Assembly (NCBI GenBank): GCA_015659035.1
Contig: DQNS01000001.1
Coordinates: 1 to 64,000, forward strand
Source: Acidobacteriota bacterium
GTDB taxonomy: Bacteria > Acidobacteriota > Vicinamibacteria > Vicinamibacterales > UBA8438
Direction: 5' to 3'
Length of the DNA stretch: 64,000 bases
Shown: piece after piece, positions 1-64,000 of the stretch
How positions within the stretch are numbered: position 1 is the stretch's first letter
How the letters are laid out: the number at the start of each line of letters is the position of its first letter
The notes under the pieces: model-generated
Database searches by the model: none
The model's input: only the letters and a program-made list of their open reading frames with translations
What the model was told of the DNA's origin: nothing
Translations under genes and position numbers: made by a program

Positions 1-100
1 ATGTGGCGAACCTCCGAGACAGGACACGAGTGGCACTAGAATGGCTGACACCGGTGAAGACAATTGGAGTGCTTTTGACCCACGGGCGGGAGTTGCGGTG

Positions 101-577
101 ATGTCGGCGTGTGTCATCCGGGCGGCCACGGTCGACGACCTGGAGACGATTGCCGACTTCAATGCCCGCCTCGCGGAAGAAACCGAGGACACGTCACTCG
201 ATCGCGAGACGGTGCGTCAGGGTGTGCGGGCGCTACTGTCTGACCCCACGCGCGGCGCGTACTACGTGGCGTCTGCCGATGGCCGGATCATCGGCCAGAT
301 CATGCACACCCGCGAGTGGAGCGACTGGCGCAACGGCGACATCTGGTGGATCCAGAGCGTCTATGTGCACCCGGATCACCGCCGGCTGGGTGTGTTCCGA
401 TCGCTCTACGCACACCTGAAGCGGCTGGCCGAATCGGACCCGCGGGTCGTGGGGCTCAGACTCTATGTGGAACTGGACAACCACGCGGCTCAGGCCACCT
501 ACCAGGGTCTAGGGATGACGCGGGCTCGCTACCAGATCATGCAACACCTGTTCGGCGCGGGACGCCGCCCCTCATGA
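101..577 (+). CDS. GNAT family N-acetyltransferase
   Basis: This 158-aa protein is a cytoplasmic GNAT-fold acetyltransferase that should move an acetyl group from acetyl-CoA to an amine; the substrate is unknown. The fold is visible as an N-terminal IRAATVDDL strand-helix, the central strand WIQSVYVHPDHRRLGVFRSL (motif A, acetyl-CoA pyrophosphate loop around HRRLGV) and the C-terminal NHAAQATYQGLGM motif B. I chose the ATG at 101 over the upstream ATG at 41 because it follows GGGAG at good spacing and starts directly on the fold; the extra 20 residues look non-conserved. It is convergent with the ThuA gene, and the two stop codons lie side by side in TCATGA. Bases 1-100 hold no recognisable gene. 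Confidence 0.88.
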   Translation: MSACVIRAATVDDLETIADFNARLAEETEDTSLDRETVRQGVRALLSDPTRGAYYVASADGRIIGQIMHTREWSDWRNGDIWWIQSVYVHPDHRRLGVFRSLYAHLKRLAESDPRVVGLRLYVELDNHAAQATYQGLGMTRARYQIMQHLFGAGRRPS

Positions 578-1372
578 CGGGTCGTCGTGTCCCATCGCCC
601 ACCTGATCCCCTCCAGCAGATGACGCTGAAACCGTGCGTCATCCCACACCCCGGGTCGGTGTCCCAGTGCCGTGTAGAACACGCGGCCGTCCCCTTCCCG
701 ACGGGTCCATGCGAGGGCGAAGTCCCGGTCGCTTCTCTTGATGCCTGATGCCGCGAGGTCGACCGACCCGACATCGAGGCTCAAGAGCACGTCGACCGCG
801 GCACGGGACCACTGGCGGAACTGGTAGATCTCGTCGTCGATTCTGAACGACGCACCAAGGTGGCGGGTCGAGGGGTGTGTCTGGTCCTCGACACGGACGG
901 TGACCTCCTGTCGCCAGGGGTGACCGTCGAAGTAGCCACCGATGAGGGCCAGGTAGCCGGGCCAGTCATAGAACGTGTCGGTGGCACTGTGCACCCCGAC
1001 AAAACCGCCGCCCCCGCGGACGTAGGCCAGCAACGCGGCCTTCTGGTCGTCACGCATCGGGAGCTCGCCGGTCGTGTAGAAGACGACGGCGTCGTAACGG
1101 TCAAGCATGTCGGCCGTCACCGTCGACGCGTCATGCGACACGGTGACGTCGAACGCACCCGAATCGGCACCGATGCGCCCGAGGACCGCTTCGGAGTGAC
1201 CGAGGACCGCGTGCGCGAAGCCCGCCGATTGCGTGAGATACAGCACCTGGTGTGGCGCGGCCCGCAGGGCCGTCTGCTGGTCGCTCAGCGGCGGCAGCGT
1301 CAGCGTGACGACCCCCACGAAGAAGACGAGAGCTGGCGTGCGGTTGCGCGTCAATCCGGTCGATCCAGTCAT
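572..1372 (-). CDS. ThuA-like domain protein, secreted
   Basis: This 266-aa protein carries a ThuA domain, a class I glutamine amidotransferase-like fold found in trehalose and other sugar utilisation loci; its chemistry is not settled. The start is the internal ATG at 1372, preceded by GAGGATCC; the longer track ORF adds 92 residues of antisense-like sequence over the xylB promoter. A hydrophobic N-terminus (ALVFFVGVVTLTLP) suggests export. The ThuA signature is clear: YDAVVFYTTGELP, then GGGFVGVHSATDTFYDW and GGYFDGHPW, then TRREGDGRVFYTALGH near the end. It is divergent from xylB, so the two probably share the 79-bp promoter region, consistent with a role in sugar catabolism. Confidence 0.9.
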   Translation of the reverse strand: MTGSTGLTRNRTPALVFFVGVVTLTLPPLSDQQTALRAAPHQVLYLTQSAGFAHAVLGHSEAVLGRIGADSGAFDVTVSHDASTVTADMLDRYDAVVFYTTGELPMRDDQKAALLAYVRGGGGFVGVHSATDTFYDWPGYLALIGGYFDGHPWRQEVTVRVEDQTHPSTRHLGASFRIDDEIYQFRQWSRAAVDVLLSLDVGSVDLAASGIKRSDRDFALAWTRREGDGRVFYTALGHRPGVWDDARFQRHLLEGIRWAMGHDDPS

Positions 1373-1451
1373 GGGGGGATCCTCACATTCCGTGGCGGGG
1401 TCATCGTTGATCGCGCGGGTAGGGACCCATGAGTATCCTAGACTAACTCCA

Positions 1452-2951
1452 ATGGCACTGCTGGGTCTCGATATCGGGACGACGGGCTCGCGGGCGGTGC
1501 TCGTCGATGGCGACGGGCACCTGCTGGCCACGGCGACCGAGCCCCACGAGGCGTTCGCCTCACCGGAAACAGGATGGGCCGAGCAGCACCCGGACGATTG
1601 GTGGCGTGCCGCGCAGCACGCCGTTCGGCGTGTGCTGTCCACCGGCACGGCGGCACCTGGCGATGTGCGAGCCGTCGGGCTGGCCGGTCAGATGCACGGG
1701 GCGGTGCTGCTGGACAGCGCCGACGTCGTCGTCCGACCGGCCATCATCTGGTGCGACCAGCGGACCGACGAGCAGTGTCGCTGGTTGACGGCACATGTCG
1801 GCGCGACACGTCTCGTCGGGCTCGTGTCGAACCCCGCGCTCACCGGGTTCACGCTGCCCAAGCTGCTCTGGGTCCGCGAGCACGAACCGGACACCTGGGC
1901 GCGGGTGGGCGCCGTGCTGTTGCCCAAGGACTACGTGCGGCTGCGGCTGACCGGCGAGCGCGCCACCGACGCCGCCGACGCCTCGGGCACCCTGATGTTC
2001 GATGTCGCGAACCGTCGCTGGTCATCCGAGCTGTTGGTCCTGACCGGAATCGAACCCGCATGGCTGCCGGTCGTCCATGAGGGCCCGGCCATCACGGGCC
2101 GGGTGACCGGTGCCGGGGCACAGGCCACGGGCCTCCGGGTCGGCACGCCCGTCGTGGCGGGTGGGGGCGACCAGGCGGCCGGAGCCGTTGGCATGGGTAT
2201 CGTGAGGCCCGGTACAGTCAGTGGCACCATCGGCACCTCCGGCGTGGTCTTCGCCGCGACCGACCGACCCGCGCTGGACCCGCTCGGGCGCGTCCACACG
2301 TTCTGTCACGCGGTGCCGGACCGCTGGCACGTCATGGGAGTGACGCAGGGTGCCGGTCTGTCGCTGCGATGGTTCAAGGATACTTTTGGCGTGGGTGGCC
2401 CCGGTGGCCATGCCGGTCGGGATCCCTACGACCTGCTGTGCGACGAGGCCGCACAGGCACCCGTCGGGTCCGACGGTGTGACCTGGGCCCCGTATCTAAT
2501 GGGCGAGCGCACCCCCCACCTCGACCCGCACGCGCGCGCCGCGCTGGTCGGGTTGTCGGCGTCACACACACGCGCGCACGTCACGCGCGCGATCCTGGAG
2601 GGGGTCGCGTTCAGCCTGAGAGAGAGTCTCACGATCATCGAAGACATGGGATTGCCCGTCACGCGGATTCGCCTGGGTGGTGGTGGCGCCCGCTCGCCCC
2701 TGTGGCGACAGATCCAGGCTGATGTCTACGGTCAGACGGTCGAGGTGCTGGCGGCCGAGGAGGGTGCGGCCTATGGCGCGGCGCTGCTCGCCGGCGTCGG
2801 GTGCGGCGTGTGGAGCACCGTCGACGAGGCGTGCGACCGGGTCGTCCGTGTGGCCGAGACGATCCACGCGGTACCCGAGCACGTGGCGATCCTCGACGAG
2901 CGCTACAATCGGTTCCGCACGCTGTATCGAGCGCTGCACCCGACACCATGA
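1452..2951 (+). CDS. xylB: xylulokinase
   Basis: This 499-aa FGGY-family kinase phosphorylates D-xylulose with ATP to D-xylulose 5-phosphate. Evidence is the N-terminal phosphate-binding [16 protein letters not shown], the substrate loop [13 protein letters not shown] with [12 protein letters not shown], the [13 protein letters not shown] segment, the linker [12 protein letters not shown] typical of xylulokinases, and the adenosine motif [18 protein letters not shown]. Length fits the family. The track ORF starts at 1233, but the fold begins at the ATG at 1452. The xylose isomerase gene starts 10 bp after its stop, so the two are almost certainly co-transcribed and translationally linked. Product identity within FGGY is supported by the neighbouring xylA. 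Confidence 0.95.
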
Positions 2952-2961
2952 CCCACGACCC

Positions 2962-4131
2962 ATGACCACCGACCCGTTCGAACCCCGACCTGAGCACAAG
3001 TTCTCGTTCGGCTTGTGGACGGTGGGCAACCCTGGCCGCGATCCGTTCGGCGACCCCGTCCGCCCCCGCTTGTCTCCTGGTGAGATCGCGGCGCTGCTCG
3101 GCGAGGTTGGGGCCTGGGGCGTCAACCTCCACGACAACGACCTCGTGCCGATAGACGCCACCCCCGCCGAACGCGATCGGATCGTGCGGGACTTCGGCCA
3201 GGCCTGCGAGCGACATGGTCTCGTCGTCCCGATGGTCACGACCAACCTCTTCACCGACCCCGCGTTCAAGGACGGTGCCTTTACCGCCAACGACCCGGCG
3301 GTCCGCGCGCTGGGTGTACAGAAGGCGATGGGAGCCATGGACATCGGTGCCCAGCTGGGGGCCAAGATCCTGGTCATGTGGGGAGGGCGCGAGGGCACGG
3401 AAACTGACGGGTGCCGCCGACCGGATGTCGCGATTCAGCGGTTGCGGGAAGCGGTCAATTTTCTCTGCGAGTACTCGATCAGCAACAAATACGACTACCG
3501 GTTCGCGCTGGAAGCCAAGCCGAACGAGCCGCGAAGCGACCTCTACATGGCCACCACCGGCGCCTACCTTGGGTTCATTCCGACCCTCGACCATCCGGAG
3601 CTGGTCGGGGTCAACCCCGAGGTGGCGCACGAGCACATGGCCGGGCTGAACATGACCCATGCCGTCGCGCAGGCCTGGGAAGCGGGCAAGCTGTTCCACA
3701 TCGACCTGAACGACCAGGTGATCGGACGATACGACCAGGACTTTCGTTTCGGGGCGGCCAACCCGAAGGCGGCGTTCTGGCTCGTGAAGTTTCTCGAGGA
3801 GGTCGGCTACGCGGGGCCACGCCATTTCGACGCGCACGCGTATCGCACGGAGGGGCTCGAGGGCGTCAAGGACTTCGCCCGCGGATGCATGCGGACGTAT
3901 CTGATCCTGAAGGACAAAGCCGTGCGGTGGATCGCCGACCCCGAGATCAGCGAGCTCGTTGCGGAGCTGGACCGCGGCTCACAGCCGTCACCGCCGATCG
4001 GGCAGTACAGCGACGCCACCGCGCGCGCGCTTCGGGAGCACCGGTTCGACCGCCAGGCGCTCGGTGCGCGCGAGCTGGCCTACGAGCGTCTCGACCAGCT
4101 GACGATCGAGATCCTGCTGGGAGTGCGGTAG
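2962..4131 (+). CDS. xylA: xylose isomerase (class I, actinobacterial type)
   Basis: This 389-aa TIM-barrel enzyme interconverts D-xylose and D-xylulose (also glucose and fructose) using two divalent metals. Its length matches the short class I isomerases of Streptomyces and Actinoplanes. Visible signatures are [15 protein letters not shown] near the N-terminus, the catalytic [21 protein letters not shown], the metal-binding [17 protein letters not shown] and HFDAHAYR. The start is the ATG at 2962; the track ORF extends upstream through xylB in another frame. It sits 10 bp after xylB and 124 bp before the sugar epimerase. The pair gives a complete xylose to xylulose 5-phosphate route. Confidence 0.96.
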
Positions 4132-4255
4132 CCACCCGGTTGACCGACCGCGTCGGGGCGGAACCCGGCCACCGCATGCTGTCACTCCGGTGACAGACAC
4201 CATGATCGGCCGTACCAGCACATCGAAACAGCGAGTGTGATATCAGTGTTCGGCC

Positions 4256-5245
4256 ATGGCACGACATGTGACGTTGTTCACGGGACAGTGGGCCGACCTG
4301 CCGCTCGGGGAACTGGCCCCGAAGGCGCGCGGCTTCGGGTTCGACGGGCTGGAGCTGGCCTGCTGGGGAGACCATCTCGACGTCGACCGCGCGGCCACCG
4401 ACCAGGCCTACTGTGACGCCCGGACGGCGCTCCTGGCTGCACACGACCTCGGGTGCTGGGCGATCTCGCATCACCTGGCCGGACAGCTGGTGTGTGACCT
4501 CAACGATGCGCGGTCGGACGCGTTTGCGCCCGCGGCGACGCACGGGAACCCCGACGCCAAGCGTGAATGGGCTGTCGAGACGATGAAGAACACCGCGCGT
4601 GCTGCGCGGAACCTCGGCGTCCCGGTCGTCTGCGGCTTCACCGGGTCGTCGATCTGGCACCTGCTCTATTCCTTTCCGCCGGTGACACCGGAGATGATCG
4701 ACGCCGGCTATCGGCAGTTTGCCGAGCTGTGGCACCCGATCCTGGATGTCTTCGACGAGTGTGGCGTGCGGTTCGCCCTCGAGGTGCATCCGACCGAGAT
4801 CGCCTTCGACATCGTGAGCGCGCACCGCGCGCTCGAGGCTCTCGACCGGCGGGAGGCATTTGGCTTCAATTTCGACCCGAGCCACCTCGAGTGGCAGGGG
4901 ATGGAGCCGGCCCGGTTCATCGACGAGTTCCCGGACCGGATCTACCACGTGCACATGAAGGACGCGGCGGTGACCCTGGACGGTCGCACGGGCCTGCTGT
5001 CCTCGCATCTGCCGTTCGGCGTCCCGGAACGCGGCTGGGACTTCCGCTCGGTGGGCCGCGGAGATGTCGACTTCGAGGCGATCATCCGGGCGCTGAATCG
5101 GGTCGGCTATGGGGGCCCGCTGTCGGTCGAGTGGGAAGACTCCGGGATGGACCGCGAGCACGGCGCCCGCGAATCGTGCGCGTTCGTCCGGGAGATCGAC
5201 TTCGCCCCGTCGCGCGTCGCCTTCGACGCCGCCTTCGACAAATGA
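4256..5245 (+). CDS. sugar phosphate isomerase/epimerase family (TIM barrel)
   Basis: This 329-aa protein belongs to the xylose-isomerase-like AP endonuclease 2 TIM-barrel superfamily (IolE/IolI/tagatose epimerase relatives). It starts directly on the barrel ([13 protein letters not shown], then [21 protein letters not shown]). Likely metal ligands are seen in [31 protein letters not shown] and [12 protein letters not shown], the usual Glu-Asp/His-His-Glu set. It lies in the same run as xylA and overlaps in function with the Gfo/Idh/MocA gene that starts 13 bp after its stop, a pairing very common in inositol and sugar catabolism loci. The exact substrate cannot be read from sequence. The 124 bp before it contains no gene and may hold its own promoter. 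Confidence 0.9.
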
Positions 5246-5258
5246 CGGACGCGACGAC

Positions 5259-6422
5259 ATGACGACACTCCGCATGGGCATGGTCGGTGGCGGCCCCGGC
5301 GCGTTCATCGGTGACGTGCATCGACGGGCGGCCTGTCTCGACGGCGACGTCGAGCTCGTGGCCGGGGCATTCTCGGCGAGCCCGTCGAAGTCGAGACGCA
5401 AGGGACGCGAGCTCGGGTTGAGTCGCGCTCGGACCTATGACTCGTATCTCGACATGGTCGAGCGGGAACGGGCGTTGCCCGAGGACCAGCGGATCGACTT
5501 CGTCTCCGTCGTGACACCGAACCACCTGCACTGTCCGGTGGCGACGGCCTTTCTGGAGGCCGGTTTCCACGTGGTCTGTGACAAGCCGATGACGTTGGAT
5601 GTGCCGGAAGCGCGACGGCTCAAGCAGGTCGTCACACGGTCGCGACGGGTGTTCGCGCTGACCCACAACTACACCGGCTATCCGATGGTGAAGCTGGCGC
5701 GCGACCTCGTGCGCCAGGGCGATCTGGGTCGGCTGCGCAAGGTCGTCGTCCAGTACCCGCAGGGGTGGCTCTCGACGCGTCTCGAGCAGGCGGGTCTGAA
5801 GCAGGCCGAGTGGCGAACCGACCCGACGCGCAGCGGCGCGGCGGGCTGTATCGGCGACATCGGGACGCATGCTGAAAACCTCGCCGAGTACATCACGGGC
5901 CTGCAGATCGTCGAGCTGTGTGCCGATCTGACGACGTTTGTTCGCGGTCGGCGTCTCGATGACGACGGCACCGTGCTGCTCCGGTTGCAGCGCGGAGTCC
6001 GGGGCGTGCTGCTCGCCAGCCAGATCGCGGTCGGGGAGGAGAACGGGCTGGCGATCCGCGTCTACGGCGAGGAGAAGGGTCTCGAATGGCACCAGGAGCA
6101 CCCGAACACGCTCACCCTCAGGTCGCAGGACGGGCCGCTCGAGGTCTGGAGCCGTGGACACGGCTACGTCGAGGCCCGGAGCCCCGCCGCCGCCAGAGCC
6201 ACCCGGCTGCCCGCGGGACACCCCGAGGCGTTTCTGGAAGCGTTTGCGAACGTCTATCGGAACGCCGCAGACACCATCCGCGCACGTCGCGCCCGGACGC
6301 GGCCCGACCCGCTCGCGCGCGACTTTCCAACCGTGGACGACGGTCTCCGGGGGATGGTGTTCATCGAGACCGTCGTCAAAAGCGCACGCTCGACGCGAAA
6401 GTGGCTGAAGGTGCCGCGGTAG
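5259..6422 (+). CDS. Gfo/Idh/MocA family oxidoreductase
   Basis: This 387-aa NAD(P)-dependent dehydrogenase probably oxidises a sugar or inositol derivative. The Rossmann domain starts at once ([17 protein letters not shown]), followed by [16 protein letters not shown] and the conserved catalytic-region motif [10 protein letters not shown] around residue 110. The C-terminal alpha/beta domain includes [16 protein letters not shown], the usual GDIGxH segment with the active-site histidine. The insert with [22 protein letters not shown] is typical of the family. The start at 5259 follows the epimerase stop by 13 bp, so the two probably form an operon. The track ORF start at 5109 lies inside the epimerase gene and is not used. 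Confidence 0.93.
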
Positions 6423-6455
6423 CTGACGTAGAATCGGTGACACTGGCGCAGCAGG

Positions 6456-8162
6456 ATGGCGAGGCTTCAACCCACCCCGGAGATCCACGATGTGGTCGTC
6501 ATCGGCTCGGGGGCCGGTGGCGGCACCGTGGCGCACGTGCTGACCGGCCTCGGTGTGCAGGTGACCCTGCTCGAGGCGGGGCCGATGCTCGATCCGTATC
6601 GCGACTTCAAGGAGCATCAGTGGCCCTACGACGTCGACCATCGGGGTGCCAATGAAGACGGGAGCCGATATCTCAACGCCCGGTCGCGTAGCTACTTCAG
6701 CACCACGAGTGGCGGATGGGAGCTGGAGGGCGAGCCGTACACGGTGGGCGACGGCAGCGAGTTTCAGTGGTTCCGGTCGCGGGTCATCGGCGGTCGCACC
6801 AACCACTACGGTCGCATGAGCTTCCGGTTCTCCGACTACGACTTCAAGCCCTACGACCGAGACGGCCTGGGCACGAACTGGCCGATCGGCTACGACGACA
6901 TTGCGCCGTACTACGACAAGGCTGAAACGCTCATCGGCGTCACCGGCAGTCACGAAGGTATTCGCAGCGCCCCGGACGGGGTCTTCCAGGACCCACCAGC
7001 CCCCAAGGCCCACGAACTGCTGATCAAGGCGGCGAGCGAACGGCTCGGCATTCCCTGTATCCCGAATCGACGCGCCATCCTGACTCGCCCGCTGAACGGA
7101 CGCCCGGCGTGCCACTACTGCGGACAGTGTGGGCGGGGCTGTCGAGCCGCCTCCAACTACTCGTCGAGCCAGGTGCAGATCTTCCCGGCGCTCGAGACCG
7201 GCCGGCTCCGGATTCTCGACCAGGCGATGGCCCGGGAGATCGTAACCGACGGAAACGGCAAGGTCACCGACGTGATCTACATGGACAAGCGCACGCGGCA
7301 AGAGCGGCGGCTGCAATGTCGAGTGCTCGTGCTCGCGGCGAGCGCCTGCGAATCGGCGCGCATCCTGCTCAACTCGAAGACGTCCGAGTTCCCCAACGGT
7401 GTCGCCAACAGCTCCGGCGTGGTCGGCCGGTTTCTGATGGACACGGTTGGCTTCGGTCTGTCGGCGCGTGTGCCCAGCCTCGAGGGGCTCCCTCGCTACA
7501 ACAGCGACGGTGCCGGCGGGGCGCATCTGTATATGCCCTGGTGGGGGTGGGAGCGGCAGCAGCGGCTGGGATTCCCGCGCGGGTATCACATCGAGATCGG
7601 CGGCGGGTACGGCATGCCCGGCATCGGATCGTTCGCGCGCGTGGCGCGGGAAAGCGGGTATGGGGCCGGCTTGAAGGCGCAGGCGCGCCGCGAGTACGGT
7701 ACCTCGATCAGCTTCCAGGGTCGTGGCGAGATGATCCCGAACAATTTCACCTACTGCGAGATCGACCCCGACACCGTCGACCGGTGGGGCATTCCCGTGC
7801 TGCGGTTTCACTTCAAGTGGAGCGACTACGAGCGCGACCAGGCCAGACACATGGCCGAGACCTTCCGCGCGCTCATCGACACCATGGGGGGCGTGGCACG
7901 CGGGCCGTCGACCCGCGACGCCTCCGGCATTTCGGTGGGGGGCAGCATCATCCACGAGGTGGGAACCGCGCGTATGGGGAGCAACTCGCGCACCTCGGTG
8001 CTCAACGGCTTTTGCCAGACCCACGACGTCGACAACCTGTTCGTGTGCGATGGCGCATCATTCGTCGGCAACCCCGACAAGAACCCGACGCTGACGATCA
8101 ACGCGCTGGCGTGGCGGGCATCGGAGTACATGGCCGAGGAGATGCAAAGGGGCAACCTGTGA
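6456..8162 (+). CDS. GMC family FAD-dependent oxidoreductase
   Basis: This 568-aa flavoprotein is a glucose-methanol-choline oxidoreductase, probably the catalytic subunit of a periplasmic sugar or polyol dehydrogenase. The FAD-binding Rossmann motif is VVVIGSGAGGGTVAHVL at residues 11-27. The C-terminal GMC domain shows HEVGTARMG, NLFVCDGASFVGNPDKNPTLT and the usual catalytic His/Asn region. Around residue 210 there is a tight cluster of four cysteines, CHYCGQCGRGC, in the area where FAD glucose/gluconate dehydrogenases carry a 3Fe-4S cluster. The next gene encodes the matching small subunit with a TAT signal, which would carry this signal-less partner across the membrane. No cytochrome c subunit is adjacent. 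Confidence 0.93.
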   Translation: MARLQPTPEIHDVVVIGSGAGGGTVAHVLTGLGVQVTLLEAGPMLDPYRDFKEHQWPYDVDHRGANEDGSRYLNARSRSYFSTTSGGWELEGEPYTVGDGSEFQWFRSRVIGGRTNHYGRMSFRFSDYDFKPYDRDGLGTNWPIGYDDIAPYYDKAETLIGVTGSHEGIRSAPDGVFQDPPAPKAHELLIKAASERLGIPCIPNRRAILTRPLNGRPACHYCGQCGRGCRAASNYSSSQVQIFPALETGRLRILDQAMAREIVTDGNGKVTDVIYMDKRTRQERRLQCRVLVLAASACESARILLNSKTSEFPNGVANSSGVVGRFLMDTVGFGLSARVPSLEGLPRYNSDGAGGAHLYMPWWGWERQQRLGFPRGYHIEIGGGYGMPGIGSFARVARESGYGAGLKAQARREYGTSISFQGRGEMIPNNFTYCEIDPDTVDRWGIPVLRFHFKWSDYERDQARHMAETFRALIDTMGGVARGPSTRDASGISVGGSIIHEVGTARMGSNSRTSVLNGFCQTHDVDNLFVCDGASFVGNPDKNPTLTINALAWRASEYMAEEMQRGNL

Positions 8163-8196
8163 GGGCGAATGCTCCAAGGAGGCAGAAGTCAGGAGG

Positions 8197-8261
8197 CCCT
8201 TCGACGGGACTCAGGGCAGGCAGGAAGCCCTTCGACGGGGCTCAGGGCAGGCAGGAGGAAG
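8197..8261. repeat. 31-bp tandem direct repeat, two copies
   Basis: Two adjacent copies of CCCTTCGACGGGRCTCAGGGCAGGCAGGA differ at one base. They lie in the 149-bp spacer between the GMC gene and its small-subunit gene. The unit carries a partly palindromic CCCTTCGAC...CTCAGGGC core that I recognise as a common intergenic element in acidobacterial and related genomes. It is preceded by a heptad-like GAGGCAGAAGTCAGGAGG run. Confidence 0.75.
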
Positions 8262-8311
8262 CCGGGGGGCTTCGCCAGCTTCACGTTCAGAGACATACGG
8301 CAGGGGTGAGA

Positions 8312-8935
8312 GTGGACCAGGTTTCGCAGGTATCGCGGCGGCAGGTGCTGAAACAGCTGGCACTGGCCATCACGGCCGCCGGCTCTGGCGCGTTCAACCT
8401 CGAGGCGGCGCGCGTGGTCCATGCCCTGGCCGGGGAGGAGCGCCAGGCGGGCGGCTATGCGCTGAAGGGACTGACCCAGCACGAGTTCGCGACGGTGTCG
8501 CGGCTGGCCGAGCTGATCGTACCGGCGGATGAGGGTGGCGGGAGCGGTGTCGATGCCGGGGCGCCTGAGTTCATCGACCTGCTGTGTAGCCAGAATGACG
8601 AGCTGGCCGACATCTATCGGGGTGGGCTGGCCTGGATCGACGCCACGATGCGCCGGCGCGACGGCACCCGCTTCGTCGATGCACCAGCGGCGCGGCAGAC
8701 CGCGCTGCTCGACGCGCTGGTCAGTGCTGAGCGGGCCGGGCGGGCCCAGACCGCGGGTGACCTCGGCCCGGGCGTAGCCTTCTTCAACTGGATACGACGG
8801 ATGACCGTCGATGCCTACTACACGAGCCCGATCGGCATCGCCGATGTGCGGTATCAGGGCAACGCCGTGTTGACAGGGTTCGAGGTGCCGCCGGAAGCGG
8901 TGGACTTCATCAATCGGCGGATCGAGGAGATGTAG
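8312..8935 (+). CDS. gluconate 2-dehydrogenase subunit 3 family protein (TAT-exported)
   Basis: This roughly 207-aa protein is the small (gamma) subunit of a GMC-type dehydrogenase. A twin-arginine signal is seen at the N-terminus (SRRQVLKQLALAITAAGSGAF), followed by the family body with LTQHEFATVSRLAELIVPADEGG, FIDLLCSQNDE, FFNWIRRMTVDAYYTSPIG and RYQGNAV. The small subunit usually provides the TAT signal for the whole heterodimer, so it fits the signal-less GMC gene just upstream. I favour the GTG at 8312 behind GGGGTGAGA; the in-frame GTG at 8306 is also possible. The track ORF starts far upstream in the GMC gene and is wrong. The spacer between the two genes carries tandem repeats, which is unusual inside such a unit. 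The 178 bp after it hold no recognisable gene. Confidence 0.88.
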   Translation: MDQVSQVSRRQVLKQLALAITAAGSGAFNLEAARVVHALAGEERQAGGYALKGLTQHEFATVSRLAELIVPADEGGGSGVDAGAPEFIDLLCSQNDELADIYRGGLAWIDATMRRRDGTRFVDAPAARQTALLDALVSAERAGRAQTAGDLGPGVAFFNWIRRMTVDAYYTSPIGIADVRYQGNAVLTGFEVPPEAVDFINRRIEEM

Positions 8936-9113
8936 CCCCAGCCGCTGTGCTTGAGGAACACACGCCTCTCTGGGTGCTCCCGTCTCTTGTCGCGGCGACA
9001 GTGGAGCTTGCGGCCCCGGCCGTTGCCGGCGAAGATCAGCGCCAGCCCCCGGACCTTGTCCCGTCGGTCACGGCTCTCCGTCCGACCACTATCCTCAACT
9101 AAGGAGGCTCGAT

Positions 9114-11096
9114 ATGTCGAAGGCGACGGTTCACCGCGCACTGCGATACGTTGCCCTCGCCGTCGCACTTGCCCTCCAGGCGGCGGTCCCGGCCGCGGCC
9201 GGCCAGACGGGCGAATGGCGCGCGTATGCGGCCGACAAGGCCAGCACCAAGTACACCCCGCTCGATCAAATCAACGCGGACACCGTGCAGGACCTCCGCG
9301 TGGTCTGGCGGCAGTCGACGATTCCCGATGACACGCGGCAGGGGAACACGATGCGGGCGCCCGGCGGGTCGCAGAACACGCCGCTCATGGCCGATGGCCT
9401 CATCTACATCAGCACGGCCCTCGGCATGGTGGCCGCGCTCGACGCCGCCACAGGCCAGGTGGTCTGGTTCGACGCGCCGCCGGCGCGCGAGGGTCAGGGG
9501 ACCGCACGCGGCTTCGCGACACGGGGCGTGGCGTACTGGACCGACGGCAGCGATGCGCGGGTCCTCGCAGTCATCGGCTCGCGGCTCGTCTCGCTGAACG
9601 CGAAGACCGGCGCACGCGACCCGGATTTCGGCGACGGGGGCGAGGTCGACCTCGTCCAGGGCTACGACGACCGGACGGTCAACAGCTTCCGCTGGCGGTC
9701 GGCGCCGCTCGTCGTCAACGATGTCGTGGTGATCGGCTCGGCCATCGGCGACATCATCAGCGCCACGATGCCGGCGCTGAAAGAGATGCCGCCCGGAGAC
9801 GTGCGCGGGTTCGACGTGCGTACCGGCGAGCAGCTCTGGATCTTCCACACCATCGCGCGTGAAGGCGAGCCGGGCAACGAGACGTGGCTGACGGGCCTCA
9901 ACGAGGACCGCGCGTCGTGGGAATACACCGGCAACACCAACATGTGGGCCTCGCCGAGCGCCGACGCGGAGCTCGGCTACGTCTACCTGCCGCTGTCGAC
10001 CCCGACCGGTGACTACTACGGCGGACACCGGCCCGGCGACAACCTGTTCGCCGAAAGCCTGGTCTGTCTGGACGCGACAACCGGGGAGCGGATCTGGCAC
10101 TTCCAGGCGGTCCACCACGGCCTGTGGGACTACGACTTTCCCGCCGCGCCGACGCTGGTGGACATCACGGTGGACGGGCGCGAGGTCAAGGCGGTCGCCA
10201 TCACCAGCAAGCAGGCGAACACGTATGTGTTCGACCGCGTCACCGGCGAGCCGGTCTGGCCGATCGAGGAGCGACCGGTCCCGCGGGGCGACGTGCCGGG
10301 CGAGTGGTACGCGGCGACACAGCCGTTCCCCACAAAGCCACCGGCGTACGACCAGCAGGGGGTGACGATCGACGACCTCATCGATTTCACGCCGGAGCTG
10401 CGCGACGAGGCGATCGCCATGCTCGACGACTATGTCTGGGGGCCGTTCTTCACACCGCCGACGCTCATCGACGACCGTCCGGGCGGCACCCAGGGCTCGC
10501 TGGTGGTCCCCGGTCTGGTTGGGGGCACCGACTGGAACGGCGCCGGGGTCGATCCGGAGACCGGCATCCTCTATGTCCCGTCCGTGCACAGCGGGACCGT
10601 CGTCGGGCTGGGCCGCTCCGAGCACCCGCGGTCCGACGTCAACTGGGTCATGAAGGGGGCACGACATATTCCGGGCCCGCAGGGGCTGCCGCTTTTCAAG
10701 CCGCCCTACGGCCGTCTCGTGGCGATCGATCTCAACGCGGGCACGATCCTCTGGACGGTCGCCAACGGCGATGGACCGCGCGACCACCCGGCCATCCGGC
10801 ACCTGGACCTGCCGCCACTCGGGCAGGGCGGACGCGCCGCCCCACTGGTGACCAAGACCTTCGTGTTTCTTGGCGAGGGAGCGAACGTCGGGGCCGCCTT
10901 CCTGCCACCCGGCAGCGGCGGCAAGATGTTCCGGGCCTACGACAAGGCGACGGGCGACGTGGTCTGGGAGATGGAACTGCCGGGCGGCACGACGGCCGCC
11001 CCGATGAGCTACATGGTCGACCAGAAGCAGTACATCGTGGTGACGGTCGGCTGGGACGACATGCCGAGCGAGTATGTGGCGCTCGCGCTGCCGTGA
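9114..11096 (+). CDS. PQQ-dependent membrane/periplasmic dehydrogenase (quinoprotein)
   Basis: This 660-aa protein is an eight-bladed beta-propeller quinoprotein of the glucose/alcohol dehydrogenase type, oxidising a sugar or alcohol in the periplasm. It has a strong Shine-Dalgarno (AAGGAGG) and a signal peptide ending near AAVPAAAGQ. The mature protein opens with WRAYAADKASTKYTPLDQI, and carries the diagnostic [20 protein letters not shown] and [18 protein letters not shown] blades, WPIEERPVP, and DWNGAGVDPETGILY. No C-terminal haem c domain is present, so electrons must pass to a separate carrier. Two related paralogues lie in this window (48059 and 60881-62792). It follows the GMC dehydrogenase cluster and may act on related substrates. 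Confidence 0.93.
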   Translation: MSKATVHRALRYVALAVALALQAAVPAAAGQTGEWRAYAADKASTKYTPLDQINADTVQDLRVVWRQSTIPDDTRQGNTMRAPGGSQNTPLMADGLIYISTALGMVAALDAATGQVVWFDAPPAREGQGTARGFATRGVAYWTDGSDARVLAVIGSRLVSLNAKTGARDPDFGDGGEVDLVQGYDDRTVNSFRWRSAPLVVNDVVVIGSAIGDIISATMPALKEMPPGDVRGFDVRTGEQLWIFHTIAREGEPGNETWLTGLNEDRASWEYTGNTNMWASPSADAELGYVYLPLSTPTGDYYGGHRPGDNLFAESLVCLDATTGERIWHFQAVHHGLWDYDFPAAPTLVDITVDGREVKAVAITSKQANTYVFDRVTGEPVWPIEERPVPRGDVPGEWYAATQPFPTKPPAYDQQGVTIDDLIDFTPELRDEAIAMLDDYVWGPFFTPPTLIDDRPGGTQGSLVVPGLVGGTDWNGAGVDPETGILYVPSVHSGTVVGLGRSEHPRSDVNWVMKGARHIPGPQGLPLFKPPYGRLVAIDLNAGTILWTVANGDGPRDHPAIRHLDLPPLGQGGRAAPLVTKTFVFLGEGANVGAAFLPPGSGGKMFRAYDKATGDVVWEMELPGGTTAAPMSYMVDQKQYIVVTVGWDDMPSEYVALALP

Positions 11097-11097
11097 G

Positions 11098-11129
11098 CCC
11101 CTCACCCCGACCCTCAGAGGGAGGAGGGA
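11098..11129. repeat. CCCTCACCCC-type palindromic repeat
   Basis: CCCCTCACCCCGACCCTCAGAGGGAGGAGGG lies between the convergent stops of the PQQ dehydrogenase and the ADOP permease. Its CCCTC...GAGGG arms can pair, so it may also help end transcription. Related copies occur at 32368 and 45072. Confidence 0.6.
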
Positions 11130-11163
11130 AACCAGGGCGCGTGTCGTGTGCCCGAGTGGCGAT

Positions 11164-13602
11164 CTATTCGTAGCGCAGCGCGTCCATCGGGTTGACGCGG
11201 GTGGCGCGGCGGACGGGGACGTAGCAGGCCACGATGGCAACCGTGACCAGCACCACCGGCACGGTGATGAGAGTCGGCAGGTCGAGGGTCGTGACGCCGA
11301 AGAGCAGGCTCTCGAGCGCACGGGTCGTTACAAGCGCGCCCGCCAGTCCGAACGCCACCCCCACACCGACGAGCAGCGCGCCTTGCCGGACCACCAGGTT
11401 GCGGATGCGACCGCCGTCGGCGCCCAGCGCCATCCGCAAGCCGATCTCGCGGCTGCGCCGGGAGACCGTGTAGGCGAGCACCCCGTAGATGCCCACCATC
11501 GCCAGAGCCAACGCACCGGCGGCAAACACGCCGAGCACGAGGGCGTAGAACCGGGGCTGCGCCACCGACGACGAGAGCCGGGCCTCCATGGTCATGACGT
11601 TGTCAATCGGCAGGCTCGGATTCAGGTCGAGGATGTCCTGGCGGAGGAACGGCACCAGCGCGAGCGGGTCACCGGTGGTGCGCGCCACGATGCTGGCGCG
11701 CGGTGCACCCTGCCCGCTCAACGATTGCCGATAGGAGAAATAGAGCTCCGGCTGGGGCCGGCTGTCGAGACCGCGGTGGTGGACATCGCCCACGACGCCG
11801 ACGATCTCGGTCGGTTCGCCCCGACCCAGATTCAGACGCTGGCCCACGACCTCTTCTCCTGGGAAATAGGCGCTCGCGAACGCCTCGTTCACGACAAACA
11901 CTCTCGGGCTGCTGTCGGTGTCCTGATCGGTGACGAACCGTCCCGCAACGAGGCGCAGACCCATGGCGTCAAGATAGCCGGGGCTGACCAGCTGCGGCCG
12001 AGCCGCCGTCATCTCCTCGCGGCTGGTCGGCGCCGCCTGTCCCTGAATGCGAAACGCGATAAGTGATTCACCCGGTGTGAGCGGCAATGACGACACGAGA
12101 CCCACCGCTTCGACGCCGGGACGCCCGGCCGTGCGCTCGAGCACCTGATCGAAGAGGGCATTGGCCGCCGTCAGGTCGGAGTACTGCGGTCGCGGTAAGT
12201 TGAGCTCGACGGTTAGCACATTCGTGGGGTCGAACCCAGGGTCGACCGTCGCCAGGGTCACGAAGCTGCGCACCAGCAAGCCGGCGCCGACCAGCAGCAT
12301 CAACGCCAGCGCAACCTCGGCAACCACCAGCGCGCTCCGTGTGCGGTTGCCGCGGCGAAACCGAAAGCCCCCCATCTGCGCGGCGCCTTCGTTCAGCGCC
12401 CGGACCAGATCGAAGCGCGACGCCTGTAGGGCGGGCACCGTGCCGAAGAGCACGCCTGCGCCGACCGAGGCCGCCAGCGCGAACGCCAGCACGGTTGCGT
12501 CGATCCCGGCCTCGCCGAGTCCGGGGATGCCGGCCGGCGCGAACGACGGCAGCACGCCGAGAATCCAGTAGGCCGCCGCGAGACCCAGCCCCCCCCCGAT
12601 GACGCTGAGAGCGACGCTCTCGGTGACCAGCTGTCGTATCAGGCGACCGCGACCGGCGCCGATCGCCGCTCGGACGGCGAGCTCGCGCTGCCGGGCGGCG
12701 CCCCGCGCCAGCAGCAGATTCGCGAGGTTCGCCGTCGCGATCAGGAGCACAAAGCCGACGGCGGCCATCAAGGCGAGGAGCGCCGGCCGCACGTCACCGA
12801 CCATCTCGTCATGGAAACCCACCAGACGCAGTGTCGGCGCGGCCATGCCGGGCGCCAGCGGCGCCTGCCGGCCAACAATGGTCTGGCCTTCGGCCTCAGC
12901 CTGCGCCAGCGAGACGCCGTCCTTGAGCCGCGCGAGGCCGGAGAAGGCGATGATGAACCGCTGGCCGGGGCGTTGTTGCGGCGTCGTCAGGGTCAGCGGT
13001 ATCCAGATCTCGGTCTCGCGGTCCGGAAAGTAGAAACCCTCGGGCATGACGCCGATAACGGAATAGCTCACGTCATCGAGCGTGATCAGACGGCCGAGGA
13101 CGCGCGGGTCCGCGTCGTGCCGGGTCTGCCACCGGGCGTAGCTCAACACCGCGACCGGTTGAGCGGCCGACGCTTCCTCGTCCTCGGTGAACACCCGGCC
13201 GAGCCAGGCTGTCGCGCGCAGCAGCGGGAAGAGCGCAGGCGAGACCGCGGCCCCCCGCACCCGCACCGGCTCAGATTCATCCTGATACGTGAACGAGCGG
13301 CCGGTGTACCCGGCGATCTGGTCGATGGCCTGAGGATTCTCGCGCCACGCCTCCAACGTGTCGCTCGTCATGAACGCCGGCATCTCCCGCCCGCGATTCA
13401 TCGGGTGCTCTTCCTGTATCCGGACGAGACGGTCGGCGTCGGGGTATGGCAGCGGACGCAGCAGCGTTGCGTTGACCACACCAAACACCGCCGTCGTGGC
13501 CCCGATGCCCAGCGTGAGGGTGCCCAGCGCCACGGCGGTGAACCCGGGGCTCTTGATCAGCACCCGCAGGCCGTGCCGGATGTCCTGGAGGAAGGTATCC
13601 AT
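11164..13602 (-). CDS. ADOP-type ABC transporter permease (MacB/FtsX family)
   Basis: This 812-aa integral membrane protein belongs to the acidobacterial duplicated orphan permease family: two MacB-like periplasmic domains and two FtsX permease domains in one chain, with no ATPase gene beside it. The N-terminus (DIRHGLRVLIKSPGFTAVALGTLTLGIGATTAVF) is the classic ADOP start. The first MacB_PCD covers roughly residues 45-245, the first FtsX domain roughly 290-420, a second periplasmic domain roughly 430-640, and the last FtsX domain ends with GIYGVLAYTVSRRSREIGLRMALGAD and VNPMDALRYE. The substrate is unknown. The upstream spacer contains direct repeats that may be an operator. A C-terminal fragment of a second ADOP lies at 25441-25611. 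Confidence 0.95.
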   Translation of the reverse strand: MDTFLQDIRHGLRVLIKSPGFTAVALGTLTLGIGATTAVFGVVNATLLRPLPYPDADRLVRIQEEHPMNRGREMPAFMTSDTLEAWRENPQAIDQIAGYTGRSFTYQDESEPVRVRGAAVSPALFPLLRATAWLGRVFTEDEEASAAQPVAVLSYARWQTRHDADPRVLGRLITLDDVSYSVIGVMPEGFYFPDRETEIWIPLTLTTPQQRPGQRFIIAFSGLARLKDGVSLAQAEAEGQTIVGRQAPLAPGMAAPTLRLVGFHDEMVGDVRPALLALMAAVGFVLLIATANLANLLLARGAARQRELAVRAAIGAGRGRLIRQLVTESVALSVIGGGLGLAAAYWILGVLPSFAPAGIPGLGEAGIDATVLAFALAASVGAGVLFGTVPALQASRFDLVRALNEGAAQMGGFRFRRGNRTRSALVVAEVALALMLLVGAGLLVRSFVTLATVDPGFDPTNVLTVELNLPRPQYSDLTAANALFDQVLERTAGRPGVEAVGLVSSLPLTPGESLIAFRIQGQAAPTSREEMTAARPQLVSPGYLDAMGLRLVAGRFVTDQDTDSSPRVFVVNEAFASAYFPGEEVVGQRLNLGRGEPTEIVGVVGDVHHRGLDSRPQPELYFSYRQSLSGQGAPRASIVARTTGDPLALVPFLRQDILDLNPSLPIDNVMTMEARLSSSVAQPRFYALVLGVFAAGALALAMVGIYGVLAYTVSRRSREIGLRMALGADGGRIRNLVVRQGALLVGVGVAFGLAGALVTTRALESLLFGVTTLDLPTLITVPVVLVTVAIVACYVPVRRATRVNPMDALRYE

Positions 13603-13708
13603 GTCAGTGATTCAGAAGACGGCCTTCGTGGCGTCGCGCTCTTCAGACGCCACGGCGCCACAGAAAGTCGACGGCCGTCCCGAGAAAACCCGGCATCGAG
13701 ACCTCATC

Positions 13709-13741
13709 CTGGTAGGATGACCCATCTTGACTGGTAGGATG
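13709..13741. promoter_or_regulatory. candidate operator: 11-bp direct repeat, 22-bp period
   Basis: CTGGTAGGATG occurs twice, with starts 22 bp apart (about two helical turns), in the spacer between the divergent ADOP and cupin genes. The first copy is also the right part of a small inverted repeat, CATCC-TGGTA-GGATG. This is the layout of a dimeric regulator site, but no regulator gene is adjacent. Confidence 0.4.
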
Positions 13742-13777
13742 GCATATTTTCAGTTGATGAGCATGGGGAGCAGCGAT

Positions 13778-14212
13778 ATGACACCACGGTTTCGGTCCGG
13801 AGGCAGGCTCGCGCTGGCACTCGTGGCATCGGCCATTTTCGTGTGGCTGCTGGTCGGCCAGCAGTCCCCCACCGCAGCGGCGCAGACCAACTTCGTCGGT
13901 GGCTCGCCGAGCCGGCCCGACTCGTCCGACATCCGGGCCCTCAGGTTACGGTTCGAGCCGGGCTCCCGATCGAACTGGCACAGCCACAGCAACTGGCAGA
14001 TCATCGCGGCCGAGGAGGGGCGTGGGCGCACGCAGGTGCGTGGTGAGCCGATGCAGGAGATGCTGCCCGGTGAGCCGGCGGTCTTTGCCGGCGCCGGTGT
14101 GGTGCACTGGCACGGCGCGGCGCCCGACGAGCACGTCGTGCAGCTGACGTTCATCAGCGGCCAGGCCACCTGGCACGAGCCGGTCAGCGACGACGACTAC
14201 CTGGGGCGGTAA
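13778..14212 (+). CDS. secreted cupin-domain protein
   Basis: This roughly 144-aa protein is an exported single-domain cupin. After an N-terminal membrane/signal segment (LALALVASAIFVWLLVG, cleavage near AAAQ) the cupin motifs are clear: LRFEPGSRSNWHSHSNWQIIAAEEGRG (motif 1, His ligands HSH with a Gln/Glu) and PGEPAVFAGAGVVHWHGAAP (motif 2, His). A metal is probably bound; the family members include quercetinase-like and carboxymuconolactone decarboxylase-associated cupins, but no substrate can be named. I chose the ATG at 13778 behind GGGGAG; the track start at 13727 is possible but lacks a ribosome site. It is divergent from the ADOP permease across a spacer with direct repeats. Confidence 0.85.
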   Translation: MTPRFRSGGRLALALVASAIFVWLLVGQQSPTAAAQTNFVGGSPSRPDSSDIRALRLRFEPGSRSNWHSHSNWQIIAAEEGRGRTQVRGEPMQEMLPGEPAVFAGAGVVHWHGAAPDEHVVQLTFISGQATWHEPVSDDDYLGR

Positions 14213-14317
14213 AGCAGGCGGCCGTCACTCGACCGCCTAGCGGGCTTCGGGCTTCGAGCGCTCCGGGCCATGACCCGGCCGCAGGCCCGACACGTCGTAG
14301 AAAGCGGGTTGAAAGAG

Positions 14318-15727
14318 ATGAACCGAACCGTTCGCGTTATCGGCGTGATTCTTCTCATGCTGGTCGGTGCCGCCACCGTGGCGATCGTCACGCTCTCGGC
14401 CAAGGACTGGCCGCAGTGGCGCGGCGCCGAGCGGCTCGGTCTGTGGACCGAGACGGGGATCCTGGAAGAGTTCCCGGACGGGGGGCTGACGGTGACCTGG
14501 CGGGTACCGATCAACGGTGGGTACTCCGGTCCGGCGGTCGCCGACGGCCGCGTGTTCGTGCTGGACTACGTGGAGACCGAGGCCCGCGTCATGAACGGCA
14601 CGGAGCGCCTGCTCGCCCTGAGCGAGGAGACGGGCGAGGTGCTCTGGACCCACGAGTGGGCGACGACCTACCGGATGCTGATGTTCACCTACGCCACCGG
14701 CCCGCGCGCCACCCCCACGGTGGACGGTGACCGGGTCTACGTCACCGGCTCCACCGGCCGGATCTTCTGCCTCGACGCCGAGACCGGCGACGTCGTCTGG
14801 GACAAGGACACGGTCGCGGAGTACGACACGAACATCCCGGTCTGGGGCACCTCGAGCGCGCCGCTGGTCGACGGCGACCGGGTGATCTTTCTCGTCGGCG
14901 GCGAGCCTGACGCTCTGGTGATGGCGTTCGACAAGCACACCGGCGAGGAGGTCTGGCGGGCGCTCGAGAGCCGGACGGAAATGGGCTACACGCAGCCGCT
15001 CATCATCCAGGCGGGCGGCGCTCGCCAGCTGATTGTCTGGCACCCACGCGGGCTCTCCTCGCTCAACCCCGAGACGGGTGAGCTGTACTGGGAAGAGGAG
15101 TTCACGGGACGCGCAAACATGACGGTGGCCGACGCGGTCAAGAGCGGCTCGTATCTGTTCGTGTCGGGGTTCTACAGCGGGTCGCTGATGATGCGGCTCG
15201 ACCTGGACCGCCCGGCCGCCACCGCGCTCTGGAAGGGGAAGAACAACCGGGTGCTGGAAAACGGTATCGAGGTAGCCGAGACCTCCGGGCTGCACTCGGT
15301 GATGACGACACCGCTCGTCGTCGGCGACTACATCTACGGCATCGGCAGCCACGGCCAGGTACGCGGGCTGCTGGCCGAGACCGGCGAACGGGTCTGGGAA
15401 GCCGAAGGGCTGACGACCCGGAACCGCTGGGGGTCCGCCTACTTCATCAAGCACGAGGACCGCTACTTCGTCTACAACGAGAACGGCGACCTCATCATCG
15501 TGCGGTTCAGCCCCGACGGTTACGTGGAGCTCGACCGAACCCATCTGCTGAACCCGACCTCGCGGTCCGGCTACGGCGGCGCGCGGCCCGGGTCCCGAGG
15601 GCGCGTCAGTCACGGTCAGAGCGACCGTCTGGTGGTCTGGGCGCACCCCGCGTTCGCCAACCGCCACATCGTGCTGCGCAACGACGAGGAGATCATCCGC
15701 GTGTCGATGGACGTGAACGACTACTGA
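14318..15727 (+). CDS. PQQ-like beta-propeller repeat protein
   Basis: This 469-aa protein is a PQQ_2-type (BamB-like) beta-propeller with an N-terminal membrane anchor or signal (VIGVILLMLVGAATVAIVTL). The first blade opens with the DWPQWRG motif common in Acidobacteriota and Planctomycetes secreted propellers. Blade repeats of the form LLALSEETGEVLWTHEW, IFCLDAETGDVVWDKD, VMAFDKHTGEEVW and RGLLAETGERVWEAEG recur about every 45-60 residues. These proteins do not need to bind PQQ, and the dehydrogenase-specific blocks seen in the three larger quinoproteins here are absent, so an enzymatic role is doubtful; a scaffold or binding role is equally likely. The start is the internal ATG at 14318. 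Confidence 0.88.
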   Translation: MNRTVRVIGVILLMLVGAATVAIVTLSAKDWPQWRGAERLGLWTETGILEEFPDGGLTVTWRVPINGGYSGPAVADGRVFVLDYVETEARVMNGTERLLALSEETGEVLWTHEWATTYRMLMFTYATGPRATPTVDGDRVYVTGSTGRIFCLDAETGDVVWDKDTVAEYDTNIPVWGTSSAPLVDGDRVIFLVGGEPDALVMAFDKHTGEEVWRALESRTEMGYTQPLIIQAGGARQLIVWHPRGLSSLNPETGELYWEEEFTGRANMTVADAVKSGSYLFVSGFYSGSLMMRLDLDRPAATALWKGKNNRVLENGIEVAETSGLHSVMTTPLVVGDYIYGIGSHGQVRGLLAETGERVWEAEGLTTRNRWGSAYFIKHEDRYFVYNENGDLIIVRFSPDGYVELDRTHLLNPTSRSGYGGARPGSRGRVSHGQSDRLVVWAHPAFANRHIVLRNDEEIIRVSMDVNDY

Positions 15728-15746
15728 TCCACGATACGATTGCGCG

Positions 15747-16340
15747 ATGTCCCTGTGGCGAGTGCACTCCAGCCACGCCCCCGGCGACCCAGGTCGCCTC
15801 GCGGTCACCCTCGGCGTCGTCCTCCTGGGCACCCTCCCGCTCCTCGCGGAACAGCTTCCGCCCGGGCTACGGGAGCAGGCGGAGCGGGGAGACGCCGTCG
15901 CGCAAACGGAGCTGGGTAGCCGGTACTACGCGGGTCGGGGTGTCCCCCCGGACGATACCGAGGCGGCGCGGTGGATCCGAATGGCGGCCGAACAGGGGCA
16001 CGCCCCCGCGCAGTACGACCTGGGTCTGCTGTATTTCAGGAGCCGCGGGGTGCGTGGTGACGATGCGGAGGCCGCGACGTGGTACCGCCGGGCGGCCGAG
16101 CAAGGGTACGCCCCTGCGCAGGGGGGCCTCGGGTACATGTTCGCGTACGGCGCTGGAGTCGACGAGAATCACGCCCTGGCATACATGTGGCTCGAGCTGG
16201 CCTTGACCGGCGCGACCGACGACTTCACAAGAAGGCTCTATGCCCAGCAGCGCGACGAGCTCGCGGGGCGGATGAGCCCGGAACAGATTGTCGAGGGCAA
16301 ACGTCTGACCCGGGAGTGGAAACCGAGGGCCGAGCCGTGA
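15747..16340 (+). CDS. Sel1-like repeat (TPR) protein, secreted
   Basis: This 197-aa protein has a hydrophobic signal (LAVTLGVVLLGTLPLLAEQ) followed by about three Sel1 repeats: GDAVAQTELGSRYYAGRGVPPDDTEA, GHAPAQYDLGLLYFRSRGVRGDDAEA and GYAPAQGGLGYMFAYGAGVDENHALA. Each has the AxAQxxLGxxYxxGxGVxxDxxxAxxW(Y/I) pattern. Such proteins act as periplasmic or surface adaptors in protein interactions. The tail (MSPEQIVEGKRLTREW) is typical of short Sel1 proteins. It starts 19 bp after the propeller gene and ends 25 bp before the amidohydrolase gene, so the three may be co-transcribed. Confidence 0.9.
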   Translation: MSLWRVHSSHAPGDPGRLAVTLGVVLLGTLPLLAEQLPPGLREQAERGDAVAQTELGSRYYAGRGVPPDDTEAARWIRMAAEQGHAPAQYDLGLLYFRSRGVRGDDAEAATWYRRAAEQGYAPAQGGLGYMFAYGAGVDENHALAYMWLELALTGATDDFTRRLYAQQRDELAGRMSPEQIVEGKRLTREWKPRAEP

Positions 16341-16365
16341 GGCGACCCGATCCCAGGAGGATTTC

Positions 16366-18072
16366 ATGTCTACCTACACCCGGAAAGAGTTCCTCGGGCT
16401 GAGCGCGGTACTGGCCGGCGGCGTCGGCTGCGCAGGGCTCCCGGACACCGAGGCCCAGGAGACCGGGGCTCGTGGCGGGCAACAGCCGGACCTGGCGCTG
16501 GTCAACGGGCGGGTCTACACCATCGACGACGCCACGCCGCAGGCCGAGGCGTTCGCGGTCGCGCAGGGGCGGTTCATCGCGGTCGGGAGCACCGATGACA
16601 TCCGCAACCTGGTCGGGCCGAATACCGAGGTGATCGACGCCGAAGGGATGACGGTCACACCCGGCTTCATCGACACGCACTGTCATCCGAGCGGGGTGAA
16701 CGAGCTGTACGGCGTCAACACGAACCTGCGCACGGTGGCCGAGATCCAGGCCGCGCTCCGGGCGAAGGCGGCCGAGACCCCGCCCGGCTACTGGGTCAGC
16801 GGCTTCATGTTCGACGACACGAAGGTGGTCGACGGGCCGCTCCACCGGACCCATCTCGACGAGGCGGTGCCGGACCATCCGGTCAACGTGGCACACCGCG
16901 GCGGGCACACCAACTGGTACAACAGCGCGGCGTTCGCGCTGGCGGGGATCACGCGAGACACGCCGGATCCGCCGGATGGACGCTTCACCCGCGACGCCGA
17001 TGGCGAGCTGGCGGGGATGGTGGCCGAGAACGCCCGGGGCGTGTTCAACGGCGTCGGCCGGCGCGACGAGCTGACCCCGGACCAGCGACGCGCGCGCGCG
17101 CGTGAGGGGATGGCGCACATCTCCACGCTGCTGACCGCCGCCGGGCTGACCACCGTCCACGACGCGGGCGCGAGCCGCGGCAAGCTGGTCGCCTATCAGG
17201 ACGCTTACACGGCGGGCGAGCTGCGCCATCGCGCCTACATCATGATTCGCGGCGCCTACCAGGCACTGCGCAACGCCGGCATCTCGACCGGATTCGGCGA
17301 CGAGTGGGTGCGGATCGGCGGCGTCAAGTACGCCGCCGACGGGTCCGCCTCCGAGCGCACCATGCGAATGAGCACGCCGTTCGAGGGCCGACCGGACGAC
17401 TACGGCATTCTGACGATGTCACAGGAGGAGATCCACGAGGTCGTAGAGGACGCGCACCGCAACAACTGGCAGATCGGGATCCACGCCAACGGCGACGTCA
17501 CGATCGACATGGTGTTGAACGCCTACGAGCGCGTCCTCACGCAGTGGCCGCATCCCGACCGGCGGCACCGGATCGAGCACTGCTCGCTGGTGAACCCCCA
17601 GCTCCTTCAGCGGATCAAGGACACCGGCACGATCCCGACGCCGTTCTGGACCTACGTGCACTTCCACGGCGAGAAGTGGCAGGCGTATGGAGCAGAGAGA
17701 ATGGAGTGGATGTTCGCACACCGGTCGTTTCTCGACTACGACATTCTGGTGCCGGGCGCGTCCGACTACACGCCGGGACCGTTCGAACCGCTGATGGCGA
17801 TTCAGAGCATGGTGACACGGAAGGACTTCGACGGGCAGGTGTGGGGCGGCAATCAACGCGTGACGGTCGACGAGGCGCTGCGCATCGCGACCATCCACGG
17901 CGCCCGAGCGTCCTACGAGGAGCACGTCAAGGGGTCGATCGCCGCCGGCAAGCTGGCCGATTTCGTGATGCTCGAGCGTGATCCGCACGAGGTGGACCCG
18001 GACGACATCAAGAACATCGCCATCGTCCGCACCGTGGTGGGCGGCCGCACGGTGTATCCGGCGACGACATGA
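16366..18072 (+). CDS. YtcJ-like amidohydrolase
   Basis: This 568-aa protein is an exported metal-dependent amidohydrolase of the YtcJ/exoenzyme regulatory (AepA) group. An AGGAGG site precedes the ATG. The N-terminus (TRKEFLGLSAVLAGGVGCAG) looks like a TAT-like signal ending in a possible lipobox. The metallo-hydrolase core shows PDLALVNGRVYTIDD, TPGFIDTHCHPSG (HxH metal ligands), VAHRGGHTNW, IGIHANGDVTIDMVL (His), HRIEHCSLV (His) and PGASDYTPGPFEPLMAI (Asp), then DEALRIATIHGARAS and GSIAAGKLADFVMLERDP. The amide or ester substrate cannot be told from sequence. It lies downstream of Sel1 and upstream of an SGNH hydrolase in one direction. Confidence 0.93.
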   Translation: MSTYTRKEFLGLSAVLAGGVGCAGLPDTEAQETGARGGQQPDLALVNGRVYTIDDATPQAEAFAVAQGRFIAVGSTDDIRNLVGPNTEVIDAEGMTVTPGFIDTHCHPSGVNELYGVNTNLRTVAEIQAALRAKAAETPPGYWVSGFMFDDTKVVDGPLHRTHLDEAVPDHPVNVAHRGGHTNWYNSAAFALAGITRDTPDPPDGRFTRDADGELAGMVAENARGVFNGVGRRDELTPDQRRARAREGMAHISTLLTAAGLTTVHDAGASRGKLVAYQDAYTAGELRHRAYIMIRGAYQALRNAGISTGFGDEWVRIGGVKYAADGSASERTMRMSTPFEGRPDDYGILTMSQEEIHEVVEDAHRNNWQIGIHANGDVTIDMVLNAYERVLTQWPHPDRRHRIEHCSLVNPQLLQRIKDTGTIPTPFWTYVHFHGEKWQAYGAERMEWMFAHRSFLDYDILVPGASDYTPGPFEPLMAIQSMVTRKDFDGQVWGGNQRVTVDEALRIATIHGARASYEEHVKGSIAAGKLADFVMLERDPHEVDPDDIKNIAIVRTVVGGRTVYPATT

Positions 18073-18124
18073 AGCGTATAATCTCTGCTCGTTCAGTCCT
18101 TGATTCGATGACCAGGAGGTTGGA

Positions 18125-18829
18125 ATGAAGCTTCGGTTCGCATCAGCACTCGCCGTCGTCCTGCTCGTCGTCGGTCTCGTGTCGACCGCGACGGCACAAC
18201 GGTCGAACGACCCGACGCGGTGGGCGGACGCCATCGCAGCCTTCGACGCCGACGCCGCCTCGCGCCCCGAGGGCGCCATCGTGCTCACCGGTAGCTCCAG
18301 CTTTGCGCGCTGGCGAACCATGGAGGCGGATCTGGCGCCGCTCACCGTCGTCCCTCGGGGGTTCGGCGGCAGCACCATGGCCGACGTGCTCCACTGGGTC
18401 GACCGGCTGGTAATGCCCTACAAGCCGCGCGCGGTGGTCCTGTACGAGGGCGACAACGACACCTTCCGTGGGGTGTCTCCGATGAAGGTCGCCGGCGAGC
18501 TGAAGCAGATCATCTCGGAAATCCACGCCGCCCTGCCGGACACCCGCGTGTATGTGCTCTCGGTGAAGCCGAGCTTGGCCCGCGTGTCGGTCTGGAACGA
18601 GGCGCAGAAGACCACCGAGCTCTACAAGCAGATCGCCGCCAGCGACGACCGGCTGCACTTTATCGACGTCGCCACGCCGTTCCTCAAGGCAGACGGCACA
18701 GTGATGGACGACGTCTTCGTCGACGACGGCCTGCACCTCAACGACAAGGGCAACAAGATCTGGGCGGCGGCCATCAAGTCGGCGCTGATGGAGATCGAAG
18801 CGCAGTACGAATCGACCAACAACGAGTGA
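18125..18829 (+). CDS. secreted SGNH/GDSL hydrolase
   Basis: This 234-aa protein has a signal peptide (VVLLVVGLVSTATAQ) and an SGNH hydrolase domain. Block I is IVLTGSSSFARW with the likely nucleophile serine, block II is PRGFGGSTMADV, block III is VLYEGDNDTFRG (GxND), and block V is DDGLHLNDKG (DxxH). This is the four-block set of carbohydrate esterase/lipase-like SGNH enzymes, which usually remove acetyl or acyl groups. An AGGAGG ribosome site stands 7 bp before the ATG. The 147 bp after the stop hold a heptad array and a dispersed 64-bp repeat, with no gene. Confidence 0.92.
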   Translation: MKLRFASALAVVLLVVGLVSTATAQRSNDPTRWADAIAAFDADAASRPEGAIVLTGSSSFARWRTMEADLAPLTVVPRGFGGSTMADVLHWVDRLVMPYKPRAVVLYEGDNDTFRGVSPMKVAGELKQIISEIHAALPDTRVYVLSVKPSLARVSVWNEAQKTTELYKQIAASDDRLHFIDVATPFLKADGTVMDDVFVDDGLHLNDKGNKIWAAAIKSALMEIEAQYESTNNE

Positions 18830-18866
18830 GCCCGCCCGGGGGATGTCCCCTCCCGGTTGCCTTCTG

Positions 18867-18897
18867 GGCTTTCGGCGATCGGCTCTTGGCGCTCAGG
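18867..18897. repeat. heptanucleotide array (GGCNNTN units)
   Basis: Four 7-bp units, GGCTTTC GGCGATC GGCTCTT GGCGCTC, follow each other without gaps in the spacer after the SGNH gene. It is one of at least nine such arrays in the window's spacers. Confidence 0.6.
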
Positions 18898-18910
18898 GCC
18901 GCCGGATGGT

Positions 18911-18974
18911 CGCGGAGTGGGGCCTTGGGGGTCCACGCAAAGCGCCCGCGGGGGCTCGGGGCGCAGTCCCGTCT
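18911..18974 (+). repeat. 64-bp dispersed repeat, copy 1
   Basis: This element begins CGCGGAGTGGGGC and ends CCCCGTCT-like. Its reverse complement recurs at 26489-26552 with most bases conserved, including AGCGCCCGCGGGG and TCGGGGCG. It lies between the convergent SGNH and VWA genes. It has no coding potential; an intergenic mobile or structural element is likely. Confidence 0.65.
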
Positions 18975-18976
18975 GA

Positions 18977-20137
18977 TTAGGGATGCGTCCCCCACATGAG
19001 CTCGGCGACGAACCCGGCGGGAATCCCCACCACCAGCAGCGCCATGCTGATCAGCAGGAACCGCGAGTAGATCGGCACCTTGACGGCGCGGTGTGACAGC
19101 TCGACCCGCACCGTCTCGGCCTCGTCGATTGCTTCGTAGGCGCGCGCCAGTCCGTCGCCGTCGGTCACATCGAAGTAGTCTCCCCCGAACTCGCGGATCG
19201 TCTCGATCAACGCCTGGGTGTTGCCCACCGGCGTGCTGACGGCCGAGGCGCGAGTCGGGCGCTGCTCGGCCGCGTTGATGAAAATCATGTACGGCACGAT
19301 GTTGCGTTTGTTCAGCTCGACGAACTCCGCCACCGGAATCTCATCCACGTCTGCGTCGGTGACGATGAGCACGGCCCGATGCGGATTGGCGCCATCCGCC
19401 ACGCTCGCCACGTCCCGGTCGAAGTGCTTCACGACCGACTGCAACGCCCGGATGATATTGGTGTTCCCCTCGCTGTCGATGATCCGGACCTTGTCCCTGG
19501 GCACGAACATCCGGTCGGTCGGTGTCCCGGACTGGGCCGCGAGGATCCGCACGATGGCGTAGGGGGCGTCCATCACCTGGAAGTAGTACAGCTCGTCATC
19601 GATGACGAAGTCGTCCACCATGTACGGAAACGACGAGAACAGCCACAGCGCCACCCGGTCGTTCTTGTCGCGCCGCATCTCGAGAAATTCGAGATGCGCC
19701 TCGCGGGCCACCTGGGCCCGCGACTTCCCGCTGCCGGGAAACTCCCACGCCATCGAGAGCGAGGTGTCGACGAGATCGATGCGCACGCGCGACTCCATGT
19801 CGCCGGTCACCTCCTCGGTCGCCGTCAGATACGGGTCGGCCATCGCGACCAGCAGCACCGCCAGCGCCAGCCCCAGCAGCAGCTTGGGCAGGTTGTAGAA
19901 GGCCCGGCCCCAGGACCCTCGCTGGAACCGCCGTTCGATCACGTGACCGGAGTGCTCTCGGCGGTGCCTGGGGGAGGTGAGCCACAGACGGACCAGCGTC
20001 AGGACCGCGACCAGGGTCACGCCGATCGACAACCAGTAGGTCATGCCGATGTCCGTATACCGAATCTGGGTGAGCTCGGTGCCCACCAGTTCGTGTGCGC
20101 GGGTGCGCAAGAAGTCCGAGAAGGGCGTCCAGTCCAT
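18977..20137 (-). CDS. membrane-anchored VWA domain protein (BatA/BatB-like)
   Basis: This 386-aa protein has two N-terminal membrane segments (roughly residues 32-50 and 84-102), a von Willebrand factor A domain facing the periplasm, and a C-terminal membrane segment (FLLISMALLVVGIPAGFVAEL). The metal-ion site is intact: DLVDTSLSM gives the DxSxS triad near residue 128, and LIVTDADVD supplies the later Asp. The layout is that of BatA/BatB proteins of the MoxR-AAA systems, but no MoxR, DUF58 or partner gene lies nearby, so it is an orphan here. Function is inferred as protein-protein interaction or assembly of an envelope complex. Confidence 0.85.
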   Translation of the reverse strand: MDWTPFSDFLRTRAHELVGTELTQIRYTDIGMTYWLSIGVTLVAVLTLVRLWLTSPRHRREHSGHVIERRFQRGSWGRAFYNLPKLLLGLALAVLLVAMADPYLTATEEVTGDMESRVRIDLVDTSLSMAWEFPGSGKSRAQVAREAHLEFLEMRRDKNDRVALWLFSSFPYMVDDFVIDDELYYFQVMDAPYAIVRILAAQSGTPTDRMFVPRDKVRIIDSEGNTNIIRALQSVVKHFDRDVASVADGANPHRAVLIVTDADVDEIPVAEFVELNKRNIVPYMIFINAAEQRPTRASAVSTPVGNTQALIETIREFGGDYFDVTDGDGLARAYEAIDEAETVRVELSHRAVKVPIYSRFLLISMALLVVGIPAGFVAELMWGTHP

Positions 20138-20450
20138 GGAGTGAAGGTGCCTGCGGCCGGTGGCGGCCCATCTTACAGCCCGATGCCGGCCCGTTCAAAT
20201 GTGGCAGGCCCCCGATACTTTTCTGGTTGCCAGGAGTCTAAGTGGTCAGAGAGCGCGAAATCTGCCGATTGAGTGGTCCGTGTCATGAATACGGCAGGCA
20301 CCGAGGGCGTCGCGATCGACGTCGCGCACGGCCCGCCTTGGCCGAGGAGGGAGCGAACTCATGCAGAAAAAAAGGCGCCCGGGGACAGATCCCCAGGCGC
20401 CTGTGATCACGAAGGTGGCACGCGGCCCGTCCGGCGGGCGGCGCGGCGAG
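20138..20450. other. 313-bp spacer without a gene
   Basis: This stretch separates the VWA gene from the DUF6152 gene, both on the minus strand. Apart from the hairpin terminator at 20367-20401, I see no coding signal, repeat or RNA. The part next to 20137 should hold the promoter of the VWA gene. Confidence 0.5.
20367..20401 (-). terminator. rho-independent terminator after the DUF6152 gene
   Basis: Read on the minus strand, GGCGCC-T-GGGG pairs with CCCC-G-GGCGCC around the loop ATCTGT with one mismatch, and is followed by seven T residues. It lies 50 bp past the stop of the minus-strand DUF6152 gene and should end that transcript. Confidence 0.85.
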
Positions 20451-20906
20451 CTACCGCGGCGGCTCGGTGACGTCCCGGCCGTCACGCGGCGCCCCGGTGC
20501 CGGACGACCCCATGAAGAACTTCCGCCCGTCCTCGAAGGTCACGTCCCGCCCGTTGGCCCGGGCGGTACGGTCCTTGCTCTGGTAGCCGTCGACGACGAT
20601 CATCGAGCCGACCGGGATCGAGTCCCGCGACAGGCCTCGCCGCAGCAGCGTGTTCGGGGTGCCGCCTTCGACCATCCAGACCTGCTTGGCCCCGTCCTCA
20701 CCGGTGACCTCCACGTGAATCCAGGTGTGGGGGTTCACCCACTCCACCTTGACCACGGGACCGCGCAGCACGACCGGCCGGTTGGGGTCGAACTCGGCGC
20801 CAAAGGCGTGATGGGCGCCCACCGGCACGCCAACCGCCACCACGAGACCAACCAGGGCGACCGTCGCCACACCGAACTTCAACATCACACGGGTTTGATT
20901 GCGCAT
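20451..20906 (-). CDS. DUF6152 family secreted protein
   Basis: This 151-aa protein has an N-terminal signal (VATVALVGLVVAVGVPVGAHHAF) and matches the DUF6152 pattern: HHAFGAEFD at the mature N-terminus, a LRGPVVKVEWVNPHTWIHVEV strand, and a small beta-barrel-like body. Function is unknown. It is the last gene of a minus-strand set with two larger secreted proteins (20956-22095 and 22127-22966); 49 bp separates it from the nearest. A clear terminator follows it. DUF6152 genes often sit beside such WEGDTLVV proteins in Acidobacteriota and sphingomonads, which suggests a shared but undefined extracytoplasmic job. Confidence 0.85.
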   Translation of the reverse strand: MRNQTRVMLKFGVATVALVGLVVAVGVPVGAHHAFGAEFDPNRPVVLRGPVVKVEWVNPHTWIHVEVTGEDGAKQVWMVEGGTPNTLLRRGLSRDSIPVGSMIVVDGYQSKDRTARANGRDVTFEDGRKFFMGSSGTGAPRDGRDVTEPPR

Positions 20907-20955
20907 CGTACGTCTCCTGACAGTGTTGACACAGGTCTTGCCCTGATATTACCGA

Positions 20956-22095
20956 TTACCGGGTCGGGTTCGCGACTCCCTCGGGCTCCTCGCCACGGAA
21001 GTCCGCCTCGAGCAACCGCGCGCCACGCATGATGCCCTCCAGCGCATAGTTTCCCTCGTGACAAGCATACTCGAACATTTTGTTGTCGCTTCGCGGCCAC
21101 ACATACTCGCCGGTGAACGGCGCGGACCAGACCGTCGAGTCCTCGACCGTGAAGTTGTAGAGCAGGGTGTCGGCGTCAATACGCGCGAACCGCTCCGTCA
21201 CCGTCATGTTCTCCGAGCCCTGGGCGAATGCCGGACGCTCACGGAAGTTCGTCGTCTCGACGACCAGGGTGTCGCCTTCCCACCACCCGATCGAATCGCC
21301 CAGCCATTTCCGAATCTCGGGCGGGTCGTGCTCGGCGTTCATCCGGACGATCCTGGCATCGTGCACCATCTCGACGAGAATCACGACCGTGTCCTCGCCC
21401 TGCACGATCCGCTTATGGTTGTTGTAGAAGTAGTTGGGGAGCGTCGGCGGTCCTGCCGTCGAGCTGAAGGCGAGGAGGCAGCGCTCAGCGAACCCTCGCT
21501 GTTCCATGTTGTCGTATGGACCCGGCGCATCCAGACCGGCCTCCAACCAGTATGCCGTGCCGTCGTTCGCGCGGAACCGGGGTCTGGCGCTCTCGCCGGC
21601 GGCGCGGGCGGATTCGCGGGCGGCGCGGGCGGCCGCCCGGGCGGCGATCCGCGCCTCGCTCTGGGGCGGGAACCGCCCGTTCGGCGGGTCGATGAGGATG
21701 GAGGTGCGCCACTGCCCGTCGATCTGGAACGCACCGTTACCGCGATCGAGCCAGAACGAGTTGTAGCCACCGACGTTGCCGGCGGCGCCGGGCGACCCGT
21801 CACCGCCCTGTGGGGGAGCGCCACGGTCGGGGTCGCTGGGTTGGTTGCGCGCGACGTTTCGTGAGCGCTCGCGCTCGGCAATCTCGGCGGCCTCTTCATC
21901 GGTCAGGAACAGCTTCTCGCCCAGCGCGGTCGGACGCTGCATCGGTGTCAGCGTCGAGACGTCGTAGGTGCCGGACAGATCCGGATGACCACTCGGTGTC
22001 CGGGGAAGATCGTCGTTCTGTGCCGCCGCCACCGGCGACAGCGCCAAGCACACGACCGCTAGCCCGCCTAGACACATCGCGATTCGACTGCGCAT
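20956..22095 (-). CDS. secreted protein of the LSGTYD/WEGDTLVVET family, unknown function
   Basis: This 379-aa protein has a signal peptide (CLGGLAVVCLALSPVAAAQ). The mature part opens with RTPSGHPDLSGTYD, then a low-complexity alanine/arginine stretch (ARAAARAARESARAA, roughly residues 150-170), and ends with the hallmark GWWEGDTLVVETTNF, MTVTERFARIDADTLLYNFTVED and W-rich lipocalin-like strands. I do not know a function for this family; it is frequent in Acidobacteriota. The ATG at 22095 has GGAGG 8 bp upstream; the longer ORF from 22161 overlaps the neighbouring gene. It is a distant paralogue of the next gene upstream. Confidence 0.85.
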   Translation of the reverse strand: MRSRIAMCLGGLAVVCLALSPVAAAQNDDLPRTPSGHPDLSGTYDVSTLTPMQRPTALGEKLFLTDEEAAEIAERERSRNVARNQPSDPDRGAPPQGGDGSPGAAGNVGGYNSFWLDRGNGAFQIDGQWRTSILIDPPNGRFPPQSEARIAARAAARAARESARAAGESARPRFRANDGTAYWLEAGLDAPGPYDNMEQRGFAERCLLAFSSTAGPPTLPNYFYNNHKRIVQGEDTVVILVEMVHDARIVRMNAEHDPPEIRKWLGDSIGWWEGDTLVVETTNFRERPAFAQGSENMTVTERFARIDADTLLYNFTVEDSTVWSAPFTGEYVWPRSDNKMFEYACHEGNYALEGIMRGARLLEADFRGEEPEGVANPTR

Positions 22096-22126
22096 CCTCA
22101 ACCTCCCTCGACCACGTTGGTCTCTA

Positions 22127-22966
22127 TTACCGTGGCAGCGGAGTTCTGCGCCACTCGCCAAACAACAGCTCTTCCACGAACTCGACGCACCGGAAGTCCA
22201 TCAACCGGGCATTTTCTTCGATTCGACGATACAACGGCATCGCGATCGTAAACGGCTCGGTCAGCACCTCGGGGTCCTCGATGGTCGCTTCGTACTGGAT
22301 GTGGTTCGGCCCGATCATCGTGTACCGCTCCACCACGTGAAGGCGGTAGCTGTGATGGCTGCCGGCCCGGTCCAGCCAGCTCCCGTCGCCGAGCCCGGTG
22401 ACATCGACGACCAGCGTGTCGCCCTCCCAGGTCCCGACCGACCACCCCATCCAGGAGTCGACCTGTGAGGGCCCCGGGTTGTCCATGTAGATGTCACGCA
22501 CCGCGCCGGCGAACTGGTAGGCGATGAAGACGTCTGTCTCGCTCTGAATGATCTGAAACGGCATCGGGATGTAGGTGGCGCGCGGCACCCCCGGCATGTA
22601 GCACTTCACCTCGGGGTCGCGGTCGACCCAGTTCGCGGCGTTCTCCTCCTTGAGGACGCGCGCCGCCGGGGTGTACGGGATCTTTCCGCCACCGACGATG
22701 ACCCCCAGGCTGCCCGGGACGGCGCCGACCGCACCCATGCGCAGCGTGGGAATGGATGGCACCGGCCCCACCGGACCCTCGCGGAGCTGCAATGAATGAC
22801 GGGCCATGTGCGGCTCGAGGTCGTAGTTGGCCTCGTTCAGCACCTGCCAGATGCCGTTCATGTCGGGGCGACCGTCGGACAGTCGCGGCACATCCTGCGC
22901 GGCTGCCGGGTACGTCGTCACGAACAACGCCAGGACCAGAACCACAACACCGACCGCTACCTTCAT
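22127..22966 (-). CDS. secreted protein, paralogue of the WEGDTLVV family, unknown function
   Basis: This 279-aa protein has a signal peptide ending near TTYPAAAQD. Its mature part opens with RLSDGRPDMNGIWQVL, parallel to GHPDLSGTYD in its neighbour, and carries GWSVGTWEGDTLVVDVTG, LHVVERYTMIGPNHIQYEATIEDP, and VCFVEFVEEL-type ending. Conserved Cys in KCYMPGVPRATYIP precedes PFQIIQSETDVFIAYQF. The start is the second ATG (22966), with GGAG overlapping the first ATG. It is the first gene of a three-gene minus-strand set ending in DUF6152. No function can be assigned. Confidence 0.84.
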   Translation of the reverse strand: MKVAVGVVVLVLALFVTTYPAAAQDVPRLSDGRPDMNGIWQVLNEANYDLEPHMARHSLQLREGPVGPVPSIPTLRMGAVGAVPGSLGVIVGGGKIPYTPAARVLKEENAANWVDRDPEVKCYMPGVPRATYIPMPFQIIQSETDVFIAYQFAGAVRDIYMDNPGPSQVDSWMGWSVGTWEGDTLVVDVTGLGDGSWLDRAGSHHSYRLHVVERYTMIGPNHIQYEATIEDPEVLTEPFTIAMPLYRRIEENARLMDFRCVEFVEELLFGEWRRTPLPR

Positions 22967-23077
22967 TCGACACTCCATGTAGACCTGCGTACGCGCGACC
23001 GCCTGTGCGGGGCTCGAGTTGCGCCCGTACTGACGTGACCCCGTATTGTAAACTGCCGCCGTCCGACCAGCAAGATC

Positions 23078-23848
23078 TTAGTGCGCGGCCGGCACCCTCA
23101 GGGTCTGGCCCGGGAAGATCTGCGTCGACGCCAGTCCGTTGGTCCGCTGGAGCGCGCGAGGCGAGGTACCGTGCCCTCGTGCGATCCCCCAGAGAGTGTC
23201 CCCCCGACGGACCGTGTAGATACTCGGTGGCCGCGTGCGGCCGGCTCCGCTGCCGGTCAGCCGGTCCACATGGACGGCGTACTGGCCGGGAAAGACCGCC
23301 ACGTGATAGTGCGGCGGACGCCGTTCCGCGGTCGCTTCCAGCACAGCTTGGCCCTCCAGGTAGAGGAGCGTGCGCTCCAGCCATTGCCGGCATGCCCCCT
23401 GTGGACGACGCAGGTCGAGCGCCATTCCGGTCGGATGCACCGACTGGTCTGAGGCGTTGCGTGGCTGGTGTGACCGCGGGCGGGTCAGGCTGGTCACCAC
23501 CAGTCGCTCGCCACAGGCCCGGCGATACTGTCCCGCGAGGCGCTCGATGAACAGCTTCACCGCAGGCCGCGCAAACGGGAACGAGACATCTGTGAGCGTG
23601 TAGTCCCGATTGCCGCGTACCGACACCAGCAAACCGGCATCCACGAACCGGCGCAGTTGTGCCGTTCCGAGCAGATACGTGAAGTCGTGCAGTGCGGCTT
23701 GAGTGGTCTGCCGGTCCAGCGACGACGCGCTCCCCCGCAGGCTCTGCGCCGACGCGCCACCCTGCAGGAGTCCGAACGCGACGCAGGCGAGAACCAGCAG
23801 GTGACGATGACTCCGCTGCAGTTGCCGGGTTGCCGATGTGGGTCGCAC
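23078..23848 (-). CDS. DUF5715-like protein with C-terminal LysM domain, secreted
   Basis: This roughly 256-aa protein has a hydrophobic signal (HLLVLACVAFGLLQGGASAQS), a DUF5715-like body with ERLVVTSLTRPRSHQPRNASDQSVHPTGMALDLR, and a C-terminal LysM domain (YTVRRGDTLWGIARGHGTSPRALQRTNGL...GQTLRVP). The central SLTR...HPTGMALDL segment resembles the D,D-peptidase/VanY-like SxHxxGxAxD pattern, so a peptidoglycan-binding or peptidoglycan-cleaving role is likely. The start is uncertain: the track ATG at 23965 lies inside the upstream TauE gene, so I prefer the GTG at 23848, 77 bp after that stop. Confidence 0.78.
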   Translation of the reverse strand: MRPTSATRQLQRSHRHLLVLACVAFGLLQGGASAQSLRGSASSLDRQTTQAALHDFTYLLGTAQLRRFVDAGLLVSVRGNRDYTLTDVSFPFARPAVKLFIERLAGQYRRACGERLVVTSLTRPRSHQPRNASDQSVHPTGMALDLRRPQGACRQWLERTLLYLEGQAVLEATAERRPPHYHVAVFPGQYAVHVDRLTGSGAGRTRPPSIYTVRRGDTLWGIARGHGTSPRALQRTNGLASTQIFPGQTLRVPAAH

Positions 23849-23924
23849 GCTACGCTCGCTTGGAATCTCTCGACAATGGTAGACCGAACGACGTACTGAA
23901 TGTCGGCAGGCGACCGACCCCGCA

Positions 23925-24644
23925 TTAGGCGGTGAAGTACCGCACGACGACGATGAGCCCGGCACCCGTCGCGATCGTCAGCACCGCCCGCCGCGTGTAG
24001 CCCCGATCGAGGCGTGACGCGATCCGGCGCGACACGATGAACCCGAACAACACCCCTGGCAGCAGGGCGAGCGTGAGACGTAGCTCGTCGCGTCCGAAAC
24101 GGCCCACGAGGGTCAGCGCAACCAGGGAGATCAGGGTGCCGATCAGAAAGATGCTTGACAGGGTGCCGCGGACACGGGCGCCCGGGGCGTGCTGATAAAG
24201 CAGCGCCAGTGGTGGCCCTCCGATCGACGCGATCGTGCCCATGATGCCCGAGAGCGCGCCCCCCACCACCAGCGACACCGGACGTGGCTCGACACGCAGA
24301 CCGGAGATGCTGATGGCCACGGCGACCAGCACGATACCCCCGAACAGCAGGCTCAGCTGCTCGGCGGGCAGCACCGCGAGCACGGCGGCCGCCGGGATCG
24401 TGCCGGCGGCCCGGCCGACGATGGCCCATCGCAGGCCACTGAGGTCGATCGCGCTACGTTCGCGCACCGTCAGCAACGCCGTGAACACCATGCTCGAGGC
24501 CAGCACGGGACCCGGCACGAGCCGGCTGTCAATCAGGATGAGCATCGGCGAGCCGAGGATTCCCATGCCGAACCCGACGGCCCCCTGAAGGGTAAACCCG
24601 ACCCCGCCGCAGAGGATGACGAGGAGCGTGTCGAACGGGGACAT
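23925..24644 (-). CDS. TauE/SafE family membrane transporter
   Basis: This 239-aa protein is a polytopic inner-membrane permease of the TauE/SafE family, which export or import sulfite, sulfoacetate or related organic anions. The family start is clear (LLVILCGGVGFTLQGAVGFGMGILGSPML), with a second half repeating the motif (VGGALSGIMGTIASIGGPPLALLYQ). About seven to eight hydrophobic helices are seen. The ATG at 24644 is the start; the track ORF adds 69 residues of charged non-conserved sequence. It is divergent from the Nudix gene, 85 bp away. The substrate is unknown. Confidence 0.88.
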   Translation of the reverse strand: MSPFDTLLVILCGGVGFTLQGAVGFGMGILGSPMLILIDSRLVPGPVLASSMVFTALLTVRERSAIDLSGLRWAIVGRAAGTIPAAAVLAVLPAEQLSLLFGGIVLVAVAISISGLRVEPRPVSLVVGGALSGIMGTIASIGGPPLALLYQHAPGARVRGTLSSIFLIGTLISLVALTLVGRFGRDELRLTLALLPGVLFGFIVSRRIASRLDRGYTRRAVLTIATGAGLIVVVRYFTA

Positions 24645-24729
24645 GTGCGCGGCAGGCCGGAACGTGTGACGATGGGGCTTCGGACACCGAACTTGAAGTG
24701 CCGCTAGCGTACCATGGGACGCAACGGCG

Positions 24730-25425
24730 ATGCCTAAGTCACCCTCGAACGTCGTCACGCCCGCCCCGGCTGCGTCTGTCGTGCTGCTGCGCGACACCGA
24801 CGCCGGGCCCGAGATCCTGTATCTGCACCGAAACCCCGACCTGCGGTTCATGGGCGGGTACTGGGTGTTCCCGGGAGGACGGGTCGACCCGGCAGATCAT
24901 GTCTCCGGCGGCGACACCGACGGCGCCGCCGGGCGGGCGGCCGCCCGCGAAGCCCACGAAGAGGCCGGCGTTCGGGTCGACCCGGTGGATCTGCACCCCG
25001 TCTGTCAATGGACAACACCGGTGTCCAGCCCGATCCGGTTCGCCACCTGGTTCTTTGCCGCGGCATCGAACCCGGAGATGGTCCGTGTCGACGGGGGCGA
25101 GATCCGCGACCATCGCTGGCGGCGGCCCGAGGACGCGCTGCAGGCCCACCGGGCGGGCGAGATCAAGTTCGCGAACCCCACATTCGCACTGACTACGCGA
25201 CTGTGCGGGCACGCCACGGTGCGCGACGCCCTCGCAGTGGTCGATACCTGGGAGTGGGAACAACTGCTCGGCCGCATCCACCCGGTCGAGGGCGGTCGGG
25301 TGGCGCTCTACGCCGAGGACTGCGGATACGAGACCGGCCACATCGAGTGCGAGGGACCCCGCCACCGAATCTGGATGCTGGACACCGGCTGGCGTTACGA
25401 GCGGGCGTTTCAGCCATTGATATGA
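24730..25425 (+). CDS. Nudix hydrolase (NUDT19-like)
   Basis: This 231-aa protein carries a Nudix fold. The start SVVLLRDTDAGPEILYLHRN, then GGYWVFPGGRVDPAD and AAAREAHEEAGV, gives a Nudix box with a longer insert between the glycine loop and REAxEEAG, as in the NUDT7/8/19 subfamily that acts on CoA derivatives. Catalytic glutamates are in EAHEEAG. Further family features are WTTPVSSPIRFATWFFAA and the C-terminal IRHRIWMLDTGW-like ending. Likely substrate is a CoA thioester or nucleoside diphosphate derivative; the first is a family inference. A broken permease fragment follows it. Confidence 0.9.
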   Translation: MPKSPSNVVTPAPAASVVLLRDTDAGPEILYLHRNPDLRFMGGYWVFPGGRVDPADHVSGGDTDGAAGRAAAREAHEEAGVRVDPVDLHPVCQWTTPVSSPIRFATWFFAAASNPEMVRVDGGEIRDHRWRRPEDALQAHRAGEIKFANPTFALTTRLCGHATVRDALAVVDTWEWEQLLGRIHPVEGGRVALYAEDCGYETGHIECEGPRHRIWMLDTGWRYERAFQPLI

Positions 25426-25440
25426 CTGTCACGTCACGAG

Positions 25441-25611
25441 ATGCTCGTCGCGCGTAGACGCGGCGAACGGGCATTCGTCATGATGCTGCCGATCATCGCC
25501 GCCGCGTTCGCCCTGCTGCTCGGCGCGATCGGTCTCTACGGCGTCATCTCCTCCGCCGTGGTGCAGCGCCGCCGGGAGATCGCCATCCTCATGGCGATCG
25601 GCGCCGAGTGA
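25441..25611 (+). pseudogene. C-terminal fragment of an ADOP/MacB permease
   Basis: This 56-codon remnant is too short for the ORF track. It reads AFVMMLPIIAAAFALLLGAIGLYGVISSAVVQRRREIAILMAIGAE and stops. It matches the last FtsX helix of ADOP permeases, where the intact gene at 11164-13602 has [26 protein letters not shown]. No upstream half is present and the chain stops just after the IGA(E/D) turn, so it is not functional. It lies between the Nudix and SDR genes; the rest of the 253-bp spacer shows nothing else. Confidence 0.75.
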
Positions 25612-25678
25612 ACGTCCAACGAACCGTTTCCGCGGAACGGCCGCCCGACCACGTGGACGAGGACCCAAGGGTCCGAAC

Positions 25679-26479
25679 CTATTTTCGACCTGGCCCTCGG
25701 CCGACGTCCGACGCGTCCGGGAAGCGGGCCTGCAGCTTGCGCATCCCCCGGAGCCAGCGGTCGTAGTCGGCGGTCTTCCGACGGACATACTCGAGCACCT
25801 CCGGGTGCGGCAGGATGAGGAACCGCTCGTCGCCCAGCCCAGCGACGACTGCGTCGGCCACCTGCTCCGGCTCCAGCATGCCGTCGACCGCCGAGACCGT
25901 GCCGGCGTCGACACCCGCCGTCATCGGTGTGCGGACCGCCTGCGGGCACAGCACCGAGACCCCGATGCCCTGGTCGCCATAGGTGATGGCGAGCCATTCG
26001 GCGAACCCGATGGCCGCATGCTTGGTCACCGAGTACGGCGCCGACCCGATCTGACTGAGCAGCCCGGCGGCCGACGCCGTCTGCAGCAGATAGCCGTGCC
26101 CCCGGGAGAGCATCTTTGGCAGGACAGCGCGCGCCGCGTGGATGTGCGCCATGACGTTGACGTCCCAGATCGACTGCCAGCGATCGGTTGAGACGTCGAT
26201 GCCCCCGGGAATGAACACCCCGGCGTTCGAGCAGAACAGGTCGATCGGCCCGACCTCCGCCTCGGTGTCGTCCACCACCCGGACGACCTCCGACCCCAGG
26301 GTGACGTCGGCGGTCATGGCCGTGCCGCCGACCTCGGCCGCCACACGCCGGGCGCCGTCGGCGTCGATATCGACCACCACCACGTGACGCGCGCCCTGGG
26401 CTGTGAACCGGGAGGCAAGCGCCCGGCCGATGCCGCTGGCCCCGCCGGTCACAACCGCGATGGAGTCCTTGATCCGCAT
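25679..26479 (-). CDS. short-chain dehydrogenase/reductase (SDR)
   Basis: This 266-aa protein is a classical SDR. It has the cofactor loop [14 protein letters not shown] (TGxxxGIG), an acidic residue after the second strand (VVDIDADGA), which suggests NAD, the NNAG-like CSNAGVF, the catalytic Ser in [12 protein letters not shown] and the YxxxK pair in [19 protein letters not shown] follows as the usual substrate loop. The substrate is unknown. Immediately upstream on the same strand are a 64-bp dispersed repeat and the first 20 codons of a second, diverged SDR (26574-26633). Confidence 0.93.
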
Positions 26480-26488
26480 CTAGTCCCT

Positions 26489-26552
26489 AGACGGGGCTAC
26501 GCCCCGAACCCCCCGCGGGCGCTCGCGGGGGCCCCGAGAGCCCCACTCCGCG
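26489..26552 (-). repeat. 64-bp dispersed repeat, copy 2
   Basis: Read on the minus strand this matches copy 1 at 18911-18974 almost end to end, with a 2-bp gap and scattered substitutions. It lies just upstream of the SDR start and directly abuts a truncated SDR N-terminus. Confidence 0.65.
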
Positions 26553-26573
26553 CCCGCGGGGCGCGCACCTGCG

Positions 26574-26633
26574 CGCCCGGCCGATGCCGGCGGCGCCGCC
26601 GGCGACGACCGCGATTCTATGCTTGAGCCGCAT
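26574..26633 (-). pseudogene. N-terminal remnant of a second SDR
   Basis: The minus-strand reading MRLKHRIAVVAGGAAGIGRA parallels the start of the intact SDR ([20 protein letters not shown]). After GIGRA the similarity ends and the dispersed repeat follows. The DNA of the two copies is clearly diverged, so this is an old tandem paralogue that lost its body rather than a recent target duplication. Confidence 0.7.
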
Positions 26634-26702
26634 CGACCGCATCTGTTGAAATGTCTCCGCGAGCCTTGATGCGGGGCCCATGCAGCTGCCCAGAGAGAGA
26701 TT

Positions 26703-27512
26703 ATGCCCTCAGACCCGCACCCGCACATCCACACCGAGATCGAGCCGCTGGGCGACACCGGTCGCCTGGCCCAGGTCACGGTGGACAACCCAACGCGTCT
26801 CAACGTCCTGGACTCCGATCTGATTCGTCAGTTGAGGGCGGCGATCAGGGCGCTCGGGCCGGACCGTCAGCTGCGCTGCGTCGTACTGAGGGGTGCCGGC
26901 GACCGGGCGTTCATCGGCGGGGCCGACATCCGCGAGATGGTCGGTCTCGACGCGGCGACCGCACACGCGTTCATCACCCGCTTGCATCTGGCGTGTGCGG
27001 CGATCCGCGAGCTTCCGGTGCCGGTCATCGCTCGTATCCACGGGTACTGTCTCGGCGCCGGACTCGAGATTGCCGCCTCGTGCGATCTGCGGGTGGCGAG
27101 CGACGACGCGACGTTCGGCATGCCCGAGGTCACGGTGGGCATCCCGTCCGTGATTGAAGCGGCCCTGCTTCCGAGGCTGGTCGGGACCGGACGGGCGCGG
27201 GCACTGGTCTACACCGGGGAATCGATCTCGGCCGCCGACGCCGAACGGTGGGGGCTGGTCGACCGAGTCGTGCCCGGGGTCGAGCTCGACGACACGACCC
27301 AGACCTGGGTGCGGGCCATCGGCGCCGCGGGCCCCGAAGCGATTCGTCTGCAGAAGAGCCTGATACGACAGTGGGAGGCGATGCCACTCGACGACGCGAT
27401 CCAGGCGGGGATAGGATGCTTCACGAGCGCCTACGACAGCGACGAACCGCGCCGGCGCATGCAGGCGTTCCTGGACCGCAAATCTAGCCCCCAGAGAAAT
27501 CGTGAGGGCTGA
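26703..27512 (+). CDS. enoyl-CoA hydratase/isomerase family protein (crotonase)
   Basis: This 269-aa crotonase-fold enzyme acts on an acyl-CoA, most likely hydrating an enoyl-CoA. The oxyanion-hole and CoA-binding segment is DRAFIGGADIREM. The two glutamates of true hydratases are both kept: one in CLGAGLEIAASCDL and one in TFGMPEVTVGIPS. EALLPRLVGTGRARALVYTGE follows as usual. The product could also be a related lyase, as CoA substrates vary in this family. It is divergent from the SDR gene and convergent with a small secreted protein gene 26 bp away. Confidence 0.9.
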   Translation: MPSDPHPHIHTEIEPLGDTGRLAQVTVDNPTRLNVLDSDLIRQLRAAIRALGPDRQLRCVVLRGAGDRAFIGGADIREMVGLDAATAHAFITRLHLACAAIRELPVPVIARIHGYCLGAGLEIAASCDLRVASDDATFGMPEVTVGIPSVIEAALLPRLVGTGRARALVYTGESISAADAERWGLVDRVVPGVELDDTTQTWVRAIGAAGPEAIRLQKSLIRQWEAMPLDDAIQAGIGCFTSAYDSDEPRRRMQAFLDRKSSPQRNREG

Positions 27513-27538
27513 TGTCGAGCTCTGGAGGGAGACCTAGA

Positions 27539-28030
27539 TTAGTTCGCATCCATCGACTCGATCTCGCCATACATCAGACCGCCAAACTGGCCGTGTTGCC
27601 AGGACCCACCGTAGCGGTCGTCGTAGAAAAAAACCCGCGCGGTGAAGGTTCCAAGGGTGGGAATCGTGAAATCGGTGATGGTGACCATCGGCGTGTCGCC
27701 GGCCCAGGCGATGGGCACGACTACCGGCAAGGTTACGTCGACGCTACCGTAGACCATGTGGACATCGAACCGCCACCGGTCGTCACCGACCTTGACGGCA
27801 CGCGTGATCTCGTAGCGCTCGGGGCTGCCGCCACCGGTGTCGCGCCCCTCGATGGTGAAGTGCCCGACGAGGACCACGTTCTCCATCCGTTCGGTGAAGT
27901 CCCGCTCCAGCTCGGTCAGCGACGCGATCGGCACGGCCTGTCCGACACCTGTCTTGGCCACCCCCCAGCCGAGCGCGAACATCACCACGAGAGCCACCAC
28001 CACGGCGCCGATCCGAATACCTCTCGACAT
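27539..28030 (-). CDS. small secreted or membrane-anchored protein, unknown function
   Basis: I do not recognise this 163-aa protein. It has an AGGAGGAAG ribosome site and a strong N-terminal hydrophobic segment (IGAVVVALVVMFALGWGVA) that could be an anchor or signal. The rest is beta-rich and ordered, with HFTIEGRDTGGG, ITRAVKVGDDRWRFDVHMVYG, VTITDFTIPTLGTFTARVFFYDDRYGGSW and the ending GQFGGLMYGEIESMDAN. The pattern resembles a small lipocalin-like or beta-sandwich domain, but this is only an impression. It is transcribed away from the copper monooxygenase gene and shares that 148-bp promoter region. Confidence 0.75.
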   Translation of the reverse strand: MSRGIRIGAVVVALVVMFALGWGVAKTGVGQAVPIASLTELERDFTERMENVVLVGHFTIEGRDTGGGSPERYEITRAVKVGDDRWRFDVHMVYGSVDVTLPVVVPIAWAGDTPMVTITDFTIPTLGTFTARVFFYDDRYGGSWQHGQFGGLMYGEIESMDAN

Positions 28031-28178
28031 CTGATCTTCCTCCTGGTCGCCGAAAGCGAGTGGGTCAAATTATACCGCCTTCCAACCGGGTCAGCCGGTC
28101 TCCGAGATTGGTAACGGGCCATCGGTGTGGTAGGGTGGTCGGTAAGTGTCTGTTACTGAAGTAGTGAGGAGAATATCG

Positions 28179-29885
28179 ATGACGCGATCCAGCACACTCG
28201 GTCGTCCGGCGGCAATCGGCGTAGCATTGGCGCTGGCTACACTGGTTTCTGGTGCCTCGAGCACCGCGTCGGCGCAGGGCGACGTCACGTTCACGAAAGA
28301 CGTCGCGCCGATCATCTTCGAGAATTGCGTCTCCTGCCATCGCCCGGGCCAGACGGCGCCAATGCCGCTCCGCTCCTACGCCGAAGTGCGGCCGTGGGCT
28401 CGCGGGATCAAGGAGCAGGTGGTGAGCGGCGCGATGCCGCCCTGGTTCGCCGACGCCCGTCATGGTTTCTTCAAGAACGACATGCGTCTGGTGCAGGATG
28501 AGATCGACACCATCACGCGGTGGGTCGACGCAGGCGCGCCACAGGGTGCCCCAAGCGACCTCCCCGAACTCCCGACCTTCTCTGAGGGGTGGCAACTCGG
28601 GGAACCGGATCTGATTGTGACCCTCAACGAAGTTACGGTCCCCGCCGTCTGCGAAGGGAATACTGAGGGGTCGGGCGGCCTACGGTCGGCGCGCCTGAAT
28701 GCCGCGGGCGCGGCTGAGGGAGGAAGCTCGGGAGCAGGTTGCGTCGGCGGCGATTACTATCCCGACCTTAACCACACGCTAGACATTCCGGAAAAGCGCT
28801 GGATCCGCGCGATCGAGGTCAAGCCCAGCAACCGGAAAGTGACCCATCATTCGGTTATTTTCACCACCGGCGGCGCCGCCCAGGGCGCCAGCCGGAGTGG
28901 CTTCTTCGACGTGCTCGCGGTCTGGTCGGTCGGCACCAACCCGCACGAGTTCCCGGAGGGCTCGGGCCGGTGGGTGTATCCAGGTCAGACCTGGAACATC
29001 AACGCGCACTATCACCCCACCGGCGAGGTCGAGACCGACCGGACACAGATCGGCCTCTACTGGGGTGAAGGCGAGATGCAGAAGGAAGTCGTCGCGGCGC
29101 TGGCCGGCACGGTCGGGTTCGAAATCCCCCCCCACGCCAGCAACCACGAGATCCGTTCGTCCTACATCATCGACCAGGACGTCAGCGTCATTTCGTACTT
29201 TCCGCATGGGCACGTCCGGATGACCGACATGGACCTGATTGCCAACTATCCGAACGGCGAAAAACGGTCACTGATCAACGTCCCCAAGTACGACTTCGAC
29301 TGGCAGCTGTTCTACTACCCACAGCAACCGGTACCGCTCCCCGCGGGCACGCGGCTGGACATCATCGCGCACTACGACAACTCGGCCGCGAACCCCAACA
29401 ACCCCGACCCGAACCGGGCGGTCGGGTTCGGGTTGGAGACCGTTGACGAGATGATGTTCAACGTCTTTGAGTTCATTGCCGACGAGGGGGTAAGCCCGAC
29501 GCCCGCGAGCGACGAGACACGGCGTGACGCGCTGCTCAAGTCGCTGCCGACCGGGTCGGCGTTCAGCGTCGAGCTTCCGTTCGCGATGCCGTTCGCGCCA
29601 GCCACCAACCTGCCGACCGTCCTGCATCTCCCGAAGGACGGTGAGGGCACCTGGTATATCCCGATGCGCGGGGAGCTCCTGGTCTTCCCGGCCGAGAACA
29701 TCACCTGGGACGGGAACGCCTACCAGTTCGACATGAAGCTACGCCTGGGTCCGATGCAGAGCGACCTCGTGGTCAGCGGTGAGGTCGACGGCGACGGCGC
29801 GATCCAGGGAACATTCGAAGCGCAGGGGAACAGCCTCTCGCCCCTCCAGGCATTCGAGGGCGCGTTGGCCGGCGCGGGGAACTGA
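28179..29885 (+). CDS. secreted cytochrome c / copper type II monooxygenase-like protein
   Basis: This 568-aa exported protein joins an N-terminal cytochrome c domain to a copper type II ascorbate-dependent monooxygenase-like fold. A signal ends near SSTASAQG. The haem motif CVSCH is near residue 49, with Met ligands likely in MPLRSY or MPPWF. The monooxygenase part has a His-His pair in RKVTHHSVIF, HxH in NINAHYHPTG and another His in SYFPHGHVRM, in the order of the CuH and CuM ligands of peptidylglycine monooxygenase. A haem in the same chain could feed electrons to copper in place of ascorbate. The ATG at 28179 follows GAGGAG. It converges with a PAL-like propeller gene and shares a terminator with it. 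Confidence 0.88.
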   Translation: MTRSSTLGRPAAIGVALALATLVSGASSTASAQGDVTFTKDVAPIIFENCVSCHRPGQTAPMPLRSYAEVRPWARGIKEQVVSGAMPPWFADARHGFFKNDMRLVQDEIDTITRWVDAGAPQGAPSDLPELPTFSEGWQLGEPDLIVTLNEVTVPAVCEGNTEGSGGLRSARLNAAGAAEGGSSGAGCVGGDYYPDLNHTLDIPEKRWIRAIEVKPSNRKVTHHSVIFTTGGAAQGASRSGFFDVLAVWSVGTNPHEFPEGSGRWVYPGQTWNINAHYHPTGEVETDRTQIGLYWGEGEMQKEVVAALAGTVGFEIPPHASNHEIRSSYIIDQDVSVISYFPHGHVRMTDMDLIANYPNGEKRSLINVPKYDFDWQLFYYPQQPVPLPAGTRLDIIAHYDNSAANPNNPDPNRAVGFGLETVDEMMFNVFEFIADEGVSPTPASDETRRDALLKSLPTGSAFSVELPFAMPFAPATNLPTVLHLPKDGEGTWYIPMRGELLVFPAENITWDGNAYQFDMKLRLGPMQSDLVVSGEVDGDGAIQGTFEAQGNSLSPLQAFEGALAGAGN

Positions 29886-29902
29886 GGGGCCTAACGGCCC
29901 CA

Positions 29903-29923
29903 GGCGTTGGGCTGTAGGCTTTA
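29903..29923. repeat. heptanucleotide array (three units)
   Basis: GGCGTTG GGCTGTA GGCTTTA lies between the copper monooxygenase stop and the shared terminator, as part of the dispersed heptad family. Confidence 0.55.
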
Positions 29924-29937
29924 CCACGTGTGCAGTG

Positions 29938-29969
29938 AAAGGGCCGGGAGCATCGCTCCCGGCCCTTTT
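29938..29969. terminator. bidirectional rho-independent terminator
   Basis: AAAGGGCCGGGAGC pairs perfectly with GCTCCCGGCCCTTT around the loop ATC, flanked by A residues on one side and T residues on the other. It lies between convergent stops at 29885 and 29971 and can end both transcripts. Confidence 0.92.
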
Positions 29970-29970
29970 G

Positions 29971-31113
29971 CTATCTGGCTCCCGCTGAGGCGACGTAGGG
30001 CTGCCCGATCAACAGCGCCGGGTCCGCGTCGGCCTTCGGCACGAGTTTCTGGGTGCGCCCCAGCTGGTTGTCGGATCCGTACAGATTGCCATCGGTGTCG
30101 ACGGCGAACGAGTGCATCTCGAGAAACCGCCCCGGTCCTTCGCTGTCCAGCGCCCATGTGTACAAGCGGTTGCCGTTCAGGTCGAGCTTGATGACCTCGG
30201 CCGGCGCAAGCTGGGTCACCCAGGCGTCATACCCGCTCACGATGATGTCGAGCGGGAGACCGAACCCGGGCCAGACCCCGATCGGCGCAATGTTCGCGTG
30301 ATACCACACCGCGGCCCGTGTCGTCTCGTTGAAGACCTGGACCCGGTGGTTGTCACGGTCGGCCACGTAGATCTGGCCGTCGGGCCCGACAGCCAGGCCG
30401 TGCACACCGTTGAACTGACCGCGTCCAGTCCCGCGTTCGCCGAACTCGGTGATGTAGTGGCCGTCGGCATCCAGGATGATGACGCGCGAGTTGACGAGTC
30501 CGTCGGCAACCAGCACCCTCCCATCGGGCAGGAACGCCACATCCTGCGGCCCCCCCAGATGGGTCTCGTCGTCACCGCTGACGTTCTTCTCGCCCAGCGT
30601 CATCAGTAGCTCGCTCCCATCGTTCGAGAACACGAAAATCTGATGCCCCGTCTCGTGCACCACCCACACGCGGCGTTCGGGGTCATACGGGCTGATCCTG
30701 ATCCGGTGCGGCCCGGGACCGTCCGAACCTTCGAACAGGTGATCCCACTGGTCCCAGACCGCGATCAGGTTGCCGTCGCCGTCAACGACAAAGATACAGT
30801 GCTGCCATGTACGGCGGTCCGCTTCCCGCAGCGCGTTGATCCCGATCGACCCCACGAAACCGGCGAACCCAGGCGGAACCGGGTCGGGCAAACGGGTCTC
30901 GCCCCGCTGGACCACGAAGATGCGGTCTGGCGACTCGGGGAACACGCCGGAGTTCCCACCCCACGCGAACCCGTCGTCCGCAAACGGCTTCAGCCAGCCG
31001 TCCACAACCTCATACGGACTCGGTCCCCTGGGCCCCAGATCCTGAAGCAACGCGGGCGCGGCACAGAGACCTCCCGCGACAACGGCTACGAGGACAAGAA
31101 CGGATTTGCGCAT
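29971..31113 (-). CDS. secreted NHL-repeat propeller, PAL-like (peptidyl-hydroxyglycine lyase-like)
   Basis: This 380-aa protein has a signal peptide (LVLVAVVAGGLCAAPAL) and a six-bladed NHL propeller. Blades such as GPQDVAFLPDGRVLVADGLVNSRVIILDADG and NGVHGLAVGPDGQIYVADRDNHRVQVF are strikingly like peptidyl-alpha-hydroxyglycine alpha-amidating lyase. Histidines in GPHRIRI, NGVHGLAV and LEMHSFAVD sit at blade positions where that lyase binds zinc. Whether it is a lyase or just a binding propeller cannot be decided from sequence. It converges on a copper type II monooxygenase-like gene, the other half of the eukaryotic PAM reaction. Confidence 0.82.
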   Translation of the reverse strand: MRKSVLVLVAVVAGGLCAAPALLQDLGPRGPSPYEVVDGWLKPFADDGFAWGGNSGVFPESPDRIFVVQRGETRLPDPVPPGFAGFVGSIGINALREADRRTWQHCIFVVDGDGNLIAVWDQWDHLFEGSDGPGPHRIRISPYDPERRVWVVHETGHQIFVFSNDGSELLMTLGEKNVSGDDETHLGGPQDVAFLPDGRVLVADGLVNSRVIILDADGHYITEFGERGTGRGQFNGVHGLAVGPDGQIYVADRDNHRVQVFNETTRAAVWYHANIAPIGVWPGFGLPLDIIVSGYDAWVTQLAPAEVIKLDLNGNRLYTWALDSEGPGRFLEMHSFAVDTDGNLYGSDNQLGRTQKLVPKADADPALLIGQPYVASAGAR

Positions 31114-31149
31114 GATCGGATTGCCTCCTGAAGCCCCCCGGGCGCGACA

Positions 31150-32283
31150 TCAAGCGGAATCGCGCCCCGACGCCCGCCACCGCAACCAGTGGTCGGCGAG
31201 CACGATCGCGACCATCGCCTCGGCCATCGGCACGAACCGTGGGAGCAGGCAGGGGTCGTGACGCCCCTTGGTGCTGACAGTGGTCGGCTCGCCGCTCGCG
31301 GTGACGGTCTCCTGCTCCCTTGGCAGGCTGCTGGTCGGCTTCACGGCGGCGCGCAGCACCAGAGGCATGCCGCTCGAGATGCCGCCCAGCATCCCGCCGT
31401 GGCGGTTGGTGCGTGTCGCGATCCGACGGGCCGGGGACGATGCCCCCGCCTCGGCGACGTAGAACAGATCGTTGTTCTGGCTGCCCCGCAGCACCGCGCA
31501 GCCGAACCCGACCCCGTATTCGACGCCCAGGACGGCCGGTAGGCTGAAGAGCGCCTTCGCCAGGTCCGCCTTCAACTTGTCGAACACCGGCTCGCCGAGT
31601 CCGGCCGGCACCCCGGTGGCCACGACCTCGGCAACCCCGCCGATCGAGTCGCGCGCCTCGCGCACCTGCTCGATCAGCGCCACCATCTCGGCCGCCCGCG
31701 TGGCGTCAGGACACCGGACAATGTTTGGAGTGCCGTCCGGCAACCGCTCGACCTGCTCGAGGGTCACCGCGGCCGGGTCGGCGATGTCGGCCACGATGCC
31801 GCCGACCTGCCGGACGTAGCCGATCACCCGGCCGCCGAACGCCGACGCGATCAGCTTCTTCGCCACCACGCCGGCGGCGACCCGCACCGTCGTTTCACGG
31901 GCGCTCGACCGGCCGCCACCCCGGTAGTCGCGTGCGCCGTACTTGGCGTCGTAGGTGAAGTCGGCGTGCCCCGGCCGGTATGTGTCCTTGATGTCGATGT
32001 AGTCGCGACTACGCTGGTCCTTGTTGCGAATCAGCACCGCGATGCTGGTGCCCGTAGTCTTGCCCTCGAACACGCCCGACAGAATCTCGGGCACGTCCGG
32101 CTCGTCCCGCGGCGTGACGATCCGGCTCTGCCCCGGGCGCCGGCGTGCCAGGTCCTCGGCCAGGTCCGCCTCGGCCAGCGGCAACCCGGGCGGGCAGCCA
32201 TCGATGACGACGACATACCCCGGACCGTGCGACTCGCCGGCCGTCGTGATGCGGAAGCTGTGTCCGAACGAATCACCGGGCAT
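31150..32283 (-). CDS. aroC: chorismate synthase
   Basis: This 377-aa enzyme makes chorismate from 5-enolpyruvylshikimate 3-phosphate, with reduced FMN, at the end of the shikimate pathway. Family signatures are [16 protein letters not shown] at the N-terminus, [17 protein letters not shown], the central [35 protein letters not shown], and near the C-terminus [27 protein letters not shown]. Length fits. It stands alone, 36 bp after the PAL-like gene start region and with no other shikimate gene beside it. It is the one clear housekeeping biosynthetic gene in the window. Confidence 0.98.
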
Positions 32284-32525
32284 GGGGAGATCTTACGACA
32301 CTAGGACTCGAACCGACGCACGGCGGCAGGCCTGATAGGATGACGGGTTGAGCACCTCTACCGCTGACCCTCTCCCAGGGGGAGAGGAAGAGAGCATCCA
32401 GGGGCGCTCTCAGCCTGCGTCCGATGATCACGCCACCTTCCCCCTCGAGCAGGCGGCTGATACGCCGAAAATGATGGAACGCCGCGAAGTAGTCTGCCAG
32501 ATCGTCCTGACGACAGACCGAGACG
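32284..32525. other. 242-bp spacer between aroC and the HAD gene
   Basis: This divergent spacer holds no gene. It contains a CCCTCTCC-type palindrome at 32368-32387 and a GGTTCGAGTCC stretch on the minus strand that looks like a tRNA T-loop but has no matching arms. Promoters for aroC and the HAD gene must lie here. Confidence 0.5.
32368..32387. repeat. CCCTCTCC palindromic repeat
   Basis: CCCTCTCCCAGGGGGAGAGG is a near-perfect palindrome and the core of the repeat family seen at 11098 and 45072. Confidence 0.6.
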
Positions 32526-33203
32526 ATGAGCCTGCCGCCTGACCCTGTGACGAGATTCCGCGCGATCATCTTCGACCTGGGCGGCGTGGTGCTCGGGTCG
32601 CCGCTGCCGGCAATTGCCGCCTACGAGACCCAGACCGGGCTGCCCCCGCACTTCGTCGCCCGGCTGGTCGTCGAGGGTGGCGACGACGGTCCCTGGGCGC
32701 GTTTGGAGCGGGGCGAGCTGGACGCACAGGCGTTCGGCGCGGCATTCGAGCAACAAGCGGTCGCCGCCGGGTGCCGCCTGGACGGCGCCAGCCTGCTCGG
32801 TCGCATTGCAGACGCAACGGTGGTGCGTGCGCCCATGCTGACAGCGGTCCGACGGCTGCGTGACGCTGGGCTCCGCGTCGCCGCGCTGACCAACGCCTGG
32901 GCGACACCGGACCGTGAGTCGCGCGTGGCGTCGCTGGCACACGAGTTCGACTGTTTCGTCGAGTCGTTCCGAGTGGGGATGCGCAAGCCGGAACCGCGGA
33001 TCTACGAGCTGGTGTGCCGACGACTCGACGTCCAGCCCGCGGCGGCCATTTTTCTCGACGACCTGGGCGGCAACCTGAAACCGGCCCGCGCCATCGGCAT
33101 GACGACCATCAAGGTCGGAGACGCGGCCCCCGCGATCGCCGAGCTCGAGCGCCTCTTGGACGTCTCACTTCAGGCGTCGGTCGAACCCGAGCGTCATACC
33201 TGA
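32526..33203 (+). CDS. HAD-superfamily hydrolase (subfamily IA)
   Basis: This 225-aa protein is a HAD phosphatase with an alpha-helical cap, close to the epoxide hydrolase N-terminal/ACAD10-type group. Motif I is IIFDLGGVVLGSP, where the usual second Asp is Gly as in YihX-type enzymes. Motif II is ALTNAW, motif III is KPEPRIYELVCRRLDV, and motif IV is IFLDDLGGNLKPARAIGM. All point to a Mg-dependent phosphatase of a small substrate. A helical cap spans roughly residues 25-95. The start is not backed by a strong ribosome site; a GTG eight codons in is an alternative. Its stop is 35 bp from the convergent DUF350 gene. Confidence 0.9.
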   Translation: MSLPPDPVTRFRAIIFDLGGVVLGSPLPAIAAYETQTGLPPHFVARLVVEGGDDGPWARLERGELDAQAFGAAFEQQAVAAGCRLDGASLLGRIADATVVRAPMLTAVRRLRDAGLRVAALTNAWATPDRESRVASLAHEFDCFVESFRVGMRKPEPRIYELVCRRLDVQPAAAIFLDDLGGNLKPARAIGMTTIKVGDAAPAIAELERLLDVSLQASVEPERHT

Positions 33204-33238
33204 ATCACGAAGCCTCGACGGCTCGGCACTGATTTCTC

Positions 33239-33463
33239 CTAATTCAACCCCATCCCGATCACCAGCCCCATCGCGATCCCGACGCCGACGAAGATCGACC
33301 CGACCACGATCCCGACGGCGACGTTGCCCTTGGCCAGCTCGGCGTGCGCGTCGAATGGGGTCAGCCGATTGAAGACGCGGAATGCGACCGCCATGAAGAC
33401 GATCGTCAGCACCGCGCCCAGGATCGCGTAGACGAAATTGAGGACAAGAATCGAAAGTTCCAT
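33239..33463 (-). CDS. DUF350 family small membrane protein
   Basis: This 74-aa protein has two membrane helices (LNFVYAILGAVLTIVFMAVAF and GNVAVGIVVGSIFVGVGIAMG) joined by a short loop with NRLTPFDAHAELAKGN, the DUF350 signature. Such proteins often come as tandem copies; this is a single unit. Its function is unknown. I use the ATG at 33463; the longer track ORF begins at a non-ATG codon with non-family sequence. It lies downstream of the transglycosylase gene on the same strand, after a 160-bp spacer in which I see nothing. Confidence 0.82.
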   Translation of the reverse strand: MELSILVLNFVYAILGAVLTIVFMAVAFRVFNRLTPFDAHAELAKGNVAVGIVVGSIFVGVGIAMGLVIGMGLN

Positions 33464-33623
33464 CAGGGTCCGTAAGGAGATAAGAGTAGCATCTCTGGGC
33501 GTCGAGGCGCCCGGCCGGCCAGGCGTGAGGAGCGCGCATACCGGGAGGACGTAAACGACGAGCAACGCAGTCGGGCGGGATGCATCGACGGCCAGAATGG
33601 CACTGTGATTTCCTTACGGGCCC

Positions 33624-34262
33624 TCACCGCAGTACCTGCCTGATGTCGAGGATCCGGGCCACGTAGGCCACGGTCTCCTGGCTGCGTCGGCCGGTGACCC
33701 GCGGCAATTCCCCGGCGACCGAGTCCCACAACATCGCGTTCAGGCCCTCGCCCAACGCGAACTGCTGTGCCCGGAGAATGCTTGACCGACCGGCGTTGTA
33801 CGAGCCGAACGTGAACTTGAGCCGTTCAACCAGCGAACGGTCGGCCGCCCACACCACGAAGTGCTGCCGGTCGTACCAGATGCCGGCTGCGATGTTCCAG
33901 CGTGGCTGGTCGAGGGACCCGGTGATCGCCGGATTCTTGCGCTGAATCTCCGCGAAGGTGCGCGGCATGATCTGCATCACGCCGACCGCCCCGACCGGGG
34001 ACCGGGCATCCTCGCGCAGGTTCGACTCCGCCACCGCCTGCGCCTTGAAGTAGTGCCAGTCGAACCCGACGCCGAAAAACCGTTTGCTGTACTTGGTGAA
34101 GTGCTGGTCGTAGGTGGTGAACCGCTTGTAGCGGGCGAACGCCGCCAGGTCGTCCGGCGCGATGCCTTGCTGCGCCGTGTACACGACCGGCCCCAACGCC
34201 AGCGTCAGGAGCGCGAGCAACGCCAGCCGCCCCCACCGACGCCAGCTCGACGGGGCGATCAT
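33624..34262 (-). CDS. lytic transglycosylase (SLT domain), secreted
   Basis: This 212-aa protein has an N-terminal membrane/signal segment (LALLALLTLALGPVVYT) and an SLT/MltF-like lysozyme fold. The catalytic glutamate is in KAQAVAESNLREDARSPVGAVGVMQIMPRTF near residue 80, and the GSYNAGRSSI motif follows. It cleaves peptidoglycan between MurNAc and GlcNAc with 1,6-anhydro formation (family knowledge). Its ATG overlaps the stop of the upstream 59-aa gene in ATGA, so translation is coupled. It is the third gene in a tight minus-strand operon. Confidence 0.92.
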   Translation of the reverse strand: MIAPSSWRRWGRLALLALLTLALGPVVYTAQQGIAPDDLAAFARYKRFTTYDQHFTKYSKRFFGVGFDWHYFKAQAVAESNLREDARSPVGAVGVMQIMPRTFAEIQRKNPAITGSLDQPRWNIAAGIWYDRQHFVVWAADRSLVERLKFTFGSYNAGRSSILRAQQFALGEGLNAMLWDSVAGELPRVTGRRSQETVAYVARILDIRQVLR

Positions 34263-34438
34263 TCCCTACGCCTCTTCCAGCGCGCCATGACCAACGTCGT
34301 CAGCCCGAGCATGATCTCGTCGATGAACGGAATCGGGTCCGGCACCAGCAGGTCGACCACAAAGAGCGCGCCGGCCACCACGAACAGCTGCCAGGACCGC
34401 AGACGCGACAGCCACCCAAGAAGGCCGCTACCGGACAT
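34259..34438 (-). CDS. DUF6116-like small membrane protein (59 aa), absent from the ORF track
   Basis: This 59-aa protein is one residue too short for the track. It reads MSGSGLLGWLSRLRSWQLFV and continues into a membrane helix, then LVPDPIPFIDEIMLGLTTLVMARWKRRRE. The VPDPIPFIDE motif and basic tail match the DUF6116 type of small inner-membrane proteins, as I remember it. It overlaps the dienelactone hydrolase gene by 11 bp at its start and the transglycosylase gene by 4 bp (ATGA) at its stop. Such overlaps on both sides strongly support a real, translationally coupled gene. Function is unknown. Confidence 0.85.
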   Translation of the reverse strand: MSGSGLLGWLSRLRSWQLFVVAGALFVVDLLVPDPIPFIDEIMLGLTTLVMARWKRRRE

Positions 34439-35108
34439 GCTCGCGGTAGAAGGCCAGGGTGCGCGACCAGCAGGTGGCGGCGTACGCCGCGTGGTAGGCC
34501 TGGGCGCGAGTGTCGTTGAAGAAGGCGTGGTCCGCCCCCTCGAAGACCGTGATGTCGACCGACTTGCCGGCTGTCTTCAGGTCGGCTTCTAGCTGACGCG
34601 CCGCCGCGGGCGGCACGAACTCGTCCTTCTCGGCGAAGAATCCGAGCACCGGCGCCTCGAGCGTCGACAGGTTCGGCGTAACCTTCGGGTGAATGCCGTA
34701 GAACACGACACAGGCGCCGACCGACGCGTTCTCGCAGGCCGCATACAGCGAGAGCTGCCCCCCCATGCAGAACCCGACGGTCCCCACACGCGCGCTCGTC
34801 ACCTCATCGCGAGCCAACAGAGAATCGATGGCGCCGCGCAGGTCCTTCTCGACCCGTCCGATGTCGAGCGCCATCATCAGCTTGCCGGCGTCGTCGGGAC
34901 TCGTCGCGCTCTCGCCGTGATACAGATCGGGTGCGAGCGCCACGAACCCTTCGGCGGCGAAGCGGTCGGCTACCTCCTTGATGTGGTCGACGAGCCCCCA
35001 CCACTCCTGCAGCACGATGACACCCGGCCCGCTGCCGGCCGCCGGCACCGCCAGATACCCGCTGCCCGTCTTGCCGTTGCTCGGAAACTCGACCATCGAT
35101 CCCGACAT
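34428..35108 (-). CDS. dienelactone hydrolase family protein
   Basis: This 226-aa alpha/beta hydrolase is of the dienelactone hydrolase type. The catalytic triad is visible: the Cys nucleophile in VGFCMGGQLSLYA, Asp in FFAEKDEFVPP and His in EGADHAFFND. GVIVLQEWWGLVDHIKEVADRFA and FVALAPDLYHGE are family hallmarks. It probably hydrolyses a lactone or ester in aromatic or other catabolism. The ATG at 35108 follows AAGGAG; the track starts one codon earlier at GTG. It is the first gene of an overlapping operon with the DUF6116-like and transglycosylase genes. Confidence 0.93.
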   Translation of the reverse strand: MSGSMVEFPSNGKTGSGYLAVPAAGSGPGVIVLQEWWGLVDHIKEVADRFAAEGFVALAPDLYHGESATSPDDAGKLMMALDIGRVEKDLRGAIDSLLARDEVTSARVGTVGFCMGGQLSLYAACENASVGACVVFYGIHPKVTPNLSTLEAPVLGFFAEKDEFVPPAAARQLEADLKTAGKSVDITVFEGADHAFFNDTRAQAYHAAYAATCWSRTLAFYREHVR

Positions 35109-35200
35109 CACGTTTACTCCTTGGCTGCACCCGACGACCCTGCTTCTCCCGCCGTGGCCTCCTGACCGCCGCCTTGGCGACGGCGGTCGGCGGAGGCGGC

Positions 35201-36643
35201 TCAGTTCTGGCCGTGGGTCACGCCGGCGGTGTCAACCTCGACGACCGACAGACTCTGGGCCAGGTTCTCGACCGAACCACCGGCGACACCGGCCGACCCC
35301 CTCAGCGGGGCGTAGACCTCGAGGCTCGCCTGCAGGAGCGTGCCAGCGTACAACGCACGCGCCTCGTCGGCGTTGAGCCCTGCGCGGTGAATCATCCAGT
35401 CCCGGTAGTCGACCTGGGCCGGTGCCGCGAAACCGGCCACGCCGGCGCCACCCAGCACGAACCGGTCCGGCTGGAGCCGTTCGACGACCGAGCCCGCAAG
35501 TTCCCCGTCAACGAACAGCAGCGTCTCGCCACGCGCCACGTAGTGGCTCAGCACGACGTGATGCCACGCGCCGTCGGTGGCGTCTTGGTTCGAGACCACG
35601 GTCGCGCCCGAAGATGCCACGTAGGTCAGCCGCTCGTCGATCACCCCGACACGGGTGCGGGTCCGGCCGCTCGGAGCCAGGTCATAGACGTCGATCTGCC
35701 GCCGCTGCCGTCCGTACGCAAGCTGCGTCACCGAGGTCTCGAGCGTCTGCCCCGCGACCGCGGCCACCGTGCCGTCTCCGCTCGGCCGCACAAGGAAACT
35801 CACGGCGAAGGACCGCATCGGCGCGTCCGGTGAGAACGACAGCGGCGCGGCGGAACCGCCCTGCACCCGGACGAACCCGGGGTCGGCTGACGCGCGCGGC
35901 AGCGGCTTGCCGGCCGCCAGCGCGTCAAACAGGCTCGGCACGAAGGCGTGGGCCATCTCGGTGTGCCCGGCCGAGTTCGGATGCAGGGGATCGGCGACGA
36001 ACCCCGTCGCCCACCGGCCACCACCGTCATCGATCGCGCCGAGCAGGTTGACGCTCGGGACGTCCCAGGAATTGATCAGCAGGTTCATCCGACGGGTGTA
36101 TGCATACTCCCGCTCGTTGAAATCGCCGCGGGTATAGCACAAGGTCACGACCGGGACTATTCCTTTTGCGCGGGTCCGCTCGACCAGGGTCCAGAGACCG
36201 CTGGCGTACTGATCGAAGATGCGGTCCGCCTCATCCTTCGTTGCCGTGCACCGCCGGGTCTCTCCGGACGCGCACGCCATGATGCCCTCGTTGCCGAGCG
36301 AGAGCGCAAGCACCGCGAAGCCTGGATCGACGGTCGTCAGATACCGCGTGTCGGGTTCCGGCGCGCCCTCCGGCTCGAACCGCGGCGCGATCGTGATGGT
36401 GTTGTCGCCGCCCCGCGACCGGTTCAGCACCTCCCACCCACGCGGCTCGAGCAACGTCCGCATCCGGCCGGTGTAGCCCCCCTGTCCCGTCTCGTCGCCG
36501 GTCCCGTTGGGCACCGAGGAGCCGAAAAAGGCGACGCGGTGTTCGCGGTTAGCGGTGTCGGCCCCCTGCTGGGCGACCAGACCAATCGTCGCGAGGAGAC
36601 ACAGCGCAACGACGAACGACGGCAGGCGCGGTCTGATGGACAT
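35201..36643 (-). CDS. secreted SGNH hydrolase with C-terminal LamG-like domain
   Basis: This 480-aa protein has a signal peptide (FVVALCLLATIGLVAQQ). The N-terminal half is an SGNH hydrolase: block I VAFFGSSVPNGTGDE, block III LSLGNEG, and block V DPLHPNSAGHTEMA (DxxH). The C-terminal half (roughly residues 255-430) is a concanavalin-like/LamG module with DGAWHHVVLSHYVARGETLLFVDGE, DRFVLGGAG and DYRDWMIHRAGLNADEARALYAG. This suggests an esterase acting on, and binding to, polysaccharide. The start has TAAGGAGATCGCC, and this ribosome site overlaps the stop of the upstream gene, so the two are coupled. Confidence 0.9.
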   Translation of the reverse strand: MSIRPRLPSFVVALCLLATIGLVAQQGADTANREHRVAFFGSSVPNGTGDETGQGGYTGRMRTLLEPRGWEVLNRSRGGDNTITIAPRFEPEGAPEPDTRYLTTVDPGFAVLALSLGNEGIMACASGETRRCTATKDEADRIFDQYASGLWTLVERTRAKGIVPVVTLCYTRGDFNEREYAYTRRMNLLINSWDVPSVNLLGAIDDGGGRWATGFVADPLHPNSAGHTEMAHAFVPSLFDALAAGKPLPRASADPGFVRVQGGSAAPLSFSPDAPMRSFAVSFLVRPSGDGTVAAVAGQTLETSVTQLAYGRQRRQIDVYDLAPSGRTRTRVGVIDERLTYVASSGATVVSNQDATDGAWHHVVLSHYVARGETLLFVDGELAGSVVERLQPDRFVLGGAGVAGFAAPAQVDYRDWMIHRAGLNADEARALYAGTLLQASLEVYAPLRGSAGVAGGSVENLAQSLSVVEVDTAGVTHGQN

Positions 36644-36653
36644 GGCGATCTCC

Positions 36654-36977
36654 TTACGCGACGACGCGGCGGATTTTCCGATTCAGGCTGTGGATCTTAC
36701 GTCGCACGACCCGGAGCTCCTTGTGGTCGTGCGCCTCGATCGCCGCGTTGCGGGCAACCCGGAGCTCGCGCATCTGCGCCTTGATCGCCGCCTTGTCGAT
36801 GCCCTTCACGGCGTGCTGCTCATGAGACTCGACGCCGAGCACCTTGCACACCAGCGCCAACAGATCCGCCTTCTTCAGTGATCTGTATCCCTTGAGGTCG
36901 TCCGAGTCCTGCGCCTCGGCGATCTCGCGAAGCCCGGCCACGGTCATCTTGTGGAGCTCGTCGTATGTATGTGCCAT
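36654..36977 (-). CDS. small protein with Rho N-terminal-like (SAP-like) domain
   Basis: This 107-aa protein begins with a Rho_N-type helical motif, MTVAGLREIAEAQDSDDLKGYRSLKKADLLALVCKVLG, known to bind nucleic acid or act as a small helical module. The C-terminal half is basic and helical (MRELRVARNAAIEAHDHKELRVVRRKIHSLNRKIRRVV), also consistent with RNA or DNA binding. No catalytic motif is present. It lies 10 bp before the SGNH/LamG gene on the same strand. The pairing of a cytoplasmic nucleic-acid-binding protein with a secreted hydrolase has no obvious logic. Confidence 0.82.
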   Translation of the reverse strand: MAHTYDELHKMTVAGLREIAEAQDSDDLKGYRSLKKADLLALVCKVLGVESHEQHAVKGIDKAAIKAQMRELRVARNAAIEAHDHKELRVVRRKIHSLNRKIRRVVA

Positions 36978-37091
36978 AAAGTTCTCGCGATGCGTGCCTA
37001 GAGCCGCCGCTCACGGATACCGGCGTGGCCTCACCGTGCAAGCAGCATAACACCGAGCGTGCTGCCGCGGAGCGCTCCTGGGGCCGGTGCG

Positions 37092-37820
37092 CTACCGCCG
37101 CGTGTCAGCCGACACGTCGCGCTCGAGCGCGCCCTCCGCGTCATAGAACGCCACGCTGGCCCGGCCGTTGTCGGCGACACCCAGGACCAGGCGTGGACGC
37201 GTGCCATCGCCCAGGTTGACGACCGTCGAGCCCTGCACGGTGCCCATCGCCAGGCGTTGGGCACCGGCCGCATCCCACAGGTACAGGAACGGCGCGTCGT
37301 CTGCGGCCACCACGAGACCGACACCCCGTTGACCCGCGGTGTTGAACAGGCTGATGCGCGGCGTCCCCTGGTCGCCGACGGTCATCCGGAGCCGGGTCCG
37401 CCCGCGGTCCACCAGGCCAACAATCGGGGTGCCGCCGAAAGACCCGATGAGCACGCTTCGTGCCGCCTCGTCCCCGACCGTGATCACCGGCTCGTCGTCC
37501 CGAACGCTCGCCGACAGTCGGCCGACCCCGGCGGGGTTGTTGAACCGGAGCACCGGGGTGCCGTCCGGGTCCGCGCCGACGACGCCGCGCACCGTCCCGT
37601 CCGGTCCGTAGAAGGCCAGCGAGGTCATCCCCCGCTCATCCTCGCCGGCCAGCACGGCCCGCAGGCGCCCCTCCCTGTCGACAATGTTGATCTGCGAGGC
37701 GGTTACGACATCGCCCCCCTGGGCGCCGAGACGTGCCGTCAGGACGAGGTTCGACGCCGCCCCACCGACCAGAGACGCCAGCAGCATCGCCCCGATCATC
37801 CAGCCACGTTGCCATGACAT
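37092..37820 (-). CDS. membrane-anchored repeat protein, unknown function
   Basis: This 242-aa protein has an N-terminal membrane anchor (MIGAMLLASLVGGAASNLVLTARL) and a body of about seven short beta repeats of the form D-x-x-G-R-x-R-x-x-L...G-x-P-x-x-x-L. Examples are INIVDREGRLRAVLAG, GPDGTVRGVVGADPDGTPVLRFNN and DRGRTRLRMTVGDQGTPRISLFN. This resembles a right-handed beta-helix or solenoid. I do not recognise a named family. The ATG at 37820 has GAGGAGGAG upstream; the longer ORF overlaps the MFS gene. The 114 bp after its upstream neighbour holds nothing notable. Confidence 0.8.
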   Translation of the reverse strand: MSWQRGWMIGAMLLASLVGGAASNLVLTARLGAQGGDVVTASQINIVDREGRLRAVLAGEDERGMTSLAFYGPDGTVRGVVGADPDGTPVLRFNNPAGVGRLSASVRDDEPVITVGDEAARSVLIGSFGGTPIVGLVDRGRTRLRMTVGDQGTPRISLFNTAGQRGVGLVVAADDAPFLYLWDAAGAQRLAMGTVQGSTVVNLGDGTRPRLVLGVADNGRASVAFYDAEGALERDVSADTRR

Positions 37821-37899
37821 ACCAATCTCCTCCTCTCCCACGTCGGAGGCGCCGGCCTCCCCAGTCCGCGCGACGAGCAGCCCGAACCAGCACGCCAGA

Positions 37900-39225
37900 C
37901 TATTCGCCGTCGGCTTCGTCCACGGCGCTGAAATGTCGGCCACGGGTCTCCGGCCCCAGCCAGATCATGGCGGCCACCAGCAGCCCCGACCCGACGATAG
38001 CCAAGCGCATCGCACCGCCGATCGTCATCCCACCATCCTGCAGTTGCCCCAACACGAGCGGTGTCACCGACCCGACCGCCGCACCGACATGGTAGGACAG
38101 CCCCGGTCCGACCCCACGCACCGCGGTCGGGAACCGCTCGGTCAGATAGGCCGGCGCCATCCCCCAGATCCCGCCCCCGGTAGCGCCCATCAGCGCCGCA
38201 CCGACCAGCAGGCTTTGCGTGCTCGATGTGGTCAGGAAGAGCGGCACCGACGCGAGACCGGTCAGGGCGGCCAGGGTCACCGCCCCCCGACGGCCGAGCA
38301 CCCCCTCCGACGCCCGCCCCCACAGCGCGATGCCCACGATCGCCCCTAAGTTGAACGCCACCAGATACCGGAGCGGGTCCAGTTCGAGCTCTAGCAGGAA
38401 GGTCGGGTACCAGAAGGTGATCGAGTAGTAGGAAAACATGAACATCGAGATCAGCAGCGAGCTCTGGATGGTGACCCAGAGCAGATCCGGTCGCAACAGC
38501 CGGACGAGGGACACCCGGTCCTCAAGCGAGCGCTTCCCCGTTTCCTTCAGGTGTCGTTGCCGCGCCAGCCAGACCGGGCTCTCGTGCACGCCGGTGCGGA
38601 TCCACAGCACCAGCAGCGCCGGGATCACCCCGGTCCAGAACATCACACGCCAGCCGAGCGAGGACCCGGGTGTGTCGCTGAACGGGTCCGGCATTTCGTT
38701 GAAGACCGGGTAGACATACGAGAAGGTCAGCGCCGACAGGATGTAGCCCCAGTACCACCCACCCTGCAAGAGCCCCGACGCCAGCCCGCGTAGCCGGGTC
38801 GGCCAGTGCTCAAGTGCCAACGGCATCCCCGCCGCCCACTCCCCGCCCATGCCGATGCCAAAGAGCGCCCGGAACGCGAACAGCATCGCGTACGAGGTGG
38901 AGAATCCGCTCAGAAACGCGAACAACGAGAACCAGAGGATCGACAGCATCAGCGGAAGCTTGCGGCCGTACCGGTCGGCCATCACACCAGCGCCGAGCCC
39001 GCCGACCAGCCGGAACATCAGTGTCACGGTGCCCAGCGCACCCGCCAGCGCCGCATCCACCGTGAAGCTCTCCTGAATGTCGATCAGGATGAACGTCATG
39101 ATGGTGAAGTCGAACCCGTCGAGCAGCCAGCCGAAGAAGGTGGCGAGGAAGGCTCGCCACTGGCGGCCGTCGACCTGGCGATACCAGGGGCCGGGGGATT
39201 CGCTCACGCTCTGCTCTAAGCTCAT
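37900..39225 (-). CDS. MFS transporter (sugar/metabolite:H+ symporter type)
   Basis: This 441-aa protein is a 12-helix major facilitator. It shows the aromatic-acid/sialic-acid-like N-terminus (FLATFFGWLLDGFDFTIMTFILIDI), the loop 2-3 motif GVMADRYGRKLPLMLSI, FRALFGIGMGGEWAAGMPLALEHWP and its second-half counterpart, ending with PETRGRHF. The GFD in helix 1 and the GMGGEW motif are typical of the SHS/AAHS and NanT-type proton symporters of organic acids. The track start at 39423 reaches into a degenerate spacer; the ATG at 39225 is right, although no ribosome site stands out. The 711 bp upstream is a degenerate gap (see 39226-39936). Confidence 0.92.
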   Translation of the reverse strand: MSLEQSVSESPGPWYRQVDGRQWRAFLATFFGWLLDGFDFTIMTFILIDIQESFTVDAALAGALGTVTLMFRLVGGLGAGVMADRYGRKLPLMLSILWFSLFAFLSGFSTSYAMLFAFRALFGIGMGGEWAAGMPLALEHWPTRLRGLASGLLQGGWYWGYILSALTFSYVYPVFNEMPDPFSDTPGSSLGWRVMFWTGVIPALLVLWIRTGVHESPVWLARQRHLKETGKRSLEDRVSLVRLLRPDLLWVTIQSSLLISMFMFSYYSITFWYPTFLLELELDPLRYLVAFNLGAIVGIALWGRASEGVLGRRGAVTLAALTGLASVPLFLTTSSTQSLLVGAALMGATGGGIWGMAPAYLTERFPTAVRGVGPGLSYHVGAAVGSVTPLVLGQLQDGGMTIGGAMRLAIVGSGLLVAAMIWLGPETRGRHFSAVDEADGE

Positions 39226-39227
39226 TG

Positions 39228-39258
39228 GGCTACGGGCTTCAGGCTGCAGGCTGCAGGC
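39228..39258. repeat. heptanucleotide array (GGCTNNN, four units)
   Basis: GGCTACG GGCTTCA GGCTGCA GGCTGCA GGC follow each other without a gap, just outside the MFS start codon. It is the clearest heptad array in the window. A related CCTCCTG CCTCCTG TCTCGTG array lies at 39504-39524. Confidence 0.75.
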
Positions 39259-39539
39259 GCCCGGGTTTCGTCGCGGGGCTGCCCAGTTGGACGCCGGACC
39301 GGCAGGGCGGAAAAATGGGCCTCCGGCAGGTCCAGTCCTCGGTTGCGGTGTGGGCCAGCGTACCAAGAAGCGGGCGATAGGTGGGCACGTCGTACCAGGG
39401 CAGAGCGTTGGCGGTGGCGCCACAACTGCCTGCCGCCCGTTTTACTCACTGACGCTGTTCGTCCTGCCTCACGGCCTCCAGCCGGACAGCCCCCCGGCAC
39501 CGCCCTCCTGCCTCCTGTCTCGTGAGAGCGCGCGGCGGG

Positions 39540-39587
39540 GCCGAGGATCTCGTAGACGCCGATGCGGGAGCCTGGACTGAGGGCCAT
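39540..39587 (-). pseudogene. N-terminal stub of an acidobacterial Ser/Thr protein kinase
   Basis: The minus-strand reading MALSPGSRIGVYEILGP matches the near-invariant start of acidobacterial Ser/Thr kinases (MALxxGTRLGxYEIxxxL). After 16 codons, where GAGGMGEVY should follow, the sequence turns into a heptad array. Only the first strand survives. Confidence 0.6.
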
Positions 39588-39666
39588 GACGGCGCAGGGG
39601 ACGCTGATTGGTGAAGCGTCCGATTATAGCGTCCGGGCTTGCGACCACCACCCTATAATCGGAGCT

Positions 39667-39818
39667 GTGACGGATGATACGATTGTGGGTCGTCTGGGCG
39701 CGTTCTTCGAGGCCGGTCACCACGAGGCGGCGGTCTGTCTCTTCGGCAGCGAGGCCCCGGCGACGCGACCGATTCGAGTGACGTGGACATCGCGGTCCTC
39801 TATGTCGCCGCGAGAGAC
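39667..39818 (+). pseudogene. MNT-type nucleotidyltransferase, frameshifted remnant
   Basis: From the GTG at 39667 the reading is IVGRLGAFFEAGHHEAAVCLFGSEA; after one lost base near 39755 the next frame gives DATDSSDVDIAVLYVA. Joined, these form the GSxARG...SDxDIAVL motif of MNT-family nucleotidyltransferases, found as antitoxins or AMPylators in HEPN-MNT pairs. The rest of the domain and any HEPN partner are missing, so it is a remnant. Confidence 0.75.
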
Positions 39819-39936
39819 TACAATGATCGGGGAGACGGTCGCTACACACACCGGACTCCACACCGAGGCAAGCGGTCTGTTCGACGCGTTCCAGGCCAGC
39901 CGGCGTACCGACGACAACTAACTGGAGGCTCCTAGA

Positions 39937-40920
39937 ATGATTACCCCAACCGCGCGTCTGCGACCCGTCATCGGCGCGCTGCTTCCGCTCGCCATCATCA
40001 TCTTCGGCGCACCCTGGACTACGAGCCAGGAGGTGTCGGCCCAAGCCCAGGAGGTGTTCGTCAGCGTCATGGACGCCAGCGGCGAGCCGGTGACCGACCT
40101 GACCGCCGAAGAGTTGCTTATACAGTGGGACGGCATGGACTGCGAGACGCTCAACCTCGAGACGCTCAACTGGCCGGTACGTCTCACCATCTTCGTGGAC
40201 AACGCGGACGGTGCCCAGGGCCGCATGAACCCCTCAGCGGCTGCCACCGCCCAACAGAACGCCCGGGTAGCGCTTCAAAATATGCGCGAGGGGCTGAAGC
40301 TCTTCCTGGATGAGATCCCGGAGGAGGTCGAGGTGGGGATGGCAACCCTCGCGGGGCGAGCACGGTTCTTGACACGGAACCCACGGTACACCACCGACAG
40401 AGAGGCGCTCGCGCGTGCTATCGACCTGATGATACCGGACGCGGCTGCGGCCCGCTTCAGGGATTCGTTGGTCGAGGAGGCGGAGGCACTGAACGACGAG
40501 GCGGAACGCCAGTATTTCCCGGTCATCGTGGTGCTCTCCAACGACGGCGCCGAGGGGAGCACCAGTCAGCAGAACGCCTTCGAGCGCGGCTTCCAGCGTC
40601 TGATCGCCAACCAGGCGACGATCCACACGCGGCTGTTCACGGCCGGCAACCCGGCCGTGGGGCACGGTCAGACGCAGGTGGCCATCAACCTCGGAAATGC
40701 GACGCAAGGCACCTTCGAGCAGATCGCCGTCAGCACCGGGTTCCGCACCATGCTGCCGGAGCTGGGCCGGGACATCGCCCGCAAGCACCGTCTGGTGAGC
40801 ACCCAGTATCGAGTGACCTACGCCCCGCCGGCTGGCGCATCCGACCAGCCTTCCATGGGAATCCTGACGAGTCGTCAGGATGTCACCATGATCCCGACGA
40901 TAGACGGAAACGTGCCGTAA
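39937..40920 (+). CDS. VWFA-related domain protein (acidobacterial type), secreted
   Basis: This 327-aa protein has an N-terminal signal (LLPLAIIIFGAPWTTSQEVSAQ) followed by VFVSVMDASGEPVTDLTAEELLI, the start of the VWFA-related acidobacterial domain, and a von Willebrand A-like fold. The metal-ion site is degenerate: FVDNADGA stands where DxSxS is expected, so metal binding may be lost. Later segments FPVIVVLSNDGAEGS, GTFEQIAVSTGF and RLVSTQYRVTYAPP are typical for the family. It is one of the better taxonomic hints in the window. GGAGG stands shortly before the ATG. Confidence 0.85.
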   Translation: MITPTARLRPVIGALLPLAIIIFGAPWTTSQEVSAQAQEVFVSVMDASGEPVTDLTAEELLIQWDGMDCETLNLETLNWPVRLTIFVDNADGAQGRMNPSAAATAQQNARVALQNMREGLKLFLDEIPEEVEVGMATLAGRARFLTRNPRYTTDREALARAIDLMIPDAAAARFRDSLVEEAEALNDEAERQYFPVIVVLSNDGAEGSTSQQNAFERGFQRLIANQATIHTRLFTAGNPAVGHGQTQVAINLGNATQGTFEQIAVSTGFRTMLPELGRDIARKHRLVSTQYRVTYAPPAGASDQPSMGILTSRQDVTMIPTIDGNVP

Positions 40921-40980
40921 GGACGGAAGACAGCCCAAAGTCCGAAGTCGATGTGTGGCGCCTGCCCTAGCGCGCTCTGA

Positions 40981-41979
40981 TCAGCGCCGAGGGAAGAGGT
41001 CCGGGTTGTCCGTGAACACGCCGGTGGCACGCAGATCGTCAAACAGATACCGCATATACGCGCCGGCATCCGCGTAGCCAGCCGGTAGCCGGGTGGCTCT
41101 CACGGTGTAGGGATGCATCTCGAGGCCGTGGGCACGAGCCGCATGGCCCCGGGAGGGATCCTCCACGAGCAGCGCGATCGCCGGGCCGACGCCGGTCGCG
41201 TAGCTCGCGACGTCGGCGAGCCCCTCCCCGCCGAGCAACGCCTCTTGCCCCCCACCAACGAGCTGAATCAGCCGGTAGGTGTCGCCGGCGATGGCGTGGA
41301 GCCGCTTCAGACTCTCGGGGCTGAACGACTGCACGTAGATCGGGGTGGCGGCCTGCCCCGCGTGCGTATCGAGCCCATTGGCGGCGAACACCCGGACCAA
41401 CTCCTCCTCCATGGTGAACCCCAGCGCCTCGTATTCCTCGGGTGCCTTGGTCTCCGGATACATCCCCGCCGTGCCCTTCACCAGGTCGATCGCCTCCTGG
41501 AACGTCGGCACCCGCGCGCCGGCGAACTCCTCGCTGAACCAGGAGCCGGCGTCCAGCGTCTTGATCTCCTCGAGCGTGAAGTCCGACACGCGCCAGACCG
41601 GCCGCGTCTCGCCACCCGTCTTCACCTCGGTGGCGCGGTCCGGGAAGACCTCCTCGACGTTGGTCGTGCGGTTCAACGTCGTGTCGTGGAGACACACCAG
41701 CACGCCGTCCCTGGTCAACTGGAGGTCCTGCTCGACGTAGTCGGCGCCCATCTCGATCGCCAGCGCATACGCCACCAGGGTGTGCTCCGGCGCGTAGGCG
41801 GAGGCGCCCCGGTGCGCGATGTTGACCGGGCTGACCGGGTCGACCGCGACGGCGGTGGTCGCCGCTGGTTGCGGTGTCTCGACCGGTATCCCGCGCGGCT
41901 GCGGCTCACCGCACGCGACGAGACCGAGCGCGACAACGACGAGTAGGAACCGGAGGCGACGTCCGAGGTCTGTCAGCAT
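40981..41979 (-). CDS. glycerophosphodiester phosphodiesterase lipoprotein
   Basis: This 332-aa protein is an exported GDPD of the GlpQ type. A lipobox is present (LVVVALGLVACGE). The TIM-barrel catalytic residues are plain: NIAHRGASAYAPEHT, GADYVEQDLQLTRDGVLVCLHD and TLNRTTN with the usual His-Arg-Glu-Asp-His set. It releases glycerol 3-phosphate and an alcohol from phospholipid head groups. I chose the ATG at 41979; a GTG at 41988 is an alternative just 4 bp after the preceding stop. It is the last gene of a three-gene unit with the S9 peptidase and polysaccharide deacetylase genes. Confidence 0.93.
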   Translation of the reverse strand: MLTDLGRRLRFLLVVVALGLVACGEPQPRGIPVETPQPAATTAVAVDPVSPVNIAHRGASAYAPEHTLVAYALAIEMGADYVEQDLQLTRDGVLVCLHDTTLNRTTNVEEVFPDRATEVKTGGETRPVWRVSDFTLEEIKTLDAGSWFSEEFAGARVPTFQEAIDLVKGTAGMYPETKAPEEYEALGFTMEEELVRVFAANGLDTHAGQAATPIYVQSFSPESLKRLHAIAGDTYRLIQLVGGGQEALLGGEGLADVASYATGVGPAIALLVEDPSRGHAARAHGLEMHPYTVRATRLPAGYADAGAYMRYLFDDLRATGVFTDNPDLFPRR

Positions 41980-41992
41980 ACGGCGCACCCTG

Positions 41993-42955
41993 TTACATCC
42001 CGGCGCGCGCCTTCACATACTCGGCCACCTGCTGATGGGTCGCGAACCACACGTCCCCCTTCGCCTGGATGTGCGCAATCAGCTCCTCGAGGATGATGAT
42101 CCGGGAGCGGTGGCCGATGATGTGCGGGTGGGTGGTCAGCAGAAACATCGTGCCTTCCTCGTAGGCTTTGTCGAACTCGTCGAGATAGACCTGGAGGAGC
42201 TCGCGGGGCGGCGTGTAGTTGCTCCCCCTGGGGTTCATCAGCGGCGCGTCATCGAGAATCCATTCCACCGGCAGCTCGACCATCCCGGTCGGCTCGCCGT
42301 CGGCCAGCAGCTCGTAGGGTCGGTCGTCCGCCATCAGCGAGCTGTCATACAGGAAACCCAACCCGCGAATGATGCTCAGCGTGTTCGGGCTGAAGTTCCA
42401 CGAGGGCGCGCGGTAGCCGACCGGCCGCGTGCCGGTCGCCTGCTCCAGGTAGCTAAGCGCCCGACGGACCAGCTCGCGCTCGGTCTCGGCGTCGAGCTCC
42501 GTGTTCAGCTCGTGGATCCACCCGTGCACGCCGAACTCGTGTCGCCCCGACGCCTGGATGACGTCGACCATGTCCGGCGCCAGGATCAGACTGACCGCCG
42601 GGATGAAAAACGACGCCGGGATCGCGTGCCGGTCCATCAGGTCGACCACCCGGCGCAGCCCAACCCGCGCACCATACTCGCCCTGCGACATCGCGCCGAT
42701 CGACGGGTTTCCCCGCCGGATGGTAATCGTGTCGTTGTCGACGTCGAACGACAGCGCCACCGCCACCCTGGCGCCGTCGGGCCACGAGGCCGGCTGCAGG
42801 CTGCGTCCGGCGCGCACACGACCGGCCACCGCCGTGAGCTCGGCCTCGCTGAGATGGAGGCCAAACTGCGTGGCATCCTGCGCGCGCGGCCCGGCACCGG
42901 CCAGAAGCCCAAGCACGGCGATCCAGACGAGACTCCGACTGCGAGCGTGTGTCAT
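41993..42955 (-). CDS. secreted polysaccharide deacetylase (NodB-like)
   Basis: This 320-aa protein has a short signal (WIAVLGLLAGAGPRAQ) and a NodB-type metal-dependent deacetylase fold. Motif 1 is ALSFDVDNDT (catalytic base and metal Asp), motif 2 is FGVHGWIHE (HxxxH-type metal ligands), motif 3 is GYRAPSWNFS and the later FLLTTHPHIIGH fits motif 5. The insertion between motifs 1 and 2, and the longer length, resemble allantoinase-like/PuuE-type members, so the substrate could be a non-polysaccharide amide. Its ATG overlaps the S9 peptidase stop by 4 bp. Confidence 0.92.
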   Translation of the reverse strand: MTHARSRSLVWIAVLGLLAGAGPRAQDATQFGLHLSEAELTAVAGRVRAGRSLQPASWPDGARVAVALSFDVDNDTITIRRGNPSIGAMSQGEYGARVGLRRVVDLMDRHAIPASFFIPAVSLILAPDMVDVIQASGRHEFGVHGWIHELNTELDAETERELVRRALSYLEQATGTRPVGYRAPSWNFSPNTLSIIRGLGFLYDSSLMADDRPYELLADGEPTGMVELPVEWILDDAPLMNPRGSNYTPPRELLQVYLDEFDKAYEEGTMFLLTTHPHIIGHRSRIIILEELIAHIQAKGDVWFATHQQVAEYVKARAGM

Positions 42956-44988
42956 GGTCGCCCCTCGGCAGTCGTCTCTTTGGCTTCGTCGCGCTCGCTG
43001 ATCGGCGGGTTATCGACATGCTCGCCGAAGAACTCCGCGTAGCGCCGGAGACGATCCATCTGGTGCCGCGGCTCGCTGAAGCCGTGCCCCTCCCGTGGAT
43101 ATCGCACGAAGGTCACCGTTTTCCCCAGGTCCTTCAGCGCCTGGTAGAACTCGACCGACTGCTCCACGGGCACGCGGGTATCCTGGCTCCCGTGGAGGAT
43201 CAGCATGGGGCTGGTGACGTTGCCCACATAACGGATCGGCGAGTGCGCGAGATAGCGCTCCTCGTCGGTCCAGGGGCGCCCGAAGAACGACGCCAGATAG
43301 TCCTGGATGTCGTTGGTGCTGTACATGCTGTAGAGATTGGCCAGCCCGGCACCCGGTGAGATCGCCTTGAAGCGGTCGGTCTGCGTCGAGATCCAGAAGC
43401 TCATGTAGCCGCCATAGCTCCAACCGTAGCAGATCAGCCGGTCGGGATCGGCCCACCCCTCGGCGATGACGTGGTCCACCCCCGTCATCACGTCGTCGTA
43501 GTCGGTGATGCCCCAGTTCTCGATGTTGGCGTTGACGAAGTCCTGCCCATAGTTCGTGCTGCCACGAAAGTTCGGTTGGAGCACGACATACCCGTTCCCG
43601 GCGAAGAACTGCGCCTGCGCGTTGAACGCCTCGAGCGAGGCGCCGCTGGGGCCACCGTGCGGGTTGACGATGAACGGGTATCGCCGGCCCTCCTCGTATC
43701 CGACCGGCTTCGTCAGCACGCCCTCGACGGTCTGGCCGTCGCTGTTCTGCCACTGCACGGTCTCGACCGCACCGAGCTGCACCGCCTCGTCGCGCAACCA
43801 GGCGTTGGCGTCGGTCAGGCGCACCGGGTCGACCAGATCGCGACCCGCCGTGTAGACCTCGCCCGGCCACCCCGGGGTGGTGTGTACCCAGACCCACCGG
43901 GTGCCGTCCCTCGCGAGATCCCACCCGCCGGCGCGTCCGGTCGGTGTGGCGCCGACGGTCACGGCGCCGCTCTCGATGCTGACGGTGAACTGCCGGGTCG
44001 AGGTGCCCTGTCCGGTCGACCAAAAAATGCGGCGCCCGTCGGGGGACCAGATCGGCGTGGTGAACTGATTGTCGAACTCGTCGAGCAGCGTGCGCGGCAC
44101 GCCACCCTCGGGCGCGATCAGATACAGCTTCCGAAACATCGTGGTGCTCGCCTCGACCTCGTTGGCGGCGAACGCGATGGCACGGCCGTCCGGCGACCAG
44201 CGCGGGCTGACATCGGAGCCTCCGTTCTGGTGGAGCTCGCGTGTCTCGCCGCTCTCGACGTCCACGATCCAGATGTCGCTCTTCCAGCGGTCGTTGGCCG
44301 CCGGCGACGGCCGCCGCTCGAAGACGATCCGCCCCGAGTCAGGCGACCAGTCCGGGCTGCTCACCGTGAACGACCCCTCGGTCAGCCGCGTGGCGTCATC
44401 CGTCTGGAGGTCCTGGACCCAGAGGTGCGTGCCCCGGAACGTCTCGTCCACCACCAGGGCGTCGTCCCGCTCGGTCCGACGCCGCTCGTCCTCGTCGGTC
44501 TCGCCGTCACGCGCCAGGAACAGCAGCTTCGTGCCGTCAGGTGACAGGCGGAACGTCGTCACCGCCTCGTCGTGCTCCGTCAGGGGGTACGCCTCGCCCC
44601 CGTCGACCGGCAAGACGTAGACCTGGCTGGGCGCGTCGTCCCCATCCCCGCGCGCCGCGAGAAAGGCGACCAGCGCTCCGTCGGGCGACCAGGCCGGCGC
44701 CCGGCTGTCGCTGGTGGCGCGGGTCAACTGCCGGCGCGCGGTGCCGTCGACCCGTACGCGCCAGACCTGGGTTCGTGCCTCGAACTGGTCGTCCTCCATG
44801 TCACGCGTGCGTTGGGTGTAGAGCACCCACTCGCCATCGGGAGACAGCGTCGGGCTGCCGACCTGATTGAGACGCAGGGTGTCCTTCGCCGACAGCACCC
44901 TGGGGTCCTGCCCCGCCTGCGCCGGGCTCACGCACATCCAACACAGGACGAGACTGCCCAACGATCGTGTCACGCGCAGGTCTGGCAT
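42952..44988 (-). CDS. S9 family prolyl oligopeptidase-like peptidase, secreted
   Basis: This 678-aa enzyme has a signal peptide, an N-terminal TolB/DPP-like beta-propeller (repeats such as PTLSPDGEWVLYTQR, PAWSPDGALVAFLAA, PDWSPDSGRIVFERR and PRWSPDGRAIAFAAN) and a C-terminal alpha/beta-hydrolase peptidase domain. The nucleophile is in YGWSYGGYMSFW, Asp in LHGSQDTRVP and His in EGHGFSEP. It cleaves short peptides, often after proline (family knowledge; close relatives are dipeptidyl or acylaminoacyl peptidases). It is the first gene of the S9-deacetylase-GDPD unit. Confidence 0.95.
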   Translation of the reverse strand: MPDLRVTRSLGSLVLCWMCVSPAQAGQDPRVLSAKDTLRLNQVGSPTLSPDGEWVLYTQRTRDMEDDQFEARTQVWRVRVDGTARRQLTRATSDSRAPAWSPDGALVAFLAARGDGDDAPSQVYVLPVDGGEAYPLTEHDEAVTTFRLSPDGTKLLFLARDGETDEDERRRTERDDALVVDETFRGTHLWVQDLQTDDATRLTEGSFTVSSPDWSPDSGRIVFERRPSPAANDRWKSDIWIVDVESGETRELHQNGGSDVSPRWSPDGRAIAFAANEVEASTTMFRKLYLIAPEGGVPRTLLDEFDNQFTTPIWSPDGRRIFWSTGQGTSTRQFTVSIESGAVTVGATPTGRAGGWDLARDGTRWVWVHTTPGWPGEVYTAGRDLVDPVRLTDANAWLRDEAVQLGAVETVQWQNSDGQTVEGVLTKPVGYEEGRRYPFIVNPHGGPSGASLEAFNAQAQFFAGNGYVVLQPNFRGSTNYGQDFVNANIENWGITDYDDVMTGVDHVIAEGWADPDRLICYGWSYGGYMSFWISTQTDRFKAISPGAGLANLYSMYSTNDIQDYLASFFGRPWTDEERYLAHSPIRYVGNVTSPMLILHGSQDTRVPVEQSVEFYQALKDLGKTVTFVRYPREGHGFSEPRHQMDRLRRYAEFFGEHVDNPPISERDEAKETTAEGRP

Positions 44989-45071
44989 GGTCGTCGTTTT
45001 CTTCAGACTGCAGGCTGCAAGACGTACCGGACGCCTGCAGCTCGTAGGCTGCCAGTCTTCGGGCAGCCTAT

Positions 45072-45107
45072 CCCCTCACCCCGGCCCTCTCCCCGAGGGA
45101 GAAGGAG
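45072..45107. repeat. CCCTCACCCC-type palindromic repeat
   Basis: CCCCTCACCCCGGCCCTCTCCCCGAGGGAGAAGG is the longest copy of this family here. It sits in the 148-bp spacer between the esterase and S9 genes, beside a short heptad array at 45006 (GACTGCA GGCTGCA). Nothing else is seen in the spacer. Confidence 0.65.
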
Positions 45108-45136
45108 ACACCCGAGCGCTCTTCTCACCAACCGAC

Positions 45137-46006
45137 CTAGTTGGACGATCGGCGTCCGAGGTGCTCCACGAACCAGTCGACCATCGCAGCTGTCGCCAGC
45201 TGAGCGTCCTCGCCGCGGAAGCCGTGGTCGGCGCCCGGAATGATGATCACCTTCGACTCGACACCGTGTTCCTGGAACGCCGCGTAGATGTCGTGGCTGT
45301 TGCTCACGGGCACCAGGCCGTCGGCATCGCCGTGAATCAGCAACGTGGGTGGATCGTCGCTGGACACATGGACGATCGGCGACACGGCCGACGCCTCCGA
45401 GACGTCGAAGTTCAGCGCCGGGAAGCGTCTGTTCCCGCCGTTATCGGGGGAGGCTCCCCGGGCCAGTGGCCGCAGATCGACGGGCGGGAAATACGCCACG
45501 ACGGCGGCGACCCGGCTGCTCACCCGCAGCACGGGGTCCTCGGACGACGGGTCCCCGTTGTCGGACGCGTTGCCGAGGATCAACGAGAGGTGACCACCGG
45601 CGCTGCCACCCCAAACACCCAGCCGGTTCGCGTCCACACCCAGCCGCCGCGCGTTGAGCCGGATGTACCGGACGGCACGACGTACATCGGGCACGATCTC
45701 CGGAATCACAAACTTCGGGCTGCTGCCGTGCCGCACCGCGAACACGGTCAACCCGACGTCGAGCAGCGGCTGATAGCGCCGCTGCGAGACCTCGGCCGGA
45801 CGCCACTGCGAGCGCCAGCCGCCGCTCACCATGTTCAACACGGCGGCGCCGTTCGCGTTGGCGGGCGTGAACACGTCGAAGGTCAACGCCATGCCGTACT
45901 TGTGGCCATAGACCACATCCGGCGTGACCGTCACGTCCTGGGCCTGGACCGCCACCGGGACCAACAGCAGGCCGACCACTGCAACGAGTGCGATTATCCT
46001 GAACAC
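45137..46006 (-). CDS. alpha/beta hydrolase (esterase/carbohydrate esterase-like), secreted
   Basis: This 289-aa protein is a secreted alpha/beta hydrolase of the BD-FAE/hormone-sensitive lipase-like kind. A signal covers IIALVAVVGLLLVPVAVQAQ. The nucleophile serine lies in GVWGGSAGGHLSL, Asp in LIHGDADGLVPV and His in PGADHGFRGED; the oxyanion loop (NMVSGGWRSQWRP) takes the place of HGGG. The start is the GTG at 46006 behind AAGGAG; the nearby ATG is out of frame. It ends far from the MBL gene, which is upstream on the same strand (91 bp). Confidence 0.88.
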   Translation of the reverse strand: MFRIIALVAVVGLLLVPVAVQAQDVTVTPDVVYGHKYGMALTFDVFTPANANGAAVLNMVSGGWRSQWRPAEVSQRRYQPLLDVGLTVFAVRHGSSPKFVIPEIVPDVRRAVRYIRLNARRLGVDANRLGVWGGSAGGHLSLILGNASDNGDPSSEDPVLRVSSRVAAVVAYFPPVDLRPLARGASPDNGGNRRFPALNFDVSEASAVSPIVHVSSDDPPTLLIHGDADGLVPVSNSHDIYAAFQEHGVESKVIIIPGADHGFRGEDAQLATAAMVDWFVEHLGRRSSN

Positions 46007-46097
46007 ATGAAACTCCTTCTCGCTCTTCTGTCTGATGAACGGTCGGCGAAGTCCTCCCGGCTTCTCCTGACCCCTACCTTCTGCTTTCTGTGAGCCT

Positions 46098-47162
46098 TCA
46101 CCTCGGCATCTTGACCTGCAGCAGCTCGTACATCCTGAGTACCGCCCGCGGATCGACCATCGCCACACGCTGGCCGTAGTGCTCCGCGTGCGCGCTCAGG
46201 TCGACACGACCCGCCGCATCCTGGGCCGACACGCCCTCGGCGTGAAGCGACGTCACCTGCCGGTTCAGATCCCTGAGATACCCCTGGAGATGCTCGATCT
46301 GCTCGCGTTCACGGAACGGAAGCCCGTGCCCCGGGACCATGATGTCGAAATCGAGCGCCCTCAGACGATCGAGCGATGCCGGCCACTCCTCGACATAGCC
46401 GTCCCCCATGTAGGGCAGGCCGCCGGCGCCTGGCCGGCCGACGAAGAAGTCGCCGGTGAACACGATCCGCTCCTGGGGCAGGAACACCAGGGTATCGCCA
46501 CCGGTGTGCCCGCGTCCGGGAAAGTGGAGCTGCACTTCACGTCCGCCCTTCACCAGCGTCAACGTGTCGCTGTAGGTCACGTTGGGCGGTGTGGGTCGCG
46601 TTTCCTGGATCGCGGTCCAGTGGGCCTCCTGGATGCGCAGCTGCGTCTCCATGCGCTGCCGCTCGGCCACGTCCTCGGTCCGACTGAGGCGGGCCTGCAA
46701 TTGGTCGATCTGGGCCGGAATCCCCTCGGTAAACGACCGGTTGGTGCGCTGGGTGAGGACGTCAGTCTTCAGCATCGTGCGCACGAAGTCGTGCCCGATG
46801 ATCTCGACGTCGTCGCCGAAAATCTGGTTCCCGTGCGCGTGGTCGAAGTGGTAGTGCGTGTTGAACACATACTTGACCGGCTTGTCGGTCAGGGTCTTGA
46901 CGCCCTCCACCAACCCACGGGCCGCGGCCGGGCTGACCGACGAGTCGACCAGCATCACGTGGTCGTCGTTGATGATGACCAGGTTGTTGCTCATGACGGT
47001 CATCGACCCGGTGCCGATCGCGAAGTAGACACCGTCGGCGATCTCCTCAAAGCGGTGGCTGGGACTGCCGTCCGGGCTCTGGAGAACGGCACCGCGTGTT
47101 TGCCACTGGACGGAGAAGACGCCGAGCGCGCCGATTGCCACGGTCATCAGAAATCGCTTCAT
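46098..47162 (-). CDS. secreted MBL-fold metallohydrolase
   Basis: This 354-aa protein has a signal (MTVAIGALGVFSVQ) and a metallo-beta-lactamase fold. The zinc motif is FNTHYHFDHAHGN (HxHxDH), with a further His in PGRGHTGGDT, Asp in FTGDFFVG and His in MVPGHGLPF. A helical insert (residues roughly 125-170, IDQLQARLSRTEDVAERQRMETQ) separates two halves, as in MBL proteins linked to PQQ and SoxH-type chemistry. Substrate unknown. It lies 21 bp after a small secreted protein gene. Confidence 0.92.
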   Translation of the reverse strand: MKRFLMTVAIGALGVFSVQWQTRGAVLQSPDGSPSHRFEEIADGVYFAIGTGSMTVMSNNLVIINDDHVMLVDSSVSPAAARGLVEGVKTLTDKPVKYVFNTHYHFDHAHGNQIFGDDVEIIGHDFVRTMLKTDVLTQRTNRSFTEGIPAQIDQLQARLSRTEDVAERQRMETQLRIQEAHWTAIQETRPTPPNVTYSDTLTLVKGGREVQLHFPGRGHTGGDTLVFLPQERIVFTGDFFVGRPGAGGLPYMGDGYVEEWPASLDRLRALDFDIMVPGHGLPFREREQIEHLQGYLRDLNRQVTSLHAEGVSAQDAAGRVDLSAHAEHYGQRVAMVDPRAVLRMYELLQVKMPR

Positions 47163-47183
47163 GACTGCATGAGCTCCTTGCTG

Positions 47184-47945
47184 CTAGAAAGGGGAGTCGG
47201 GGCCCGGCCCCCACGTGCGGGATGACGCCACGCGACCCGTTGGCACTGGGTGGTGATGCTCCACGTACAGATAGCCGGTGTAGACACCGGTGCGGTCGGT
47301 GCGCTGCTGGTGGTCACGGATGTGAATGGTGAGCGTGCGCGACACCTTGGCCTCATAGCAGTTACCACGACCGGCCGTGCCGAGATGCAGATACGCCATC
47401 CGCTGCTCCGGCGCATGCCGATACCGTGGCCGGTCGTCGGACCCGACATCCGAATAGGCCCCGCCACGCATGTTGTCGAGCGGTGTCGGCCGATGGCCGA
47501 CCACCCGCCGGTCCCTCCGATCGCCGGACTCGAGTAGCCGAGCGGTGATCGCGTCCCGCAGACGCGACACGTCGAGGCACCTGACAAGTAGACACTCCGG
47601 ATGCTCATCCCGGTGGTCCACCAGGTGCGAGTGCGGCTCCCCGAGCTGACGCTGCAGCTCGAGCACCTCCGGAAGCGGCGTGCCGAAGTAGACCATCCCC
47701 TCCGCGCGCTGGATGGCGTAGCAATCGTTCGGATGCAGGTCCACCACCTCGACCCCACTATGCTGCGCGGGCAGCACCCAGTGATAGGTTTCGGGGTCGG
47801 GACGCCGCGGTCGCTGACCCGACTCGGCCGCGCGACCCTCCACTGACGGCGTCACCAGCAGCGACAGCGCGAGACACACGCCGAGCAACCCATCGACCGC
47901 CGGCAACCGGACGCGCCGCGCGGCCGCACGGTATAGCCTGGTCAC
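47184..47945 (-). CDS. secreted His/Cys-containing protein, unknown function
   Basis: I do not recognise this 253-aa protein. It has a signal (GLLGVCLALSLLVTPSVEGRAAE) and many histidines and charged residues: VVDLHPNDCYAIQRAEGMVYFG, GEPHSHLVDHRDEHPECLLVRCLDV, YEAKVSRTLTIHIRDH and YLYVEHHHPVPTGRV. The paired Cys and His clusters could bind metal. Other frames in this stretch are arginine-rich and look like shadows. It is 21 bp upstream of the MBL gene on the same strand, so the two are probably one transcript. Confidence 0.68.
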   Translation of the reverse strand: MTRLYRAAARRVRLPAVDGLLGVCLALSLLVTPSVEGRAAESGQRPRRPDPETYHWVLPAQHSGVEVVDLHPNDCYAIQRAEGMVYFGTPLPEVLELQRQLGEPHSHLVDHRDEHPECLLVRCLDVSRLRDAITARLLESGDRRDRRVVGHRPTPLDNMRGGAYSDVGSDDRPRYRHAPEQRMAYLHLGTAGRGNCYEAKVSRTLTIHIRDHQQRTDRTGVYTGYLYVEHHHPVPTGRVASSRTWGPGPDSPF

Positions 47946-48058
47946 ATCGCGGTCATTCTATCTCGTCGTGGACCGCGCGGGGTGAGTCAAACGGCATGGA
48001 CACGCTATCATATGGCCTCGACAGTGGGACATGAGCGGTAGCCCTCTCGAGGAGCGCA

Positions 48059-50107
48059 ATGATGAGCCGACGAACGTCTCGGGTGCTCGCCCTGTGGAGC
48101 GTCGTCGTCCTCGTGTCGTCCGGCGCGGACGCCCAGCAGGGCGCCCCAGCCAGTGGTGAGTGGCCCACCTACGGCGGAGACCTCGGCGGCACGAAGTACT
48201 CGCCCTTGGACCAGATCGACGCCGCGAACTTCAGCGACCTCGAGATCTCCTGGCGCTGGCAGTCGTCCGACGCGTTCATGAGCAAGACGACGCCCTCGGG
48301 AGGTGAATGGTGGGCCACCTCAGACGTCATCTTCGAGGCGCTGAACGAAGAGGACCCGGACCGCTGGCGAGACGGCCAACCGCCCTACACCAACAACCTC
48401 AAGGCGACCCCGCTGATGGTCGGTGGGCGGCTGTTCATCAACATGCCGACCTCGTCCGGCGCCGCGGTCGACGCCCGCACCGGCGACACGCTCTGGGTCT
48501 ACAACCCGAAGACCTACGAGGCCGGCACCACCACCATGACCGCCCGCTGGAACCAGCGTGGCGTCGCATACTGGAGCGACGGCGAGGCGGAGCGGGTCTT
48601 CTGGGGCACCAGCAACGGCTATCTGATCTGCGTCGAGGCCGCCAGCGGTCGTCCCTGCGCCGATTTCGGCGAGAACGGCCGCGTCGACCTGATGCGAGAC
48701 ATCCCACGCGCCGACCGGGACGAGCGCGACTGGTTGAATGCGTTGCTCTACTCGGTACAGTCGCCGCCGATCGTGGTTGGCGACACCGTGATCACCCCGG
48801 CGTCGATCTCGTCGTACAACATTACACGCGAGGCGCCGCCGGGCTGGATGCGAGGATTCGACCCGCGGACGGGCCGCACCAAGTGGACGTTCCATACGAT
48901 TCCGCAGGGCGACGAGTTCGGCAACGACACCTGGGGTGGCGATTCCTGGCGCGTCACCGGCAAGGTCGGGGTCTGGTCGATGATGAGCGCCGACGCGGAG
49001 CTCGGTCTCCTCTATCTCCCCACCAACACGGCGGCCCCCGACTACTACGGCGGGCATCGACCCGGCGCGAACCTGTTCGCCGAGAGCGTGGTCGCGCTGG
49101 ATCTCGAGACCGGCGAGCGGGTCTGGCACTTCCAGGCGGTGCACCACGGGCTGTGGGACTACGACTTCCCGGCGGCGCCGAACCTGGTGGACATCGAGGT
49201 GAACGGACGGCCGGTCAAGGCGCTGGCGCAGGTGAGCAAGCAGGGTTTTCTGTATATGTTCGACCGGGTCACCGGCGAGCCGATCTGGCCGATCGAGGAA
49301 CGTCCGGTCCCGACGGACACCGACATCGCGGGCGAGCTGCCGTGGCCGACCCAGCCGTTCCCGACGCGGCCGGCGCCGTTCGAGTATCAGGGCGCCACGA
49401 TCGACGACCTGGTCGACTTCACCCCCGAGATCCGGCAGTTGGCGATCGAGGCGGTCGACGGGTTCCGGCTCGGCCCACTGTTCACGCCGCAGAGCCTGAC
49501 AGGCACGATTCAGCGACCAAGCACCGGCGGCGGCGCCAACTGGTCGGGCGCCGGGGTAGACCCCGAGACCGGGCTGCTGTATGTGCCGTCGGTCAACGCG
49601 TACTCGGTCCGCAACTACCGTGACCCGGAACCGGGCGAAGGGGCCACCCTGAACATCATCGAGAGACGCGGGGCGGGCACTCGGGGGCCGACCATGCCGC
49701 GGGGGCTCCCGCTGTTCAAACCGCCGTACTCGCGCATGACCGCCATCGATCTCGGTACGGGCGACCACACCTGGATGAAACCAATGGGAGACGGCGAACG
49801 GGTCCGCAATCATCCGCTGCTCCGCGATCTGGACCTGCCGCCGCTGGGAGGTGACAGCAGCCGGGCCGGGCCGCTGGTGACCAAGACGCTCCTCATCTAT
49901 GCGCTGACCTCCGGGGGACTGAGTGGGGGGCCCCGGCTGGTGGCGATGGACAAGGGCACCGGTGAGGAACTGGCGTCGGTCGATCTGCCGCGTGGGGCGA
50001 TCGGCACCCCGATGACCTATCTGCTCGACGGCCGGCAATACATCGCCCTCACCGTCGGCGGCTCGCCGGTCCCGGAGCTGATCGCGCTGGCGCTGCCGGA
50101 ACGGTAA
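48059..50107 (+). CDS. PQQ-dependent dehydrogenase (quinoprotein), paralogue 2
   Basis: This 682-aa secreted quinoprotein is built like the 9114-11096 gene. It has a signal ending near SSGADAQQ, WPTYGGDLGGTKYSPLDQI, the family insertion with [80 protein letters not shown] and the closing GTPMTYLLDGRQYIALTVGG. No haem domain is present. A GAGGAG site precedes two in-frame ATGs (48059, 48062). Substrate likely a sugar or alcohol, but its partner is unknown; it stands alone on the plus strand, divergent from the minus-strand gene at 47184. Confidence 0.93.
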   Translation: MMSRRTSRVLALWSVVVLVSSGADAQQGAPASGEWPTYGGDLGGTKYSPLDQIDAANFSDLEISWRWQSSDAFMSKTTPSGGEWWATSDVIFEALNEEDPDRWRDGQPPYTNNLKATPLMVGGRLFINMPTSSGAAVDARTGDTLWVYNPKTYEAGTTTMTARWNQRGVAYWSDGEAERVFWGTSNGYLICVEAASGRPCADFGENGRVDLMRDIPRADRDERDWLNALLYSVQSPPIVVGDTVITPASISSYNITREAPPGWMRGFDPRTGRTKWTFHTIPQGDEFGNDTWGGDSWRVTGKVGVWSMMSADAELGLLYLPTNTAAPDYYGGHRPGANLFAESVVALDLETGERVWHFQAVHHGLWDYDFPAAPNLVDIEVNGRPVKALAQVSKQGFLYMFDRVTGEPIWPIEERPVPTDTDIAGELPWPTQPFPTRPAPFEYQGATIDDLVDFTPEIRQLAIEAVDGFRLGPLFTPQSLTGTIQRPSTGGGANWSGAGVDPETGLLYVPSVNAYSVRNYRDPEPGEGATLNIIERRGAGTRGPTMPRGLPLFKPPYSRMTAIDLGTGDHTWMKPMGDGERVRNHPLLRDLDLPPLGGDSSRAGPLVTKTLLIYALTSGGLSGGPRLVAMDKGTGEELASVDLPRGAIGTPMTYLLDGRQYIALTVGGSPVPELIALALPER

Positions 50108-50116
50108 AGGCTCATC

Positions 50117-50215
50117 GGCTGTGGGCTGTGGGCTTTGGCCACCCTTCCGGCTACCGGGCGTGGCCCGCTTTGTCTTGGTGCGTCAGTGAGCGCCCAAAGC
50201 CTATAGCCTGTAGCC
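50117..50215. repeat. inverted pair of heptanucleotide arrays
   Basis: GGCTGTG GGCTGTG GGCTTTGGC (from 50117) faces CAAAGCC TATAGCC TGTAGCC (to 50215) across about 55 bp. The arms pair imperfectly, giving a MITE-like or terminator-like structure between the PQQ dehydrogenase and nucleoside hydrolase genes. Confidence 0.65.
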
Positions 50216-50231
50216 GGAGGGTCGATCTGTC

Positions 50232-51197
50232 GTGCGTATCATCTTCGACACCGACTCGGCGGTCTTCAACGACGACGCGGCGGCGCTGGCGATGCTGCTG
50301 CAGCGGCGTGACCTGGTCGAGATCCTGGGGGTCACCGTGGTCGCCGGGAACCACACCGTGCCCCAGGGCGCCGAGCACATGCTGCATCTGCTCGAGCTGA
50401 CCGGCGCAGACGCCGTCCCGCTCTACCTCGGCGCCGACGCGCCGCTCGTCAACACACCCGCGCGCGCCGCCCGACAGGAAGCGCAGTGGGGCCCGATTAC
50501 GTTCAAGGGCGCGTTCGATGCCGGGCCCGAGGTACTGCCGCCGCACGGAGGACGCATCGCCGCGACTCGCCCCCGGGAGACCACTGCGGTGTCCTTCATC
50601 ATCGAGACCATCGAAAAGTACCCGGACGAGGTCACGCTCGTGGCGGTCGGTCCGATGACCAACCTGGCGACGGCGTTCCGCCGCCGGCCGGATCTGGCAG
50701 GGCGTGTCAAGAGCCTGGTCTTCATGGGCGGTAACGCCCGCGTGCGCGGGAACGTCACCCCGGCCGCCGAGTTCAACATCTGGTTCGACCCCGAGGCGGC
50801 CGCCGCAGTGCTGACCGCACCGATTCCGCGCATCGTGATGTTCGGGCTCGACATCACCAACCACGCGCCGATTCGCAAGACGCAGTTCGACGCGATCGTC
50901 GCCATCGACACCCCGCTGACCCGCCTCATGCGACACGACATGGGACCGCGGTTCGAGCGCGACCCGGATGCCACCTACTACGTGTGGGACTGCATCACCG
51001 CGGCCTGGCTGATCGACCCGTCGGTCGTGACGGTATCGGAACGGCTGCCGATCGAGGTCGACACCACGTTCGGCCCGTCCTACGGCGGCACCCGGGTGAG
51101 CGAGGAGCCCCAGGCCGAAGACCGGCTCGTCGAAGTGATGCTCGATCTGGATATCGAGAAGTTCTACGGCATGTACGAAGATCTGCTCACCCGGTAG
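50232..51197 (+). CDS. nucleoside hydrolase (IU-NH family)
   Basis: This 321-aa enzyme hydrolyses the N-glycosidic bond of ribonucleosides in a calcium-dependent reaction. The start IIFDTDSAVFNDDAAALAML gives the calcium Asp cluster, with two more residues between DTD and DDA than in the textbook DTDPGxDD form. VTVVAGNHT, LVAVGPMTNLATAF, LVFMGGNARVRGNVTPAAEFNIWFDPEAA and the FGLDIT region fit the family. The start is a GTG with GGAGG at a rather long 13-nt distance, so the exact start is a little uncertain. It is convergent with the BKACE gene, 9 bp away. Confidence 0.92.
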   Translation: MRIIFDTDSAVFNDDAAALAMLLQRRDLVEILGVTVVAGNHTVPQGAEHMLHLLELTGADAVPLYLGADAPLVNTPARAARQEAQWGPITFKGAFDAGPEVLPPHGGRIAATRPRETTAVSFIIETIEKYPDEVTLVAVGPMTNLATAFRRRPDLAGRVKSLVFMGGNARVRGNVTPAAEFNIWFDPEAAAAVLTAPIPRIVMFGLDITNHAPIRKTQFDAIVAIDTPLTRLMRHDMGPRFERDPDATYYVWDCITAAWLIDPSVVTVSERLPIEVDTTFGPSYGGTRVSEEPQAEDRLVEVMLDLDIEKFYGMYEDLLTR

Positions 51198-51206
51198 CAC
51201 GGTCCT

Positions 51207-52091
51207 TCAGGGTCGCCCCCTGAGACCCAGAATCTCTCGCGCCTGTGCCGAGGTCGCCACCGTCGCCCCGGTCACCTCCAGGACCCGGACCGCCTTCTCG
51301 ACCAGCGCGGCGTTGCTCGGGGCAAGCACCCCCTTTTCGAGATACAGATTGTCCTCGAGCCCCACCCGGCAATGCCCGCCGAGCATCGCGGCCAGCGCCA
51401 CGAACGGAAACTCGGCGCGGCCGATGCCGAAACCGGCCCAGTTGGCGCCGGGCGGCAGCAGGTTGCGCATGAAGACCATCGCCTCGGGTGTCGACGGCGC
51501 GCCCCAGGGGACACCCAGCACGATCTGGAAGAGCTGCGGCGCGTCGAAGGCGCCGTCGGCGACCATCTTCGCGGCCAGCTGGATGTGCCCCGCCTCAAAC
51601 ACCTCGAGCTCCGGTTTTACCCCGGCCTCCCGGATGTGGGCGGCCATCTTCGACAGGTGCGCCGGGATGTTGGCGAACACGTGTGGCCCGAAGTTCATGC
51701 TGCCCATGTCGAGCGAGCAGATCTCCGGCCGCAGCGCCAGGATGTGCTCGACCCGCCGTTCCGGGGTCGTGATCGTCGACCCGGGTCCGGCGGTCTTCGG
51801 GTCCGGATCGCCCGGCACGAACCTGGCGCCTGGACCGGTCGTCAGGTTGAGCACCACATCGATGCCGCTGTCCCGGACCCGCTCGACCACCTCGCGGTAG
51901 CAGCCCACGTTCATCGACCCGAGCCTGGTCTCCGGGTCTCGGACATGGATGTGGATGATCGCCGCGCCGGCACGTGCGGCCTCGATGCCGGAGGTGGCGA
52001 TCTCTTCGGGTGTCACCGGGACGGCCGGGTTCTTCCCCGCGGTGTCGGCGGAGCCGGTCAGGGCGCAGGTAATGATGGTGGGGGTGGGCAT
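51207..52091 (-). CDS. BKACE family (DUF849) beta-keto acid cleavage enzyme
   Basis: This 294-aa TIM-barrel enzyme condenses a beta-keto acid with acetyl-CoA and releases acetoacetate and a new acyl-CoA. Zinc ligands are visible in AAIIHIHVRDPET (HxH) and the later GGHCRVGLEDN; TPEEIATSGIEAARAGA, EICSLDMGSMNFG, ELEVFEAGHIQLA and LVGVPWGAPST-like segments complete the family pattern. The best known member is 3-keto-5-aminohexanoate cleavage enzyme of lysine fermentation, but family substrates vary widely, so no specific name is given. It is divergent from the thioredoxin-fused gene of the selenoprotein locus. Confidence 0.93.
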   Translation of the reverse strand: MPTPTIITCALTGSADTAGKNPAVPVTPEEIATSGIEAARAGAAIIHIHVRDPETRLGSMNVGCYREVVERVRDSGIDVVLNLTTGPGARFVPGDPDPKTAGPGSTITTPERRVEHILALRPEICSLDMGSMNFGPHVFANIPAHLSKMAAHIREAGVKPELEVFEAGHIQLAAKMVADGAFDAPQLFQIVLGVPWGAPSTPEAMVFMRNLLPPGANWAGFGIGRAEFPFVALAAMLGGHCRVGLEDNLYLEKGVLAPSNAALVEKAVRVLEVTGATVATSAQAREILGLRGRP

Positions 52092-52281
52092 GGAAAGGAT
52101 CTTATACAGCCGCGAAGAAGTCAGAAGTCAGAAAACAACTCGAGGGCTTCACGGTCAGCTTCAGAAACTTGCTGTAGGCTATGTGGTCCCGGGTAACTGG
52201 CTTGCGATCGTGACAGATCACCGACTGTGTCCACCGAGACGGTGACCCACAGCCCTCTGCCTTCTAAGAGCATCCGAGATC
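52092..52281. other. 190-bp spacer with heptad-like sequence
   Basis: This divergent promoter region contains GAAGTCA GAAGTCA GAAA at 52117-52133 and further 7-bp-periodic sequence (GGCTTCA...GCTTCAG...CTGTAGG) to about 52180, ending in GCCCTCT GCCTTCT at 52252-52266. I see no gene in it. Confidence 0.55.
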
Positions 52282-53943
52282 ATGTCAGATTTTCCGATAG
52301 CCGGTGCCGACGCGCCGGCCTTTGCCCTGAGGGACCGGAACGGGACGCCGCTGGCGTTTGGCGACGGTGAGTCATCCGCGCCGGCGACCTTGCTCTTCTT
52401 CTTCAAGCACGATTGCGCCACGTGCGATCTGACGGCGCCCCTGGTGGAGCGGCTGCACGGTGCGCTCGCGGCCGAGGGACTTCGTGTCGTGGGTGTCTCG
52501 CAGGACGCCCCCGCCCAGACCACCGGCTTCGTGGACCGGCACGAGCTCAGCTTCGCGGTGGCGCTTGACACCGCGCTCGAGGTCTCGGCCGAGTACGGGT
52601 TCGACGCGGTGCCGGCACTCGTGCTCGCCGGCGACCCCCGACAGGTGCTCTTCAGCTTCGAGGGGTTCGTCAAGCGGGACCTGCTCGAGCTGACCCGGTT
52701 GGCCGCCCAGGCCTGTGGTGCGGCAACACCCGAGATCGTGCGCGACGAGGACCAGCTGCCCGAACACCAACCCGGCTGTGGGTCGAAGGTGCATGACCCG
52801 GATGTCGCCCGACGGCTGGCGGTGCGCCGTGGCGCGGCGACACTCGGCGCGCGGCGGGTGCGGATCCCGATCGATGACGACCCGTTCGAGTTCATGGCGG
52901 CCCAGGGGCTGGACGACGGCCTTCCGGTGGTGCCGCCCACCGAGGAACGGGTGCTGCGGATGCTGCAGGGGACCATGCGCCCCGCGTCCGCGGTCGTGGC
53001 CCACATCCCGCCGAACCTGGCGCCCGCAACCGTCGAGAAGATCGCGGTGAACGCGGTCATGGCGGGGTGCCGGCCCGAGTATCTGCCAGTGGTCATCGCG
53101 GCGACCGAGGCCGCCTGCACCGACGCGTTCAACCTGCACGGGGTTCTGGCCACCACCTACTTCGCGACGCCGGTCATCGTCGTCAACGGCCCGATCCGCC
53201 ACGAGATCGGCCTCAACTGCGGCGGCAACCTGTTCGGGCAGGGCTTCCGGGCCAATGCCACCATCGGCCGCGCCTTGCAGCTGCTGGTCCGCAACGTCGG
53301 CGGCGGACGGCCGGGCGGCGTCGACATGTCCACGCTCGGTCAGCCAGGCAAGTTCACCTGCTGCGTCGGCGAGAACGAGGAAGAGAGCGGCTGGGAGCCG
53401 CTGCACGTCGAGCGCGGGTTCGGCAGGAATACGAGCACCGTGACCCTGTTCGCCGGCGAGGCGCCGCGGGCGATCCGGGACCAGTTGTCACGCACGGCGC
53501 GCTCGCTCGGCGCCAGCGTGGGGTTGTGTCTGGAGGCGATGGCGCACCCGAAGCTGCACCGGATGGGCGAGGTGCTGCTGGTCGTGAGCCCCGAGCATGC
53601 CCGCACCTTCGCGCGGGACGGCTACAGCAAGACGGACCTGCGCGCCCGGATCCAGGAGGTGACGGCCCGGCCGTTACGCGAGCTGCTGCCGGACGACGAG
53701 TGTCAGAAGGGCATGGCACTCAGTGCGATACCGCGGGAACTCCTGGGATCCGACGGTCGGCCGACCCCCGATGCGCTGGACACCCCACTCGCGAAGTTCA
53801 AGCGCGACGAAGATATCCTGATCATCGTGGGGGGTGGGACGGCGGGCAAGTTCTCGGCGGTCCTCGGTGGCTGGGCTAGCGGTACCACTGGTTCGATAGC
53901 AGTGACGAGGGAGATCAGGAACGAACGGAGTTCGTCGGCTTGA
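52282..53943 (+). CDS. thioredoxin-like domain fused to DGLPVVPPT domain; likely UGSC partner
   Basis: This 553-aa protein has two parts. Residues about 1-155 are a peroxiredoxin/TlpA-like thioredoxin fold with a CxxC active site (FFFKHDCATCDLTAP), VVGVSQDAPAQT and a cis-Pro region (FDAVPALVL). After a linker (HQPGCGSKVHDPDVARRL) comes a domain of about 340 residues marked by GLDDGLPVVPPTEERV, AVNAVMAGCRPEYLPVVIAATEA, IGLNCGGNLFGQGFRANATIGRA, KFTCCVGENEEESGWEPLHVERGF and ILIIVGGGTAGKFSAV. I cannot name an enzyme activity. It is exported by no visible signal, so cytoplasmic. The UGSC selenoprotein follows 295 bp later, and a paralogue of the second domain alone starts at 63760. Together this suggests a redox pair. 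Confidence 0.85.
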   Translation: MSDFPIAGADAPAFALRDRNGTPLAFGDGESSAPATLLFFFKHDCATCDLTAPLVERLHGALAAEGLRVVGVSQDAPAQTTGFVDRHELSFAVALDTALEVSAEYGFDAVPALVLAGDPRQVLFSFEGFVKRDLLELTRLAAQACGAATPEIVRDEDQLPEHQPGCGSKVHDPDVARRLAVRRGAATLGARRVRIPIDDDPFEFMAAQGLDDGLPVVPPTEERVLRMLQGTMRPASAVVAHIPPNLAPATVEKIAVNAVMAGCRPEYLPVVIAATEAACTDAFNLHGVLATTYFATPVIVVNGPIRHEIGLNCGGNLFGQGFRANATIGRALQLLVRNVGGGRPGGVDMSTLGQPGKFTCCVGENEEESGWEPLHVERGFGRNTSTVTLFAGEAPRAIRDQLSRTARSLGASVGLCLEAMAHPKLHRMGEVLLVVSPEHARTFARDGYSKTDLRARIQEVTARPLRELLPDDECQKGMALSAIPRELLGSDGRPTPDALDTPLAKFKRDEDILIIVGGGTAGKFSAVLGGWASGTTGSIAVTREIRNERSSSA

Positions 53944-54238
53944 GGGGCCGGCGATTCCAGCGCTTCAAGACCCTTTAGTCATCCGTTACACGGCTGCGGA
54001 GAGCACCAGCTACAGCGACGGACTTCCGTCGTGACCACACCAGCCAAGGTGATTCCCGAAACCCTTACGACACGTCGACGCTGAGAATCGTCCACGCGCT
54101 CGATCAGCGTTCCCCGGAGTGCACAGTAGCCCGGCTTCAACCTGGACCGTGGCACGACGGTTACAGTCCGGAGACGTACCGCCCCAAAGAAGCTCTAGTG
54201 ATAGAGTGAACGTCGAATCCCGTCACAAGGACAACCAA
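53944..54238. other. 295-bp spacer before the selenoprotein gene
   Basis: No frame gives a recognisable protein here, although the track ORF 54119-54526 extends into it. The last bases (ACAAGGACAACCA) provide the ribosome site for the selenoprotein. An own promoter for that gene may lie within. Confidence 0.5.
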
Positions 54239-54778
54239 ATGAGTGAGTCGCTTGTCATCCTCGATCCTACCGACGAACGGGCACCGCTCGGCCGGCGGCC
54301 TGCGTCTCGACCAGACCGCCTGCACGGGACTCTTGGCATCATCGACATCGCCAAGCCCCGCGGCGACATCTTTTGCGACGAGATCGAGCGTTTGCTTCAC
54401 GATCGCTTTCCACAGCTCGACGTCATCCGGCTACAAAAACCGACATACACCAAACCGGCCCCCGGTGATCTCCGGGATGAAGTCGGCGAGCGGTGTCAAG
54501 CGGTGATCCAGGCGCTGGCCGATTGAGGGTCCTGCACGTCGTGCAGTGTGCACGACCTGGTCGACTACGAAGCGCGGGGGATCCCCTCGGTCCTGGTGGC
54601 GTCGTCCGAGTTCGTGCATGCCGCCCAGACCCAGGCCGAGGCGCTCGGCATGCCGGACCTGGCCGCCGGGTCGGTGTTCGTACCGCACCCGATCCAGGAC
54701 GCGACCGATGAGGAAATGCGTATGAAGGCCCAGGACGCGATTGATGCGATCGTGGAAGCGCTGACGGCCAACGGGTAA
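54239..54778 (+). CDS. UGSC-motif selenoprotein (in-frame TGA = selenocysteine 96)
   Basis: The track splits this gene into 54119-54526 and 54548-54778. Read through the TGA at 54524-54526, it gives one 179-aa protein: MSESLVILDPTDERAPLG, GTLGIIDIAKPRGDIFCDEIERLL, QAVIQALAD-U-GSCTSCSVHDLVDYEARGIPSVLVASSEF, then AQTQAEALGMPD, FVPHPIQDATDEEMRMKAQDAI. The DUGSCTSC motif is the hallmark of the UGSC family, known as selenoproteins in marine metagenomes. The fold is Rossmann-like with the Sec near a strand-loop and two more cysteines in CTSC. A SECIS-like hairpin follows the TGA. AAGGA lies 8 bp before the ATG. The reaction is unknown; the neighbour with a CxxC thioredoxin domain could reduce it. 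No sel genes are in the window. Confidence 0.9.
54538..54556 (+). promoter_or_regulatory. bacterial SECIS-like hairpin
   Basis: GTCGTGC and GCACGAC pair perfectly over 7 bp around the 5-nt loop AGTGT. The apical loop starts 18 nt after the TGA and has a G in its first two bases, which agrees with the bacterial SECIS rule as I know it. An alternative fold (GGTC...GACC with TGCAC/GTGCA) exists but puts the loop too near the TGA. Confidence 0.75.
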
Positions 54779-54792
54779 GAATTCGCCAGACA

Positions 54793-54820
54793 GTCCGCCT
54801 ACACCGAGGCTACGGCGGAC
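54793..54820. repeat. GTCCGCC/GGCGGAC hairpin repeat
   Basis: GTCCGCC pairs with GGCGGAC (7 bp) around TACACCGAGGCTAC, just after the selenoprotein stop. I recognise this TCCGCCT...GGCTACGGCGGAC sequence as a common intergenic element in acidobacterial assemblies. No T-run follows. Confidence 0.6.
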
Positions 54821-54872
54821 CCGCCGAAGCTCGCCGTTGATTCTTACCGGCGAGCGAAAGCGGGAAGGCAGA

Positions 54873-54890
54873 CGGAGCCTGAAGGCTCCG
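54873..54890. repeat. TGAA-loop hairpin, copy 1
   Basis: CGGAGCC-TGAA-GGCTCCG is a perfect 7-bp stem with a TGAA loop, between the selenoprotein and SSS genes. A sister hairpin with the same loop lies at 56541-56560. Confidence 0.65.
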
Positions 54891-54926
54891 ACGTCATTCT
54901 TTCGGCCACTCGCGCGCCGAACCGCC

Positions 54927-56483
54927 ATGGATGGCATCGCGATAACCGTCATCATCGTCTATCTCGTGGGGGCGACCGCCGCCGGCAGCTTCATGGCGCG
55001 GCGTGCCAAAAGCTCGGCCGGTTGGGCGGTGGCCGGTGGCGGCATGTCGACCGGGCTGATCGCGGTCGGCATCGCCGGCACCCGCATTGGCGGCGCCGGC
55101 ACTTACGGCGTGGCGGGTAACGTCATCAGCGGCGGGGTCTGGAACCTGTGGTGGTATGGCATCAACACGTTCCTTGCGCTCGCGATTGTGGGGCTGTTCT
55201 TCGGCGTCTTCTTCCGGCGCCTCAAGCTGCACACGGTCGGTGAGCTGTTCACGATCCGATTCGGCAACCGACGGTGCCAGTGGCTCACCAGTCTGTGCGT
55301 GCAGACCGAGTATGCCATCGTCAACCTGATCGAGGCCTACGTCATCGGCATCATCCTGAGCACGCTGACCCCGCTGTCGATGTTCGGCGGGGTGATGGTG
55401 GCGGCGGTCATCTTCGCCACCTACGTGTCATTCGGCGGGCTGTGGGGCACGGCGGTCACCAACCTGATTCACTGCACGGTGGTGCTGGTCGGGTTGGCGG
55501 CGGTCGGTGTCATGGGCATCGGACAGCTCGGCGGATGGAGCACGGTGACGGCGACGATCGGCGAACATCTGGCCGACGCATCCCGGAACGAGGCGACCTG
55601 GTGGGGATTCGTCGGCGCCGGCTGGCTGCCGGTGTTCGGGATGTTCTTCGCGGCCGCGGTGCACACACCGGCGGCATCAATCTACACCAACTACTCGACG
55701 GCAGCCAAAAGCGAACGCCACATCGCGCCCGCCTTCCTGCTGGCTGGACTTATCGGCGCGATGATGCCGATGCTCGCTGGTCTGATCGGCATCCTCACCA
55801 CCGCCCGCTACGGTCTGGATGCAGGACTGAGCGGCTACCGAAACCTGACGACCCTGGCCTCCGAGATCAGTCCGGTCGTCGGCGGTGTCGCGCTGGCGGC
55901 GGTGCTGGCGGCCGTCATCTCCTCCGGCGGGCCGATCCTGCTGTCGAGCGCCACGATGTTCGTGCGCGACTGGCTCCCGTTCACCCGGAACTACTCGTCG
56001 GACCAGCGGCTCAAGGCCTACCGCATCACGACCACGGTCTACGCGTTCCTGGCGGCGATCGCGGCCTGGTTCGTGGCCACCTATACGACGATCTCGATCC
56101 TCGACCTGCTGCTCTTCGGATTCGCAATGGTGGTGCCACCCGCGGTGTCACTGGGCTATCTCGTCTACTGGCCTCGCACGACGGAGAAAGGCGCCTACTG
56201 GGGCATGGCGGTCGGCTACGCCTCCGGGCTGATCTGGTTCGCGCTGATCAAGATCGCGCTGGCCAACGGGTTCGCCGCAGCGGAGGGCGCCGGTCTGTTG
56301 CGGCGCATTCTCGTCTACGGCCTCACCATCGGCGGCGAGGGGATCGACCCGTCATATCTGACCTTCTTCGTACCATTGTGTGTCGTCCCGATCGTGTCGC
56401 TGATGACCAGCGAGGGGAAGGTCCGCGAAGATTTCTACGAGATGCTCTCTGGACGCAAGACGGTCGAGCACGAGCTCGTATGA
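54927..56483 (+). CDS. sodium:solute symporter (SSS family)
   Basis: This 518-aa protein is a 13-helix-type Na+/solute symporter. The first helix (AITVIIVYLVGATAAGSFMARRAKS) is followed by GWAVAGGGMSTGLIAVGIAGTRIGGAGTYGV, the conserved SSS glycine-rich unwound segment. The sodium-site region with SSGGPILLSSATMFVRDW fits helix 8. The C-terminus reaches VPIVSLMTSEGKVREDFYEML. The substrate cannot be named (SSS members carry sugars, amino acids, acids or vitamins). The ATG at 54927 is chosen; the longer track ORF adds non-hydrophobic sequence over the hairpin repeats. It lies between the selenoprotein and the fatty-acid enzyme. Confidence 0.92.
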   Translation: MDGIAITVIIVYLVGATAAGSFMARRAKSSAGWAVAGGGMSTGLIAVGIAGTRIGGAGTYGVAGNVISGGVWNLWWYGINTFLALAIVGLFFGVFFRRLKLHTVGELFTIRFGNRRCQWLTSLCVQTEYAIVNLIEAYVIGIILSTLTPLSMFGGVMVAAVIFATYVSFGGLWGTAVTNLIHCTVVLVGLAAVGVMGIGQLGGWSTVTATIGEHLADASRNEATWWGFVGAGWLPVFGMFFAAAVHTPAASIYTNYSTAAKSERHIAPAFLLAGLIGAMMPMLAGLIGILTTARYGLDAGLSGYRNLTTLASEISPVVGGVALAAVLAAVISSGGPILLSSATMFVRDWLPFTRNYSSDQRLKAYRITTTVYAFLAAIAAWFVATYTTISILDLLLFGFAMVVPPAVSLGYLVYWPRTTEKGAYWGMAVGYASGLIWFALIKIALANGFAAAEGAGLLRRILVYGLTIGGEGIDPSYLTFFVPLCVVPIVSLMTSEGKVREDFYEMLSGRKTVEHELV

Positions 56484-56540
56484 GCGGTGACCGGAGAGAA
56501 CGTCTGAAACCGTCGGTGGGACAAGGCGTCAGCCTCGCCT

Positions 56541-56560
56541 CGCAGGCCTGAAGGCCTGCG
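56541..56560. repeat. TGAA-loop hairpin, copy 2
   Basis: CGCAGGCC-TGAA-GGCCTGCG is a perfect 8-bp stem with a TGAA loop, between the SSS and FadB-like genes. Without a T-run it is not a classical terminator. Confidence 0.65.
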
Positions 56561-56603
56561 CCACAGAGGGCGGATGTCACAAGCAAAGGAGCAGAGATCG
56601 TCG

Positions 56604-58712
56604 ATGTCTGACCTAGTGACCATATCAAACCGTGACGGCGTGGCCGTCATCACCCTCCAGAATCCGCCGGTCAATGGCCTTGGTTTCGCCGTACGAAGCG
56701 GCCTGCAGGCCGCGTTCGACTCAGCGGCGACCGACGACGCCGTCCGCGCGCTGGTCATCACCGGGTCGGGGCGGATGTTCTGCGGCGGCGCAGACATCCG
56801 GGAGTTCGGCCAGACGCCACCCGCGGGGACGCCGCACTTGCCCAGCCTGTTCGATGCGATCGAGGCACTGGACAAGCCGGTGGTTGCGGCCATCCACGGT
56901 GTGGCCCTCGGTGGAGGCTGCGAGCTGGCGCTCGGCTGTCATGTCCGGCTGGCCGCGCCCGGCACACGAGTCGGGCTGCCCGAGGTGACCCTCGGCATCC
57001 TCCCCGGAGCCGGCGGGACACAGCGGATGCCCCGACTGATCGGGGTGCCGGCCGCGCTCGATCTGATCGTCAGTGGCAAGATGGTGCCGGCATCCAAGGC
57101 CCTGACGCTCGGCATCATCGACGAGGTGGTTGAGGGCGACGTCGATGTCGTCGAAGCGGCCGTGGCCCTGGCCCGTCAGATGGCGGACGAGAACCGTCCG
57201 GTCCGCCGGGCATCCGCACTCGACGACAAGATCGCTGAAGCCCGTGGCAAGCCGGAGATCTTCGAGCAGTTCAAGAAGAAGATGGCACGTCGGGCCCGCG
57301 GGTTCGAGGCGCCGTACGCTTGTGTCGCGTGTATCGAGGCGGCGGTCACCCAACCGTTCGCCGAGGGACTCGCCACAGAGCGGGCGACGTTCCAGCGCCT
57401 CGTGGCCTCGGATCAGTCGAAGGCGCAACGACACGCGTTCTTCGCCGAACGCCAGGTCGCCAAGATTCCCGATGTCCCGAAAGACACTCCGACCCTCCCG
57501 ATCGACACGGCGGCGGTTATCGGCTGCGGCACGATGGGTGGCGGCATTGCGATGAACTTCGCCAACGCCGGTATCCCGGTGACGGTGTTTGAGGTGTCTC
57601 AAGAGGCGATCAACAAGGGACTCGGCATCATCACGAAGAACTACGCCGCGACCGTGTCGAAGGGCCGTCTCTCGCAGGAGGCGATGGACACCCGGCTCGG
57701 TCTGATCTCGACCACGGTCAACTATGAGGACCTCGGCAACGCCGACGTCGTCATCGAGGCGGTGTTCGAGGAGATGGGGCTCAAGAAGAAGATCTTCGGC
57801 ACGCTGGACACGGTGTGCAAGCCGGACGCGATTCTCGCCAGCAACACCTCGACACTGGACGTCGACGAGATCGCGAGTGCCACCAGCCGGCCGGAGAAGG
57901 TCATCGGCACCCATTTTTTCAGCCCGGCGAACGTGATGAAGCTGATGGAGAACGTGCGTGGCGCGCAGTCATCGCCGCAGACCATCGCCACCATCATGAA
58001 GCTGTCGAAGACGATCGGAAAAATCGGCGTACTGGTCGGTGTCTGCGACGGCTTTGTCGGCAACCGGATGCTCTACGCCTATCGTCGGCAGGCCGACTTC
58101 CTCCTGGAAGAGGGGGCGCTCCCCCAGCAGATCGACAAGGTTCTCTACGACTTCGGTATGCCGATGGGCCCATACGCCATGGGCGACCTGGCGGGGCTCG
58201 ACGTCGGCTGGCTGATTCGCAAAGAGCAAGCGGCGACGCGACCGAAGCACCTCCGCTATTCGACCGTGGCCGACCGGATCTGCGAGCTGGGCCGTTTCGG
58301 GCAAAAGACCGGCGCCGGCTGGCACCGCTACGAGGCGGGGAACCGGACACCGATCCCCGACCCCGAGATCGAGCAGCTCATCGTGTCGATCTCAGAGGCG
58401 CAGGGCATCCCCCGGCGCGAGGTCACCGACCAGGAGATCCTCGAGCGCTGTATGTATCCGCTGGTCAACGAAGGGGCCAAGATTCTCGAGGAAGGCCTCG
58501 CCATGCGACCCAGCGACATTGACATCGTGTGGATCTACGGTTACGGCTTCCCACGCTATCGCGGCGGCCCGATGTTCTGGGCCGACCTGATCGGCGTGAA
58601 GCAGATCTACGACGTGATGAGCCGTTTGCACGACGAGCACGGCGACTGGCTCGAGCCGGCCCCCTTGCTGCGGCGACTCGCCGAACAGGGCAAAGGGTTC
58701 GGGGATCTGTAG
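56604..58712 (+). CDS. fused enoyl-CoA hydratase / 3-hydroxyacyl-CoA dehydrogenase (FadB-like)
   Basis: This 702-aa multifunctional beta-oxidation enzyme hydrates enoyl-CoA and oxidises the 3-hydroxyacyl-CoA with NAD. The N-terminal crotonase part has [22 protein letters not shown] and [19 protein letters not shown] with both catalytic glutamates. From about residue 300 the HAD part has [21 protein letters not shown] (NAD loop), [30 protein letters not shown] (catalytic His with Glu) and [11 protein letters not shown], then the C-terminal helical domains. The bounds match peroxisomal-type/short FadB fusions. The ATG at 56604 is preferred; 56574 is an alternative. No thiolase is adjacent. Confidence 0.95.
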
Positions 58713-58766
58713 CCGCTCTCGTCTGACACCGCTCGCGGAGTCGGCCGGTTTGACGGCGCATTTCGA

Positions 58767-58787
58767 ATGTGGTCACAACGACCACAT
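58767..58787. promoter_or_regulatory. candidate antitoxin operator palindrome
   Basis: ATGTGGTC-ACAAC-GACCACAT is a perfect 8-bp inverted repeat that overlaps the start of the antitoxin-toxin remnant. Phd/VapB-type antitoxins repress from such sites, so it looks like a left-over autoregulatory operator. Confidence 0.6.
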
Positions 58788-58917
58788 GGCCAATAACCTC
58801 GTGGGAGCCCGCGAGCTGAAGACCGTGCCGTTTGTGGCCTTCGACAGACGGTTACCCGGGGTGGCGCGTCTGCAGGGTCTGGACACCAGCGCCCGGGCAC
58901 GGTCACGGACGTCATGA
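58786..58917 (+). pseudogene. fused remnant of a Phd/VapB antitoxin and VapC toxin
   Basis: This 43-codon ORF is too short for the track. It reads MANNLVGARELKTVPFVAFDRRLPGVARLQGLD. The first part matches the start of Phd/YefM-type antitoxins (VGARELKTRL), and the second matches the C-terminal PIN-domain segment of VapC toxins (FVAFDRRL...RLGL). A deletion has joined the two in frame and removed the catalytic core, so neither activity remains. It ends 4 bp inside the GntP start (ATGA). Confidence 0.65.
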
Positions 58918-60260
58918 TCACCGAGAGTGCACTCATCGCCATCGGCGGCCTGGTGGCCGTGGTGGCCCTCCTCTTTCTGCTGATCACCCGTTTCCGCTGG
59001 CACGTCTTCATCGCGCTGCTCGTCCCGATCGTCCTATTCGCACTAATTCCGGGTATCGACCGTCAGGCGTTCATCGACGCGTTCGAGCAGGGGTTCGGAC
59101 GGACCATCGGGGGCATCGCGGTCGTGATCGTCCTCGGCTCGATACTGGCCGAGGCGCTCAAGCACACCGGTGGCATCGAGCGGATCACGGTCTCGATGAT
59201 CCGGTGGGTCGGCGAGTCGCGTATGCCGCTTGCCCTCACCCTGAGCGGCTTCGTCATCGGTCTCGCTATCTTCTCCGACGTGGGCTATCTCATCCTCAAC
59301 CCGCTCGTCCATTCCGCCGCGCTCAACAGCGGGCTGAATATGAGCGTGATGGCCACCGGACTCGTCGGCGCCATGCAACTCACCCACGCCATGGTGCCGC
59401 CGACACCCGGCCCCCTGGCGGCTGCGGCGCTGGTGGGGGCCGACATCGGGCGGGTCATTCTGTACGGCGGCATCGTCACCCTCATCGCGTCACTGGCGGG
59501 CTGGGTCTACGCCCGTCTGGTGGGTCCGCACATCGACTCGCCACCGTCTCGCGAGTTCGTGGGCCAGTCATTTGTCGAGCGCGGACGCGAATCCGACCTG
59601 CCGACGACGTGGCAAGCATATGCGCCGATTCTCATCCCGCTGACCCTCATTGCCGGACAGAGCGTGGCCGCCCTGACGCTACCCGCGGGCCATGTTGTCA
59701 ACACGGCGATGCTCTATCTCGGGTGGCCGGTCGTGGCACTGAGCATCGGCATCCTCCTCGCCTTCCGGAACACCAGCGCAGACCAGGCTACGGCACGGAC
59801 CGGTCAGTGGATCGAGGACGCCCTTCGGGCGTCCGCCATGATCATCATGGTGACCGGGCTCGGTGGCGCGCTCAGCCAGATTCTCCGCGAGACACCGGCT
59901 GTGGACACAATCGCCGAGACCGTGGCAGCGACCGGGTTGCCGGCCATCTTCCTCCCGTTCGTGCTAGGCATCGCCGGGAACATGATCACGGGGTCGACGA
60001 CCGTCGGTGTGATCACCGCCGCGTCGGTCGCCGCCCCCATGATGGACACCCTCGGACTGAGCCCCGAGGCGACGATGCTAGCCGGCGCGGCCGGGTCGAT
60101 CATCATCAAGTATGTGAACTCGAGTTACTTCTGGGTGTGCACGTCGCTGTCGCGGATGTCGCTCAAGGCGGCGCTCATCTCCTATGGAGGGGTCACGCTG
60201 GTGAACGGCGTGACCGCGATGGCGGTCGTGTACGGGCTGTGGGCGGCTGGAGTCGTCTAG
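58914..60260 (+). CDS. GntP family permease (gluconate/organic acid:H+ symporter)
   Basis: This 448-aa protein is a GntP-family permease of about 12 helices. GGIAVVIVLGSILAEALKHTGGIERI, the twin MVPPTPGPLAAAALVGADIG (the PPTPGP motif of GntP) and ITGSTTVGVITAASVAAPMM (the second-half counterpart) are diagnostic. It should import a sugar acid such as gluconate or a related hydroxy acid. The start overlaps the antitoxin-toxin remnant; there is no clear ribosome site. A 139-bp spacer with a CCCGGC/GCCGGG hairpin separates it from the convergent cytochrome gene; nothing else is seen there. Confidence 0.93.
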   Translation: MITESALIAIGGLVAVVALLFLLITRFRWHVFIALLVPIVLFALIPGIDRQAFIDAFEQGFGRTIGGIAVVIVLGSILAEALKHTGGIERITVSMIRWVGESRMPLALTLSGFVIGLAIFSDVGYLILNPLVHSAALNSGLNMSVMATGLVGAMQLTHAMVPPTPGPLAAAALVGADIGRVILYGGIVTLIASLAGWVYARLVGPHIDSPPSREFVGQSFVERGRESDLPTTWQAYAPILIPLTLIAGQSVAALTLPAGHVVNTAMLYLGWPVVALSIGILLAFRNTSADQATARTGQWIEDALRASAMIIMVTGLGGALSQILRETPAVDTIAETVAATGLPAIFLPFVLGIAGNMITGSTTVGVITAASVAAPMMDTLGLSPEATMLAGAAGSIIIKYVNSSYFWVCTSLSRMSLKAALISYGGVTLVNGVTAMAVVYGLWAAGVV

Positions 60261-60399
60261 CGAAGCTTCGCCTCACACCGACGCGTGTCCGGCGCCGGTG
60301 AGGGACTGCACATCGCGACGTATGGAACACCAGCCGCCCGGCGGCGTAGCCGGGTGAGGTGGGGCCTCCACTCAAGACGACGCGCACGCCGACAGACGA

Positions 60400-60834
60400 C
60401 TACAGCACGCCGGGCTTGACCCGGAACCCGCCGCCGTCGACGGGCTCGCGATACTCGTTGTGGCAGCTCTGACAGGTGCCGCCGAGCGCGTCGCGGGCGG
60501 GCGCGATCTCCTGGAAGGCCTGGCTCTCGACAGCCGACGTAATCGCACGGGCCGCCTCGGCAGCCTCGGTGGCGATCGCGGCGGCGGCCGGAACATCGTG
60601 GGACGCCCAGAACCCCTGCACCTGCTCGAAGAGGTCCGCGAGCTTGGCGGTGCCGGCGAGCACCGCCTCACCATCCCGCGCCTCCATGTCGCTCCGGAGC
60701 GCTCCGAAGGTGGCGCCAACCTCCTTCATCGCCGCGTCGTAGTCCGCTTCGGAGCTGATCTCGCCCGACTGGGCAATGCCGACGAGACTGGCAACGACGA
60801 CACCGGCGAGCACCATCAATAGATGTCTTCTCAT
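60400..60834 (-). CDS. cytochrome c'/c556-like periplasmic cytochrome
   Basis: This 144-aa protein has a signal peptide (VLAGVVVASLVGIAQSGE) and a four-helix-bundle cytochrome c' pattern: helices with MKEVGATFGALRSDMEA, and a C-terminal haem site CQSCHNEYRE (CxxCHxxYR). It can bind one haem c and shuttle electrons or bind small gases. It lies 46 bp downstream of the PQQ dehydrogenase gene on the same strand, so it is a plausible electron acceptor for that enzyme. Confidence 0.9.
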   Translation of the reverse strand: MRRHLLMVLAGVVVASLVGIAQSGEISSEADYDAAMKEVGATFGALRSDMEARDGEAVLAGTAKLADLFEQVQGFWASHDVPAAAAIATEAAEAARAITSAVESQAFQEIAPARDALGGTCQSCHNEYREPVDGGGFRVKPGVL

Positions 60835-60880
60835 GTCTGTCCTCCAGCAGCCAAAGCCTGAAACCGAAGCTGGAGGGTGG

Positions 60881-62792
60881 TCACGGTAGCGCCAGCGCGA
60901 TCAACCCCGACTCGGCGCCGCTGCCGAACGCGGCCACGATGTACTGCTTGCCGCCGGCCATGTAGGTCATCGGCGTCCCGGTCAGGGTCGCGGGCAGGTC
61001 GACCCCGTGCACGATCTCGCCGGTCGCCTTGTCGAACGCATTGAGAACCGGGCCCTGCCCGCTCTGCCGATTCCCGCTGAGCCCCAGGAACAGCAGCGTC
61101 TTGGTCACCACCGGTCCCGTGAAGGCGCCGCCACCGAGTGGGCCCGGATCCGACACCCCCATCTCGATCAGGCGCTGTCGGGGACCGTCGCCGAGCGTGA
61201 CCTGCCAGGCGTGCTCGCCGGTGGTCAGGTCGATCGCGGTCAGCCGCACATAGGGCGGCTTGACCAGCGGCAACTGTTGCGGGCCGCGCAGACTGCTGCG
61301 GCCTCGCCTGTAGTTGAAGTCGGACCGATCCGGGTCCGCCTTGTCTAGCCGGACTGAAATCGGGTTGGTCCTGGACGGCACATACAGGTAGCCGGTGTCG
61401 GGGTCGAACCCGGCGCCATACCAGTTGGCGCCGCCGCCCCACCCGGGCATCTGGATTGTCCCCTTCTCCGAGGGCGGGTGGAACAGGCCGCCGTAGTCGT
61501 GCTGCGCCAGAATCTCCTCGGCCTCGGCACGCAGCTCCGGGGTGAAGTCGATCAGGTCATCGACCGAGATCCCCTGCCGTTCGAAGGCGGGCGGCCTGGT
61601 CGGAAACGGCTGTGTGGGTGACGCCTGCTCGCCCGGCACCGACGACTGTGCCACCGGCCGTTCCTCAATCGGCCAGACCGGCTCGCCGGTGACCCGGTCG
61701 AAGACATAGGTGAACCCCTGCTTGCTGACCTGCGCCACCGCCTTGATGTCCCGGCCATCCACGGTGATGTCGACCAGGGTCGGCGCCGCCGGCAGGTCGT
61801 AGTCCCACAGGCCGTGGTGCACCATCTGGAAGTGCCAGACCCGCTCGCCGGTCGCCGCGTCGAGACAGACCAGGCTCTCGGCAAACAGGTTGTCACCAAG
61901 CCGATGCCCCCCCATACCAGTCGTTGGTCGGCGTGCCGATCGGCAGGTAGACGTAGCCCAGCTCCAGATCAGCGCTCATGATGGTCCACACGTTGGTGTT
62001 GCCGGTGTAAGTCCAGGAGTCGTTCTCCCAGGCGTCGTTCCCGAATTCGCCCGCCTGTGGGACGGTGTGGAAGGTCCACCGGAGCTCGCCGGTGTGCACA
62101 TCGAAACCGCGGATGTCACCCGGCGGCGCGGTCATGTAGCGGGGTCCGTCAGAAATCGAGGAGTCGACGATGACGACGTCGCCGACCACCAGCGGGGGTG
62201 AGATCACCTGATAGGCTCGGCGGTCCACCGGCCGGCGGAGCCCCTGGGTCAGATCGATCTTGCCATCGCCGCCAAACCGGCCAATTGGCCGCCCGGTCTC
62301 GGCGTCGAACGACCAGAGGTGCGCGTCACCGGTCGCCAGGAAGATCCGTGCGTCGTCCCCATCGGACCAATGTGCGACACCGCGTGAGTTGAACCCGAGA
62401 TTGGTCAGGCGCCCCGACTCATAGCTGCCAACGTCCTGCACCCACAGCTCCTCGCCGGTCTCGGCGTCGATCGCCGCCACGATGCTGAGCGAGGTCCGGA
62501 TGTAGAGCACGCCACCGACCATCAGCGGCGTCGCCTTGAACGCGCCCGCCCGAAGCTCGCGGTTCGCGATGACCGCGGTGTCGGACGACTCCCACTGCCA
62601 GGCGACCTGGAGCCGGTCGACGTTGCCGGCGTCGATCTGGTCGAGCGCCGCATACTTGGTGCTGCCGTCGTCGCCGCCGTAGCTCCGCCATTCGCCGTTC
62701 AACGCGCCGGTCTGTGCCACGACGGTCGGCGCGCACAGGGTCGTCATCAGCAGAAACACGAGGACCGACACTGTACCCTTCTGCATGGTCAT
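60881..62792 (-). pseudogene. PQQ-dependent dehydrogenase, paralogue 3, with +1 frameshift in a G7 run
   Basis: The track gives two ORFs, 61893-62792 and 60881-61915, that are the N- and C-terminal halves of one quinoprotein of about 636 aa. The first half ends [11 protein letters not shown] where the family has NDYYGGHRPGDN; the second begins [19 protein letters not shown] run of seven G (61907-61913) carries one base too many. Otherwise all blocks are intact: signal peptide ending [70 protein letters not shown]. The gene may be a real pseudogene, a slippage switch, or a sequencing error. It overlaps the methyltransferase stop by 4 bp and is followed by cytochrome c'. Confidence 0.88.
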
Positions 62793-63637
62793 TCCCCTTC
62801 TCCGGCAGGTTGAGGCCGCGACAGGACGGCCCTGACGACACCCACTCGGTTCTCGTCCAAGTTCGTCATCATGTTACCGGTCATCGTCTCCCATTCCGAA
62901 CCGAGCAGGATACTCGGACCGCTCGGCGGCGCCGCGGGGGCCCTTGTGCGTGCGCGCAGCTTCCGGAACCACTCGCGCGTCGGCTCGGTCAGGTCTCGCC
63001 ATGTCGTGACGTCGAAGCCGGCCGCCCGTAGTTCGTCCTCTAGCTGCTCGGCGGTGATGAGAAAGCTGATCGCCGGGTCGCGGGCCCACGGCACCGGAAA
63101 GTGTATCGGGCCGCCGGGGCCCGCCACGATGTCATAGAGCAGCAGCCGACCGCCTGGTTTTACGACCCGGAACATCTCGCCATAGAGGCGTCGCTTGTCC
63201 TCGATGTTCATCGACGCGTGCTGGGTCCAGACCACATCGAATGCGGCGTCGCCGAACGGCAGGTCGAGCGCGCTGGCCTGGCAGTAGCGCACCGACCGGT
63301 CCCGGCAGGCACGGAGGGCGAGCATCGTCGCGACCCGGCAGTATTCACCTACGAGGTCGATGCCGGTCACGCGGCACCCGGAGCGCGTTGCCAGCACCCG
63401 CGACGGACCGCCTATGCCGCACCCGACGTCGAGCACGCTGGTCCCTGGCGACAACGCCCCCAGCGCAGCCAGCTCGGTCGTCGCCTCGCGGCCGCGGATG
63501 TGGAACTCGTCGATCGGTCCGAGGTCGTCGAGGGTCAAGGCCTCGAGGTCAGCGCCGCTTTGCCGCAGCGCGTCGACGATCCGTTCAGCAAGGTCGAACC
63601 GCGTGTAGTGGCGTTGGACGGCTGCGGCTTCGCTCAT
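62789..63637 (-). CDS. class I SAM-dependent methyltransferase
   Basis: This 282-aa protein is a small-molecule methyltransferase. Motif I is SVLDVGCGIGGPSRVLA, the acidic end of strand 2 is VTGIDLVGEYC, motif II-III reads FDVVWTQHASMNIEDKRRLYGEMFRVVKPGGRLLLYDIV. The wording and length resemble sarcosine/dimethylglycine and related N-methyltransferases or UbiE-like enzymes, but the substrate is unknown. The start at 63637 is chosen; the longer track ORF runs into the spacer. Its stop overlaps the PQQ dehydrogenase start (ATGA), making methyltransferase, quinoprotein and cytochrome one likely operon. Confidence 0.9.
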   Translation of the reverse strand: MSEAAAVQRHYTRFDLAERIVDALRQSGADLEALTLDDLGPIDEFHIRGREATTELAALGALSPGTSVLDVGCGIGGPSRVLATRSGCRVTGIDLVGEYCRVATMLALRACRDRSVRYCQASALDLPFGDAAFDVVWTQHASMNIEDKRRLYGEMFRVVKPGGRLLLYDIVAGPGGPIHFPVPWARDPAISFLITAEQLEDELRAAGFDVTTWRDLTEPTREWFRKLRARTRAPAAPPSGPSILLGSEWETMTGNMMTNLDENRVGVVRAVLSRPQPAGEGE

Positions 63638-63654
63638 GCTCGACGGAGCTAAAT

Positions 63655-63675
63655 GGCTTGAGGCTATGGGCGCTC
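63655..63675. repeat. heptanucleotide array (three units)
   Basis: GGCTTGA GGCTATG GGCGCTC lies in the divergent spacer between the methyltransferase gene and the partial gene at the right edge. The rest of this spacer shows nothing clear. Confidence 0.55.
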
Positions 63676-63759
63676 TGGGCCGGGATCGTGCCCGGCGCCC
63701 GGGTGCACTATAGTGGTCGCGGCACAGGACCCACGGCGAACGAGGCCGATTATACGCAG

Positions 63760-64000
63760 ATGAAGCAGGACCAGGAACCATCGACAGCGCCCACCAGCGA
63801 TCAGGGCGACCTGGTCGAGTGGTACTTCGAGCAGGGGTGGACCGACGGGTTGCCGGTGGTCCCCCCGACCCCGGAGACGGTGGCCGCGATGGTCGCGGCG
63901 CTCGGCGGCGATGCCGAGCGACTCGAGGCCCGCGTACCGCCGCGGTGGGGCAACCTGACCCGCGAGGTCCTGGCCATCAACATGGTGCTGGCCGGGTGCA
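63760..64000 (+). CDS. DGLPVVPPT-domain protein, partial (runs off the window)
   Basis: Only the first 80 codons are present. They read MKQDQEPSTAPTSDQGDLVEWYFEQ, then GWTDGLPVVPPTPETVAAMVAAL, RVPPRWGNLTREVLAINMVLAGC. This is a paralogue of the second domain of the 52282-53943 protein (DGLPVVPPTEERVLRML and IAVNAVMAGC), without the thioredoxin domain. The gene is truncated by the window end. If its neighbour at 52282 is a guide, a UGSC-type gene may lie downstream. Confidence 0.8.
   Translation, partial: MKQDQEPSTAPTSDQGDLVEWYFEQGWTDGLPVVPPTPETVAAMVAALGGDAERLEARVPPRWGNLTREVLAINMVLAGC

Follow-up and report, generated by a model that had tools for sequence, protein, structure and literature searches.

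With the D-UGSC pair, a known selenoprotein family gains a new kind of partner set. A complete gene for a protein with the motif DGLPVVPPT (hereafter D) begins at the edge of the window, i.e., the 64,000 nucleotides of acidobacterial DNA that were analysed, and it is followed by a gene for a UGSC selenoprotein, a family of which D is an almost constant partner. Together, D and UGSC probably make up a two-part selenol/thiol-dependent reductase acting in organic-acid catabolism.

The unfused D gene, its UGSC partner and a fused paralogue

The window comprises bases 1-64000 of a contig of 93,955 bases, so the sequence downstream of its edge could be read as well. The genes at and past the edge are the following:

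63760-64866, + strand, unfused D gene (P0001), 368 aa, of which the window holds the 5′ part (63760-64000)
65006-65561, UGSC selenoprotein gene (P0002), 185 codons including the stop, 140 bp past the unfused D gene and beyond the window
65900-67174, LarA-type gene, downstream of P0002 and beyond the window

The original prediction held that a second DGLPVVPPT gene begins at the window edge and that its start matches the large domain of the gene at 52282 without the thioredoxin (Trx) part of the latter. This was borne out by the complete gene, which starts with the ATG at 63760 and whose product showed 40% identity (E 4e-79) to residues 200-536 of the 52282 product in a pairwise comparison, starting just before the aligned large domain and lacking the Trx part. 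The distance assigned to the two paralogues, within 10 kb, is approximately correct, the first ending at 53943 and the second starting at 63760. Relatives of the 63760 ORF at 67-91% identity occur in many other genomes, excluding a chance frame. The protein carries the invariant C80 and C178 as well as a tail, C361-VDGT-C366-EL (CVDGTCEL). A methyltransferase gene (62789-63781, − strand) diverges from the unfused D gene and, if taken from its longest start, overlaps the beginning of D; a methyltransferase gene is also found beside D in a close relative (G002) and near D in a SAR324 locus (L036).

Another UGSC gene had been suggested as a possibility past base 64000, to be sought in the next 2-3 kb, and a downstream sequence without a UGSC-type partner was to count against the prediction. 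The partner is present as P0002, so that the observation is confirmed and the earlier interpretation supported. The translation of P0002 (MMSTRTT...AIGDUGSCTSCSLHD...) contains one in-frame TGA (65315-65317), read as Sec (U104), and the protein scores 188.1 bits against PF24696 (cut-off 25; E 1.9e-55) and 148.4 bits against NF041046 (cut-off 125). A SECIS-like hairpin follows the TGA, with its loop about 20 nt downstream and a folding z of −2.86.

The paralogous pair lies within the window:

52282-53943, + strand, Trx-D gene: AhpC/ResA-like thioredoxin domain (CATC) followed by the D domain from about residue 200
54239-54778, + strand, UGSC selenoprotein gene (P0005) paired with Trx-D, TGA 54524-54526 read as Sec (U96)
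54527-54570, + strand, SECIS-like hairpin of bacterial type just past the TGA, loop at nt 20-22, z of −1.11 taken alone

Both pairs share the same layout, i.e., a D gene, Trx-fused or not, and then a UGSC gene with an in-frame TGA. P0005 scores 150 bits against PF24696 and 155.7 bits against NF041046, both above the cut-offs, and is 33% identical to P0002. The Trx domain of the 52282 protein matches PF00578 (49.1 bits, cut-off 26) and PF08534 (37.3 bits, cut-off 26.6), and by structure it matches ResA/DsbE. A moderately confident structure model of this protein (pTM 0.66) gave a confident D part and a ResA/DsbE-like Trx domain in a less certain domain arrangement.

The TGA of the UGSC genes is a Sec codon, not an error. 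It is kept in all full-length UGSC genes found in near relatives, and both UGSC proteins of the contig possess the U/C-G-S-C motif together with Sec insertion signals. SECIS elements were judged by folding and by comparison of Sec with Cys versions: the mean folding z was −2.3 in 67 Sec-type genes vs. −0.5 in 20 natural Cys-type genes, and the hairpin loop lies mostly at the same place across the 67 Sec-type genes. The assembly (3.18 Mb, 150 contigs, 89% complete), whose closest named genomes are Vicinamibacteria/Acidobacteria MAGs, encodes selA (527 bits), selB (350 bits) and selD (291 bits), each above its cut-off. A tRNA-Sec candidate at a contig end scored above the gathering score; ARAGORN called no tRNA on it. 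The selD match lies within an 808-aa open frame (G000:C139:40101-41024, L141), which suggests an Ndh-SelD type fusion. An Rfam scan of the window and of the locus L002 returned nothing at gathering scores.

D as the partner of UGSC

With 255 Sec sequences, UGSC was reported to rank among the most abundant families of selenoproteins in the aquatic samples of GOS (PMC2398784). That literature gives neither a function nor a partner for the family (PF24696/NF041046, "UGSC-containing protein"), which shows the same Sec in a UxxC motif and a bacterial SECIS as the genes studied here; the partner identified here is D. One UGSC fusion with a domain called "Unknown_1" is mentioned in the same work (PMC2398784), and this domain may be D. 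A literature search found no paper on D or on a UGSC function.

That D is an almost constant partner of UGSC is observed at several levels. In a sample of the phylum, D and UGSC occurred in the same 10 of 119 genomes, and among 60 relatives all 28 that bear D also have UGSC, two more giving weak partial UGSC matches only. On plasmids, each of the 15 records that contain UGSC contains D too, and in nine further records with D, UGSC is divergent, degenerate or was not detected. In most of the D-bearing genome loci scanned, UGSC lies immediately up- or downstream of D or is fused to it N-terminally in one frame, across Acidobacteria, Proteobacteria, Actinobacteria, Chloroflexi, Binatia and Bacillota as well as on haloarchaeal plasmids; in Poribacteria and a few other loci, no UGSC was found within 6 kb of D. 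The pairwise divergences of D and UGSC are correlated (r = 0.81 over 49 pairs; permutation maximum 0.20). In one genus, three genomes carry both genes in similarly high numbers, namely 11 UGSC with 12 D, 10 with 10, and 26 with at least 16, the last being a lower bound because the D search of that genome scored only 16 candidates. Such an expansion of UGSC to 10-26 genes each (G165, G094 and G139; L147-L150) is unusual for a selenoprotein family, and most of the expanded copies adjoin D or are fused to it, many having a TGA and some neither Sec nor Cys.

D itself lacks a family name in the resources searched. When 28 diverse D proteins were compared with Pfam and NCBIfam, the D part gave no credible match, and credible matches were confined to the fused Trx domains. 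In annotated plasmid records, D is either a "hypothetical protein" or has no gene listed, as on the IncP plasmid of Acidovorax sp. T1, where the D gene is missing from the annotation's gene list. The UGSC gene of that plasmid (L121:7371-7910) and that of Paracoccus ferrooxidans (L120:7435-8004) are split or shortened at the Sec TGA in public annotation. Across 119 D sequences, D29, G30, N74, G79, C80, T109, G120, R147, E181 and W188 are nearly invariant, and C178 is present in 112. For a natural UGSC-D fusion (L082), AlphaFold2 predicted the domain arrangement with confidence (pLDDT 94, pTM 0.93). Foldseek with this model found no D match among the best 50 PDB hits; apparently the UGSC half alone matches, mostly to Rossmann/flavodoxin-like folds at low TM-score (best TMq 0.21). 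Searches of PDB sequences with the UGSC-D and UGSC alignments gave nothing credible. The modelled UGSC fold is Rossmann/flavodoxin-like, in contrast to the Trx-like fold guessed in the UGSC literature.

The redox residues are not kept everywhere. The fused UGSC-D proteins beside aconitase X and DUF126 in two distant lineages, Vibrio europaeus (L122:7377-9062) and Sporomusa termitida (L151:6200-7924) read DMGTS instead of DUGSC, and several of the expanded acidobacterial copies also lack Sec and Cys, with D kept. Since D is kept where both redox residues are lost, the scaffold can have some function in which the selenol plays no part; these versions are either non-redox derivatives or a sign that the core chemistry is not redox. 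The retention of the rest of the scaffold, together with the lack of a known oxidoreductase relative of D, would fit an enzyme without redox chemistry (hydrolase, lyase or isomerase), whose UGSC part would serve mainly for substrate binding and whose Sec would be a nucleophile needing only occasional repair. However, most lineages keep Sec although selA-D must be maintained for it, and D has repeatedly acquired dithiol modules, which makes a non-redox enzyme an unlikely reading.

Relationship to glycine and proline reductases

UGSC is distantly homologous, by sequence comparison, to the Sec domain of protein B of the glycine, sarcosine, betaine and D-proline reductases; the homology covers one domain and does not amount to membership. 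The glycine reductase selenoprotein B model TIGR01917 was matched by 18 of 33 UGSC proteins (best E 2.1e-6), and other UGSC proteins matched the GrdF, GrdH and PrdB models. In P0002 and P0005, the stretch matching GrdB-type models surrounds the Sec motif. P0002 fails as a member of GrdB/PrdB (PF07355, TIGR01917, TIGR04483), with about 75 residues aligned and 15 bits vs. a cut-off of 602. A PF07355 search of its own genome gave no match and one of 40 relatives gave one short match only, leaving a profile-profile comparison without material, so that the GrdB link rests on HMM scans.

The D-UGSC pair resembles GrdB/F/H with GrdE, and PrdB with PrdA, in having a Sec subunit with UxxC in a homologous stretch, a larger second protein and, as proposed here, dithiol-driven chemistry. 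However, UGSC has 180 aa, aligning to about 75 residues of the C-terminal part of GrdB far below the cut-offs; D is unrelated by sequence to GrdE and PrdA; and D-UGSC occurs in aerobes with catabolic CoA genes. These comparisons bear on the idea of a GrdB/PrdB-like reductase in the strict sense, in which Sec cleaves a C-N (or C-S, C-O) bond through a Se-carbon adduct, thioredoxin is the electron source and D corresponds to GrdE/PrdA. Besides the homology of UGSC to the Sec domain of GrdB, GrdF, GrdH and PrdB, such an enzyme would share the two-gene logic and thioredoxin as donor, which is the donor of glycine reductase (PMC10298544), and genes for a BCCT transporter and a homocysteine S-methyltransferase lie near on the contig and in some relatives. 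Yet no D member matched the models of the pyruvoyl-bearing proproteins GrdE and PrdA or of any other reductase at E ≤ 1, the host genome is devoid of a PF07355 match, and hosts and neighbours resemble CoA-dependent organic-acid catabolism rather than Stickland fermentation. A reductase of this strict type is therefore conceivable but doubtful.

Gene context, proposed dithiol donors and proposed reaction

Within the family, several loci (L131, L130 and L028 among others) share a series of genes on one strand, namely Trx-D, UGSC, SSF (Na+) symporter, FadJ, D, UGSC and LarA. In the window, this series is interrupted ahead of the unfused D gene by GntP, a small gene of 144 aa, a PQQ dehydrogenase and the methyltransferase. 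Further genes around the Trx-D pair are as follows:

54930-56483, + strand, sodium:solute symporter (PF00474), conserved cluster
56574-58712, + strand, FadJ-like enoyl-CoA hydratase/3-hydroxyacyl-CoA dehydrogenase, conserved cluster
51207-52091, − strand, beta-keto acid cleavage enzyme (BKACE, PF05853), divergent from Trx-D

BKACE was not found in the regions of relatives that were searched, and its association is uncertain. The PQQ-dehydrogenase-like gene (60881-62792, − strand) is broken up into a pair of ORFs that overlap each other (60881-61915 and 61893-62792), likely by a frameshift or an assembly error. Elsewhere, D-UGSC is located near CoA transferases, acyl-CoA enzymes, CoA ligases, MmgE/PrpD, BKACE and CoA ester lyase, near TRAP/TTT transporters and near LysR or PrpR-type regulators. 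For these neighbours, only Pfam-confirmed clusters were used, as clustering by longest ORF yields many spurious antisense ORFs in GC-rich DNA. The context looks like catabolism of imported carboxylic acids. A betaine/carnitine substrate, to which the nearby BCCT, homocysteine methyltransferase and BKACE genes might point, is not claimed, as these genes are present in some relatives only or were not found.

The original prediction also proposed that the D domain works with separate or fused redox donors, which is supported and can be refined. All D proteins of the unfused clade, comprising this gene and its relatives as well as mycobacterial, rhodococcal and alphaproteobacterial proteins, end in C-x-[DN]-G-[TSVA]-C-x-x, and all unfused D proteins from the same genomes as Trx-D end in C-x-D-G-[TS]-C. 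In the Trx-fused D proteins of the window and its relatives, the Trx part has CxxC in all and the C-terminal tail is found in none. The Cys tail and the Trx domain are mutually exclusive, the tail being absent in other D clades as well. With CVDGTC in the unfused D and in no Trx-fused D, the paralogues seem to hold two different built-in dithiols, the Cys-x4-Cys tail being new here as an alternative to the fused Trx domain.

Each dithiol has a counterpart among known proteins. At the N-terminus of the 52282 protein, the domain with CATC is of the ResA/DsbE and AhpC/TSA kind; unlike in those proteins, it is fused to D, presumably as a dedicated electron donor. The CVDGTC tail has the same C-x4-C spacing near the C-terminus as the alpha subunit of class I ribonucleotide reductase, in which the C754/C759 pair of the E. 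coli enzyme is reduced by thioredoxin (PMC11143221); no homology to the body of D is claimed, and a shuttle role of the tail would be an analogy. Genes for thioredoxin reductase and thioredoxin (trxB and trxA) precede the unfused pair in Arthrobacter, and trxB follows it in Roseovarius and lies near it in Variovorax, such adjacency being limited to a few loci. Electron flow from thioredoxin via the dithiol to the selenol is what we infer.

The UxxC motif, the AhpC/ResA-like fused domain and the aerobic hosts would also agree with a protective thiol/selenol system, i.e., a peroxide or disulfide reductase shielding a pathway with D as scaffold. However, the genes are part of catabolic clusters that also encode transporters, LysR regulators and CoA transferases/ligases, and up to 26 paralogues per genome with strict D conservation point to substrate diversity, so that a protective role appears quite improbable.

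In the favoured two-part reductase, D would be the large subunit and the UGSC selenoprotein encoded just downstream the small subunit. UGSC, with its predicted Rossmann/flavodoxin-like fold, would contribute the redox pair Sec104/Cys107, and D, in which the motifs DGLP, MAGC and C-x2-E are invariant, would form the greater part of the active site. In every catalytic cycle, the selenolate would attack the substrate or be oxidised to a selenenylsulfide, which would be reduced by a dithiol, namely the fused Trx domain in one paralogue and the flexible CVDGTC tail in the other. The tail would be recharged by free thioredoxin/thioredoxin reductase, much as class I ribonucleotide reductase has its C-terminal dithiol recharged. 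As both pairs lie in the same conserved catabolic cluster, along with the Na+ symporter, FadJ and LarA, both probably catalyse reductive steps on a carboxylic or hydroxy acid that the cell imports.

More broadly, and tentatively, D and UGSC may represent an undescribed class of Sec/Cys reductases of aerobic bacteria and haloarchaea, present in 10-26 copies in some Acidobacteriota, with a catalytic subunit whose fold is not yet solved, GrdB-like reductive bond cleavage in organic-acid catabolism and interchangeable built-in donors (a fused thioredoxin or a ribonucleotide reductase-like C-terminal dithiol tail). UGSC has been without a function for nearly two decades, and with a partner, a homology to GrdB/PrdB, two dithiol donors and a catabolic cluster in hand, its role is now testable. 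For this, cultured members of Mycobacterium, Rhodococcus, Arthrobacter and Roseovarius offer Cys versions, with no selenium machinery needed.
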